From positions 1 to 45,902 of the IMG/VR virus record IMGVR_UViG_3300031787_000210: a DNA stretch of 45,902 bases; one strand, 5' to 3'. Under the pieces are notes generated by a model. It saw only the letters and a program-made list of their open reading frames with translations, was not told the origin of the DNA and searched no databases. Shown here piece after piece: positions 1 to 45,902 of this stretch (the stretch's first letter is position 1; each line of letters begins with the position of its first letter). The stretch is from a virus. Made by a program: the position numbers and the translations under genes.

Positions 1-1270
1 CAGCTGTTGTAACATTATCTTGATTGATAATAACAGTGCTAGATCCTGATTGGTATATTGAGCTTGTAGCAAAAGTTGTATTTGTCTTAAAATAAGGTAC
101 ATGGTTTATACTACCTCCTAGAACACCAGAAGCAGTATTTGCAAAATTTGAGTAGCTTGATGTCACAGCAGAAGAAGCAGTACCAAGTAAAGAACCAGTA
201 AAACCACTAGTTGCAGTAACACTACCTGTTACTAAAACAGGACCTGTTTTAATATCTACTGTACCCCATAATGTTTGAACATCATTTGAAGCATCACCGA
301 ACTGATTTGAACCGCTAGAATATATAACTGAAGCTGATTCGTAAGTTACATTTAAAAATGCTATAGATGCGGTTCCATTAACTGTTACATTTCCATTTAT
401 TGTTCCTCCTGTTAAAGGAAGATAATTTGGTGCTAATGAAGCTGTAGAAGCAAAACTTGCGCTTAATACAGTCATTGAACTAGTCTGTGAATTTAGAACA
501 TATGAGCTTGTAGCATTAGTTAATGAAGCTATACTAGCACTAAAAGAAGCACTAGAAGCTATATAACTGCTTGATAAACTAGCTATAGAACTACTCAAAC
601 TAGCTGTAGCTGCGTTTAGCTCAGCATCTGTTGCAAATGTATTATTTAAAGAAGAACTAAAATTTTCTAGAGCTGTTACTCGTGTACTTAATGAACTAGA
701 AGTACTTAAAAAACTACTAGATAAAACAGCAATACTAGAACTGTTATTTAAAATGCGAGTATTAAAACTAGCACTGTCTGTATAATAAGATGAAGTAAAT
801 TGGTTAAATGAACTGCTTAATAGTAAAGATCCAGTATTATTACTTGTTAATAATGGATATCCATTTAATGTTCCTGATCCTGATAAATTAGTAGATCCTG
901 AAAATAAGGCTAAACCTATATTAGTAAAAGTACTAGATCCACTCACTGTTAATGAGCCAGATATTTCAAGACTACTTGTTGTAGCCCAAATATTTCCACT
1001 CACATAGGAAAAAGGTTGTGAAGAACCTGATGGACCTGTGGGGCCTTGGGAACCAGAAGGACCAATTGGACCTTGTGAGCCTGATGCTCCTGTATCGCCT
1101 TTTGCTCCTATAGGTCCAGTTAATACTTGAACTACAGAAGTTACCGGTTGAGTAACATCAACAGTAGTACAACAATTATTATCGATTACAGTAATTGTTT
1201 TATTAACATCTACTAAAACGACTTGATTGTTGTTAGGAATTATATTGGTAGGTCCTATGCAATCTGCCAT
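1..1270 (-). CDS. Collagen-like tail fibre/virion fibre protein, C-terminus cut by window edge
   Basis: The frame is open from an ATG at 1270 to the window edge, giving about 423 residues with no stop. The ATG overlaps the TAA of the preceding gene (TAATG). Residues about 50-80 are collagen-like Gly-X-Y triplets (GPIGAKGDTGASGSQGP and onward). A long Ser-rich region follows with repeated SSSIASLSSS-type units that suggest a trimeric coiled coil, then the ASTAS/TSSYS-rich repeats common in phage fibres. The role is inferred: an elongated trimeric fibre or whisker on the virion. The adhesin tip and any chaperone domain would lie outside the window. I am fairly sure it is a fibre-type protein but cannot name its attachment point. 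Confidence 0.75.
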   Translation of the reverse strand, partial: MADCIGPTNIIPNNNQVVLVDVNKTITVIDNNCCTTVDVTQPVTSVVQVLTGPIGAKGDTGASGSQGPIGPSGSQGPTGPSGSSQPFSYVSGNIWATTSSLEISGSLTVSGSSTFTNIGLALFSGSTNLSGSGTLNGYPLLTSNNTGSLLLSSSFNQFTSSYYTDSASFNTRILNNSSSIAVLSSSFLSTSSSLSTRVTALENFSSSLNNTFATDAELNAATASLSSSIASLSSSYIASSASFSASIASLTNATSSYVLNSQTSSMTVLSASFASTASLAPNYLPLTGGTINGNVTVNGTASIAFLNVTYESASVIYSSGSNQFGDASNDVQTLWGTVDIKTGPVLVTGSVTATSGFTGSLLGTASSAVTSSYSNFANTASGVLGGSINHVPYFKTNTTFATSSIYQSGSSTVIINQDNVTTA

Positions 1271-1650
1271 TAACGGGTAACGTTAAGTGATAATTTAACT
1301 TGTCCTTCTAAAATTCTAGAAACATAACTGCCAGAATATATTTCTAAGTCATATACCGCTTGATCAAAATTCAAAGCTGAAGAAGAGGCAGCTGAAATGT
1401 ATACTCCAATTGAACCTGAGGTTGGAGGAGTAGTTCCATTTGAACCACTAAAATTTAATCCTGTTCCATCAGCATCTAAAGAGCTACTTAAGGTTATATA
1501 TACTGTAGTAGAAGTTACAGATGGTCTAATTTGCATTCTTCCACTATAATCTGTTAAATTGATAGGGGTGCCATTTGAATCTTTATATTGTAATTCTAAA
1601 TTTAATGTAGCCCCTTGCTCTATAACAAAGGAATATCTTCCTGCGGCCAT
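1270..1650 (-). CDS. Small conserved phage structural protein (beta-rich, 126 aa)
   Basis: I start this gene at 1650 (MAAGRYSF), not at an in-frame ATG at 1695, because the longer start would place a late-promoter-like motif (1665-1674) and the preceding terminator inside the coding region. The protein opens with RYSFVIEQGATLNLELQYKD and ends with an LEGQVKLSLNVTR strand. This is a beta-rich pattern that I recognise from small structural proteins encoded beside fibres in marine T4-like phages. It overlaps the fibre gene by one base at TAATG, so the two are probably translationally coupled. Function unknown; perhaps a neck, head-decoration or fibre-adaptor protein. Confidence 0.6.
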   Translation of the reverse strand: MAAGRYSFVIEQGATLNLELQYKDSNGTPINLTDYSGRMQIRPSVTSTTVYITLSSSLDADGTGLNFSGSNGTTPPTSGSIGVYISAASSSALNFDQAVYDLEIYSGSYVSRILEGQVKLSLNVTR

Positions 1651-1664
1651 GAAATATATTTTGT

Positions 1665-1674
1665 TATAAATATT
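1665..1674 (-). promoter_or_regulatory. Late-promoter-like motif (AATATTTATA on minus strand)
   Basis: The copy lies 15 nt before the chosen start of the small structural gene and has the extended form ATTTATAACAAAA. It is one of 13 copies that sit next to gene starts. Confidence 0.5.
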
Positions 1675-1683
1675 AAAAAGTAG

Positions 1684-1712
1684 AAAAAAAGCCATTCTTT
1701 ATGAATGGCTTA
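1684..1712 (-). terminator. Rho-independent terminator after phoH
   Basis: On the minus strand the 9-bp stem AAGCCATTC/GAATGGCTT with a 5-nt loop is followed by a run of T. It lies directly after the phoH stop at 1723, and a promoter-like motif for the next gene follows it. Confidence 0.8.
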
Positions 1713-1722
1713 TATTTAGTCT

Positions 1723-2412
1723 TTATTGAACATCTCTAAATTCATCATATGTCTTTAATATTTCTTCTACGATTTCATGTCGATGATTTTTCTTTAAAGT
1801 TATGATTCTAACACCTTTAATTCTCTCCTCTAAACGAATAAAGAAACTAATGCCTGAGTCTTTTTTACTTTTTAAATCCACCTGAGATAAATCACCACAA
1901 AATATTATTTTACCACCTTTACCTAAACGACCTAGCATCATTTCAGTTTGAGAATGGGTAATATTTTGGCATTCATCAACTATAACAATTGAGTTAGGAA
2001 ATGTTCTACCTCTCATAAATGCAAATGGTACAATTTCAATTTGGTTTTCTAAAACCATTTTATCGATTTTATCTTTATCATATAACATGTAAAGATTAGC
2101 ATATATTGGAGCTAACCATGGATCCATTTTTTCTTTCAAGTCACCTGGTAAAAATCCTATTTCCTCTTTAGATACTGTAGGACGAGTGATGATGATTTTT
2201 TCCATTTCTTTCTTGAAAACCAGATCTAGGGCGATTTGACATGCAAGCAACGTTTTACCTGAACCTGCCATTCCTCTAACTAATACTACGGGATTATCGA
2301 GAATCGTTTGTTTAGCCTCTTTTTGCTCGTCATTTAACGATAGCTTAAACTTAATTTCACCTTTAGGTTTTCTTTTTTCTTTAAAAACCTCTTCGTTATT
2401 GTTCATAAACAT
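1723..2412 (-). CDS. phoH: PhoH-like ATPase
   Basis: A 229-residue single-domain PhoH protein, a predicted P-loop ATPase/RNA-helicase-like enzyme that is very common in phages. Walker A is GMAGSGKT near residues 47-54. Walker B is IVIVDECQN, followed by the PhoH-typical glycine-rich turn LGRLGKGGKIIFCGD. The usual PhoH order is intact and no RNA-binding extension is present. It stands alone between two terminators and has its own promoter-like motif 10 nt before the ATG, so it looks like a monocistronic unit. A second in-frame ATG at 2406 is possible. The biological role in phages is unsettled (RNA metabolism or phosphate stress has been suggested). Confidence 0.93.
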   Translation of the reverse strand: MFMNNNEEVFKEKRKPKGEIKFKLSLNDEQKEAKQTILDNPVVLVRGMAGSGKTLLACQIALDLVFKKEMEKIIITRPTVSKEEIGFLPGDLKEKMDPWLAPIYANLYMLYDKDKIDKMVLENQIEIVPFAFMRGRTFPNSIVIVDECQNITHSQTEMMLGRLGKGGKIIFCGDLSQVDLKSKKDSGISFFIRLEERIKGVRIITLKKNHRHEIVEEILKTYDEFRDVQ

Positions 2413-2421
2413 TAATTTGTT

Positions 2422-2431
2422 TATAAATATT
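2422..2431 (-). promoter_or_regulatory. Late-promoter-like motif before phoH
   Basis: AATATTTATA on the minus strand, 10 nt before the phoH ATG and just after the capsid-gene terminator. This arrangement fits a new transcript starting here. Confidence 0.5.
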
Positions 2432-2450
2432 CAAATTAAATATAAAACAT

Positions 2451-2486
2451 AAAAAAAGAAGCCGAGCTTACGGGCTCGGCGACTTC
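2451..2486 (-). terminator. Strong rho-independent terminator after the major capsid gene
   Basis: On the minus strand a GC-rich stem (GAAG..GCCGAGC paired with GCTCGGC..TTC) is followed by seven T. It begins about 20 bases after the capsid-protein stop. It is the clearest terminator in the window and closes the head-gene block. Confidence 0.9.
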
Positions 2487-2506
2487 ATTTTTATTCTAGG
2501 TTACGA

Positions 2507-4189
2507 TTAAAGGCTATTCAAACCACTAACGTAAATCTTACCATAGAATTCAGGACGCAACATCTTCTTAGCGTAACGAGTCATCAAACCTTTACGTGGA
2601 GTGAAGGTATTTGGATCGTACACAAGAGGTGTCATAATCAACGGAATGTATGGAGCAAATACAGCACCTGATTCAAGGAACTGCTTACCACGGAAGCCCA
2701 TCAAGATAGTGTTCTCAGTCATATAAGGGTTCTTATAAACTGTGTAACGGTTATTGATCTGACCAGCTTTCATTACACCCATTGCGTATTCCATCTGAGA
2801 TGCATCACCATTAGAGTTAGCAGCGAATCCAGGGATTGATTCAAGGATTGTTGCTACTGTTGGAGAACATACTAAGAAGTTAGCGCCACCACGAAGAGTC
2901 AACTGGTGAATCTTGTTGCTAAGCTTTTGCATCTTAGTTCCAAGAGTTGCGAACCACTGACCTTGAGTGTTGAAGAATCCAGTTTGAGTAGTTGAAGATG
3001 GGAAGTCGAATCCATTAGTATTGTTAGGATTGTAAACACCATTGTTCAATACTGTCCAGTATTCAGTACCAGCAGCTGCGTCTTCAATCAACATATCAAG
3101 GATTTCGAGGTCAATTTCCATAGAAATGTACTCACTCATGATATTTGTCAATTCAGCTTCAGCATCAATGTTCTGGTAAGCGTTCAAATCTTGAGCAAAT
3201 TCAGGAGTCCAAACAGCTTTCAACTTTTTAGTTTTAGCTGTGATAGCCTGAGATTGCATTTTGATATTGATTTCTGGGATAACAATTGTGCTTGCACTTT
3301 CAGCGTTTGGAACTGAGTAAGAAGTAGCAGATGTATCTTCGAAGTCACCACGGTTGTTGTCAGTTGTAAGCTTATTGTATTCTACTACAAATGTTGAGTT
3401 AGCTACAACATTTGAAGAAGTTACATAGAATGTAATCTTAGCATTTGTGTAATCATAAGAAGTAAATGCTGGTAAGTTTGTAGCTACTGTGATTGAAGAA
3501 CCAGAGGTAATTACAAAACCACGAACTGCGTCTGGGTCAAAGTTTGCAGAAATAGATCCAGTAGGAATAGTAATTTTACAAATTCTACCTCCAGCAGCAG
3601 AAGCTGATAAATCAGAATCAAAATTTACATCAGCCCATGTAGCAGATGCAGATGCAAATCCAGAAACAGATGATGATATTGAAGAACTAAATTGGTTAGT
3701 AGAGTAAGTATAACGACCAGCTCCATATAAACCACCAGTTGTACCAGTTGTTTGGAATGGGAATTGACCAGTTGCATTACGGTTACCATAAAGTGAACCA
3801 CCACTAGTAAATGGATTCTTGTCAGTTCCATACTGGAAATCTAAGAAGAATACAAGACCAGAAGGCAAATTCATAGGCTGTACAGAAACGAACTCTTTAG
3901 CAGCGATCTGTCCAAATACCTTACGTACTAATGGAAGAGCGATACCAGCCCAGTTTTCTGATTGACCTACTGTGAAAGTACCTGCTGTTGGAGAAGCACC
4001 TGTTACACTAGATTCTACTACTAATTGTTTTGCTTGGTTTTCAAGTAAGATAGACATGTTGTTTTTTTCTACCTCACCTAAACCTTCAAGAAGGCCTGTT
4101 TTAGCCCACTTATTAGCTAATTTAGCCGCATCACTCTGAAGTGATTTCCACGGATTAGCTGATTCGAGTAATTGATTAATTGAACTCAT
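2507..4189 (-). CDS. gp23: Major capsid protein (T4 gp23-like)
   Basis: A 560-residue HK97-fold major capsid protein of the T4 type. T4 gp23-like stretches include KLKAVWTPEFAQDLNAYQNI, AEAELTNIMSEYISMEI and the C-terminal LMTRYAKKMLRPEFYGKIYV. The first ~59 residues look like the propeptide. VVE59/S60 (QLVVESSVTG) is the likely prohead-protease site, close to the Glu65 cut in T4 gp23. The extreme N-terminus (INQLLE9/S) also carries a hydrophobic-x-Glu site. A Ser/Thr-rich region at about residues 120-290 is larger than in T4 and may be an insertion domain exposed on the capsid surface. It lies 40 bases after the scaffold gene and is followed by a strong terminator. Confidence 0.95.
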   Translation of the reverse strand: MSSINQLLESANPWKSLQSDAAKLANKWAKTGLLEGLGEVEKNNMSILLENQAKQLVVESSVTGASPTAGTFTVGQSENWAGIALPLVRKVFGQIAAKEFVSVQPMNLPSGLVFFLDFQYGTDKNPFTSGGSLYGNRNATGQFPFQTTGTTGGLYGAGRYTYSTNQFSSSISSSVSGFASASATWADVNFDSDLSASAAGGRICKITIPTGSISANFDPDAVRGFVITSGSSITVATNLPAFTSYDYTNAKITFYVTSSNVVANSTFVVEYNKLTTDNNRGDFEDTSATSYSVPNAESASTIVIPEINIKMQSQAITAKTKKLKAVWTPEFAQDLNAYQNIDAEAELTNIMSEYISMEIDLEILDMLIEDAAAGTEYWTVLNNGVYNPNNTNGFDFPSSTTQTGFFNTQGQWFATLGTKMQKLSNKIHQLTLRGGANFLVCSPTVATILESIPGFAANSNGDASQMEYAMGVMKAGQINNRYTVYKNPYMTENTILMGFRGKQFLESGAVFAPYIPLIMTPLVYDPNTFTPRKGLMTRYAKKMLRPEFYGKIYVSGLNSL

Positions 4190-4229
4190 TGTTTTTCAGT
4201 TTTTGTTTTTAAATTGTTTTTAAATTAGT

Positions 4230-5390
4230 TTACTTTTTAATTCCAGCTAGTTGTTGCCATCTAGCGAATTGATTATCTACTTCGATAATTGGTTTAGCAG
4301 AAGCATTACCTAATACTTTAGATGCTGAGCCTAATGATTCTTTAATAGGAGCTTTAGTAGTTGATACTTTTAAGCTTTCCTGTAAAGTTTCATAAACAAG
4401 TTCAACTTCTTTCTTAGATGCTGCTTTGTCAAACGCTGTCAAAACTTTAATTTTCTGTGATTCAGTTAAAGACTTGTTACGGAAAATTTTGTTAGTGTAA
4501 AGAAGTTTAGCGTTCAAAAGGTTAATTTCATGAAGTTCAGACTTAAGAGTTTCAATTGTAGAATAAGCTTCTTCAAGATCTTCTTTGCTAGCTTCTTCCA
4601 TTTTCTTACCACCGAAAAGTTTAGTTGAAATTTCTTTAGCTTTAGTAGCAAGAGCTTCTTTGCCCTTTTCCGCTGCAGCTTTAATTTCATCTTTCCAGTT
4701 GAAAGCAGCTCCGATACCTAAAGCACCTAATACTGCTGAGATGCCTCCGATTACTTCTGCTGCTGAAGCGTAAGCATCATATCCAAGAGCTTCTTTAACT
4801 TCTTTTTCCTCAGCTAAAAGTTCATCAAGATCAACTTCTTCTTCCTCTTCTGTTTCCATTTCTTCACCTTCTTCTTCACCTTCTTCTTCACCTTCTTCAC
4901 CAGCCTCAAGTTCACCTGCGGCTACCATGTCTTTAATTACATCTTCAATGAATGATTTAAGATCTTCTTCAGACATGTCTTCAATAGACATTTCTTCTTC
5001 AGCTTCCATTTCTTCAGCTTCAGTGATTTCTTCTTCCATGTAAGTCTCTTCCATGTCCTTTTCTTCTTTCATCTCGTCTTTTTCTTCTTCGAGTTCAGCC
5101 AAAAGTTCATCTAAAGAAACTTCATCCATGTCAGATTTCATCATTTCATCCATGTCTTCTTTTTTCTTCATTTCATCCATTTTTTCTGCCTCATCATACA
5201 TCATTTCATCCATTTCCATTTCGTCCATCTCATCTGCTTCATCCATTTCATTGATTTTAGCAGCAAGTTTTTCTTTGAGGAACGGAGTAAATGCTTCTTC
5301 GAGAGCAGCTTTTGCGTTTGCGATAGCAGTTTCTTTTACAGCTTTAGCATCCGCGATTGCTTCTTTAAGCAAGTCTCTGTTTGTTGCCAT
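4230..5390 (-). CDS. gp22: Prohead core scaffold protein (T4 gp22-like)
   Basis: A 386-residue protein between protease and capsid genes, the T4 gene 22 position. It is far longer than T4 gp22 (about 270). The N-terminal helix ends in LLKE10/A. Residues ~48-195 are extremely acidic and Met-rich (many DEM, EEE and GEEE units). Residues 212-230 (VIGGISAVLGALGIGAAF) form an uncharged, Gly/Ala-rich hydrophobic segment, which is unusual for a scaffold. The C-terminal third is helical and ends FARWQQLAGIKK, a motif shared with three other proteins here. It should assemble the prohead core and then be degraded by gp21. Unlike most genes here, it has a good Shine-Dalgarno (AAGGA). Confidence 0.85.
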   Translation of the reverse strand: MATNRDLLKEAIADAKAVKETAIANAKAALEEAFTPFLKEKLAAKINEMDEADEMDEMEMDEMMYDEAEKMDEMKKKEDMDEMMKSDMDEVSLDELLAELEEEKDEMKEEKDMEETYMEEEITEAEEMEAEEEMSIEDMSEEDLKSFIEDVIKDMVAAGELEAGEEGEEEGEEEGEEMETEEEEEVDLDELLAEEKEVKEALGYDAYASAAEVIGGISAVLGALGIGAAFNWKDEIKAAAEKGKEALATKAKEISTKLFGGKKMEEASKEDLEEAYSTIETLKSELHEINLLNAKLLYTNKIFRNKSLTESQKIKVLTAFDKAASKKEVELVYETLQESLKVSTTKAPIKESLGSASKVLGNASAKPIIEVDNQFARWQQLAGIKK

Positions 5391-5425
5391 TTGTCCTTAA
5401 ATTTTTAATAAATTTGTTTTGGAAA

Positions 5426-5457
5426 TACGCTTAATATGAAGGATTCTTCGAAGCGTA
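5426..5457 (-). other. Nested hairpin in the scaffold-gene leader
   Basis: Outer arms TACGCTT (5426-5432) and AAGCGTA (5451-5457) are perfectly complementary. They enclose a second small hairpin, GAAG (5438-5441) with CTTC (5446-5449). It would form in the 5' leader of the scaffold/capsid mRNA about 35-65 bases before the ATG. Confidence 0.5.
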
Positions 5458-5500
5458 ATAAAATTGATTATAGTCAATGCCTCATAGGATTGGGCACATT

Positions 5501-5525
5501 CGGATATACGTATATGCGGATATAC
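5501..5525 (-). repeat. Direct repeat upstream of the scaffold gene
   Basis: CGGATATAC occurs at 5501-5509 and again at 5517-5525, 16 bases apart, around the palindrome ATACGTAT (5506-5513). It is a possible protein-binding site in the promoter region of the scaffold/capsid unit. The wider gap 5391-5603 also holds a leader hairpin and two 3' hairpins. Confidence 0.4.
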
Positions 5526-5544
5526 TAAAAGTCGCAGAGTTGTG

Positions 5545-5575
5545 AAAAAGAAATGCCTCCTTTTTAGGGAGGCAT
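5545..5575 (-). terminator. Terminator after the prohead protease gene
   Basis: On the minus strand the stem ATGCCTCC/GGAGGCAT with a short A-rich loop is followed by TTCTTTTT. It lies about 30 bases after the protease stop and separates the protease unit from the scaffold/capsid unit. Confidence 0.8.
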
Positions 5576-5578
5576 CAG

Positions 5579-5599
5579 TCCTAAAATACTCTTTTAGGA
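5579..5599 (-). terminator. Second AT-rich hairpin after the prohead protease
   Basis: TCCTAAAA (5579-5586) pairs with TTTTAGGA (5592-5599) around a 5-nt loop, immediately before the stronger terminator. It is probably an auxiliary terminator hairpin or a 3'-end stabilising structure. Confidence 0.4.
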
Positions 5600-5603
5600 G
5601 GGG

Positions 5604-6203
5604 TTAAAATATCGGACAAGTTCCATTAGCACAAAGTATTTCTGTTACTATGGAATTTACTTTATTATATGGATTAATTGGTGAAGACATTCCTTCATGT
5701 AATGGAGACATAAATGAGCCTGGGTTTGAAGGTGTACTTACAAAATCCCAACATAACAACTCAAAATCGTCTTGTACCTCTAACATTTCACCTACTTGCT
5801 TTAATGAACCCATACCACGAGATGAAACACCTACTTTAATATTAGATCCAATTAATGCTTTTAAGATGTTACCTGAAGGAGTAGGTAAAATTTCTATTTT
5901 ACCCATAATGTTATCACCATCCCACCAAATAGAATTAATGTTATGTGATACATTTTTCAAGTTAATTACTTGAGAGTCTGGGTGATCTAATTCGCCGCAT
6001 GCTCTTCTTTCTTTAACTAAAGTCATATACTTGTCTATTTCACGTTCCCACAAATCTTTAGCATAATATCTACCGTTACCATTTTTTACTTCGCAAGTAG
6101 CTAAAATACCTTCAACTAATGGATTACCACTCATACTCTTACCTTCAGTAAGAGCCATTGGTGATACACTAAATGGTCTGGTTTCTACAAGTAATGATTT
6201 CAT
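5604..6203 (-). CDS. gp21: Prohead core protease (T4 gp21-like)
   Basis: A 199-residue serine protease of the T4 gp21 / herpesvirus assemblin-like family. It processes scaffold, capsid and internal proteins, cutting after Glu in hydrophobic-x-Glu sites. Family marks are visible: the GNGRYYAKDLWEREIDKY region, RACGELDHP with the catalytic His near residue 74, and GVSSRG with the catalytic Ser at 127 or 128. The N-terminus LLVE7/T may be an autoprocessing site. The length is typical. It lies one base after the preceding gene and just before the scaffold gene, as in T4. Two hairpins follow it. Confidence 0.93.
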   Translation of the reverse strand: MKSLLVETRPFSVSPMALTEGKSMSGNPLVEGILATCEVKNGNGRYYAKDLWEREIDKYMTLVKERRACGELDHPDSQVINLKNVSHNINSIWWDGDNIMGKIEILPTPSGNILKALIGSNIKVGVSSRGMGSLKQVGEMLEVQDDFELLCWDFVSTPSNPGSFMSPLHEGMSSPINPYNKVNSIVTEILCANGTCPIF

Positions 6204-6204
6204 A

Positions 6205-6960
6205 TTATTTATCTAATTCTTCTTTAATAATATCACGAATTAAAGAACGAAGTTTTTGTTCTCCTTCTTGCAATTTCATTTTCTTTTCAGTACCTTTAAC
6301 ACCTTTGTCAGGCATTTCTTTTACTTTTTTAGGCATTGAAGTTTTAGCTTCTCTATCACCTAATGAGTCTTGAACGTTTGCTTTTACTTTTTCAGCTTTC
6401 TCAATATCACCATATCCTGATGATTTATATTTACCTTTTGGTTCTTTAGGTTCACCTAAACCAGGAGCTTCAATAGTGTATCCTACACCTTTAACTCCAA
6501 ATTCACCATCTTTAGTATAGTATAAAGGATCTTTAGCTAAGTTTTTAACAACAATAGCTTTAAGTTCATCACCTGTTTTTTCAGCATTTTTAGGATCCTT
6601 CATTTCAGCGTAATATCCTTTTAAGATTTCATTGAAGTTGATGTTATCAGCATTCTTCATGTCTTTGTAATCAAAGTTATGTTCCTGATCTTCTTCAACT
6701 TCTTTAGATACTTTTTTCTCTTCAGCTTTAGCTTCTTCAGCTAAAATCTTTTTCCAATCAAAAATATCAAATCCTTTAGAGATAACACCACCAGCTGCTT
6801 CACTGATAATCTGTTTAGATTTCAATACATTAGTTGCGGTGTCAAAATCTGAGTACTGGTTAAAGTACTGAGGAAATAATTGGCGAGCTTGTTTTAAGAA
6901 TTGAGCTTTATTGCCTTTACCATTTTTAATGGCGTTGTAATGTTCTTGAAGTGTTTTCAT
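6205..6960 (-). CDS. Conserved head-cluster protein between portal and protease (251 aa)
   Basis: I cannot assign a named family. The N-terminal ~60 residues (KTLQEHYNAIKNGKGNK..FLKQARQLFPQYFN) resemble a small helical domain that recurs in T4-like marine phage proteins of the head region. The middle is highly charged (Lys/Glu). The last 20 residues (LRSLIRDIIKEELDK) match, at the C-terminus, the amphipathic helix found at the N-terminus of many other proteins here. The stop and start overlap with the upstream gene, and the protease gene follows immediately. The position suggests a prohead core protein like T4 gp67/gp68, but larger; this is inference. Confidence 0.6.
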   Translation of the reverse strand: MKTLQEHYNAIKNGKGNKAQFLKQARQLFPQYFNQYSDFDTATNVLKSKQIISEAAGGVISKGFDIFDWKKILAEEAKAEEKKVSKEVEEDQEHNFDYKDMKNADNINFNEILKGYYAEMKDPKNAEKTGDELKAIVVKNLAKDPLYYTKDGEFGVKGVGYTIEAPGLGEPKEPKGKYKSSGYGDIEKAEKVKANVQDSLGDREAKTSMPKKVKEMPDKGVKGTEKKMKLQEGEQKLRSLIRDIIKEELDK

Positions 6961-7781
6961 TAGTCTTTTTTATCTCTAAATAAAGTTATCATTTTGTCTA
7001 AATAGTCAACTGCTAAATCAGTACCATATTGAACATCAAAGTCAGGAGACTCTTTATAATGTTCCATAGTTTTTAATTTAGCTTGTTTTAATAAAGGCAA
7101 TAAAGTGTTTAATTTGTCTTCAATTTGATCAAATTCTCCAATCTTATTACCAATAAATTTCTTTAAGGATGGATCCTGTAAGTTTAATGAGTCAACATAT
7201 GCTTGATCTGTTTCTTCATTTTCCTTTAATTTTTTCTTCCATAAATCTTTATGATCAATTGCTTTTGATTGTTTATGGAGTTCTTCAGCAGGAACAGGTT
7301 TCCAACCTAACTTATAGTAGTAAATATTTTTAGCTCCTTTAGCTTTCTTATTTGGATTAAAAGCAAATGGAGTAGCATAATTTGCTCCAGTACCTGGAGT
7401 GAAATGTCCAGCTCCAGGACCTGCTCCAGTAGCACTCATTTCTCTTAATGCTTTTTGGATCAATTCACGAGCTTCTTCTTCACTTAATGTCTGTAGTTGT
7501 TTATATTTCTTAGGGTAATTGGTACGTAAATGAGATTTAAGTTGATTCCATAAATAATTAAAGCCATTAAATATTTCTTTAAATTTAGGATCCTTTTTAA
7601 TTTCATCTTCAACAATAAATGCCTTAAATTCTTTATGAAGATTTCTAAATAACTTATAAATTAAACCATAATTAGCCTTATAAGTAATATCCCATTCCAT
7701 TGATTTTGTCTCAGGATCAAACTCACCAGTGGGTTTAGATTCAAACCCTTTAATGTCGTCGTTATTAGTCTCTTCAGCCAT
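6960..7781 (-). CDS. Conserved head-cluster protein (273 aa), unknown function
   Basis: A charged, mostly helical protein with no recognisable catalytic motif. Visible features are an N-terminal acidic tail, a Gly-rich linker around residues 115-140 (ATGAGPGAGHFTPGTGANYA), and a C-terminal helical domain. Its start overlaps the end of the preceding gene (ATGGCTGA contains that gene's TGA) and its stop overlaps the next gene's ATG. It is therefore locked into the portal-protease operon. A prohead core or portal-associated role is likely from position only. Confidence 0.6.
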   Translation of the reverse strand: MAEETNNDDIKGFESKPTGEFDPETKSMEWDITYKANYGLIYKLFRNLHKEFKAFIVEDEIKKDPKFKEIFNGFNYLWNQLKSHLRTNYPKKYKQLQTLSEEEARELIQKALREMSATGAGPGAGHFTPGTGANYATPFAFNPNKKAKGAKNIYYYKLGWKPVPAEELHKQSKAIDHKDLWKKKLKENEETDQAYVDSLNLQDPSLKKFIGNKIGEFDQIEDKLNTLLPLLKQAKLKTMEHYKESPDFDVQYGTDLAVDYLDKMITLFRDKKD

Positions 7782-8631
7782 TAGCTAATTCTAGTTCTTC
7801 AAGTAAATCACAATATTGTAATAAGTTCACAACATGGTCATTATTAACCTTAGCACTTTTATCTAATTCAATTAATAAATTTAAAGTCTCATCAATTTTA
7901 ATCTTAGTGACTTGATTTTTTGTTTTCTTATTAAGTTTAGATAATTTAGTTTTAATCTCGTTTACTTTAGTATTATAAAATTCTTTTAATTTTACTGGAT
8001 TGTCAACAATATTAATGTATTCTTTTAAGATAATTTTTTTAGTATTACTAAAGTCAGAATATTTTTCGTTGAATTTCTCTAATAAAATTTTATATGCTAA
8101 AATACGAGTTTCTTTATCTTGTTTAGAAAGTTCTTCAAATACTTCTTCTTTTTTATTTTCTTTTTTAATTGTTGAAGAAGTTAAATGTTCAAGTAAAGAC
8201 AATTTGTTTTCAATGATTTGCTCATGAGATATTTTTTTATCGCTAGAATAAGCTTCAATTAATGTATAAATAGAAGCATGAGCTTTATAATTAGGAAGTT
8301 TAGTTTTGAAGAATTCTTCTAAATTATAGTATTTTTTAATCTCATTGATTAAGTTATACTTTTGTCTTTTAAGTGCAGAACGATTTAATTGTTTAGAACT
8401 TTCTAAAATAGTGTTAATGATTGTTTCTGCTTTACCTTCAGTTAGATTAGTACGCTTTAATAAACTATCATATAGTTTATATTCACGTCCTAATTCAGTT
8501 TTATTGAAGTAATTTTTTAGAATACCTGTGGCTTTTGATTCTTTGCCTGATAAAGTATCGGCTGTAATTTGACGAACTAAAAGTTCAAAAAGAATACCAG
8601 TATTCTTAAATTTCGAATGTTTAATTAACAT
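7774..8631 (-). CDS. Conserved T4-like head-cluster protein (285 aa)
   Basis: The N-terminus HSKFKNTGILFELLVRQITADTL is a pattern that I associate with a conserved protein next to the portal gene in marine T4-like phages; no function is established to my knowledge. The protein is Lys-rich and almost entirely helical, with coiled-coil-like stretches toward the C-terminus. It ends in TGA inside the first codons of the next gene, one of several clear uses of TGA as stop in this genome. A promoter-like motif precedes its start. Confidence 0.65.
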   Translation of the reverse strand: MLIKHSKFKNTGILFELLVRQITADTLSGKESKATGILKNYFNKTELGREYKLYDSLLKRTNLTEGKAETIINTILESSKQLNRSALKRQKYNLINEIKKYYNLEEFFKTKLPNYKAHASIYTLIEAYSSDKKISHEQIIENKLSLLEHLTSSTIKKENKKEEVFEELSKQDKETRILAYKILLEKFNEKYSDFSNTKKIILKEYINIVDNPVKLKEFYNTKVNEIKTKLSKLNKKTKNQVTKIKIDETLNLLIELDKSAKVNNDHVVNLLQYCDLLEELELANG

Positions 8632-8648
8632 CTAAGTGATATTTTTGT

Positions 8649-8658
8649 TATAAATATA
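8649..8658 (-). promoter_or_regulatory. Late-promoter-like motif before the 285-aa head-cluster gene
   Basis: TATATTTATAACAAAA on the minus strand, 18 nt before the ATG, in the gap after the portal gene. Confidence 0.5.
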
Positions 8659-8668
8659 TAAGGATATT

Positions 8669-10534
8669 TTAATCTCGCAATTGATTTTCATCAAGTAGTG
8701 ATTCTTTTGCTTTATCAGCGGAGAATACTATCTTTTTTTCCATTTCGTTTAACAGTTGTTTATTTTTCAAATAAACATTCTCAGTTAATTGTTTAGACAA
8801 ACCATCCATAGTATCATCATACTTATTAGCTGTTCTACCTAATCTATCTCTACCTAATGGGTTATCTTGAGTATTAATTGTAGATACTTTTTCTTTAGGA
8901 CGACCTAATGTAACATCATCTCCATATCCTGTAGGTACATTTTCTGGGTTAGAAGCCATTCTGCCTTTACCATATAATGTAGCTAAATCATGAGGTGTTC
9001 CATATGAACGTCCTGTTTCTAACGGGTCGTTTCCTTCTTCAGTAATTTGACCCAATCTGAACTTACGTTTGGCATCCTGTAAAATAAGATCACGGTACTC
9101 ATCATATTGGTCTTCACTGAAGTGGAATACATTGTGATAAATCCAATCTGTAGGTAAAAGTTGAGCTTCCATAATATTTTTAGCTAAATCAACTTTTTCC
9201 TTCATTAACATAATACGTTCTTGATCGTAAATGATAGAAGGTGTAGTTAAAGATAACTCAAAGTTAGTTAATGTTTCACCTTTATATCCTTGAACATATA
9301 AATGTACTAATGCGATTTTATAAAGTTCAGATAAAACAATACGTTGTAATCTATCAATTGTACGAGCAAAACGAATATCTTCTGCTGCTAATGTTGCTTT
9401 ACCTGTTAAATCTTTTTCATAACCCATAAATGCTTTAGGTACTTTAAGAGCGGCAAACAATTTATCTCTTAAATAAACTACGTCCTCCATACCATTGTAT
9501 TCTAATCCTTTAGTAGTTTCAATCTTAGTTGATTGATCATTACCTCGAACTGGAATATAAAAGTCTTCTAACAGGTTTTGCATGTTGTATTTTAAGTTAT
9601 ACTCACCTGTTTTTTCATCCATATATGGAGTCTTCTTCATTGTAGATATTGTTTTCTTCATGAAGTTTTCTACTTCATTAGGAGGAATAGCACCTACATT
9701 AATATAGAAAATACGTTTTTCTGGAGCGCGAGAAATTCTATGAATCAACATAGCATCTTCCATCAATGTATATTGTTTAAACAATTTACGAGCTGGTTCA
9801 ATGTATGAACGACCATATGGGAGATAATTTACATCAGTTAATAATCTGAAGTGTGCCATTTCGTAGTTGTCAAAATATATACCTGTTGAATCAGGACTGA
9901 ATTGATGAGGAACACTAAATTGACCATATCCTCCACCTACATATCCTTCAGGATTGAATTTAAATCTTACAGCAGTAGGTGTATTTTTATCAAATCCTTC
10001 TTGACGTTCTATATGATAAGCAGTATATGGAATAACATTATACACACCAAATTTTTCAGCGATCTCTAATTTTAAGAAGAAATCACCATATTTACACATT
10101 TGGCGAACCCAAGACCATAAATTAAATTCTATGTTTAAAACGTCATAAAATAGGTTATAAAGAATTTTCTGGATATCTTCATCCGAACTACGGATTTGAA
10201 GAACTTCACCCATTTCATTCTTTAAAGAACATTCATCAGATACAATGTCTAAAGCTGAGGCTATAATAGCATCAGTATCCATCACATCATAATCTGAATA
10301 TAATTGAGCTCTTAAATATTGGTAGTTAACATTTAATTGTTGACCGTAAAGTGATGTTGCGTTAGCTGAGTAGATTCTGTTATATCTGTCAACTAATGAA
10401 TTAGTCTCATATCTACCACTTCTTTGGATAGAATCTACATCCATTACTTTTAATTGATTACCTCCTTCATTACGAATAATTACGTCTGTTGAGAATAATC
10501 TTCTTAATCGTGTAAATACACTAGTATCTGCCAT
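8669..10534 (-). CDS. gp20: Portal vertex protein (T4 gp20-like)
   Basis: A 621-residue portal protein that would form the dodecameric ring through which DNA enters and leaves the capsid. T4 gp20-type stretches are visible: the clip/stem region IIASALDIVSDECSLKN, KYGDFFLKLEI, HRISRAPEKRIFYINVG, and FMGYEKDLTGKATLAAED with RFARTIDRLQRIVLSEL. It exceeds T4 gp20 by about 100 residues, mostly in a C-terminal extension (after about residue 500) that is polar and probably disordered or internal to the head. It lies 10 bases after the terminase gene in the usual terminase-portal order. Confidence 0.94.
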   Translation of the reverse strand: MADTSVFTRLRRLFSTDVIIRNEGGNQLKVMDVDSIQRSGRYETNSLVDRYNRIYSANATSLYGQQLNVNYQYLRAQLYSDYDVMDTDAIIASALDIVSDECSLKNEMGEVLQIRSSDEDIQKILYNLFYDVLNIEFNLWSWVRQMCKYGDFFLKLEIAEKFGVYNVIPYTAYHIERQEGFDKNTPTAVRFKFNPEGYVGGGYGQFSVPHQFSPDSTGIYFDNYEMAHFRLLTDVNYLPYGRSYIEPARKLFKQYTLMEDAMLIHRISRAPEKRIFYINVGAIPPNEVENFMKKTISTMKKTPYMDEKTGEYNLKYNMQNLLEDFYIPVRGNDQSTKIETTKGLEYNGMEDVVYLRDKLFAALKVPKAFMGYEKDLTGKATLAAEDIRFARTIDRLQRIVLSELYKIALVHLYVQGYKGETLTNFELSLTTPSIIYDQERIMLMKEKVDLAKNIMEAQLLPTDWIYHNVFHFSEDQYDEYRDLILQDAKRKFRLGQITEEGNDPLETGRSYGTPHDLATLYGKGRMASNPENVPTGYGDDVTLGRPKEKVSTINTQDNPLGRDRLGRTANKYDDTMDGLSKQLTENVYLKNKQLLNEMEKKIVFSADKAKESLLDENQLRD

Positions 10535-10544
10535 ATTTATTTAT

Positions 10545-12116
10545 TTAAAGTAACCAACTAATATCTTCAGCTCCGTTGCTTGTAGGCATATAATACGGAT
10601 TATCTTTGCCGGAGGCAAAGTAAGCTCCCTGATATTGAGAAGGTCTTGATATATTATTTAAAGTTGCTTTTGTTAATTCTATTCCTTGTTGTTTATTTTT
10701 TAAAGCTGTATCTCTTAAATACATTGCTGTACTAAAAGACATAACTAAGTCATCATTATATCCTGATTGTGCTTCTGCTCTACCATTTTTCCAAACAAAT
10801 ACTTTCATTTCTTCAATTAAACGTTTTGAGCGAACAGTAACACTACGATCACCTATATATTCTCTTCCTTTATTAATTACTAATGGGCGAGTTCTTAATG
10901 ACATAGTGAAACCAGGTACCATTTTTGAGTGATCTTCATATTGACTAAAATACGAATCTGAGATTGAGGCCTCACTCTTAGGTGAATAATATAAATTTCT
11001 ATATCCTCTTTCTTGGATTGCATCTAAAGCAGCCCAACCAATATTAGCATTTTCAACTACCAGCAATGCTTCATTATATTCCATTGCTATAGCAGTTAAG
11101 AAATAGCCAAATTCTTTTGGAGGCATATGTCCTTTATATTCTGCTACTTGTGTATTAGTTTCTAAATCAAATATATGGAATGCTGAGTAGTCTTTACTAT
11201 CACCTCGAGCAACGTCAGCTACAACCATATAATTTCTTGTATAGTCAGGTGATTCCCAAATCCAAAGATTTTTATCAACACCTCTTCTATCCATAGGATC
11301 AATAGCTGTAGATGTTAACATATATTCTATATGTTCAGGAAAATATACTACATCACCTGATGTACTAAAATCACAGTCACATTCTTGAGCTGCTAATCTA
11401 GGGTCACCTAATAATTCATCTTGTTTTTTTCTCCAAGCCTCATCTCGTTCTGGGTGAACAAACCAAGGTAATTTAATTGGTAAAAATTGATTTTCTTGTG
11501 CTTCTGCTTTAACCCATGTTTGATGGAACCAGTTACCAGTACCATATGGAGTTGATAATACAATTGCACCACCACCAGTAGCTAAGGTTTGTTGAGCTGA
11601 AGCCCATATTTCACCAATTTGTTCAATAAATGCAGCCTCATCTATTAATAGAAGTGAAACAGCTTCTGATCAACCTGAATCACCTGCTGCTGAGACTGCT
11701 TTAATTTGTGAACCATTTGGTAATTTAAGAGAAAGTTTATTGTCTTCTAAAGGTTTAGGTCCTTTAAGCCATGAAGGTAAGTTATCAAACATGAACTTTA
11801 CCTTAGTAACCATGTTTTTAGCTGTATCAGTTTTAGTTGCTAAACAAAGAACATTTTTATCTTTATGAAACAACATCAACCATAAAGAATAACCGGCGGC
11901 TAAAGTTGAAATACCTAACTGTCTAGATTTAAGTACAATTGAATATGGATTATCTTTCCATAAATTTAATACTTTACCTTGAAATGGATATAAATTAAAT
12001 ATAACTCGCCCACGAACTGGGTTTTGAATGTAACAGTATTTTTTCATGAAGTGTGCTGGGTCTTGAGCACACTTGATGTATTCTTCTCTTATTATTTGTT
12101 TTAAGTCTTGCGACAT
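10545..12116 (-). CDS. gp17: Terminase large subunit (T4 gp17-like), interrupted by one in-frame TGA
   Basis: This is the DNA-packaging motor. The frame is continuous from the ATG at 12116 to the stop at 10545 (523 codons) except for TGA at codon 149 (11670-11672). The ATPase half has Walker A SRQLGIST (64-71), Walker B LLLIDEAAF beginning about six codons after the TGA, and coupling motif STPYGTGNWF. The nuclease half has VADVARGDSKDYSAF and LVVENANIGW. Relatives usually read GRSE where this reads G-stop-SE, so CGA-to-TGA is the simplest origin. As written, the product would lose Walker B and the whole nuclease. Two ordinary open frames, 11670-12116 and 10545-11321, would be called separately. 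Confidence 0.9.
11670..11672 (-). other. In-frame TGA inside the terminase gene
   Basis: Codon 149 reads TGA. Both flanks translate to conserved terminase sequence (AVSAAGDSG before, SEAVSLLLIDEAAF after). No bases are inserted, so an intron or intein is excluded at this site. TGA acts as a normal stop elsewhere in the window (7774, 26844, 36506, 38159). Confidence 0.95.
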
Positions 12117-12694
12117 TATTTTTTAGTATCTATTTTCCAATAAAATTTAAAACTTACAGTTGGTCTAAACTGTCCATTTAAACCAACACCCAAGCCATAA
12201 GCTTGATTATTTGTATTTCTAAGTAAAAATTCAGGACCTAAAAATCCTAATCCTGATTTACTTCCAGTTAATCCAGCCCCAACATAGTATTCTTTTCTAT
12301 TTTCCACCACAACATCAGTGATGGTAATTACTGGGATTGTTAGTTTGTATTTAAGGTCTCTTGATTTAATTTTATTTTGAGTAATTGAGTCATTAATGTA
12401 AAATTTTAATGTATCATTAATTAACGAATCATTATAAACATAAGTAGAGTAATAATCACCTAAAACATAAGCTGTATCTACATCACGGATAGTGTCATAT
12501 TCCACACGAGTTCTCCATTTGGGAACATATGTGGGTATTTCTCTATCTACATTAACATACGTAGTATCAATTGTTCTAATGGTATCAGTCTTAACCTTTT
12601 TACCACTACCGCCACATTTTTGCAATAATATAATTATTACTAAAACTAGGATGGTAATAAAATATATTTTGTTTTTTATTTTTGACCAATCCAT
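12116..12694 (-). CDS. Membrane-anchored protein (192 aa), unknown function
   Basis: One N-terminal membrane segment (about residues 10-26, IYFITILVLVIIILL) is followed by a Cys-Gly-Gly and a Thr/Asp/Tyr-rich stretch (DTIRTIDTTYV, DTIRDVDTAYV). The C-terminal third alternates polar and nonpolar residues with glycines, like a small beta-barrel or outer-membrane strand domain. The architecture (inner anchor plus envelope part) resembles membrane proteins in phages of Bacteroidota, where spanin-like or host-surface roles are possible; this is inference. The TAA overlaps the terminase ATG, so the two are coupled. Confidence 0.6.
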   Translation of the reverse strand: MDWSKIKNKIYFITILVLVIIILLQKCGGSGKKVKTDTIRTIDTTYVNVDREIPTYVPKWRTRVEYDTIRDVDTAYVLGDYYSTYVYNDSLINDTLKFYINDSITQNKIKSRDLKYKLTIPVITITDVVVENRKEYYVGAGLTGSKSGLGFLGPEFLLRNTNNQAYGLGVGLNGQFRPTVSFKFYWKIDTKK

Positions 12695-13530
12695 TATGAA
12701 ATAAGACCGTTAGTGAGGTCACTAATTTTACCTACTTTAGTAATAATATTTCTATTATTTTTAATATATTGTTTTAAAGCAGCTAACTTCTTTTCACGCT
12801 CAGGTCCTTTTTTCATGCCTTCAATTTTGGCAGCTAAATTTTTAACAATACCTGCGGCTTTGTTAGCAGCTTCTACTTTTTCTTTATCAGCTGTTGACAT
12901 ACCTAATTCCTTTTCAGCAGCAGCAATGTCAGCAGCAGATGGTTCAACTGGTTCATCAATTGGTTCCATTGCTTTATCTTCTTCATCCTCTTCATCACCA
13001 CCCATGAAAAATTCAGACCCTGGTTCTTCAGTTGATGCTGTTGGTTCTTCAGTTTCTGGTTCTTCCATTTCAGGTTCTTCAGCTGCTGCTTTACCTGGTT
13101 TTTCAGAAACCGGAAGTGTAATTGCGTTTACGCTACCGAATTTCTTAAGGATAGGATTAATTAAAGCACTAGCTAGACCCAATGCGCTTGCTAAGTTAGC
13201 CTGAGTGATACCTTGTTCACCTGCTTCTTCAACAGCATCTAATACTCTAGCTTCTAAAGTACCAGCATAGATGTCTTTTAAAGCATCAAATTTTGCTCTA
13301 TCGGCTACTCGGAAAAATTTATATGAGGCTAATTCTCCTATAGTAACAGAACCACCTTGTTTTAATTTATTTACAGAGTCAGTTTTTCCAGTGCCAGATA
13401 AAGTTCCAAATTTAGGATCTTTCTGTAGATCATCTACAGCGTCTTTTCCAGCATAGGTATTACCCTCTGCTACTGTTAATTCATTTATAATTTGTTCACG
13501 AATGTACTCGTAGAGTTCTTTCCTTTTCAT
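12694..13530 (-). CDS. Winged-helix-like acidic protein with amphipathic N-terminal tag (278 aa)
   Basis: The N-terminus KRKELYEYIREQIINEL matches the amphipathic leader seen on many proteins here. Residues about 90-135 (EARVLDAVEEAGEQGITQANLASALGLASALINPILKKFG) have the pattern of a winged-helix domain. A long Glu/Pro-rich linker (about 145-205) and a Lys-rich helical end follow. This resembles the 172-residue protein at 18650-19168 in overall plan (tag, winged helix, low-complexity tail). DNA binding is plausible; packaging in the head is a hypothesis based on the leader. Confidence 0.55.
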   Translation of the reverse strand: MKRKELYEYIREQIINELTVAEGNTYAGKDAVDDLQKDPKFGTLSGTGKTDSVNKLKQGGSVTIGELASYKFFRVADRAKFDALKDIYAGTLEARVLDAVEEAGEQGITQANLASALGLASALINPILKKFGSVNAITLPVSEKPGKAAAEEPEMEEPETEEPTASTEEPGSEFFMGGDEEDEEDKAMEPIDEPVEPSAADIAAAEKELGMSTADKEKVEAANKAAGIVKNLAAKIEGMKKGPEREKKLAALKQYIKNNRNIITKVGKISDLTNGLIS

Positions 13531-13542
13531 CGCAATTTTTAT

Positions 13543-13552
13543 TATAAATATT
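13543..13552 (-). promoter_or_regulatory. Late-promoter-like motif overlapping a stop codon
   Basis: AATATTTATA on the minus strand, 13 nt before the winged-helix gene. It overlaps the last two bases of the upstream kinase-like gene, showing how tightly the motif is fitted between genes. Confidence 0.45.
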
Positions 13553-14081
13553 ACAGACCTAGATAGGATTTAATTTGATTCAAACGTTCCTCATTAGAAC
13601 CAGCAATGATTCCAAAGTTTTGTATTTTATTTAAATGGGAAGAACATAGAAATCTAATCATATTATCTATTTGATTCCTATAATTAGAGTCAGTAGTACG
13701 TACTTTATTATCTTCAATAGGTACACCAGTAGGAGTTACATAGAATATCCAATCATATTCTCCAATAAATGTTGAAGCATATTCTTCAAATGCGTCTTTA
13801 TTATTTGGATCTATAGATTCAGCACACATAGTAAAAGCCATAACATCTATAACTGTTCTATCAGTAATGATATTAGGATGAATAAGTTCAGAACAACGTT
13901 CAGCTAAGAATATCGTTTGACCTTTTAATGTACTATCTGTATTCAATGGAATTCCTAAATCACGTAAATATTTACTACGTTCAGTAGCAAAATTATAGTT
14001 ATGAAATTCTGGTAATTCTTTTAACGAATTTACTAATGTAGTTTTTCCTACACTTACTGTACCACAAAAACCTATCTTCAT
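13551..14081 (-). CDS. P-loop nucleotide/nucleoside kinase-like ATPase (AAA_28/NadR-like, 176 aa)
   Basis: Walker A is at the very N-terminus (GFCGTVSVGKTTLV, about residues 4-17). ATERSKYLRDLGIP and IITDRTVIDVMAF follow, the layout of small P-loop kinases related to the NadR kinase domain and thymidylate kinases (the DR in the second motif suits substrate phosphate binding). No NadR adenylyltransferase domain is present. Phosphorylation of a nucleoside or nucleotide precursor is the likely job. It ends one base before the next gene and starts one base after the preceding one. Confidence 0.7.
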   Translation of the reverse strand: MKIGFCGTVSVGKTTLVNSLKELPEFHNYNFATERSKYLRDLGIPLNTDSTLKGQTIFLAERCSELIHPNIITDRTVIDVMAFTMCAESIDPNNKDAFEEYASTFIGEYDWIFYVTPTGVPIEDNKVRTTDSNYRNQIDNMIRFLCSSHLNKIQNFGIIAGSNEERLNQIKSYLGL

Positions 14082-14082
14082 A

Positions 14083-14319
14083 TTAATGTCTCATTTTAGC
14101 GGTACCACTTTTATACCATGGTAAACCATTACCTTCTTTTTTTAATTTTTTAAACTCATCTTTAGTATATTGGAAACCATTTAAATGATATTCCTCTTTA
14201 CCATCAGGATGAATTACAGCAGGACCTTCAGGATTATGAAGTTTACCTTCTTTAATGTAACGAACAGTCCCATCAGGAGACTTAAGACATTTAGTTTGGA
14301 ATTTAGGATCTGGACTCAT
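14083..14319 (-). CDS. Small MORN-like repeat protein (78 aa)
   Basis: A 78-residue protein with the pattern GKLHNPEGPAVIHPDGKEEYHLNG. This resembles one MORN-type/GPA..DG..Y repeat unit seen in small phage proteins. The rest is Lys-rich and has no enzyme motif. It directly precedes the P-loop kinase gene. The ATG at 14319 has no Shine-Dalgarno but an AT-rich leader. The role is unknown. Confidence 0.6.
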   Translation of the reverse strand: MSPDPKFQTKCLKSPDGTVRYIKEGKLHNPEGPAVIHPDGKEEYHLNGFQYTKDEFKKLKKEGNGLPWYKSGTAKMRH

Positions 14320-14376
14320 ATAACTTATTTGTTTATATATTAAATATATAATTAAATCTTATGTAGGCAAAACTAA

Positions 14377-14616
14377 TTAAGCTTCTTGTATATAAAGCAT
14401 AAAATCTTCTAACACTACACGATTTTCAGGTGTTGCTTTCACTAATGCTTCTTTAAGAATAACTGAGGTGTCTTGTTTTGATTCAACAATAAGTTGTTTT
14501 AAAGAATTTAAAACTGACTCAGTTAAAACATAACTTTGTTCTTCATCTCCGTAATCAGCAAGATCATTTAAGTATAAAGTAATATATTCGTTTAATTTAT
14601 CTTGAGATACATTCAT
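14377..14616 (-). CDS. Hypothetical protein (79 aa)
   Basis: A short acidic helical protein (DKLNEYITLYLNDL; LNSLKQLIVESKQD; ALVKATPENRVVLEDFM). I recognise no family. Its first 20 bases overlap the 3' end of the DUF6884-like gene, which supports real co-translation. A gap of 58 AT-rich bases separates it from the MORN-like gene. Confidence 0.5.
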   Translation of the reverse strand: MNVSQDKLNEYITLYLNDLADYGDEEQSYVLTESVLNSLKQLIVESKQDTSVILKEALVKATPENRVVLEDFMLYIQEA

Positions 14617-15073
14617 AGATCATATTTTTTAAACGGTTTAATGCTTCTTTAAGTTTATTTATTTGGCTATTTAACCATCCTAAACGCTCACCTAAACGTT
14701 TACCTTCCATAGGCGCTTCAATATTTTTAATATAAGGCTTAAGAGGTTTCATGTACTCACTTCCAGTTAAAAATACAAATTGGTCTTTATCTAAATTTAA
14801 ACCAGCTGACTTCATCTGTTTAACTGTTTCTTCAGCCCATTTTTCTTTCTCGTCTTTTTTCATTTCCTTAAGAGTTTTGTCATAAGGAGCTAATACCTTA
14901 GTCATTGGAACTAAATGATGTTTAGCAGAAAGAATATACATTTTACTAGGATCTAAAGACTTACCATACTCTAATGTTTTCTTAAACATTGGTGAGGCTG
15001 AGTATAGTTCTTGAGCTGGAGAGGGCTTACTTAATTTAGACTTTGTACAACTTAAAAGTACAATCTTGGCCAT
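14597..15073 (-). CDS. DUF6884-like protein (158 aa)
   Basis: The pattern KIVLLSCTKSKLSKPSPAQELY, MYILSAKHHLVPMTKVLAPYDKTL, FLTGSEYMKPL and the C-terminal GKRLGERLGWLN match what I know of the DUF6884 family. That family is found in phages and bacteria, is of Rossmann-like appearance, and has no established reaction. The conserved SC(T/S)K, SAKH.L and PYD.TL motifs are all intact, so the protein is probably active. A promoter-like motif of the extended type sits 14 nt before the start. Confidence 0.7.
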   Translation of the reverse strand: MAKIVLLSCTKSKLSKPSPAQELYSASPMFKKTLEYGKSLDPSKMYILSAKHHLVPMTKVLAPYDKTLKEMKKDEKEKWAEETVKQMKSAGLNLDKDQFVFLTGSEYMKPLKPYIKNIEAPMEGKRLGERLGWLNSQINKLKEALNRLKNMIYECISR

Positions 15074-15086
15074 TACATTATTTTGT

Positions 15087-15096
15087 TATAAATATT
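15087..15096 (-). promoter_or_regulatory. Late-promoter-like motif before the DUF6884-like gene
   Basis: AATATTTATAACAAAA on the minus strand, 14 nt before the ATG, in the 25-base gap after the 345-aa gene. Confidence 0.5.
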
Positions 15097-15098
15097 AC

Positions 15099-16136
15099 TT
15101 AAAATAAAGAATGTATTTCTTTAATAAGAGATGTTTTACATAAATGATTTATATGTACTACTAAGCAATCACAAGTAATTTGACTATATTGTGGATATTT
15201 TTCTACAAATTTCTGGATGAAAATATTATAGTCATATTCACGAACAAACTTATATTCTGAGATTGCTTTATGAATTAAATGATAATTTCGATTGTTTGAT
15301 TTATTTTGCAAACTAGGAAAAACATTAGCTAAAAATAAAACATAAGGTTTAGATTGTTCAAACTCACTATTAGCAATAATTTCTCTAGCAATATTCCAAT
15401 TATCCTGATCATTACTACTTAACATACTATATAGAGTTTGAAATATCTCTAAATCAATAACTGTTTCTTTATTGATTTCTGAGTTAATGTTAGAGTCAAA
15501 AACTATATCTAGATCATGTTTATTAGTAATATTTTTTAGATTTTCAAAAAATTCATAACTATCTATTGCTTTTTTAGTACCCCACTGAGATGTTATTAAA
15601 CGACCTGTGATTGAAGGATATTTGAGAAGTTCTCCAAAATTTGGATCTATTTTAGTTTGGATCAAAATCTCTTCTTCATCAATATAGTAAAAATCAAATT
15701 TAGCCTCAGTATGGTAATTACTATACCTAATATCAGACCACCTATTTTGTTTATTAATATATTTATTAAATTTATTAGCTATAACATCATATGGTATAAT
15801 ACGATATGTTGTTATTTCTTTTTTATATTCTTTAGGTATATAAAAATCTCTAATAAACTGATCACTAATTATTAATGAGTCTAATTTCTCAAATTTTCTA
15901 GCTGTATTAATATTTAGTTTATTTTCTTCAAAATAATTTTTTAGTTTATAGCTAGGCATTAAAGATATTGGAGTTAAATATACTGTAGTGTTATCTTTTA
16001 ACTTGTTATCTTTAAATTTTTCATAAATTTCTAAATAATTATTTATAGATTCTTCTGAGACTATTAGAGCACTATTAGTCCAACTAGATTTAACAAATTT
16101 AGAACCATTTAATTTTATTTGACATACTGCAGGCAT
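15099..16136 (-). CDS. Unknown protein linked to the MoxR/VWA pair (345 aa)
   Basis: No named family is recognised. It is Asn/Lys/Ile-rich with mixed alpha/beta character; there are clusters such as DLDIVFDSNINSE and a C-terminal helical part (about 230-345) with repeated aromatic residues. It follows the AAA+ ATPase gene by five bases, and these two follow the VWA gene. It is therefore a good candidate for a third component, such as a substrate or adaptor, of the AAA+/VWA machine. This function is inferred from context only. Confidence 0.55.
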   Translation of the reverse strand: MPAVCQIKLNGSKFVKSSWTNSALIVSEESINNYLEIYEKFKDNKLKDNTTVYLTPISLMPSYKLKNYFEENKLNINTARKFEKLDSLIISDQFIRDFYIPKEYKKEITTYRIIPYDVIANKFNKYINKQNRWSDIRYSNYHTEAKFDFYYIDEEEILIQTKIDPNFGELLKYPSITGRLITSQWGTKKAIDSYEFFENLKNITNKHDLDIVFDSNINSEINKETVIDLEIFQTLYSMLSSNDQDNWNIAREIIANSEFEQSKPYVLFLANVFPSLQNKSNNRNYHLIHKAISEYKFVREYDYNIFIQKFVEKYPQYSQITCDCLVVHINHLCKTSLIKEIHSLF

Positions 16137-16141
16137 AACTT

Positions 16142-17338
16142 TTATTTTGTTAAGAATTTAAGAAGTGTTTTATTAAGCATTAATGACTTGAAAGCATTTG
16201 TATTACCATTATAGATTTCTTTAACAATTCTATATTTCAAATCTACAGCAAATATTTCTTCATTCATCAAAAGTGCTAAACGATCTATAATTGATTTTTC
16301 AATTTTATTTTCTTTACTATAGTATAAGCTATAGTTAATAATACGAATTGCTAACAGTGAAGCTAAATCTGCTCTATAATTTTTATCTTTACCAATAATT
16401 CCCTTAAGTGTTTTAACTACATAATCTTCTTTTTCATGAGTTAAAATATCTTGAGGTGAAATCAATTTATCCAATTTATTATGAATAAACATAGTAAACG
16501 CTGTTGTAAATTCAGGCCCAACACAACCTTCACCAATCATTTGAACTAAACTAAGATCTCTTTCAAATGATTCTAATGATGAAATTGAATTAAAGAATGT
16601 TGTGATGCTTCTTGAGTTAGTTTTTGTATTAACAAATTCTGGATGTTTTAAAAGAAAGTTAATACATCGGCCATCAATTTGACTATTCTCAGCCCAAACT
16701 GCCCAACAGTTAATATCAAATTTTAAATTAACTGAGATGAATCGTGTTTTTTGAGCATTATCAATACTGTTTACAAGATAGTCTCCGTTATCAGGATTAC
16801 TTGTTAATAGGATATGCCAATCTTTAGGTAGTGACCAACTAATATATTGCTGTCTATCAATTAGTTCCATAACAGCTTGAATAAATCTAATATCAGCTCT
16901 ATTCCAATCATCCAACAACAAAATACCACCTGTTGTTTTACCTGCAATCCATTCAGGTGGACAGTAACCCATTCTATTTTTACCTGTAGTTGACCAATTC
17001 TTTTTATGATAATCTTCTACAGCATGTTCATCAATCCATTCTGTTTTTGAACCATCAGTCATTTCAAATTGACGGATTGGAAATCCTACTAAGTCACCTA
17101 ATTCTTCGATTTGGGCGAGGTTCAATTTAACAAAATTCAAATTCATTTCTTTTGCTAATTGAACAACCATTGAAGTTTTACCAATACCTGAGTCACCAAT
17201 GATTTCTACTGATACTGGTGGTTTATTATTGGCTTGTAGGAAGCGATTGTTATTAATAATGTGAGACATAAATAATTTTGCCTCATCAATGTTTAGAGAA
17301 ACTTGCTGTTGTTTGGTTGCAGTTTTTGTTTTAGCCAT
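16142..17338 (-). CDS. MoxR-type AAA+ ATPase (398 aa)
   Basis: An AAA+ ATPase. Walker A GDSGIGKT is at residues 48-55, Walker B GGILLLDDWNRAD at about 137-149, and a sensor-1-like LLTSNPDNGDY follows the sequence RQQYISWSLPKDWHI. An Arg in NAQKTRFISVNL could be the finger. MoxR proteins are chaperone-like remodellers that work with VWA-domain partners for protein or metal-cofactor maturation. The VWA partner is the gene just upstream (17390-18571). The phage version is compact and cytoplasmic. Confidence 0.85.
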   Translation of the reverse strand: MAKTKTATKQQQVSLNIDEAKLFMSHIINNNRFLQANNKPPVSVEIIGDSGIGKTSMVVQLAKEMNLNFVKLNLAQIEELGDLVGFPIRQFEMTDGSKTEWIDEHAVEDYHKKNWSTTGKNRMGYCPPEWIAGKTTGGILLLDDWNRADIRFIQAVMELIDRQQYISWSLPKDWHILLTSNPDNGDYLVNSIDNAQKTRFISVNLKFDINCWAVWAENSQIDGRCINFLLKHPEFVNTKTNSRSITTFFNSISSLESFERDLSLVQMIGEGCVGPEFTTAFTMFIHNKLDKLISPQDILTHEKEDYVVKTLKGIIGKDKNYRADLASLLAIRIINYSLYYSKENKIEKSIIDRLALLMNEEIFAVDLKYRIVKEIYNGNTNAFKSLMLNKTLLKFLTK

Positions 17339-17389
17339 AACTTTTATTTTTGTTTATAATATTAATATATGTTGAAACTTCTTGTAAGC

Positions 17390-18571
17390 CTAGAGATTGA
17401 TTTTAATAACATTACCCCAACCATTTTCTTTTGTTTCTTCTATATTAGCACCTTTAGAACATAATACTGTTAATACAGGTTTAAATGAATTTTTAGTGCG
17501 TTCACCTATATGTCCATCAGTTAAAATAATTAAACTGTTATAGTTTTTATGTTCATTAAAGTATTCAATAAATGGATTCATATCTGTACCTCCTCTACCT
17601 TTAACATATTCTGGTGTTTTACCTTCATATGGATAGACATTATGTATAGCAGCGTCTCCTTCAGCTACTGTGATTGAGACTCCTGTTTTCCACATATGAT
17701 AAATCTCATTAAAAAACTCTACTAAGTCTGCTTGACCAACTGAGCCAGAAGTATCTACTCCAACTAAAACATGTTTTTTAGGTTTAATTTTTAATGCTGG
17801 ATTTGGAGTGAATCTTTTATTAAGTTTACGTCTTGTTTTTTTAGTGTATACTTTAGGTGAGGAACTAAAGAATCTTCTAAAATAAGATTTCCAATCATAT
17901 GATGGAGGTGTTTTTTCAAACAGTGAATCAATATAATCTTTTAATTCAGAAGGTATAAATCCTCTATCTTTTTGAGAATTAACTATCTCTCTAATTTGAT
18001 GTTCTATTTGAGCTTTAGCTAATTTCTTTTCAGCTTCAGATAATGAGTCAAATTCTTTCCATGTTGGATGTAATCCTTGACCATCACCTCTTAAATTATC
18101 TAATAATTCATATAGTCCAGGACTTGTTCCTTCGTTAAGTGATTTTTGTAGTAGTCTATAATATTCTTTAGTACCTGCTTTTAATGGTAAATTAAGTTCT
18201 GGAAATGAACTTGGTAAAAGAATATCTGGTGATGGGTAATAATCAGGAGTTAAATACTGATTGATTTCAATATCAGCGGCTACATTATGTAATTCTTGAT
18301 CTGGGAAGTCATCTTTATCTTCTAAATGACCAAAACATATATGGAGTAGTTCATGTTTAAGAAGACCTATTTTCTTCTTATCATTTGATAAACTATTCCA
18401 AAATTCTTCATTAACTAATAGTTGATAGTTAATTCCTTGTAAGCATACTCCAGCAGTAGGAATATCGTTTCTAACATTTTTGTTTAATGTTGATAGGAAT
18501 ACACCATAGAATGGCTCACTAAACATTAGTTGCTTCCCAATTCGGGATAGATCGTTGTGAATATCAGACAT
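17390..18571 (-). CDS. VWA-like / putative metallopeptidase protein (DUF2201-type, 393 aa)
   Basis: Two domains. The N-terminal ~110 residues carry a zinc-peptidase-like motif HELLHICFGH (His73, Glu74, His77), followed by NVAADIEIN as in the DUF2201 family. The C-terminal part has a VWA-like fold with a MIDAS-type motif VGVDTSGSVG near residue 270 and a later GRGGTDMNPF. This is the standard partner of MoxR AAA+ ATPases, encoded 50 bases downstream. It could be a protease regulated by the ATPase, or a metal-dependent scaffold in a remodelling machine. All key residues appear intact. Confidence 0.82.
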   Translation of the reverse strand: MSDIHNDLSRIGKQLMFSEPFYGVFLSTLNKNVRNDIPTAGVCLQGINYQLLVNEEFWNSLSNDKKKIGLLKHELLHICFGHLEDKDDFPDQELHNVAADIEINQYLTPDYYPSPDILLPSSFPELNLPLKAGTKEYYRLLQKSLNEGTSPGLYELLDNLRGDGQGLHPTWKEFDSLSEAEKKLAKAQIEHQIREIVNSQKDRGFIPSELKDYIDSLFEKTPPSYDWKSYFRRFFSSSPKVYTKKTRRKLNKRFTPNPALKIKPKKHVLVGVDTSGSVGQADLVEFFNEIYHMWKTGVSITVAEGDAAIHNVYPYEGKTPEYVKGRGGTDMNPFIEYFNEHKNYNSLIILTDGHIGERTKNSFKPVLTVLCSKGANIEETKENGWGNVIKINL

Positions 18572-18607
18572 AACCTTTTATTTTATTTATAATATAAAAA
18601 TATGAAT

Positions 18608-18623
18608 GGCCTCCTAGGAGGCC
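18608..18623 (-). terminator. Perfect 16-bp palindromic hairpin between the tagged AT-hook gene and the VWA gene
   Basis: GGCCTCCTAGGAGGCC is a perfect palindrome in an otherwise AT-rich gap (18572-18649). On the minus strand it is followed by ATTCATATTTTTAT, so it is probably a weak terminator after the 172-aa gene. An operator for the VWA gene is the alternative. Confidence 0.55.
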
Positions 18624-18649
18624 AAACAAATTATTAAAGAGGAAATTTT

Positions 18650-19168
18650 TTAGATAATTCCTGCTAATTTTTTCATTCGTGAGAATGATTCATTTAGTTG
18701 TGTTTCTTCTAATTCTTCTTCCTCTTCTCCACCTGTCTCACCAGATTGCATTGCAGCTCTTAAATCACTCATCATTCCAGGTTCAGCACTTTTAGCTGGT
18801 CTTCCTCTTTTACCTGCTGATGGAGCTTTTTCTTTTTTAGGTCTTGATAAACCTCCTAAACTTAAAACACCAGATTTAATTAATGAGCGTGTTTCATCAT
18901 TTAATGTAGAAAGTTTATAACCTGAGTTGATTTCTTTTAATTTATTTATAAGATTCTTACGATCAACACCAGTTTCACCTGCTTCCATGATAATTTCAAT
19001 CATATCAGCTACCCACTTATGAGTATCTGAGTTATCGAATAATTCTTTAAGTCTATTAGCTTTGTCAGCGTTAGCTATAACAAAGTTATTAGAGATGCGG
19101 CCTTGTTTAGCCTCATCCATCTCATCAAGGATCATTTCTCTAATAGCGTTATACAATTTATCTTTCAT
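18650..19168 (-). CDS. Tagged winged-helix / AT-hook protein (172 aa)
   Basis: In order: an N-terminal amphipathic leader ending MDE19/A; a winged-helix-like region (about 50-105, IIMEAGETGVDRKNLINKLK to SGVLSLGGL); an AT-hook-like GKRGRPAKS (about 119-127); an acidic stretch; and a C-terminal LNE/SFSRMKKLAGII. The last motif is shared with the scaffold C-terminus and two other proteins. Visible features point to DNA binding. The two terminal tags suggest that it is built into the prohead and trimmed by the protease. It lies alone between a promoter-like motif and a palindromic hairpin. Confidence 0.6.
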   Translation of the reverse strand: MKDKLYNAIREMILDEMDEAKQGRISNNFVIANADKANRLKELFDNSDTHKWVADMIEIIMEAGETGVDRKNLINKLKEINSGYKLSTLNDETRSLIKSGVLSLGGLSRPKKEKAPSAGKRGRPAKSAEPGMMSDLRAAMQSGETGGEEEEELEETQLNESFSRMKKLAGII

Positions 19169-19184
19169 GAATGTAGTATTTATT

Positions 19185-19194
19185 TATAAATATT
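19185..19194 (-). promoter_or_regulatory. Late-promoter-like motif before the tagged AT-hook gene
   Basis: AATATTTATAAATAAAT on the minus strand, 17 nt before the ATG. The remaining gap up to 19269 holds no convincing gene. Confidence 0.5.
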
Positions 19195-19269
19195 CAAGAA
19201 AAAATAAAATTAAATGTTCTCAATGAAATCAGGGAATTCATTATCTTCCATAGCCCAGTAAAATTTATG

Positions 19270-20610
19270 TTATGATAATAAATATTCAGCTACATAAATT
19301 CCTTGTGCTCCACTAACAGTAATCCCACGAGCACTTAAAGCATCTCCTACAAAATGTACATTTGGATATTCTGTTAATGCCAAATTCTTATAGTCAACTA
19401 ATGGTTCAGGACTTAAATATTTTACTTCGGGAATATATATACCCCAATCATCACCCATTTCAGGAAATACTTTTTTCATATCATCAATAAAATTAACAAT
19501 ATATTCAAAGTATGGATTCATCACCTCAGTAACCTTAATTAGTTCTAACCAATCAATTTGAATAGAAGAAACTGTATTTCCCTCAGATGTTAATCCTGGT
19601 TTACGAGTATCACCTGGTGAGTAAAATAAACCAGTACCATTTTCTTGTAATTTAGATACTACTTCTCTTGACCATTCAAACGGATTTTCAATGCCTTTGA
19701 TTTCCATTAAGATACCAAAGTTAGTCATTTGGTTTTCAAATTCCTTACCTTTCTTAGCATGACCATTGTAAGTAACATCACCATATGTTTCTTCTACTGC
19801 TACATAAGCTGCGTTATTGTTTGTACAAAATGAACGAAGTGATACGTTATCAAACTTTTGATATAGTTTGAAGTCATAACTAACATCAATTAGTTTTTGG
19901 AAGTATTTTTGTGGTGCTTCGAATCTACAGCCTATTTGGACTGATTTAGGTTCGGTTGGTAATTTATAATCATCTGCTAGTTGTTTACCAAAATCAATAC
20001 CTGATTTACCTACTGCAAATATAAGAGTATCATAATGATGAGTATCGAAATGTTCTCCATTTTCATCTATCCATTTACCATAGCATGTTCCTCCAGTAAA
20101 TAAAGGATCACCATCATTATCAAAATCAATTTTAATTATTTCAGTTTCCCAATGAAATTCAACACCTTTATCAACTAAATATTGGTACCATGCTTTAGCA
20201 ATCTCATGTAGGTAATTCGAACCAATATGCCATACAGGAAATAAACGTAAACCAAAATATGGTTTAATAAAATCAGGTTCAGCTTGTGGATCAGAACAAA
20301 AGATTTCTTCTGGTTTAGGATGGAAACGTCTAAAGTTACTAATAACTTGATCCATCAATTCCATTGCTTTTTCTTCACCACAGTATTTACTTAATACACC
20401 TCCAATTGCTGTATGGTATGTTAATTTACCATCACTCCAACCACCTGCACCTAACATGCCAGTCATAACTTCTTCAGGTAAACGATTGTGTGGATCATTT
20501 CCTTTATCAATAATAGTGATAAGTTCACCTGGATAACCATTATCCACTAATTTGGTAGCAGCATTAATGCCTGCTACACCTGCACCAATAATTACTATCT
20601 TTTTGTCCAT
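19270..20610 (-). CDS. FAD-dependent oxidoreductase (446 aa)
   Basis: A complete flavoprotein dehydrogenase-like enzyme. The N-terminal dinucleotide-binding motif is GAGVAG (residues 9-14). An IIDKG acid follows at the end of the second strand. The C-terminal FAD-contact motif is VHFVGDALSARGITVSGAQG (close to the end). The overall plan resembles uncharacterised FAD-dependent dehydrogenases (COG2509-like). The substrate is unknown. Such full-length flavoenzymes are unusual in phages and may act on host metabolism or tRNA. The start overlaps the upstream glycosylase-like gene by 16 bases. All expected FAD motifs are present, so it is probably functional. Confidence 0.8.
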   Translation of the reverse strand: MDKKIVIIGAGVAGINAATKLVDNGYPGELITIIDKGNDPHNRLPEEVMTGMLGAGGWSDGKLTYHTAIGGVLSKYCGEEKAMELMDQVISNFRRFHPKPEEIFCSDPQAEPDFIKPYFGLRLFPVWHIGSNYLHEIAKAWYQYLVDKGVEFHWETEIIKIDFDNDGDPLFTGGTCYGKWIDENGEHFDTHHYDTLIFAVGKSGIDFGKQLADDYKLPTEPKSVQIGCRFEAPQKYFQKLIDVSYDFKLYQKFDNVSLRSFCTNNNAAYVAVEETYGDVTYNGHAKKGKEFENQMTNFGILMEIKGIENPFEWSREVVSKLQENGTGLFYSPGDTRKPGLTSEGNTVSSIQIDWLELIKVTEVMNPYFEYIVNFIDDMKKVFPEMGDDWGIYIPEVKYLSPEPLVDYKNLALTEYPNVHFVGDALSARGITVSGAQGIYVAEYLLS

Positions 20611-21068
20611 TCAGGTTGATTATTTAATTTGTTATAATTTAATTTTTTTACACCTAACTTATCTAATATATAAAAATTTCTATATGAGGCCAAAGTATTA
20701 GTTCCTTTAAACTCATCAGGCATACATTGTGGAGGAGCAACAAATCCATTATCTGGGAGATTGGGTTCATTTTGCTCTAACCATTCTAGTACTTCTTTTG
20801 TTTTATGAGGTTTACCATAACGTTTTTTAAATTCCTCACATATTTCAAGACCATGTTTAACTAACCATCTATAATGTTGTATAGATGCTCTAGTCCATTT
20901 AGTTGATGGATGATTTTTATGAGCACGTTTGTATGGAGCTGTTCCACCTGCTTCCCAATGTGCAGTACAACACATTTGAGCACTTTCAATTTGCATTTTA
21001 CGAATGTGATCGTCTGCCAATTCACGTGCTGCGATGATTGGGTCTTCATTAATATAAAATATATTCAT
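20595..21068 (-). CDS. Conserved phage protein, possibly pyrimidine-dimer glycosylase-like (157 aa)
   Basis: The pattern NIFYINEDPIIAARELADDHI, KMQIESAQMCCTAHW, HKNHPSTKWTRASIQHYRWL, RYGKPHKT and QCMPDEFKGTNTLASYRNFY marks a family common in cyanophages and other large phages. Some members are annotated as related to T4 endonuclease V (DenV), partly because of the ELAD.H helix, but I do not see the full DenV catalytic layout, so I hold the function open. It is coupled to the FAD oxidoreductase by an overlap. It may be a DNA repair enzyme or an unknown phage enzyme. Confidence 0.6.
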   Translation of the reverse strand: MNIFYINEDPIIAARELADDHIRKMQIESAQMCCTAHWEAGGTAPYKRAHKNHPSTKWTRASIQHYRWLVKHGLEICEEFKKRYGKPHKTKEVLEWLEQNEPNLPDNGFVAPPQCMPDEFKGTNTLASYRNFYILDKLGVKKLNYNKLNNQPEWTKR

Positions 21069-21111
21069 ACAATCAAATATAACTTATATTTTTTAGTAAG
21101 CCAAAATAAAG

Positions 21112-21133
21112 GTGGCCCGCAAAAGCGGGCCAC
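21112..21133 (-). terminator. Rho-independent terminator after the 327-aa tagged protein
   Basis: GTGGCCCGC (21112-21120) pairs perfectly with GCGGGCCAC (21125-21133) around a 4-nt loop. On the minus strand it is followed by CTTTATTTT. It lies in the 118-base gap before the glycosylase-like gene, and nothing else is evident there. Confidence 0.85.
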
Positions 21134-21186
21134 TACTCCATTAATTATTTTAAGCGAACAGGCAATGAATCTGCTCTATAATAGAT

Positions 21187-22170
21187 TTATATGCTTTGGA
21201 TTTGATCAAGAGTAAATCCTAATTTAGCAGCTAACTCTTCTAATTGGGGTTGAATTTCTTCTGATTCTTTTGCATTCGCATACTCAGCATCATAAGTTAG
21301 TAAACTAGCTATTTTTTCGACAGATGAGAAATACTTAGATCCTTTCATTCTTGTTATTTCTACTTTAATTCGTTCTTTTTCTTCTCTAGCATTATCTACC
21401 ACATCAACTTCTTCTCCAGTTTCTTCATCTGTAAAAGTACCATATCCTTGATCTTCTGTATAATCGTAGCTTACATAGGATTGGATTAATGATAGTAGAT
21501 CTTCTGTTTCTTCTTCAAATAACGCTTCTACTTCTTCTACTTCTTTAATTTTTTCTTTATATTCATTCTCAGTAATTAAACCTGCTAATTTTTGCATGTA
21601 TAAGAATGATTCATTCATCATTTCTTTTTCTTCTTTTTTAAGTACTTTTTTCAAGATTGCTCCAGCTACACGTTCACCAGCTTCTTCTGAACCATATCTT
21701 TTAGCAGCAGATTTAGCGATTTTAGCAAATCCTTTACCTTTTTTACCAATGTCTGTTCCTTTTTCAAAACGGGCTTCTTCAATTTCTTCTAATTGAGGAC
21801 CAGCTTCAGGATCCATTTCATCAATAGCTACTTCATCAATCACCGCTTCTTCTCCCATACCTTCATTTTCCATAGTATCTTCTTTACCAGCTTTAGATTT
21901 CATTTTTTCAAGAATCTTTTCAGCTTTCTTTTTATACTTTTGGAGTTCCTTGATTTCCTTTTCAAGATTTTTCTTTTTAGCTTCGTCAATCATATCATGG
22001 TAAGCTTCATCTAAGCCTTCCATGTTAAGTTTTTTCTCACGAAGTTCAATAGCTTCATCACAAGCTCTAATTTTAGCTTCTTGAGCTGCTACATTGCCTG
22101 AAGTTTCTACTTCACGAATATATTCTTGGATTGATTCTTTAATAATTTGTCTAAGTGATGTTGAGTTCAT
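21187..22170 (-). CDS. Tagged phage protein with internal MQKLAGL motif (327 aa)
   Basis: The N-terminal leader LRQIIKESIQEYIRE20/V ends in I-x-Glu at residue 20. A helical Lys/Glu region follows, then a basic segment IGKKGKGFAKIAKSAAKRYG (about 143-162) that I know from marine phage proteins. Then comes MNE/SFLYMQKLAGLITENEY and an acidic C-terminal region. The basic middle could bind DNA. The LNE-type site plus MQKLAGL matches the scaffold-associated motif. This suggests a polyprotein-like internal head protein, cut at several Glu sites. A promoter-like motif and a terminator bracket the gene. Confidence 0.6.
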   Translation of the reverse strand: MNSTSLRQIIKESIQEYIREVETSGNVAAQEAKIRACDEAIELREKKLNMEGLDEAYHDMIDEAKKKNLEKEIKELQKYKKKAEKILEKMKSKAGKEDTMENEGMGEEAVIDEVAIDEMDPEAGPQLEEIEEARFEKGTDIGKKGKGFAKIAKSAAKRYGSEEAGERVAGAILKKVLKKEEKEMMNESFLYMQKLAGLITENEYKEKIKEVEEVEALFEEETEDLLSLIQSYVSYDYTEDQGYGTFTDEETGEEVDVVDNAREEKERIKVEITRMKGSKYFSSVEKIASLLTYDAEYANAKESEEIQPQLEELAAKLGFTLDQIQSI

Positions 22171-22184
22171 TTGGATTATTTTGT

Positions 22185-22193
22185 TATAAATAT
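22185..22193 (-). promoter_or_regulatory. Late-promoter-like motif before the 327-aa gene
   Basis: ATATTTATAACAAAAT on the minus strand, 15 nt before the ATG, extended form. Confidence 0.5.
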
Positions 22194-22194
22194 G

Positions 22195-23463
22195 TTAAGA
22201 TTTGTAAATTTTTAATTTTAATGTACCGTTCCCTTTAATAACACGATGGAACATATGTCTTGGTATAAAGATTGATTCATTCAATGAAGTTGGTAACTGG
22301 TTATCTAATTGTATTTTCCAATTGGTATCACCTAAAATTTCAATAGTACGATCTTCATTATCACGATGCCATTTTAATTCAATAGGATCTATATTTTCAT
22401 TAAACTCACGAATAATATATTTGTCTGTTACTTCAAGATCTTTATATGGTTTTATTTCCTCATCTAAATCTTCTAAACCAGTATCATCTTTTTTAAGATC
22501 TTTTTCAATAGATCTCATCTCTCCCATAGCCCAATTCTTTTGAGCTGAAGTGAGTTTATTATTTACTACATTCTCAATAAATTCAATGAATTCATCTTCT
22601 TCCAATTTATACACCTCCGTAAAAAACAGTTCTCTAACACGAGCGTCATCTATATTACTTTCAACATATAAGTTGTTTAAAGCGTCATATATAAATTTAC
22701 CATACTGGAGATCACGTGGTTCATTAGACAATTTATCTACAGCTCCAATTACTGCTTTGTTTTGTTCTAAATCTTTACCAAAGCCTTGTGTACCAACAAT
22801 TTCATATAGACCTTTTACAATCTCATGAACTAACATTGGGAAACAAAGTGCTCTAGCTTTAATAACAAACTGTTCAGTATCTTCATCATAAACCATTTCG
22901 CTTTCACCACCTGCCATTTTTTGGCCTTGTTCTAAGGCAGCTAACATCATAGCGATAGCATTTTCATCATCATAAATTCCAAATACTTGTTTTAGAATTT
23001 CACCATACTTATCTACTAAAGAATCATCCAATAAATCTAAATATTCTCTGAATAAATAAAAAGCAAATGAGCCTCTAATTGAGGCGCCTTGAGTAATACC
23101 ATTTATAATACGACGTTTTGCTTTTAAAGCCTCTGGTGTATTAGCATCTTCTACTGGTGTTTCATCTCCAGATGAAGATAAATTTATATTGTCTTCTATT
23201 TTAGCATCAATTCTAATATTAGCATAGTCGATAATAGGGTATGCTTGTGTAACCATATCAACAGCAATCTGAGATAAAACATTACGATGTGGTTTTTCAG
23301 CTTCTATAATTTCACCTAATATTTTTTGTGAACTCATTAATGTTTGCATTAATGATTTATTACCAAGCATCTGCTTTAAAGATTGACCTGACTTGCCTTT
23401 TAAGGCGGCCATTGTTTCAGGTTTGAATATCTTCTCGTATTCGACTTCTAATAAGTTAGCCAT
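22195..23463 (-). CDS. Conserved T4-like phage protein (422 aa), unknown function
   Basis: Likely a structural or morphogenesis protein conserved in marine T4-like phages, judging by general style. Visible parts: an N-terminal helical region (LKGKSGQSLKQMLGNKSLMQ), a central ARALCFPMLVHEIVKGLYEIVG helix, an acidic region (about 330-355), and a C-terminal beta-rich end (FIPRHMFHRVIKGNGTLKLKIY). No catalytic motif is certain; VHEIVK is not a full HExxH. The ATG overlaps the TAA of the preceding tagged gene, so expression is coupled to it. Confidence 0.6.
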   Translation of the reverse strand: MANLLEVEYEKIFKPETMAALKGKSGQSLKQMLGNKSLMQTLMSSQKILGEIIEAEKPHRNVLSQIAVDMVTQAYPIIDYANIRIDAKIEDNINLSSSGDETPVEDANTPEALKAKRRIINGITQGASIRGSFAFYLFREYLDLLDDSLVDKYGEILKQVFGIYDDENAIAMMLAALEQGQKMAGGESEMVYDEDTEQFVIKARALCFPMLVHEIVKGLYEIVGTQGFGKDLEQNKAVIGAVDKLSNEPRDLQYGKFIYDALNNLYVESNIDDARVRELFFTEVYKLEEDEFIEFIENVVNNKLTSAQKNWAMGEMRSIEKDLKKDDTGLEDLDEEIKPYKDLEVTDKYIIREFNENIDPIELKWHRDNEDRTIEILGDTNWKIQLDNQLPTSLNESIFIPRHMFHRVIKGNGTLKLKIYKS

Positions 23464-23708
23464 TATTTTTTAAGTTTTAAAAAACGCTGAGCGATTTTGT
23501 TAGCTAGTTCTTTTTCTTCTTCTTTTAATGCTTTAGGTTTAGGTTGAACACCAGGAGCGGGTTTGTCAAATCCTCTACGTTTTGGAGTAGTACCTGGTTT
23601 AGTAGTTGGTGGGGCAGTAGTTTTTTCTTTTTCTTTAGCAGGAGCATTTTCCTTTAAGATAGAATAAATTTCCTCACGAATAATTTCTTTTAATTTCTCT
23701 AAGTTCAT
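23463..23708 (-). CDS. Small basic tagged protein (81 aa)
   Basis: An N-terminal amphipathic leader KLKEIIREEIYSILKE ends with L-x-Glu at residue 20, followed by N-A-P-A. The rest is Lys/Pro/Thr-rich and basic (PTTKPGTTPKRRGFDKPAPG) with a C-terminal helix. A small, basic, leader-bearing product is exactly the plan of T4 internal proteins (IPI to IPIII); the assignment is inference. It overlaps the next gene by one base and the previous gene's end by four. Confidence 0.6.
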   Translation of the reverse strand: MNLEKLKEIIREEIYSILKENAPAKEKEKTTAPPTTKPGTTPKRRGFDKPAPGVQPKPKALKEEEKELANKIAQRFLKLKK

Positions 23709-26245
23709 TTTTTCTTATTTTTTAAACTCTTTAATAATTGTTTCATCTCATTTACCTCTTCAGGCATAGCTACTGAGTGAAGTCGAATTAATGTTTTTAA
23801 TCCTTCAGATATATTGTTTTGTTGTAATGAGGTAGCTAATTGATTTACTCTAGGTACTCTAAATGAAGCATTAGCTGTTACAATATAATGTTTAGCATCA
23901 GGTTGCATAGTGGCAAACCCTATTACTCGGCCACTAGGCATTTGAATAATATAAAATCTACTTTGACCTGCGGCTATTAATCCTGTTACTCTACCAATAG
24001 CATCTATAGAAGCATTTCTTCTAGTATATGGAGTTGTATTTCCTGCTCTTATTCTATTTTTTACACTTGTTGGTAAAGAATTAAATCCTGCTGTTAAACC
24101 AGCATTTTCTATAGTTGTATTAACCGCTGCGTTAGCTTCTCCGGCAGCTGCCGGAGCTGCAGGGGCGGCAGCTTGTCTTGGTCTTCTTTGAGTAGCGGGA
24201 GCTTCAGGAGCAACTGCTCCACCAAGTATTTGTCTTGCTTGAGCTGGTGATATTACTTTATTTAATAATTTACCACTTCTATTTGAAACTATAAAACTTG
24301 ATCTTGGATCAACAGTGTTAACTAATAACACATTATCTCCCATCATTGCTGGTCTAAGAGTACTACCATCCGCCATTGGTGGATTTGATTGTACTATAGT
24401 TCTAGCGTTATCATCGTTTCTTACTGAGGATAAGAGTGATCTAATTTTACCATCTGTGAATTTCTGATTAGTATCTTTATAATATTGAATAATTATAGGC
24501 CATTCTTGATCTTGTATTCTATTAGCATAATCATATCTTGTCCACTCTCCAGATCTTCCATAATCTGTAATTGTGCTAGATGGAATAGTATCTATTGATG
24601 AAGGTATAGTGAATATCGCTTTACCAGCACCAATTTCAGCTTGAGGATTTACAAGTATAACTGCGTTAGCTTGATTTCTAGCTGTTCCAATTCGTTGAGA
24701 ATATGGAGTATTATTTAATATATTAAGGAAAGAGTCTTTATCTATATTAGAAGGAAGATCTTTATCTTGGAAAACTAAATTCACAGCTGATGATTGAAAA
24801 CCTGTATTTTCTGTTTCTCCCTGTAATACATTTTGTACTTCTTCACTATTAAAAGGAATAGATTTTAATTTACCATTTTCTATTTTATAAGAAGAAAATG
24901 AATTTGAATCTAATATAATTTTACCAGCATCAGTATCTTTAATGACAATGGCTGAGTCTGGGTCAGATTGTGCTTTTTCTAAAACTTTACTTACAAAATC
25001 AGCATTCACTACTTCTTTATCTACTAATTTTAAAATAGTAGGTAAAGGCAATTTGTCTAAATCGGGGTATTCTGTTAAATATTTAGCAGTACGAGCATTT
25101 AATTTAATATTTGGGTAATCTCTTTCATTAGTAAATATTCCTATTTTAACATCGCCTTCTTTAAATGTTAACTTAACTATAGCCTCACCATTACTAGTGA
25201 CATATAGTCTTTCATCAATTTTAGTGTCCCATTTATCTAATTTAACTAAAAGTTTTTTAACATCAAATGGTATGTTATTTTGTTCTAATTCCTCTAAGTC
25301 TATTTTTCCTCTTAAATTAGCAGTTATAGATTTCCTATCATTAACTGAGAATTTATCTAAGTTTTTAAGTAAAGTAATAGAACTTATGATGCCCGCATTT
25401 GTAGCTATAAATGCCGCTAATTGTGGATAATCTGGGAGATATTTTTCTATGAATTCATCTACTGATATATCTGAGAAAAGTCTATTATTTTTTCTAACAA
25501 CTAAATATTGCTTTTTCTCACTAAAAGGTAAAGTTTCCCATTTACGTATTGAAATAGGATTTCTTTCATATAATTGAGTTAATTTTTCTTTAGTTGAAAG
25601 AGGAACATACCTCATTAAACTCTTAGCGTTAGGAATATTTCTTAACCAAGGGATATTACTGTTAAGTGTTTCCCAACTCATTTCCCTAGATTCATTAGGA
25701 CTATTATTTCTGTTAGTAAAAACATACTCTCCGTTACTTCTAACTTGAATAGCTACAAAGCTTAAAGGATCACTATCTGGTAAGTTAGCATTTTTTACTA
25801 AATAGAATGAAGGATAGTTTCTGTCAACTGAGTATCTATAGTTACCAAATGATGTTCTAGTAATACACCATGGAACTTCGTCTCTATGTCTTTGACATAA
25901 CTCTTCATTCCCACCACTAAAAATAGTATATCCGTTTTCACTGTATACAACATCTGGTCCTGTTTCTTCTTCAGGAGTTTCTGCTCCTTCAGATTTACCA
26001 GTTATTTTGAGTAGTTTAGCTAAACTATATTTACGTAAATCTTTATCAGTAATTTTTGGAGAGTTCTTTAGCTGATCAAAACGTTTAATGGCAGCTTCAA
26101 GATTAGCATCTGAAATATCAATATTTAAGTCATCAGCTTCTTCTTTGAATTGATCCATCAGACGTTTTATTTCAGCATCTGAGTATTCATTAAGAGGAAA
26201 CAAGTTGCTTACAACATGTACTATGAAAGAGTCTATATTACGCAT
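23705..26245 (-). CDS. Large conserved phage protein with a WC motif domain (846 aa)
   Basis: The longest protein wholly within the window. The N-terminal ~90 residues are helical. Residues ~100-200 hold the pattern VYSENGYTIFSGGNEELCQ, VPWCITRTSFGNYRYSVDR, PSFYLVKN and an SWETLNSNIPWL end, similar to a domain in several phage proteins with a W-C-T/I-x motif; its activity is unknown to me. A long beta-rich middle, an Ala/Pro linker (about 690-715) and a C-terminal domain follow. Possibly an injected or virion enzyme; no catalytic residues can be named. The stop overlaps the tagged 81-aa gene. Confidence 0.6.
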   Translation of the reverse strand: MRNIDSFIVHVVSNLFPLNEYSDAEIKRLMDQFKEEADDLNIDISDANLEAAIKRFDQLKNSPKITDKDLRKYSLAKLLKITGKSEGAETPEEETGPDVVYSENGYTIFSGGNEELCQRHRDEVPWCITRTSFGNYRYSVDRNYPSFYLVKNANLPDSDPLSFVAIQVRSNGEYVFTNRNNSPNESREMSWETLNSNIPWLRNIPNAKSLMRYVPLSTKEKLTQLYERNPISIRKWETLPFSEKKQYLVVRKNNRLFSDISVDEFIEKYLPDYPQLAAFIATNAGIISSITLLKNLDKFSVNDRKSITANLRGKIDLEELEQNNIPFDVKKLLVKLDKWDTKIDERLYVTSNGEAIVKLTFKEGDVKIGIFTNERDYPNIKLNARTAKYLTEYPDLDKLPLPTILKLVDKEVVNADFVSKVLEKAQSDPDSAIVIKDTDAGKIILDSNSFSSYKIENGKLKSIPFNSEEVQNVLQGETENTGFQSSAVNLVFQDKDLPSNIDKDSFLNILNNTPYSQRIGTARNQANAVILVNPQAEIGAGKAIFTIPSSIDTIPSSTITDYGRSGEWTRYDYANRIQDQEWPIIIQYYKDTNQKFTDGKIRSLLSSVRNDDNARTIVQSNPPMADGSTLRPAMMGDNVLLVNTVDPRSSFIVSNRSGKLLNKVISPAQARQILGGAVAPEAPATQRRPRQAAAPAAPAAAGEANAAVNTTIENAGLTAGFNSLPTSVKNRIRAGNTTPYTRRNASIDAIGRVTGLIAAGQSRFYIIQMPSGRVIGFATMQPDAKHYIVTANASFRVPRVNQLATSLQQNNISEGLKTLIRLHSVAMPEEVNEMKQLLKSLKNKKK

Positions 26246-26250
26246 CTAAT

Positions 26251-26260
26251 ATAAATATAT
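26251..26260 (-). promoter_or_regulatory. Late-promoter-like motif before the 846-aa gene
   Basis: TATATTTATA on the minus strand, only 6 nt before the ATG. Transcription from it would give a nearly leaderless mRNA. Confidence 0.4.
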
Positions 26261-26530
26261 TTATCCTTTAGGCAAAAACCAATTTGAGCACCATTTTGAA
26301 GGATCCTTAATTTGATTACCTTCATCATCTACTAATTCAGCTGTACCTTTATATGCTTGGTACTGTTCATTAGAACACATATGTTTACCATCTTCTACAT
26401 AGTAGTATTTACATACATGGCATCCAAAGCCTATTGGAGAAAACATATAAGGAGGATATTCTCCCTCCCCATTCTCTTCTAATCTATTATTTTTGAGTGT
26501 CCACTCAGTTATATTGAATTCTTTACTCAT
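26261..26530 (-). CDS. Small four-cysteine (HiPIP- or rubredoxin-like) protein (89 aa)
   Basis: Cys37-x2-Cys40, Cys52 and WCSNW (Cys81) form a C-x2-C...C...C pattern followed by a Trp-rich end (WCSNWFLP). This resembles high-potential iron-sulfur proteins and small zinc-ribbon proteins, and I cannot choose between them from sequence alone. The leader is short and no membrane segment is present. It overlaps the neighbouring gene by four bases. A metal centre is likely; its role is unknown. Confidence 0.5.
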   Translation of the reverse strand: MSKEFNITEWTLKNNRLEENGEGEYPPYMFSPIGFGCHVCKYYYVEDGKHMCSNEQYQAYKGTAELVDDEGNQIKDPSKWCSNWFLPKG

Positions 26531-26847
26531 TTTTTATTTTGTATTAGTAATTCACCTAAAACTTCTAAACGACCTACTTCTCTTTGGAATTCAGTCTGAG
26601 TCATATTTAGGGAGATTTTCTTATATGTTTCTTCGTATTCTTTTTTAGTTTTATCTAAATCTAATTTACCCTCAGCAGCTTTTTTATAGTATGGTAGTTT
26701 AACTTTAAAGTGTGTGTAAGTTAACATAGCTAAACCACCTTTTTCTTTAGCGTTGTTTGCTATCTTTTCAGCGCCTTTACCTCGGGTAATAGCAAAATCT
26801 TCAAATGCTTCTTTTGCTTCTTTTAATAATTCAAGTAATTTAATCAT
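26527..26847 (-). CDS. Small tagged helical protein (106 aa)
   Basis: I start at the ATG at 26847, which overlaps the upstream TGA as ATGA, rather than at 26862. This start gives the leader MIKLLELLKE10/A, matching the T4 capsid-targeting pattern (Glu at residue 10, then Ala). The rest is Lys-rich and helical (FEDFAITRGKGAEKIANNAK; EYEETYKKISLNMTQTEFQR). It is a good candidate for a small internal head protein. The longer start would add five residues and move Glu to position 15. Confidence 0.6.
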   Translation of the reverse strand: MIKLLELLKEAKEAFEDFAITRGKGAEKIANNAKEKGGLAMLTYTHFKVKLPYYKKAAEGKLDLDKTKKEYEETYKKISLNMTQTEFQREVGRLEVLGELLIQNKK

Positions 26848-27311
26848 TTTGTTTTTCCCCATTTTTTACCTTTACCAGGTTGTTTACATTGAGAGGGTGT
26901 AGGACGACATGATGGATATTTGGCACGTTTTTCACCTTTTTTTCTACCACATGATTTACATTTTGTTTTACCGTCTACTTTACGACAGGTATTACAATCA
27001 ACCCATCCACCTTCTTTACCTGATGGGCCTTGGCGTTTAAACCACTTATGAAGTGATTCGTCCTCTTGAATTATTTTTTTGATAATTTCTCTTAACTCAG
27101 AATAACCTGAACCATATGGAGCAGCTTTACCAGATTGTGGATCATTTGTTTCTTTAATACCTTTCCAAATTTTACCTTGGCGGCATCTAACAACAGCTCC
27201 AGACTTATAAGCAGACGGTTTATCAAATTTACGATCTGCGATACGTAAACATCTATCCCGTTTTGTCTTTTCTTCTAAAAGAACTTGTCTTATTAAGTCG
27301 TCTAGATTCAT
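26844..27311 (-). CDS. Tagged DUF5872-like Cys-rich protein (155 aa)
   Basis: The N-terminal leader LDDLIRQVLLEE ends with hydrophobic-x-Glu (E13/E14). After it, CLRIADRKFDKPSAYKSGAV appears in many large-phage proteins. The C-terminal LHKWFKRQGPSGKEGGWVDC, KYPSCRPTPSQC and GKGKKWGKT resemble the DUF5872 family; it is Cys-rich and basic, with C-x2-C pairs (CNTC, CKSC). Metal and nucleic-acid binding are plausible. There is an extra internal amphipathic helix (SELREIIKKIIQED) like the leaders. It ends with TGA. Confidence 0.6.
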   Translation of the reverse strand: MNLDDLIRQVLLEEKTKRDRCLRIADRKFDKPSAYKSGAVVRCRQGKIWKGIKETNDPQSGKAAPYGSGYSELREIIKKIIQEDESLHKWFKRQGPSGKEGGWVDCNTCRKVDGKTKCKSCGRKKGEKRAKYPSCRPTPSQCKQPGKGKKWGKTK

Positions 27312-27913
27312 TATTTAATATCGGCTGATTCTAATAAAGTATAAGAAAACTTATTTCCATGAATGGCAGATGCTTTTTTACAAATAGCCATAAACTCATT
27401 AAAATCTTTAACACGCTTAAATACTTGACATCCTTCAGACCAATTCTCAACAAACTGAGATTCTGTAGTTGGATTTGATCTATGAATGTTAATTCCAAAC
27501 ATACCTTCTTGAACTTCAGTTTCATTAAAGGTCATGTCTTTATTTTTATCACGATACACTTTTACATTGCCTAAACGCTGACAAAGTGCTTCATATTTTC
27601 CCTGATGTAAATCAACTTTCCATACACCTCTATATTGGCCAGGAACTAGTCTTGCTACACCGTTTGGATTTTTAAATTCCTTAACAGCTTTAGTACCAGG
27701 ATCTGTTGTACAAGCCCAAACGTGAGATTTCCAAACTCCGTTTTCTTTGTATGAAATGGTCATCCAGTCATCAAATACATTTGTGACTTTTTTACCAGTT
27801 GATGAGTTGCGGATGCCAATAATGTTAACATCAAATCCTTTGTTTGATGCATCTTCAAACCATGCGTATCCTTTTGCTTTAATAGCTGCTTCAATCTGTT
27901 CTCTTGTGTACAT
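27311..27913 (-). CDS. L,D-transpeptidase-like (YkuD-type) protein, possible cell-wall enzyme (200 aa)
   Basis: The C-terminal half has His144 in FGINIHRSN, then 14 residues, then S159-E-G-C162, matching the catalytic pattern H-x14-17-(S/T)-x-G-C of L,D-transpeptidase/YkuD folds. The rest (FDDWMTISYKENG, VPGQYRGVW) is beta-rich, as expected. No signal peptide is visible. It might remodel or cleave peptidoglycan, be a virion lysin, or be a related enzyme that cuts other bonds. The ATG has a weak purine-rich leader (AGGAA). No holin-like gene is adjacent. Confidence 0.5.
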   Translation of the reverse strand: MYTREQIEAAIKAKGYAWFEDASNKGFDVNIIGIRNSSTGKKVTNVFDDWMTISYKENGVWKSHVWACTTDPGTKAVKEFKNPNGVARLVPGQYRGVWKVDLHQGKYEALCQRLGNVKVYRDKNKDMTFNETEVQEGMFGINIHRSNPTTESQFVENWSEGCQVFKRVKDFNEFMAICKKASAIHGNKFSYTLLESADIK

Positions 27914-27915
27914 AA

Positions 27916-28293
27916 TTATATTCCTATATTTATCATTTGTGGGTTTTCAACTTTAAATTTAACAACACCTTTAATGTCATTAATATTTTTAATTACTTGT
28001 TTAATAGTATCTAAATCAAATTTACCAAATTTTAAGTATGGATAAGGATCTATTTTAACTGTTACTCTATCATAAGAATAATTTTCTTTAGGTATACGAG
28101 GAGTATATTCTTTAGCATCAATAGTAGTAATACCAGTTATAGATCTGATATCGGATAATACTTCTTTCTGCCATTTAATATCATTGTTAGTAACTAATAA
28201 ACCTTCAATTTTATAAAGTTTAGAAGCAGAATCTTCACGTAAAGTATTACGTATTTCATTCTTAATGATATTTTCTAATGTTGAACGCTTCAT
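27916..28293 (-). CDS. Small tagged protein (125 aa)
   Basis: Start chosen at the ATG at 28293, which overlaps the upstream TAA (TAATG), not at the GTG four codons earlier. The leader then reads KRSTLENIIKNEIRNTLRE20/D, with Glu at exactly residue 20 as in three other proteins. The rest is a small alpha/beta domain (YKIEGLLVTNNDIKWQKEVL; KIDPYPYLKFG) that may be ferredoxin-like. Function unknown. Confidence 0.6.
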   Translation of the reverse strand: MKRSTLENIIKNEIRNTLREDSASKLYKIEGLLVTNNDIKWQKEVLSDIRSITGITTIDAKEYTPRIPKENYSYDRVTVKIDPYPYLKFGKFDLDTIKQVIKNINDIKGVVKFKVENPQMINIGI

Positions 28294-28658
28294 TAGTTTA
28301 AACACTTAAGTTTATATAAAGTAGAATTAATCAATGCTACCATTTCATCTACTTGATTATCTAAATATGAATCAGTGATATCCTGGCGTAAAGTATTCAC
28401 AGTCATACATAATGCTTCAAAGTACTGAATTACTTGTTGTTTGTTAGTGTAATTCATAAGACTGAAGCTTACATAGTTATTGATAATACCATATTTACCT
28501 TGATAACTTTCTACAAATCCATCTACTAGATCTACAATTCCATCATAGTAATCATTCAATGCTTTATGCTCAGCAAATGAAGTAGTTTGTAAGTGAAACA
28601 CATGAGCTTGTGTTCTTGAGTGCATCAAATAAGATGCTAATTTTGAGCAGTTTTCCAT
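28293..28658 (-). CDS. Ferritin/Dps-like DUF5856-type protein (121 aa)
   Basis: The pattern FHLQTTSFAEHKALNDYYDGI with DLVDGFVESYQG resembles small helical phage proteins of the DUF5856 type, related in plan to Dps/ferritin-like proteins (paired His and Glu residues that could bind a metal). The length is that of one four-helix unit. It could bind iron or DNA, or be a small structural protein. It precedes a tagged gene with a TAATG overlap. Confidence 0.55.
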   Translation of the reverse strand: MENCSKLASYLMHSRTQAHVFHLQTTSFAEHKALNDYYDGIVDLVDGFVESYQGKYGIINNYVSFSLMNYTNKQQVIQYFEALCMTVNTLRQDITDSYLDNQVDEMVALINSTLYKLKCLN

Positions 28659-28687
28659 ATTACCAATATCCTGAGAATGTTGTATTT

Positions 28688-28951
28688 TTATTTAAGACCT
28701 CTTTTATCCATTTCAATTTTAACTAATCTTTGTTGGAAATTAAGAGGAGTTCCTGGGATTCCTTTATTATCTTTACTCCATAGTATTAATGTATCATTCG
28801 GGAGAGTTTTAATTTGGGCAGCCATTTCTTTAGGAGTCCATGATTCTCCTGCCCATCCCGCTTTACGAAGAAGTTTTTGTAAGAGTGATGCCTCATTTAA
28901 TGCATTTTGTATTTCTTCCTTAATGATTTGTTTTAGTTCTGATTTTTTCAT
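28688..28951 (-). CDS. Small tagged protein (87 aa)
   Basis: The leader SELKQIIKEEIQNALNE20/A is the clearest E20-class tag. It is followed by a small domain (LLQKLLRKAGWAGESWTPKE; TLILWSKDNKGIPGTPLNFQ). I recognise no enzyme motif. It lies 13 bases before the GIY-YIG nuclease gene in gene order on the map, and directly after it in transcription. It may be an internal head protein. Confidence 0.55.
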   Translation of the reverse strand: MKKSELKQIIKEEIQNALNEASLLQKLLRKAGWAGESWTPKEMAAQIKTLPNDTLILWSKDNKGIPGTPLNFQQRLVKIEMDKRGLK

Positions 28952-28964
28952 AATTTATAATTTA

Positions 28965-29591
28965 TTATACATATTGTGCTCTATATTGTTTATTTTTAAT
29001 AGTTTGAGCCTTTCCAATAAGCTGACATCTTACTGTTTCTGGGTTGATTTGTAAGTCAAGAGCTAAATCATGGTAACTAGGGTATGTTTTAACATATTCA
29101 CCTGATGTTTTATATAAAGCTACAGGGTTGCCTTTTCCTTTATTAGGGCTTACTCTACCCTTATGAGCTTTAGATACATTAGGTTTAGGACCATCAGGTT
29201 TACCTTTTTTAGATGTTGTTGAACCTGTTTTGGCTTTAGATATTTTTTCGCAAGTTTCTTTTGAGAATTTACGTCCTGTTAGTTTTTCACTAACTGTCTT
29301 TTTAGTTTCTTCTTTATGAAGATTATTTCCTCTAGCATCATTAGTCATATTATAAAACATTGAATTTCCAGCTGCGTTAAATTTTGTCAAATAATATGTT
29401 TCCATAACTCGAGCATCTCCCTCACCTTCCCATAATATTTCTCTAGTGAAATTTTCTTTACCATGTTTTTTTAAAGCATTTTTTAATGCTTTTCCACTAC
29501 CATAATAGTTTTCATCAACTTGAGTCTTTCTAGAAGATCCAATATATTTTTTATTGTTGATGACATTAGTTATAAGATAAACATAAGCCAT
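28965..29591 (-). CDS. GIY-YIG homing-type endonuclease with NUMOD3-like repeats (208 aa)
   Basis: The N-terminal nuclease domain has VYLITNVINNKKYIGSS (the GIY-YIG motif in variant form VYL...YIG), an Arg in the REILWEG segment, and a Glu in METYYLTKF. NUMOD3-like basic repeats (KKTVSEKLTGRKFSKETCEK, SKAHKGRVSPNKGKG) and a DNA-binding C-terminal helix-turn-helix (LALDLQINPETVRCQLIG) follow. This is the plan of free-standing SegB-type homing endonucleases, so it is probably a selfish mobile gene. It has a strong Shine-Dalgarno (TTGGAGGGAAT before ATG), unlike its neighbours. No intron is visible next to it. Confidence 0.85.
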   Translation of the reverse strand: MAYVYLITNVINNKKYIGSSRKTQVDENYYGSGKALKNALKKHGKENFTREILWEGEGDARVMETYYLTKFNAAGNSMFYNMTNDARGNNLHKEETKKTVSEKLTGRKFSKETCEKISKAKTGSTTSKKGKPDGPKPNVSKAHKGRVSPNKGKGNPVALYKTSGEYVKTYPSYHDLALDLQINPETVRCQLIGKAQTIKNKQYRAQYV

Positions 29592-29607
29592 ATTCCCTCC
29601 AATTTAT

Positions 29608-29617
29608 TATAAATATT
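29608..29617 (-). promoter_or_regulatory. Late-promoter-like motif before the GIY-YIG gene
   Basis: AATATTTATAATAAATT on the minus strand, 17 nt before the ATG and about 10 nt before a strong Shine-Dalgarno. Confidence 0.5.
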
Positions 29618-29633
29618 GGGGGTGTAGCTTCCC

Positions 29634-30521
29634 TTACCAATACCCTGTGTAAGTGGTTTTGAACCCTAGTAGCTTAGCCATACGGGGCAATCTACAACTC
29701 CAGTATGATGCTTTAGTTTTGTCTTTCTTTTGAGGGCAGTTATGACGTTTAGAGAAAGCTTGGCGTGCTTTAGGATTGTTAAGTTTTGCTCTTAATCCTC
29801 CACCAGCCATTCCAAAGCTTACTTTTTTAATACGTTTTGATTTTGGGTCACGTACATATACGTAAAATTTCTTAGAACCACCACGTTTAGGTTTATTTAA
29901 AGCAGGTGTTTTCTTTTTGTCATCTTCATTAAGTCTCTTTTGAAGAATTGAAATATATTTATTATATACTCCATAATTTCTTAATAAACGAGATACGTTA
30001 TCAAGATTTCCATCAAAAATAGATTGTTCTAGTTCAAAATAAAGATCCATTAATTTCCCAGAATTCATTTTAGCTAATTCTGAGTCTGCTTTAATTTGAT
30101 CTAATAAATCACTATATGGAAGTATAGGTTTGTCTACTTCTTCTAACATAGGTAAATCTAAAGGTACTTTTTGTCCTTCATACATTCCATATTCACCTAA
30201 ATTAGTTTCAAGTAAAATTTCTTTATCAAAATCATTTACATGAATTGCATTACGAGAAAACAAGTAACGTGCTTCAGCCCACATGTCTAAAAATGCTTCA
30301 GATCCATATCTAAACATATTTTCAGTGATAGGCAATTTATTCTCAACATGGTATTTCATATTCTCAGTCATAACAACTTTAGTGTTAAGACTTTCGTTAA
30401 GTACAGGACCTGGATTGCCTACATTCTCACAAGAATGGCAACCGCAGTTGCATGATTCTTTTTTAGGAGGTGTAGAAAGTGCTTCTTGTATTAAACGTTT
30501 TATGAGACTAGCTTGTTCCAT
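29634..30521 (-). CDS. Tagged protein with Cys cluster and basic C-terminal phage domain (295 aa)
   Basis: The leader SLIKRLIQE13/A ends in I-x-Glu. A Cys cluster ESCNCGCHSC (about 22-31) follows at once and could bind metal. The middle is acidic and helical. The C-terminal ~80 residues are basic (KKFYVYVRDPKSKRIKKVSF, RAKLNNPKARQAFSKRHNCP, YWSCRLPRMAKLLGF), a domain that I have seen in many large-phage proteins and that may bind nucleic acid. A close promoter-like motif (4 nt) precedes the ATG. Function unknown; an internal head protein is plausible. Confidence 0.6.
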   Translation of the reverse strand: MEQASLIKRLIQEALSTPPKKESCNCGCHSCENVGNPGPVLNESLNTKVVMTENMKYHVENKLPITENMFRYGSEAFLDMWAEARYLFSRNAIHVNDFDKEILLETNLGEYGMYEGQKVPLDLPMLEEVDKPILPYSDLLDQIKADSELAKMNSGKLMDLYFELEQSIFDGNLDNVSRLLRNYGVYNKYISILQKRLNEDDKKKTPALNKPKRGGSKKFYVYVRDPKSKRIKKVSFGMAGGGLRAKLNNPKARQAFSKRHNCPQKKDKTKASYWSCRLPRMAKLLGFKTTYTGYW

Positions 30522-30524
30522 GGT

Positions 30525-30534
30525 TATAAATATT
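30525..30534 (-). promoter_or_regulatory. Late-promoter-like motif before the Cys-cluster gene
   Basis: AATATTTATA on the minus strand, 4 nt before the ATG and overlapping the stop of the upstream gene. Confidence 0.4.
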
Positions 30535-31750
30535 ACTTACTTGTTTTTATTTTAAGAGCTAATGGCAAAACATATCCTGAAGTATTTCTAAATTCTATAT
30601 AGCAATTTACTTCTCCAAATAAATCACTTTTTAAAGGTAATTTTACTGTTAAAGCTTTAGTATTAGAATTTGGGTATTTTATTTGAGCAGAGGATATATT
30701 TCCTATAGCTTTATAAGCATCATCTATTGTTAATAAAGGTTTAATATCTATACTACCATTTTTGATTTCTTTAACATAATAGTATCCATAACCAAATCCT
30801 GAGGCTAATAAGTTTTGGAGAACTTTAGGTTCACTTATATTAGTAGATTCATAACTGTTAGGTATTTCTCCTTCACCAGCAATATATTCATTTAGCCCTT
30901 TGGCTACTTTTTCAGGATCTATATTAAAAATTTCAAAGATATTCTTTATAATTTCATTTCTATCAAATTTAGACGGATCATAAACTACATTTTTATTTTC
31001 ATCAAATACTATAAAAGGAACATTTCCTCCATTATAGAAAACATGACCTGTTATATTTTTTAATGATATGTAATATTCTTTACCCTTTGTTTTAATAGTA
31101 ACATCAGCTATTTTAGGACCTATATTTTCAGGTTTATCAACATTAAGAGATCGTTTTGTATCAGCTGTACCAGTAAAATCAATATCTTCTTGAGTTAAAT
31201 TTTCTGGGTTTATATTTAATGTTTGGTATAATTTTTTAATATTGGAATCTTCAATGTCATCTAATGGTAATCCAGCTGATGATTTTAATTTATCAATAAA
31301 GTTTTGTTCGTATTTTTCTCCTTCGTTAGCTCCTCCAGATAGTATTATTCTGACATCTCCATCTTCAGTTGTGAATTCATACATATTATATTTAGAACTA
31401 CCTAATGGTTTTACATTAGGACCTTCATTAGGAGCATGTACTGTTACTTTAACTCCAGGAAATACTTGATTTAATAGGTTTAAGAAATCTTCTTTAGATA
31501 TTTTATCTAGATTACCTAATCTATTTTTTTTAGATTGTAATTTAAAATTATATTGTTTTCCTTCAGGAGAATTAATTATTTTTTCTATTGCTTTAGCTGA
31601 ACTATTCATAATAGAATTTTCATTTAGATTTATACCTAACCCTTCTAATAAATCAGCTAAAAGATTGATATCCTGTTCATTATTCATGTCAGGATATCCT
31701 TTTGGAAATTTATAAGCAAATTTTTTAAAAAATAAATCTAAAACGTCCAT
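30533..31750 (-). CDS. Conserved phage protein (405 aa), unknown function
   Basis: The N-terminus FFKKFAYKFPKGYPDMNNEQDINL is a motif that I associate with a family of large phage proteins. The rest is alpha/beta with an ADVTIKTKGKEYYISLKNITG stretch whose D...(E)xK spacing (DVTIKTKG...) resembles a weak PD-(D/E)XK nuclease core, although I cannot confirm that. It overlaps the upstream gene at the stop-start junction and is the last of a four-gene block (33160 to 30533). Confidence 0.55.
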   Translation of the reverse strand: MDVLDLFFKKFAYKFPKGYPDMNNEQDINLLADLLEGLGINLNENSIMNSSAKAIEKIINSPEGKQYNFKLQSKKNRLGNLDKISKEDFLNLLNQVFPGVKVTVHAPNEGPNVKPLGSSKYNMYEFTTEDGDVRIILSGGANEGEKYEQNFIDKLKSSAGLPLDDIEDSNIKKLYQTLNINPENLTQEDIDFTGTADTKRSLNVDKPENIGPKIADVTIKTKGKEYYISLKNITGHVFYNGGNVPFIVFDENKNVVYDPSKFDRNEIIKNIFEIFNIDPEKVAKGLNEYIAGEGEIPNSYESTNISEPKVLQNLLASGFGYGYYYVKEIKNGSIDIKPLLTIDDAYKAIGNISSAQIKYPNSNTKALTVKLPLKSDLFGEVNCYIEFRNTSGYVLPLALKIKTSK

Positions 31751-32238
31751 TATGTTGTAGGTGTTTCTTCAGTCGGTGCTTCTTCAGCTGGGGCTTCAGG
31801 TGCAGGAGTTTCTATTGATGTTTCACTCTTTTCTGGTGAAGGTTTAGCTCCATATGTTAATATTCTAGCTATTGCTTCTATACAATTTTGTTCTTCACTT
31901 AAATTAAGTAAATAATATTTTTTACCTTCTACTTTAGCAATCCATGATCTATCAGTGTATATTAAATAAAATGGTTGATCATTTGCTAAAATAATACGAA
32001 ATGTAGTAGGACGAGGAGCAACCCATTCAATATCTTTAATAAACAAATCATACTGATCTGTTAATAATTTAATAATGGTTTCTTTAAGAGTAGGAAATTT
32101 AGCAAGTACAGGAAATCTAGTAGTATCTAAAGACACAGTAGTAGGTGGGTTGTCAAGGTCAATTTTTGGTGACTTGACTTGAGCATATACCTGTTTAACT
32201 AAACTTTTTATTTTGCCTGCTAATTCGTCTTTAGTCAT
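31750..32238 (-). CDS. Conserved phage protein (162 aa)
   Basis: An alpha/beta domain with the pattern FIKDIEWVAPRPTTFRIILAN, FYLIYTDRSWIAKVEGKKYY and an acidic Pro/Glu tail (about 135-162). I recall similar small proteins in marine T4-like phages, with no known function. It starts directly at the stop of the preceding gene. No tag is apparent at the N-terminus. Confidence 0.55.
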   Translation of the reverse strand: MTKDELAGKIKSLVKQVYAQVKSPKIDLDNPPTTVSLDTTRFPVLAKFPTLKETIIKLLTDQYDLFIKDIEWVAPRPTTFRIILANDQPFYLIYTDRSWIAKVEGKKYYLLNLSEEQNCIEAIARILTYGAKPSPEKSETSIETPAPEAPAEEAPTEETPTT

Positions 32239-32735
32239 TATTTTTTTAATTTAGACATTACTGTTTTAACTAACTCATCAAGTTGTTTTTCTTCGTCTGG
32301 GGATATTATGGTATTGTAATCATCCATATTAAGAATTCTATCTTCTTTAGATAATTCAATCATATTTTCAGCAGCAGCATGTAAATCCATATCTGTTTCG
32401 GCATCTTCTTTAGCATATTCCATCATACGAATTAATAATGGAACATCCATTTTAACTACATCAATTGGATTTTTCTCAGCATCTACTGGGTTGCGTGTTT
32501 GAATAAACTCAGCTGAATTAATTTCTTCTTCAACAGGACCTTTAAGTGCTGTTTTAACCATTTCTTTAATTCGCTGTTTGTTTTCTTTATCCATAGTATT
32601 TTTAGCTAATTTCATAGCTCGCCCATACATTACTTTAGGAGCTTCAGCTCCATATTTATTAATAAAATCATCAGCCTTATTCTTATATTGAGAATAAAAC
32701 TTATTGAAAAGTTCTATTTGTCTAGGACTAGCCAT
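32238..32735 (-). CDS. Small helical phage protein (165 aa)
   Basis: Entirely helical and charged (RQIELFNKFYSQYKNKADDF; MKLAKNTMDKENKQRIKEMV). No family is recognised. Hydrophobic-x-Glu sites are present in the middle (IKEMVKTALKGPVEEEINS), but no clean N-terminal leader. It is coupled on both sides by one-base TAATG overlaps, so it is co-translated with the next tagged gene and the 162-aa protein. Likely a structural or prohead core component by context. Confidence 0.5.
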   Translation of the reverse strand: MASPRQIELFNKFYSQYKNKADDFINKYGAEAPKVMYGRAMKLAKNTMDKENKQRIKEMVKTALKGPVEEEINSAEFIQTRNPVDAEKNPIDVVKMDVPLLIRMMEYAKEDAETDMDLHAAAENMIELSKEDRILNMDDYNTIISPDEEKQLDELVKTVMSKLKK

Positions 32736-33160
32736 TATTCAGAAGCCTGACCACCTAATACTTGTGTTCTAACAAGCATAGTGATAGTATTACCAATCTG
32801 ATTCATTAATTTTTCATCACCTAACTGCTTAGCAGAGGCATAAGCTTTTTGTAATGAATCTTGAATTGATTTAACAGTTGGGTCAATATCCATGCCTCCA
32901 TCAGTTGGAGTCATAGTATCTGTAGGTTCAGTAGTAGGTTCAGCAGGTGGTTCTTCCATATTAAGATCAATGTCTACGTCTTCTTGAGGAGCTACATCTT
33001 CTGGTTCTTTTTTCTTTTTCTTAGCTTCATCTAAAGAAGCATGGACTAACTCTTTAATTTTTTCTTTAAGAGTAGACTCATGAATTGATTCTGTAGTTGT
33101 AAGAGGCTTACCAAAAGCCAACTTTTGCATATGGGTGAATTGATTATTCATTTTTAGCAC
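32735..33160 (-). CDS. Tagged prohead-type protein with N-terminal MQKLA motif (141 aa)
   Basis: The N-terminus NNQFTHMQKLAFGKPL is close to the scaffold C-terminal motif. It is followed by an amphipathic helix STLKEKIKELVHASLDE/A like the E20 leaders, and then a Lys/Glu-rich, disordered and acidic segment. A C-terminal helical part completes it. Both shared motifs occur in one protein, a helpful link between the two tag types. Starts at 33160 and 33151 are both possible. A promoter-like motif precedes it. Confidence 0.55.
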   Translation of the reverse strand: MLKMNNQFTHMQKLAFGKPLTTTESIHESTLKEKIKELVHASLDEAKKKKKEPEDVAPQEDVDIDLNMEEPPAEPTTEPTDTMTPTDGGMDIDPTVKSIQDSLQKAYASAKQLGDEKLMNQIGNTITMLVRTQVLGGQASE

Positions 33161-33170
33161 AATATTTTGT

Positions 33171-33180
33171 TATAAATATT
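33171..33180 (-). promoter_or_regulatory. Late-promoter-like motif before the MQKLA-motif gene
   Basis: AATATTTATAACAAAA on the minus strand, 11-20 nt before the candidate ATGs (33160, 33151), in the 36-base gap after the FHNGG-domain gene. Confidence 0.5.
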
Positions 33181-33196
33181 AAATTTTTCTTAAATT

Positions 33197-33823
33197 TTAC
33201 CTTTTGTTATGTAGATAGTCAGTAAGTATAGTACCTATGGCACCTATTTTTTGTCTAATTAAAATCCAATCATCTGTTGTTAACTTATGTTCTTTACCAT
33301 AATACGATATAGCTAAAGTACCTATAAAATCATCATTTAAATCTGATATAGCTATAATATAAAATGATTTAGTTTTGTAATTTTTTCCTAGTACTGGAAA
33401 TAAACCACAGTCAATAGTATTGTTTTTACACTCAGGAATTGCTATTTCTCCATTTTTGTATAAAATAGAGAATACTTTAGGGAATAAAGATACTGGAATG
33501 TTCTGGAATGTTTCTTTTATTGAGGATGCTTTTTCAGTCACTCGTTCATAAAATATACTAAACTTTTTAATAGATTTACCTGTTGGGTAAAAATGTCCTC
33601 CATTATGGAATTGAGCAACACATATTCTATCACATTTTAATTCTTCTAATAAAATTTCTAACTGTTGATCTACTTTTTCATCAGTTGTGATAGATTCTCC
33701 TAAAACATCTACTTTAGATTTTCTATTGAAAAATCTAGTTTTAGCCCATTCTACTACAATAGGACCAATTATGGCTGTTATTAAAGCGATTAAAATAGTT
33801 AAAGTTGAACTAGTGAGTGTCAT
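33197..33823 (-). CDS. Membrane-anchored GAF-like FHNGG protein (208 aa)
   Basis: One N-terminal membrane segment (about residues 6-24, STLTILIALITAIIGPIVV) is followed by a basic turn and then a cytoplasmic domain with CVAQFHNGGHFYPTG (FHNGGHF at 72-78). This FHNGG motif and the later ISYYGKEHKLTTDDW fit a GAF-like domain known from large phages with no defined ligand. It may sense a small molecule at the membrane. It lies between the zinc-ribbon gene and the MQKLA-motif gene and starts three bases after the former. Confidence 0.55.
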   Translation of the reverse strand: MTLTSSTLTILIALITAIIGPIVVEWAKTRFFNRKSKVDVLGESITTDEKVDQQLEILLEELKCDRICVAQFHNGGHFYPTGKSIKKFSIFYERVTEKASSIKETFQNIPVSLFPKVFSILYKNGEIAIPECKNNTIDCGLFPVLGKNYKTKSFYIIAISDLNDDFIGTLAISYYGKEHKLTTDDWILIRQKIGAIGTILTDYLHNKR

Positions 33824-33825
33824 AG

Positions 33826-34383
33826 TTATTTTTTCAAACTTTGTAAATATTTAATTGTTTCTTCCTTACTTTCCAACAACTTCTTCTTACTAGAACCAAC
33901 CCAACGCTCTACATCACCATTTTCAGTAATGAATGACTCATTTGAATTATTTACAATTTCATCAATCCAAACATTATAATCTTGAATTAGACTATCAATA
34001 TCTGAATTAATGATATTTTTCTCATATTCTTCCCATAAACCACGTTTACGGATATCAGTTTCGAAATCTACCTGACAATTAAAGCATCTTTTATATTGGA
34101 TATAGAATAACTTATCATTTTTATTCTTCATCAATTGATCACAACAAGGACAAAATAATGGGAGAGTTACCTCTTTTTTAGCTTTGTCTAATTTAGTAAT
34201 GTTTTGTTTTATTCCGTTCTTAATAGTCCATGTACGACCATTTTCTTCCCACACATCTCCTTCATCATGAGTTTCTTGTTTTTTACTATAACCTACACCA
34301 GCAGTAGATCTTTCACTTTGTTTACCTGTTACCAGATTACGTAAACGTTGAACATCAGCTGATTTAAAATCTTTTTTTAACAT
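33826..34383 (-). CDS. Zinc-ribbon protein (185 aa)
   Basis: A basic N-terminus (KKDFKSADVQRLRNLVTGKQ) is followed by a central zinc-ribbon with two C-x2-C knuckles, LFCPCCDQLM and CFNCQVDFE. A C-terminal acidic helical segment (LIQDYNVWIDEIVNN) ends in Lys. Zinc binding is likely from four cysteines; nucleic-acid binding is possible. No other domain is recognised. It is separated from neighbours by a few bases, so it belongs to the same operon. Confidence 0.6.
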   Translation of the reverse strand: MLKKDFKSADVQRLRNLVTGKQSERSTAGVGYSKKQETHDEGDVWEENGRTWTIKNGIKQNITKLDKAKKEVTLPLFCPCCDQLMKNKNDKLFYIQYKRCFNCQVDFETDIRKRGLWEEYEKNIINSDIDSLIQDYNVWIDEIVNNSNESFITENGDVERWVGSSKKKLLESKEETIKYLQSLKK

Positions 34384-34388
34384 AACTG

Positions 34389-35048
34389 TTATTTATTGAA
34401 TATTTTAGAGAATTGTTCTTTAATAGCTTGACGAATTGTATTTTCATCAAGTTTATCAGTTTTTTCTAATGTATAATCTTTACTTGATATAACTTTAGCA
34501 TCTTCAGCATTTTTCAAAATCTTTTCTAAATCTGATTTATCTGATGATGGGAATTTTAAAGTGTTAGCATCAACTACTTTAGGTTTAATTTGAGTTTTAG
34601 TTTTTTCTTTTAAATAGTCTTGTACTAAAGACAAGTTTTTAGGAGATTTGATAGGAAAAACAAACATTTCTTTTCCGTCATTATCTTTTTTAGAGACAAA
34701 TTTATCCTTACCTCTTTCAAATGTTTTACCAGTAGCAGTTTCTATTTCTTTATATAATTTAACGCCATTTTCATCATAAATCTTTTTATTGTTTTTAGCT
34801 TGAGTAGGATTAGTTGGTTTATCACCAAATACCTTTTTCTCAAAATCTAATAACTCTTTAGATTTAGCTGTGTAAACACCTCCAAGATACTTAGGATCTT
34901 TTAAAATAGCAAGAACTTTTTCAGAAGTTAGATCATTCATAGTAGTTAAGGTTAATTCTTGTTCTACCTTAATACCTTTTAATCCACTTTCTTCTCCACC
35001 TCCTTGAGGTTCATCTTGTTCTACTAATTTATATTTAAATTTACTCAT
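34389..35048 (-). CDS. Lys-rich phage protein with C-terminal leader-like helix (219 aa)
   Basis: A charged, mostly helical/disordered protein (VYTAKSKELLDFEKKVFGDK; KIYDENGVKLYKEIETATGK). The last 20 residues (ENTIRQAIKEQFSKIFNK) match the amphipathic leader helix of other proteins here, but at the C-terminus, as in the 251-aa head-cluster protein. No enzyme family is recognised. The start overlaps the HAD gene's end (ATGA-type four-base overlap), so it is the last gene of the tagged enzyme block. Confidence 0.5.
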   Translation of the reverse strand: MSKFKYKLVEQDEPQGGGEESGLKGIKVEQELTLTTMNDLTSEKVLAILKDPKYLGGVYTAKSKELLDFEKKVFGDKPTNPTQAKNNKKIYDENGVKLYKEIETATGKTFERGKDKFVSKKDNDGKEMFVFPIKSPKNLSLVQDYLKEKTKTQIKPKVVDANTLKFPSSDKSDLEKILKNAEDAKVISSKDYTLEKTDKLDENTIRQAIKEQFSKIFNK

Positions 35049-35575
35049 AGTCCTAGTTCTTGTAAATCTTTAATTGTTTGTTGAGCTGATGTATGTAAAA
35101 TACCAATACCGCCCTCATAAACCCATTCTTCAATGTTATCAGGGCGGTCGTCAATAAGTATTTTATTCTTACCAGAATAATTTCTTTTCTTTTCTCGTCT
35201 CGCTAAAATTAGTTTAGTTCCTGGTAGATTTTCATTCACCCATAAATGTTTTCCATAACGAGATGAGGGATCCATAGATGGTGCTGAGAGTAAAGCTGGT
35301 TTATATTTACTAATATAGTTCCATAATTCTTTACCATCTGGCATCCAAGGCATTTTAGCCCAATATTGGGCTCCTACTTTATCTATAATTTCCCAAAACT
35401 TTTTAGTACCAAACCTAGATTCATATTCTTTAGGTTTCATACCTCCAAATTGTTCAAAACGTCTATCAAAGTCACATAACACACCATCCATATCACAAAA
35501 TATTTTATATTGTGATACTTGAGTTGCTTGTTCTTCTTCTTTAAGTTGTTTATATAAGTCTGTAAGTTTATACAT
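35045..35575 (-). CDS. HAD-type 5'-nucleotidase with N-terminal leader (176 aa)
   Basis: The HAD motif I is DMDGVLCDFD (Asp28, Asp30), which suits 5'(3')-deoxyribonucleotidase (NT5C)-like phosphatases. The later ILIDDRPDN carries the metal-binding acids. It lacks a large cap. The first ~19 residues (YKLTDLYKQLKE13/EEQATQ) stand before the enzyme core and match the leader pattern. Its likely reaction is removal of the phosphate from nucleotides or NAD-derived products. It overlaps the fused transferase by eight bases. Confidence 0.82.
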   Translation of the reverse strand: MYKLTDLYKQLKEEEQATQVSQYKIFCDMDGVLCDFDRRFEQFGGMKPKEYESRFGTKKFWEIIDKVGAQYWAKMPWMPDGKELWNYISKYKPALLSAPSMDPSSRYGKHLWVNENLPGTKLILARREKKRNYSGKNKILIDDRPDNIEEWVYEGGIGILHTSAQQTIKDLQELGL

Positions 35576-36509
35576 TTTTAATTGAGTCTTCCCAGTTTCT
35601 AAAAGTCATATTTCCATGTTCATATGCTTCACGTTCCAATTGATCTAAATCACCATCCTCATTAGTGTTAGTAGTATTTACATTTCCTAATCTACCTTCA
35701 TTATCTTGAATACGATGAATCATTTCATGAGTATATGAACGTAATACATCTTTTGGATGGCGATTTAAAGTATATAAAGTTATTGAACAATCATTAGGAT
35801 CATAATACGCAGTTCTACCTAAAATATTTTTAGCGTTTTTTACATCATTGTTTATTATTCTTAATTTAGGTAAAGGTGTAATATTCATACCTTGATCAAG
35901 CATATATTTAGTTAACAATGCTAATGCATTTTTAAAATCTGTAGGTTGAGAGTGTTGACAACCACAATTTTCTTCAAGAGTTCCACTTGTTACTGCTTTA
36001 AGAAAATCTTGATAATCTATTCCATCTGGTAAGAATCTAGAAATATCTTGGTTTGTTTGGAGAGCATTTCTAAAGTCAGTAGCGTTTAAGTTGCCTTCTT
36101 TATCACTTATAGTACCACCATCAATTATTTGAACATTAGGTTTACCAACAAGTGATTTATATCTTTCTTCTTCTCCTTTACCATAAGCCACCATAAAATT
36201 ATCCTCAGGATTTTCTTTTACAGTATCTAAAACATATTTAACTGGAGATTTATCTACTACTTTAATATCTATTTTATCGCCAAGTAGAGTTTTGTATAAA
36301 TTCCAAACTGCTTCACTTTGTTGAGCTGTTATACCATCTACTGTGATAGGTGAGATAACTATAATTACTTTATCAGCTTTATCTAATAATTGTTGGACTA
36401 CAGCAAAATGTCCCCTATGAGGTGGTTTGAATTTACCTGGATATAAAGCTACTGTTTGAGTTGTGGCTTCTAATAAGGGTTGTATAAGTTCTTTGACTAA
36501 TGAGTTCAT
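35568..36509 (-). CDS. Nucleotidyltransferase fused to a putative zinc metallopeptidase, with N-terminal leader (313 aa)
   Basis: Leader LVKELIQPLLE14/A; then a cytidylyltransferase/NMN-adenylyltransferase-like domain with GKFKPPHRGH (His31-x-Gly-His34) and VSPIT / GGTISD motifs; then a Cys-Gly-Cys segment (ENCGCQHS, about 180-187). The C-terminal domain carries HEMIH (His261, Glu262, His265) and LEREAYEHGN (third ligand Glu292 or Glu294), typical of gluzincin-like metallopeptidases. The two activities in one phage protein are unusual. It could make a nucleotide cofactor such as NAD while the peptidase acts on a host or virion protein. Confidence 0.75.
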   Translation of the reverse strand: MNSLVKELIQPLLEATTQTVALYPGKFKPPHRGHFAVVQQLLDKADKVIIVISPITVDGITAQQSEAVWNLYKTLLGDKIDIKVVDKSPVKYVLDTVKENPEDNFMVAYGKGEEERYKSLVGKPNVQIIDGGTISDKEGNLNATDFRNALQTNQDISRFLPDGIDYQDFLKAVTSGTLEENCGCQHSQPTDFKNALALLTKYMLDQGMNITPLPKLRIINNDVKNAKNILGRTAYYDPNDCSITLYTLNRHPKDVLRSYTHEMIHRIQDNEGRLGNVNTTNTNEDGDLDQLEREAYEHGNMTFRNWEDSIKNV

Positions 36510-37306
36510 CTAATAAATGAGTTAACCTTATTAGGTAATTCTTTAATATTGGTTGGTTCTAATTGGGTTTGAATTTGATCGTAAGTGTCAGCTATTTTAT
36601 CAATATTTTTTTCTAAAGTTTTACGAGTAGCTTCCCTTTGTTTTTCTCTTTTAGCTAATTCTTCAGGAGATAAACCTACATCAGATTTTTTAAATGTAGA
36701 TTTAAATTCGCCTGTGGATAATAAATTGTCAAAGTATTCTTTTAACTTTCCATTATCATATGCGTTTTGGAAATTTTCAATTTCCTTAAATTCTTCAGGT
36801 GTGGAAGCAGGTGAACTAACTAATATAAAGTTATTTCCAAATATTTTTTTATATTCTCCAATTAAATTATAAACATTAGCCCAAGTACCTAAAACACCAA
36901 CTGCTGGGACTTTACGTTCACGTTTATAGTTTCTTAAGAATGAAACAATTGGATGAGCGTATACCATGATCATCATTACATCATACCCTGCGTCTTTTAA
37001 TTCATCTAATATAGGCTGTAATGTACTTAAGTTAGATGCTGTGGTATCATAAATAAGATTTTTCTTATTATTGATAGCACTAGGTAAGTCTTTTTTTCTG
37101 ATTTGAGAAGAAGCAGCTGATAAGTTACCATACATTGGTGAGTCCTTATCTTCTACATATTTGTCAGCATTTAAATTTTCAAATCCTTTTAATGAAGATT
37201 GAATTTGATTTAGTACTGTTGATTTACCTACTGAAGCTCCTCCAGCCATTATGATGGCTTTAGGTTTTTGAGTTGCTTCTAATAATAGGTCTATAAGTTT
37301 TACCAT
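36506..37306 (-). CDS. Zeta-toxin-like P-loop kinase with T4-type leader (266 aa)
   Basis: The leader VKLIDLLLE10/ATQ ends with L-L-Glu exactly at residue 10, the position in T4 capsid-targeting sequences. The core starts immediately with Walker A AGGASVGKST (21-30). A DTTASNLSTL switch and a lid region rich in Arg (NYKRERKVPAVG) follow, as in zeta-toxin/polynucleotide-kinase-type enzymes. The substrate (a sugar nucleotide, nucleic-acid end or small molecule) is unknown. It ends TGA within the start of the next gene (ATGA). A hairpin leader precedes it. Confidence 0.78.
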   Translation of the reverse strand: MVKLIDLLLEATQKPKAIIMAGGASVGKSTVLNQIQSSLKGFENLNADKYVEDKDSPMYGNLSAASSQIRKKDLPSAINNKKNLIYDTTASNLSTLQPILDELKDAGYDVMMIMVYAHPIVSFLRNYKRERKVPAVGVLGTWANVYNLIGEYKKIFGNNFILVSSPASTPEEFKEIENFQNAYDNGKLKEYFDNLLSTGEFKSTFKKSDVGLSPEELAKREKQREATRKTLEKNIDKIADTYDQIQTQLEPTNIKELPNKVNSFIR

Positions 37307-37320
37307 ATCTTAAATATATG

Positions 37321-37348
37321 AAGGGAACTTGGGTAAGCCAAGTCCCTT
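37321..37348 (-). other. Stable hairpin in the leader of the P-loop kinase gene
   Basis: AAGGGAACTTGG and CCAAGTCCCTT pair with one bulged base around a five-base loop. It begins directly next to the promoter-like motif at 37348-37357 and ends 15 bases before the ATG. It lacks a T-tract, so it is more likely a leader structure than a terminator. Confidence 0.55.
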
Positions 37349-37357
37349 ATAAATATT
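37348..37357 (-). promoter_or_regulatory. Late-promoter-like motif before the tagged enzyme block
   Basis: AATATTTATA on the minus strand, 42 nt before the kinase ATG with a hairpin in between. This is the longest spacing of the 13 copies. Confidence 0.5.
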
Positions 37358-37373
37358 AAAGAATGATGAAAAT

Positions 37374-38162
37374 TTAAGACTTTAGTTTAACAGACATTGG
37401 AAACTTGTTAAACATAGGTTCAGCATCTGGGTTTTCTAATTTGAATAGGTCGTATACTTTAGTAAACAAGTTCCAATTTTCTTCAATAGTGCGTGATGAT
37501 GTCACTATTTCCCACCCTTTGCCTTGAATCTTATTACCTTTAGAATCTGCTTTTTGTTTAGATGATTTTAACCAAATAATACCATTACGTGTTATTTTTT
37601 CTTCAAATGTTTCATTCCAACATGTTGTATAAGCAGCTAATTGTAAATCATAACTTGTATGAACACTGTTTGAGGTTTTAATATCTAAAATCCATAATTC
37701 ATCTCTCATTCTAACAACTAAGTCACAAGTACCTGCTATCTTATGAGTATCTGAGAATAAGTGGATCTCACTTTCAATTAATTCAGGTTTTTCAGTTTCC
37801 CAAAACTCAACAAATTTAAGTAACATTTGCCAGACGTTTAATGAACAATTAGCGTTACCTTTTTCATCTAACCAATTAAGTTGCTCACCAGTTAAATATC
37901 TTTCAATTAAACTGTGAGTTTGAGTACCTTCATCAGCAGATTTTTTAGCTATAACATCAGCGTTATGTCCTACATCTTTGAGCCAATTTTCAAAAAATTT
38001 ACCTTTAGGAAAGTATTGTAAAATACTAGTAACTGAAGGGTAATATTCTCCGTTTCGATTGTAAAATCTATTATCTAAAAAATTAACTTGTTTACTTTCA
38101 TGATCTACTTCAAGTAGACGTTTGATACTTTTTTTATGTATCGAGTGACCTTTTTCTATCAT
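37374..38162 (-). CDS. PD-(D/E)XK nuclease, RecB-exonuclease-like (262 aa)
   Basis: A RecB-family PD-(D/E)XK domain: EGTQTHSLIERYLTG (the conserved His), ESEIHLFSD, AGTCDLVVRM (catalytic Asp), LWILDIKTSN (Asp and Lys of the D-x-K motif) and YDLQLAAYT (motif Q...Y). This matches single-domain phage exonucleases of the Cas4/MGME1-like type. DNA recombination, end processing or breakdown of host DNA is the likely role. It is coupled to the primase gene by an ATGA overlap and lies in the same block as the GIY-YIG protein. Confidence 0.85.
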   Translation of the reverse strand: MIEKGHSIHKKSIKRLLEVDHESKQVNFLDNRFYNRNGEYYPSVTSILQYFPKGKFFENWLKDVGHNADVIAKKSADEGTQTHSLIERYLTGEQLNWLDEKGNANCSLNVWQMLLKFVEFWETEKPELIESEIHLFSDTHKIAGTCDLVVRMRDELWILDIKTSNSVHTSYDLQLAAYTTCWNETFEEKITRNGIIWLKSSKQKADSKGNKIQGKGWEIVTSSRTIEENWNLFTKVYDLFKLENPDAEPMFNKFPMSVKLKS

Positions 38163-39091
38163 ATTATTTGGAGTTTTTTCTCAAGTAAGTTTGAGAAAGT
38201 TAAAGGTTGAGTATTCTGAATAAGGTTAGTAAATTTTTCAAATCCCATATCACTAGGATCTTTTTCGTTTAGATCTACTAAGTAAACTTCTTTACCCTCA
38301 TTCATTAGCTGTTCACAAAAATTTAAGGCTTGCTTTATAGCATCTTTATCTAAAGCAATATATATTTTATTAACTGAAGAGTTAATGAGTTTTTTCATTA
38401 AACTAGGTTGTAAAGTTTTACCTAGTAATGGAATAACATTACGTTTGATAGCAATAGCATCAAACATACCTTCACATAAAGTAATTGGCGTATTCCAATT
38501 AATAAAAAGCTCTAAACCAATGATATCACGAGTTACATCAGGATTGCGATACTTGACTGAGGTGTTTTTATTGAAGTTTCTTGCGGTGAAATAATTGAGA
38601 TTTCCTTCACTATTATAAGAAGGAATTATAATCATATTAGCGTACCTACCAAACTCACAATATCCTATATTATATTTAATAATATCTTCTCTAGTGATAT
38701 TTCTATTTTTTAAATAATGTAAGGCGTGTTTAGATATGATACTAGTTGGAGGATTTATTAATGAAATAAATTCATCTGGTAGGATTGCCTTTTTAGTTTC
38801 AACTGTTATTTTAGTTTCTTTAGAAGTAGATTTAACTAATAATCTTAACTCATTTACTTTATCTGAGTCTGCTCCAATTTTCTTAAATAATGTAGTTAAT
38901 TTTTTACCTTTGAATCCACAAACCCAACATTGATAAGACTGGAAATGAGGTGAATGTTCCTCTAAATTAATTTCTAATTTAAGTTTATGGTGTTTACATT
39001 CAGGACAATGGTAGGATCTATTACCTTTAGATGTAGGTTTACCTTTACCTAAGACAGAATCCATTAAATACACTAAAGCATTATCAACCAT
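38159..39091 (-). CDS. DNA primase (DnaG-type; zinc ribbon plus Toprim, 310 aa)
   Basis: The N-terminal zinc ribbon is CPECKHHK (C29, C32) with CWVCG (C55, C58). The Toprim core follows: the active Glu in LCEGMFDAIA, the ALDKDA acid motif, and DPSDMG near the C-terminus. It is shorter than T4 gp61 (about 340) but has all parts. It makes RNA primers for lagging-strand synthesis; the helicase is not in this window. A primase encoded amid virion genes is a notable location. It ends TGA within the nuclease start. Confidence 0.9.
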   Translation of the reverse strand: MVDNALVYLMDSVLGKGKPTSKGNRSYHCPECKHHKLKLEINLEEHSPHFQSYQCWVCGFKGKKLTTLFKKIGADSDKVNELRLLVKSTSKETKITVETKKAILPDEFISLINPPTSIISKHALHYLKNRNITREDIIKYNIGYCEFGRYANMIIIPSYNSEGNLNYFTARNFNKNTSVKYRNPDVTRDIIGLELFINWNTPITLCEGMFDAIAIKRNVIPLLGKTLQPSLMKKLINSSVNKIYIALDKDAIKQALNFCEQLMNEGKEVYLVDLNEKDPSDMGFEKFTNLIQNTQPLTFSNLLEKKLQII

Positions 39092-39129
39092 GATTTTAAT
39101 ATAACAAGCGTATTTTGAAAGGCCTAACT

Positions 39130-39570
39130 TTAGACCTCAAAATCCTTTCTATAAAACTTACCTAACAAGTTATCATTATAGCAATTTACTTGCAACACAT
39201 CATGCTTACACTGTAGTGCTAGTTCCCAATATGTTAAAAGTTTTTTATTAGGACATATAACTAATATTTCTCGTTGGAATTTATCTAAACCTAAATTTTT
39301 TATATCTTCTAATAAGAACTTATTACTACCCCAATATTCTTTCCAATTAGATTCTTTAGTAACTAATTTTTTAGTAGGTTTTTTGCCTCGCTGGGTTGGT
39401 AAGGCTGCTAATTCTTTTTTACCTAGTTTAATATTTGTTTGAGATATAAGTTGTTTTTTACCAATATAAAACTTTCCAGTTTCGTTGTTAGTAATTTTGT
39501 AAATAAAACCAAATGTATTTTCAGGGAAATCTTCTATCTTTTCTATAACTTTATTTTCGTATAACCACAT
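39130..39570 (-). CDS. GIY-YIG-like protein (146 aa)
   Basis: The pattern FGFIYKITNNETGKFYIGKK carries IY and YIG as in the GIY-YIG nuclease core. It belongs to a family common in T4-like phages that begins with WLYENKVIE-like and ends in a small helical part. It has no NUMOD repeats, so it is probably a phage-encoded nuclease and not a homing enzyme. It starts within the upstream stop codon (one-base overlap). The stop lies in an imperfect stem (AGGTCTA/TAGGCCT), a possible weak terminator. Confidence 0.7.
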   Translation of the reverse strand: MWLYENKVIEKIEDFPENTFGFIYKITNNETGKFYIGKKQLISQTNIKLGKKELAALPTQRGKKPTKKLVTKESNWKEYWGSNKFLLEDIKNLGLDKFQREILVICPNKKLLTYWELALQCKHDVLQVNCYNDNLLGKFYRKDFEV

Positions 39571-40586
39571 TATCTATCTATGTTTATCAATATTGTTGTA
39601 TCTGTTGTTGGTGAGGTTGGTACCGGTTGAGATAATTTTCCTACAGCTAATAAGTTTTGATCTTCATCATATAAACCTACTGTAGTAATATATGGTGAGA
39701 AATAAGATTCAGTTACAAATCCATAAACTGTACCTTCAGTACTTCCTGAGATGGCACTTGGATTTAATGTAAAATTAAATTCATTTTCTCTAATAGTACA
39801 TTTATATTGAGATTCATAAATGGTATATGAGCTAGAGAAAGAACAAGTTACATTTGAAGAAGTAATAAATGCTTCTAATTCATCAATGAATGAGGTAGAG
39901 GCTCCGTAAACGGATGTTCCATAAATTGCACTACCATATACAGAACCAGATCCAAATGAACTTGAGTTATTACCAGTTAATATGATAAGACCATGAGGAT
40001 AAAATATATTTCCAACTATATCTCCTTGATACAAGATATTTCCTTCTCCATCATCTGTTAAACTTCCACTAGTTGTAGTACTTGAAAATACAAATGAATT
40101 AGGTTGTATATAGTCACCAAATAAACGGACTGGAATAGAAATCACTCCTACAAGAGCATCAGATGCTGTAGGAAAATATTTTGGGTAAGTTAATGTAGTT
40201 TGAAGATAATTATCGTAAGCTTGATTTGAAGATGAACCTACTAATCTATCTCCTTGAGTGTCAAATCCAGGAATTAGAATTGGTCTACTAACTGGATCAC
40301 CATAGCTAGAACTTAAGTAGTTTGAATAGTAAAGTTCTAAAACTGAATTGTAGACTAATCTTTGATATTGAACTCCTAATAGTCCTGTTGTAGGATCTGA
40401 GTTGAGGTTAAATAAAGAACCAGTTATGTTTCTTCCTAAAAGTCTATCAATACCTACATCTGGGTAATTAAGAGCTATAGGTGAAGAAGCTTCTCCTACA
40501 TTTATTCCTTGGAATGTAAATGTCTTGTTAACTTCAAATGGAGTAACAATTATGTCTGAGGCTAAAAATTGTTTGTAAGCTCCCAT
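39570..40586 (-). CDS. Virion protein (338 aa), paralogue of the next gene
   Basis: Beta-rich and Ser/Thr/Gly-rich, typical of baseplate or tail-surface proteins. The C-terminal ~90 residues (RENEFNFTLNPSAISGSTEG ... TVGLYDEDQNLLAVGKLSQP) match those of the 334-aa protein upstream (RNAEFNYSENPSFISGSTGE ... TIGLYNDNNELLAVAKLSRP), so the two arose by duplication. The N-terminal parts differ. No enzyme motif is visible. It lies five bases after its paralogue. Confidence 0.65.
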   Translation of the reverse strand: MGAYKQFLASDIIVTPFEVNKTFTFQGINVGEASSPIALNYPDVGIDRLLGRNITGSLFNLNSDPTTGLLGVQYQRLVYNSVLELYYSNYLSSSYGDPVSRPILIPGFDTQGDRLVGSSSNQAYDNYLQTTLTYPKYFPTASDALVGVISIPVRLFGDYIQPNSFVFSSTTTSGSLTDDGEGNILYQGDIVGNIFYPHGLIILTGNNSSSFGSGSVYGSAIYGTSVYGASTSFIDELEAFITSSNVTCSFSSSYTIYESQYKCTIRENEFNFTLNPSAISGSTEGTVYGFVTESYFSPYITTVGLYDEDQNLLAVGKLSQPVPTSPTTDTTILINIDR

Positions 40587-40591
40587 TCATT

Positions 40592-41596
40592 TTAGAAATC
40601 TAACTTAACTCGTACTAAAGCTTCTTTTGTAAAGTCTTTTAATAAAGGTCTTGATAATTTAGCTACAGCCAACAATTCATTATTATCATTATATAATCCA
40701 ATAGTGGTTGGGAATGTTTGTGGGTTATTAATGAAGTTGTTGTATATAACCTCACCTGTGCTTCCTGAGATAAAACTTGGGTTCTCAGAGTAGTTAAATT
40801 CAGCATTTCTTGCTCTAATAAAGATATAATCAGATGAAATAGTTTCTTGGCTATTTATTTGAAAATTTCCTCCTAAATTAATAGCATTATATAATCTTCT
40901 ATAGTTTAAACCATCAGAATTATTTGAACGATTAGCATCTACTTGAATTGAGGCAGAAATAGCTTTGGGATTTAATAAGATTGTTCCAATATCAGGCAAT
41001 AACCAACCGTAAGATCCTGATGCTGCACTATATCCATTTGAATTAACTCCTGTGAATACATTTCCTGCTGCTCCACTCACAATTTGGAATACTCTACCTG
41101 CGTCAGTATAAGTTACAGTAGGTACAATCTGGCTGTTGTCTGTTAATGATAATGATCCACCACTTCCAGATAAATATAAAGTTAAAGATCCTGGGAATAA
41201 TGTTTCCTTATATCTGGTTCTATCTACAGAAATTGCCCAGAATTCAGAAGAAGTAATATTACCAAATACAAAATCTGTGTTTTCATCTCCTAATACTAAG
41301 TTTTGATATTGTCCATAGTTAGTTTTAGTAGGAGAAACATATGGAACAGCATTATTATAATATGAACTTCCACTTCCTAAAGCATTACCATATGTTACAG
41401 CGAATTGAACAGCAGCTGAGGTATCAGTTGATGCAGTTTGATATATGTTAAGGTAAAAGTCACCAGAAGAACCAGCTTCTTGAACTGAGGAAGTATAGAA
41501 ATTTGTTAATGCTACTGTTCCACCAGACCACAATGTGGCTGTGATAGAGTCAGCACTTATTACAAAATCTTCAGGATCTAAACGTTTAAAAGACAT
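40592..41596 (-). CDS. Virion protein (334 aa), tandem paralogue
   Basis: Like its neighbour, a Ser/Gly/Thr-rich beta protein with a conserved C-terminal module (EFNYSENPSFISGSTGEVI, GLYNDNNELLAVAKLSRP). It starts with a distinct SFKRLDPEDFVISADSITAT segment that resembles an assembly region. Tandem duplicated structural genes are common where tails or baseplates carry repeating parts. Probably tail or baseplate; the exact place is unknown. Confidence 0.65.
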   Translation of the reverse strand: MSFKRLDPEDFVISADSITATLWSGGTVALTNFYTSSVQEAGSSGDFYLNIYQTASTDTSAAVQFAVTYGNALGSGSSYYNNAVPYVSPTKTNYGQYQNLVLGDENTDFVFGNITSSEFWAISVDRTRYKETLFPGSLTLYLSGSGGSLSLTDNSQIVPTVTYTDAGRVFQIVSGAAGNVFTGVNSNGYSAASGSYGWLLPDIGTILLNPKAISASIQVDANRSNNSDGLNYRRLYNAINLGGNFQINSQETISSDYIFIRARNAEFNYSENPSFISGSTGEVIYNNFINNPQTFPTTIGLYNDNNELLAVAKLSRPLLKDFTKEALVRVKLDF

Positions 41597-41607
41597 GAGT
41601 TATATTT

Positions 41608-42261
41608 TTATGATATTTTTGTTACAGTTACAGGAATTGTTAAACGGGCACCACTATCTCTACCTTCAACCATTAAGGTAGCTTGTAATTGAGTGTTTGA
41701 ACCAAATAATGTGTTCACAGTAGTTGCTCTTAAATTTAATGTTGTGCCAACAACAGTTTTAGAAACATTAGTTCCTAATGTAGTTGTAGTATTTAATGCT
41801 TGAGCAGATGGAGTGTTAATACCTACACCTTCAAATGTATTGAATAATCGAACATCTGAAATTGTGAATGTGTATCCAGAACTTTCAAAAGTATTACCAC
41901 CAAAATAATTTAAAGTTTGAGGTGTAATTGCTAATGAAGCTCCTTGTTTAATTACAATAGCAGTATATCCAAGATCAAGAATAGGCATTTTAGCTGTTCC
42001 TCTAGGAAGAGTCACAAGTTTATATTTCATGATTTGGGTTTCTAAAGGAAATGCCTCTAATAAAGGCATATTCACAATTGCCTCACCATAATAAGCAGAT
42101 CCTGAAGGATGATCAGGGTTATATAAGGTATAGTTTACTTCATCATCAGCTAAAGCAAATTGAGTGATTCGAAAAGAGCCATCATTTTGAGCTAGCAATT
42201 GTCTTCCTTTGGTTGTTAAGATAGCATCTACTGTTATTACGCTATTATTTAAATATCCCAT
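41608..42261 (-). CDS. Virion protein (217 aa), conserved phage structural family
   Basis: The N-terminus GYLNNSVITVDAILTTKGRQ followed by DGSFRITQFALADDEVNY is a conserved pattern in structural proteins of large marine phages. The C-terminal part (GTTLNLRATTVNTLFGSNTQ; GRDSGARLTIPVTV) looks like a beta-sandwich (Ig-like). It probably belongs to the tail or baseplate. The extended promoter-like motif lies 20 nt before the start, so it begins a transcript that continues through its neighbours. Confidence 0.65.
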   Translation of the reverse strand: MGYLNNSVITVDAILTTKGRQLLAQNDGSFRITQFALADDEVNYTLYNPDHPSGSAYYGEAIVNMPLLEAFPLETQIMKYKLVTLPRGTAKMPILDLGYTAIVIKQGASLAITPQTLNYFGGNTFESSGYTFTISDVRLFNTFEGVGINTPSAQALNTTTTLGTNVSKTVVGTTLNLRATTVNTLFGSNTQLQATLMVEGRDSGARLTIPVTVTKIS

Positions 42262-42280
42262 TGTATATTAAGTGTTTTGT

Positions 42281-42290
42281 TATAAATATT
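42281..42290 (-). promoter_or_regulatory. Late-promoter-like motif before the 217-aa virion gene
   Basis: AATATTTATAACAAAA on the minus strand, 20 nt before the ATG, in the 45-base gap after the 637-aa gene. Confidence 0.5.
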
Positions 42291-42306
42291 AATATTATAA
42301 AAATGT

Positions 42307-44220
42307 TTACAAAAGGCCAGCTCTTCTAGCTATTTGTAAATAATCTAAGTTTGGATCATAATTCCCAGGTATTAAAAGTCCACTACCCGCTTGATAATCA
42401 TTTATATAAACAAAAGTTTCATTTGGTATTCTTCGATATATTCTAAATCCTTGATCATTACTAGCACTAGGGAATTGACTAGCACTTATTGGAGAGTCTA
42501 AATAAAAATAAAAATTATTTCCATCAACAGATTGAGACATAATAACTCTTTGTATAACTTCATTTGAACCTGAGGTTCCTTGAAGAGCATAATATGTGTC
42601 TATAGAACTAGTAGGATAAAATCTAATAATATCATATTGCTGGGTAGGGAATAGAGAATCTTCAGAGTTAATCATTCCTGATTCACTTATAAAGAATTTT
42701 CCGATACCTAACCCTGGAGGTTTTTGATTATTGCTTATAAATAATCTAGTAAAAGTAGTATTTCCATAAGAAGCAGTTATAACAGAGGAAATTTGAGTAC
42801 TCCCTGATAATATAAAATAAGGTGATGTAGTAGAAGTTTGTGGGAGCGCGATATTACTGAAAGGTGGATATAAAAATAAATCAAATGTTCCACTAACTGC
42901 CATTAATGAGTTATAATATGCTCCAGCATCATATATTGATGTTTGGAAATTAGGAACATTAGTATTAGTAGTTGTTAAAAAATAAACAGAAGCTGAAGAT
43001 CCAGGTTTAAATATCTGTTCAACAGCAAATAAATTTTTATTTTCTGGGGTTAGTCCTATTATTGTACCATCAGGATTAATTAGTTGAGTTAAATGTATTC
43101 CTGCTCCTCCTGTTCTAATTTCAGGATCGGCCCCTCCCATCCAATCAAATACAGCAAATTTATCTGTTAATATTTGAGCATTAGGATCTCCTGTGGCTAT
43201 AGAATCTAGTCTAGTACCTTCATATGTACTAATATTAATTGTTCTTAAATTAAAATCAGGACTAGTTGTTTTTACACCATTATATCTAGGATATATCTGA
43301 GCTCTAGCTGTATAGTTATAGTCTTTAACTTCTGCGTATTCAGCAGATTGAGATAAAATTTCTTGGAAGTTTGAAGGTATAATTGAACCATCATCATATA
43401 GTACTCTTCTAAAGAAACTACCAATTTGGTTTTGATCAGCATTATTTAATAAAACATTACAATCACTATATTCAAATTCGCTTTCTAAATATGGTTCTAA
43501 AATTGTTAAATTAGAAGATGAGTTTGGAGCAAAGGATTGAGTAAATTGCCACTGAATATTGCTTATAGTAGCATCTTGTCCAGGAGCTGAGTCATTAGCG
43601 AATCTTAATAGTAGTTGAGTATTTTCTAAAAAAGATGCTGTACCTTGTATAGTTAAAGTAGCAGTTCCATTTACATTGGTTGAAGTACTAGCTATAGCAG
43701 ATCCAGTTGGTGGAGTTAAACTAAAACCTACAGTTCTAGTACCTCCTGTAGATACCAAAATAGAAGCTGTATATATAATTTTAACATTAGGAGTGTCTCC
43801 AAAAGTATATATTCCTGAGGATGTGTTAAAGTAGTTTAAATAATCAAAAGGTTCAGAAGTGTAGGAATCTATATCAACTGAAGAATCTCCACTCACAAGT
43901 TGAGAAAATGGAGAAAGCAAAGCTGAAGCACTAAATCTATAATTTCTAATATTATCATCTGCTGATGAAGTAATATTAGTTCTAAATATTTGGTATAGAT
44001 AATAGTCTGGGTATTCAGTAATATTGGCGATAGGATAATCTACAATTCCTGCATCTGAGAATTTTAGTCTTATGTTATTTAATTCTTGAAGTGATAATGT
44101 ATTATCATTACCCTGATTATCTTTTCGGGCTATTTTAATATAAATAACTCCATTACCCTGTGCTAAAAAGACAGGCTGTTGGTTATTTCTAGATAATGTA
44201 GGTCCTATTGATACAGGCAT
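42307..44220 (-). CDS. Large virion protein (637 aa)
   Basis: A Ser/Thr/Asn-rich beta protein. The start PVSIGPTLSRNNQQPVFLAQ is unlike an enzyme. Segments such as SASILVSTGGTRTVGFSLTP and RFANDSAPGQDATISNIQWQ resemble a carbohydrate-binding-type jelly roll. Later segments include LFLYPPFSNIALPQTSTTSP and FRIYRRIPNETFVYINDYQA. It is probably a tail or baseplate surface protein. It ends 45 bases before the 217-aa virion gene and begins two bases after the 182-aa gene. Confidence 0.65.
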   Translation of the reverse strand: MPVSIGPTLSRNNQQPVFLAQGNGVIYIKIARKDNQGNDNTLSLQELNNIRLKFSDAGIVDYPIANITEYPDYYLYQIFRTNITSSADDNIRNYRFSASALLSPFSQLVSGDSSVDIDSYTSEPFDYLNYFNTSSGIYTFGDTPNVKIIYTASILVSTGGTRTVGFSLTPPTGSAIASTSTNVNGTATLTIQGTASFLENTQLLLRFANDSAPGQDATISNIQWQFTQSFAPNSSSNLTILEPYLESEFEYSDCNVLLNNADQNQIGSFFRRVLYDDGSIIPSNFQEILSQSAEYAEVKDYNYTARAQIYPRYNGVKTTSPDFNLRTINISTYEGTRLDSIATGDPNAQILTDKFAVFDWMGGADPEIRTGGAGIHLTQLINPDGTIIGLTPENKNLFAVEQIFKPGSSASVYFLTTTNTNVPNFQTSIYDAGAYYNSLMAVSGTFDLFLYPPFSNIALPQTSTTSPYFILSGSTQISSVITASYGNTTFTRLFISNNQKPPGLGIGKFFISESGMINSEDSLFPTQQYDIIRFYPTSSIDTYYALQGTSGSNEVIQRVIMSQSVDGNNFYFYLDSPISASQFPSASNDQGFRIYRRIPNETFVYINDYQAGSGLLIPGNYDPNLDYLQIARRAGLL

Positions 44221-44222
44221 AT

Positions 44223-44771
44223 TTATTCAGTTGGAATATAAGGATTAAGATTTTGTTGGACTGGGTTGCCGGGAATATATACTATAGGGTCATATAACCA
44301 ATATACGTAAATTTCTCCATTGTTTGGTGTTGTGTTAGGGTCTAAAAAGTCACCTAAAGCTATATCTCTAAATGATCCTGATGATTTATAAAAGAAAACA
44401 GAATAATTTACCTCAGTTGTATTTACTTCTAAAAATTGGATACAATCTGGATCTATTAATCTTTGATCAGTTACTTGAATAAATGAACCACTGTATTCTC
44501 CGTTTATAAATTCTTCTTCAGTATCATGAACAAATGGAACTACACCTGCTGGTGTATTATTTGATCCACTCCAAGATTGAGTAATATTTACAAATAAATT
44601 AGTAGTATATACTTTTCCATCAAAATCAGGAGTAGCACCACCTGCACTTCCAGTAATATGTTCTATAGGAAATGACTGTTCATCAGTTGAAGCTATATAT
44701 GTCTTCTGTCCATATGATAAGGATGGAAGACTATTTATAGATCCTGTTATTGTTATATCTTTTAATGACAT
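44223..44771 (-). CDS. Virion protein (182 aa)
   Basis: Ser/Gly/Thr-rich and short, starting SLKDITITGSINSLPSLSYG. The pattern FIQVTDQRLIDPDCIQFLEV and IYVYWLYDPIVYIPGNPVQQ appears only structural. It overlaps the stop of the LamG-like gene and is followed closely by the 637-aa protein, which supports a role in the same assembly. No family name is known to me. Confidence 0.55.
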   Translation of the reverse strand: MSLKDITITGSINSLPSLSYGQKTYIASTDEQSFPIEHITGSAGGATPDFDGKVYTTNLFVNITQSWSGSNNTPAGVVPFVHDTEEEFINGEYSGSFIQVTDQRLIDPDCIQFLEVNTTEVNYSVFFYKSSGSFRDIALGDFLDPNTTPNNGEIYVYWLYDPIVYIPGNPVQQNLNPYIPTE

Positions 44772-45902
44772 TAGTATCCTATATTAATTTGTTTAGTTGT
44801 TGGACTACCTACATAAGCAATAGTACTATTTGATGTAGCTTGAGGTAATGGATATTTACATCTTTCTAATAAAGTTGGTTTTATCACAATACCTGAAGCT
44901 AGACCTGTTCTTGCTGGTGTGAAGTCTTGAATCATTTTAAACAATGAATTATCATAAAATTTGATAAGTCTTATATAATCCCACAAATCATAATTATGAG
45001 TATATTTAGAAAAGTATTCATCTCTTAACCTATTAAAATCAGGATAATAAGTTAATGAAGATGAAACTTGTCTCGGGTCACCAATATAATCACCTATATT
45101 GAAATTTCCAAGTTGAGATATAATATCATCATTAACTTCATCTTGAGGTGAAAAAGCTGCTTCAACATAATCTACATCTTTAGTAAAGTTTTCTACAGAA
45201 TAAGATGTCTGCTGAATTGAAATATATTGTGATAATGTATTTCCTGAAGGGTAAGATGAACTTACAATTTTAATTTTTTCAGATACAGCGTTCTTTACAC
45301 CTGCAGCAAATTGATCTTGATATACTGTTTCATAATTAGATTCAAAACTAAATGAACCAGATAAATAGTAGAAACTATCTCCAGTTATGAATGATTGAGT
45401 AACTGGGTATTGAGATATACCTGGATGTACTGAAGTTCTTGTTGTTTGAGTAACATCATTATCTAATACTGAACCTAAAGGTGCTCTAAAATATAATGAA
45501 TTAGGTGATGATTGGGCTCCTTCTAATTGATTTCCTTCAATTGAATAAGGATTCATTACATAATCATCAAATATTGATTGTGAAAGAGCATATGAATAAA
45601 ATCTCCATTCTTGAAATGAACCAGAGAATGGATAGTGAGTATTTCCTCCAATAGTAGCGCTAGATGTATATGAAAGATAAACTGAACCTGTTACAGTTCC
45701 AGAAGCCACAGTTACTGAAGCTGAACCTGAGAATCCTATATCACTACCATCATAACCATCATATATGTTATTAGAGGCATATATTGTATTAATACCTCCT
45801 ACTTTTCTAGTATACATTACTGACCACCATCCTCCGTCAAAGAAAGGTAAATATACACTAGCTGAAACTCCAGTAGATAGTCTTACATATTTTAAAGTAC
45901 CA
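44771..45902 (-). CDS. LamG/concanavalin-like virion protein, N-terminus outside window
   Basis: The frame stays open from the ATG at 45817 to the window edge (upstream residues read LPFFDGGWWSV), so the gene starts outside and the ATG is internal. The visible N-terminal ~120 residues hold the end of a LamG-like jelly roll (FDGGWWSVMYTRK; FSGSFQEWRFYSYALSQSIF). A more variable part follows with QYISIQQTSYSVENFTKD and a helical segment YDLWDYIRLIKFYDNSLFKM near the end. It may bind host glycans. Probably tail- or baseplate-associated. Confidence 0.65.
   Translation of the reverse strand, partial: GTLKYVRLSTGVSASVYLPFFDGGWWSVMYTRKVGGINTIYASNNIYDGYDGSDIGFSGSASVTVASGTVTGSVYLSYTSSATIGGNTHYPFSGSFQEWRFYSYALSQSIFDDYVMNPYSIEGNQLEGAQSSPNSLYFRAPLGSVLDNDVTQTTRTSVHPGISQYPVTQSFITGDSFYYLSGSFSFESNYETVYQDQFAAGVKNAVSEKIKIVSSSYPSGNTLSQYISIQQTSYSVENFTKDVDYVEAAFSPQDEVNDDIISQLGNFNIGDYIGDPRQVSSSLTYYPDFNRLRDEYFSKYTHNYDLWDYIRLIKFYDNSLFKMIQDFTPARTGLASGIVIKPTLLERCKYPLPQATSNSTIAYVGSPTTKQINIGY

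Follow-up and report, generated by a model that had tools for sequence, protein, structure and literature searches.

The large terminase (TerL) gene of a T4-like phage record carries an in-frame TGA at codon 149 that is private to this record and does not characterize the phage lineage, since it is absent from a near-twin record, from a further close relative and from the other relatives. We consider it likely that a private C-to-T artefact produced this stop; it would have been introduced by sequencing, library damage or consensus calling at low depth, and the phage lineage would encode an ordinary full-length T4-like TerL with Arg at codon 149, read in the standard code.

The window, i.e., the whole stretch of DNA analyzed, is an IMG/VR virus record of 45,902 bases with 31% G+C, in which the minus strand carries nearly all genes. 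It spans a T4-like head-gene block, with genes for the large terminase, the portal protein and the major head protein among others, and is only part of the phage genome, related genomes being 160–172 kb long. The TerL frame (10545..12116, minus strand) runs from an ATG at 12116 to a TAA at 10545 and comprises 523 residues with the TGA read through. The portal protein gene (8669..10534, minus strand) and the major head protein gene (2507..4189, minus strand) are unbroken, in line with the first-pass annotation, which had described the surrounding head genes as intact. Two SegE-like GIY-YIG endonuclease genes, also on the minus strand (28965..29591 and 39130..39570), probably represent free-standing homing endonucleases.

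Codon 149 (11672..11670, minus strand) reads TGA in frame, shortly before Walker B as originally noted; residue 149, shown as X in the read-through context GDSG-X-SEAVSLLLIDEAAF, stands eleven residues ahead of the Glu of the Walker B DE pair. The 148 residues preceding the TGA (11673..12116, minus strand), the sole product if it terminates translation, contain Walker A (SRQLGIST) and match Terminase_6N and terminase PHROGs. The 374 residues downstream (10545..11669, minus strand) hold Walker B and the nuclease domain and likewise match terminase PHROGs. Read through, the gene thus shows Walker A, Walker B and the C-terminal nuclease in one conserved frame, broken in the window record by the TGA; the near-twin has all of this as it stands, supported by PHROG, Pfam and T4 gp17 matches. 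Related loci yielded 175 alignments, near end to end and at 68–99.8% identity, without a single stop, and 195 alignments of relatives’ proteins to the window span the TGA. Conservation of the frame on both sides, as had been claimed for this single TGA, is therefore not due to chance. Neither an intron nor an intein was found at the TGA site, where the frame is continuous and the relatives have no insertion.

An exact-pattern scan with the first base of codon 149 left free matched twelve viral records. The near-twin, L084 (IMGVR_UViG_3300032116_002957, 12,729 bases), represents nearly the same genome as the window: over window positions 20.99–8.38 kb (about 12.6 kb, which leaves aside the first ~90 bases of L084), the two differ by three substitutions, all of them C/T on the coding strand. 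One of these is codon 149, which is CGA (Arg) in L084 and TGA in the window; of the remaining two, one is silent and the other exchanges Thr (window) for Ile (L084). A further relative (L085), 97–98% identical to the window, also has CGA at this codon. Every distinct related terminase covering the site encodes Arg (145 of 145, with no stop), by way of CGA in 81, CGT in 33, AGA in 30 and CGC in 1, as do six extra relatives from a second scan with a different pattern; records very near the window’s own may fall outside these searches, and more near-twins, with either base, may exist. The expectation that the relatives usually have Arg was thus understated, and the proposed single transition from CGA to TGA is seen directly in the near-twin. 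Positions 12..94 of L084 diverge abruptly from window positions 21012..21095, such as a strain breakpoint or an artefact at the end of a contig would produce.

By terminase, the nearest cultured phages are the Flavobacterium phages vB_FspM_immuto (Immutovirus), whose full-length TerL shares about 60% identity with that of the window and which have a matching gene order (terminase, gp20, prohead protease, gp23). A nucleotide search of cultured phages returned no match. The immuto TerL and T4 gp17 are homologous to the window TerL over the full length and have Arg at the matching position; unlike them, and unlike the near-twin, the window record alone has a TGA in place of the Arg codon.

The record appears sound in other respects. 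At least two relatives cover about 24.6 kb of the window when their proteins are aligned, with some 21 kb beyond comparison; within the covered part, the TGA at codon 149 is the only sense-strand break of a conserved frame, and no frameshifts were found in conserved frames. The other stops that appear in the relatives’ alignments lie, in our reading, ahead of start codons, where genes naturally end, or on the antisense strand. With no other broken conserved frame in this portion, the phage is not in a state of decay.

Sporadic in-frame stops are found in about 1% of hallmark genes in related IMG/VR records. Among distinct relatives from the same database covering at least half the gene, a best-scoring and hence non-random sample, such stops occurred in 2 of 165 terminases, 1 of 166 portals and 2 of 85 major capsid genes (one capsid case lying at a contig edge and the other in a poorly aligned stretch), all at sites other than codon 149. 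This frequency is the background of the collection, so that one stop can be expected fairly often in a record of 46 kb carrying dozens of genes. Like the window stop, those of L101, L149 and L047 are isolated and private, in a frame otherwise conserved; they differ from it in being TAA at other sites, whereas the window has TGA derived from CGA. The stops of L101/L192, L149, L082 and L047 are all TAA at unrelated sites, and several are apparently one C-to-A change away from the consensus codon, a pattern that might reflect oxidative library damage. In L082 (contig 3300020045_017904, 93.7 kb), the terminase TAA falls within Walker A, and an interruption of about 1.1 kb follows near residue 255, possibly marking an inserted element or a decayed gene. 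The portal genes of L162, L064 and L059 (contigs 3300042565_002664 and 3300034062_005719) contain about 1.07 kb of extra DNA at around residue 250, splitting the gene as an intron or intein would.

The artefact has to be weighed against a real nonsense mutation, carried by dead-end mutants or by defective genomes packaged by an intact co-infecting phage, which we regard as possible but distinctly less probable. Molecules with this mutation would make only the first 148 residues of TerL and could not package DNA by themselves. A single transition turns the CGA of the near-twin into this codon, intact copies are evidently in circulation, as L084 and L085 indicate, and the chance that three transitions between two copies create at least one stop is about 5%, or about 17% if the changes are G:C-to-A:T. 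Moreover, the two remaining differences from L084 resemble ordinary polymorphism, so that the record shows no visible excess of errors, and a private real mutation would have the same appearance in the sequence alone, all of which speaks against an artefact. However, a lethal allele is expected to be rare in a lytic phage population, and the record is a consensus. We prefer the artefact because such an allele should not dominate the molecules behind a consensus, and infer that the T is an error and does not come from a real mutant molecule. Damage-type changes are most commonly C-to-T.

A strong hairpin is predicted to start at the TGA (11590..11675, minus strand; z about −4); its counterpart in the near-twin is weaker (z about −2.7), and most relatives lack it (mean z about −1). 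As it is not a conserved element, this RNA hairpin was rejected as a signal for recoding. In the window, the T of the TGA adds a pairing with the opposite hairpin arm that does not form with CGA in the near-twin. A template-switch mutation or copying artefact is thereby hinted at, but this is a single coincidence with a prior of about one in three.

At the position of the residue lost to the stop, Arg is invariant in a profile of 18 terminases that starts with the near-twin and extends as far as Rhodothermus phage RM378 and cyanophage P-SSM4, and the position aligns with Arg in T4 gp17 and in P74-26 TerL (structure 4ZNI). The otherwise matching chain of 4ZNJ has Ala where 4ZNI has Arg. Because of the alignment and this difference between the two structures, residue 149 would correspond to the P74-26 arginine finger R139, whose position is thus occupied by Arg across the lineage (the same 145 of 145 relatives). 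The Arg at the matching place in T4 has been pointed out, without a test there (PMC5727402). An arginine-finger role may accordingly extend to T4-like terminases, in which case read-through inserting Trp or Cys would probably restore the length of the protein and not the function of the motor.

This consideration disfavors suppression, i.e., a real TGA decoded by an opal suppressor tRNA of the phage or host, or by natural read-through, to yield full-length TerL, which we judge highly improbable. In its favor, some phages are known to have suppressor tRNAs (PMC11210395), the frame downstream of the TGA is open and conserved, and the window is only part of the genome; against it, the near-twin has an Arg codon, the position aligns with the P74-26 arginine finger, where inserted Trp or Cys should not restore the motor, and the hairpin after the TGA is unconserved. 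The first-pass annotation had suggested looking for a phage-encoded suppressor tRNA elsewhere in the genome; no tRNA with a TCA anticodon was found in the window, nor among three long relatives in their tRNA regions, an answer that holds for the parts covered. ARAGORN reported a 98-base tRNA-Glu inside the portal gene (9673..9770, minus strand), treated as false because it has no Rfam support. Selenocysteine insertion at the TGA is unsupported, the relatives having Arg and not Cys at this position.

Stop-reassigned or suppressor-tRNA phages (crAss-like, table 4 or 15) likewise show an in-frame stop in a late structural gene. The window differs from those phages in having a single site, at which the residue is Arg rather than Trp or Gln; TGA continues to terminate genes in it, and the near-twin is stop-free (PMC11210395). 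Reassignment of TGA to a sense codon throughout the phage would fit the one in-frame TGA within a conserved gene, yet it has almost no chance of being correct: TGA terminates seven other genes of the window, which refutes a general reassignment, there is no second in-frame TGA among comparable conserved frames, and the known reassignment of TGA in phages is to Trp, not Arg (PMC11210395). The ends of these seven genes are conserved where relatives permit a test, although several could be compared with only a few relatives; the stop of the gene at 7774..8631 is shared in position by 183 relatives, as TAA in 154 of them and as TGA in 29. The genetic code of the phage is the standard one, and the earlier view that genome-wide TGA recoding is unlikely is borne out.

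Equally far-fetched is the production of TerL as two pieces by a restart after the stop. An in-frame ATG does occur at 11321, but it is codon 266, past Walker B, so the ATPase core would be lost; it has no clear Shine–Dalgarno sequence upstream, its Met is unconserved in the relatives, and the near-twin has one whole terminase gene.

Together, the options first raised for this stop, namely an error, a defective or mixed population, or nonsense suppression, still stand, with the stop now private to one record and suppression unlikely. We attach very little probability, less even than to suppression in general, to the idea that the TGA is real in some genomes and that an Arg-inserting opal suppressor tRNA of the phage or host provides active TerL. 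A real TGA translated as Arg would amount to a new kind of packaging-motor control, for which there is no support here. The case is mainly a caution that a lone in-frame stop in a metagenomic hallmark gene should be compared with near-identical records before recoding or suppression is proposed.
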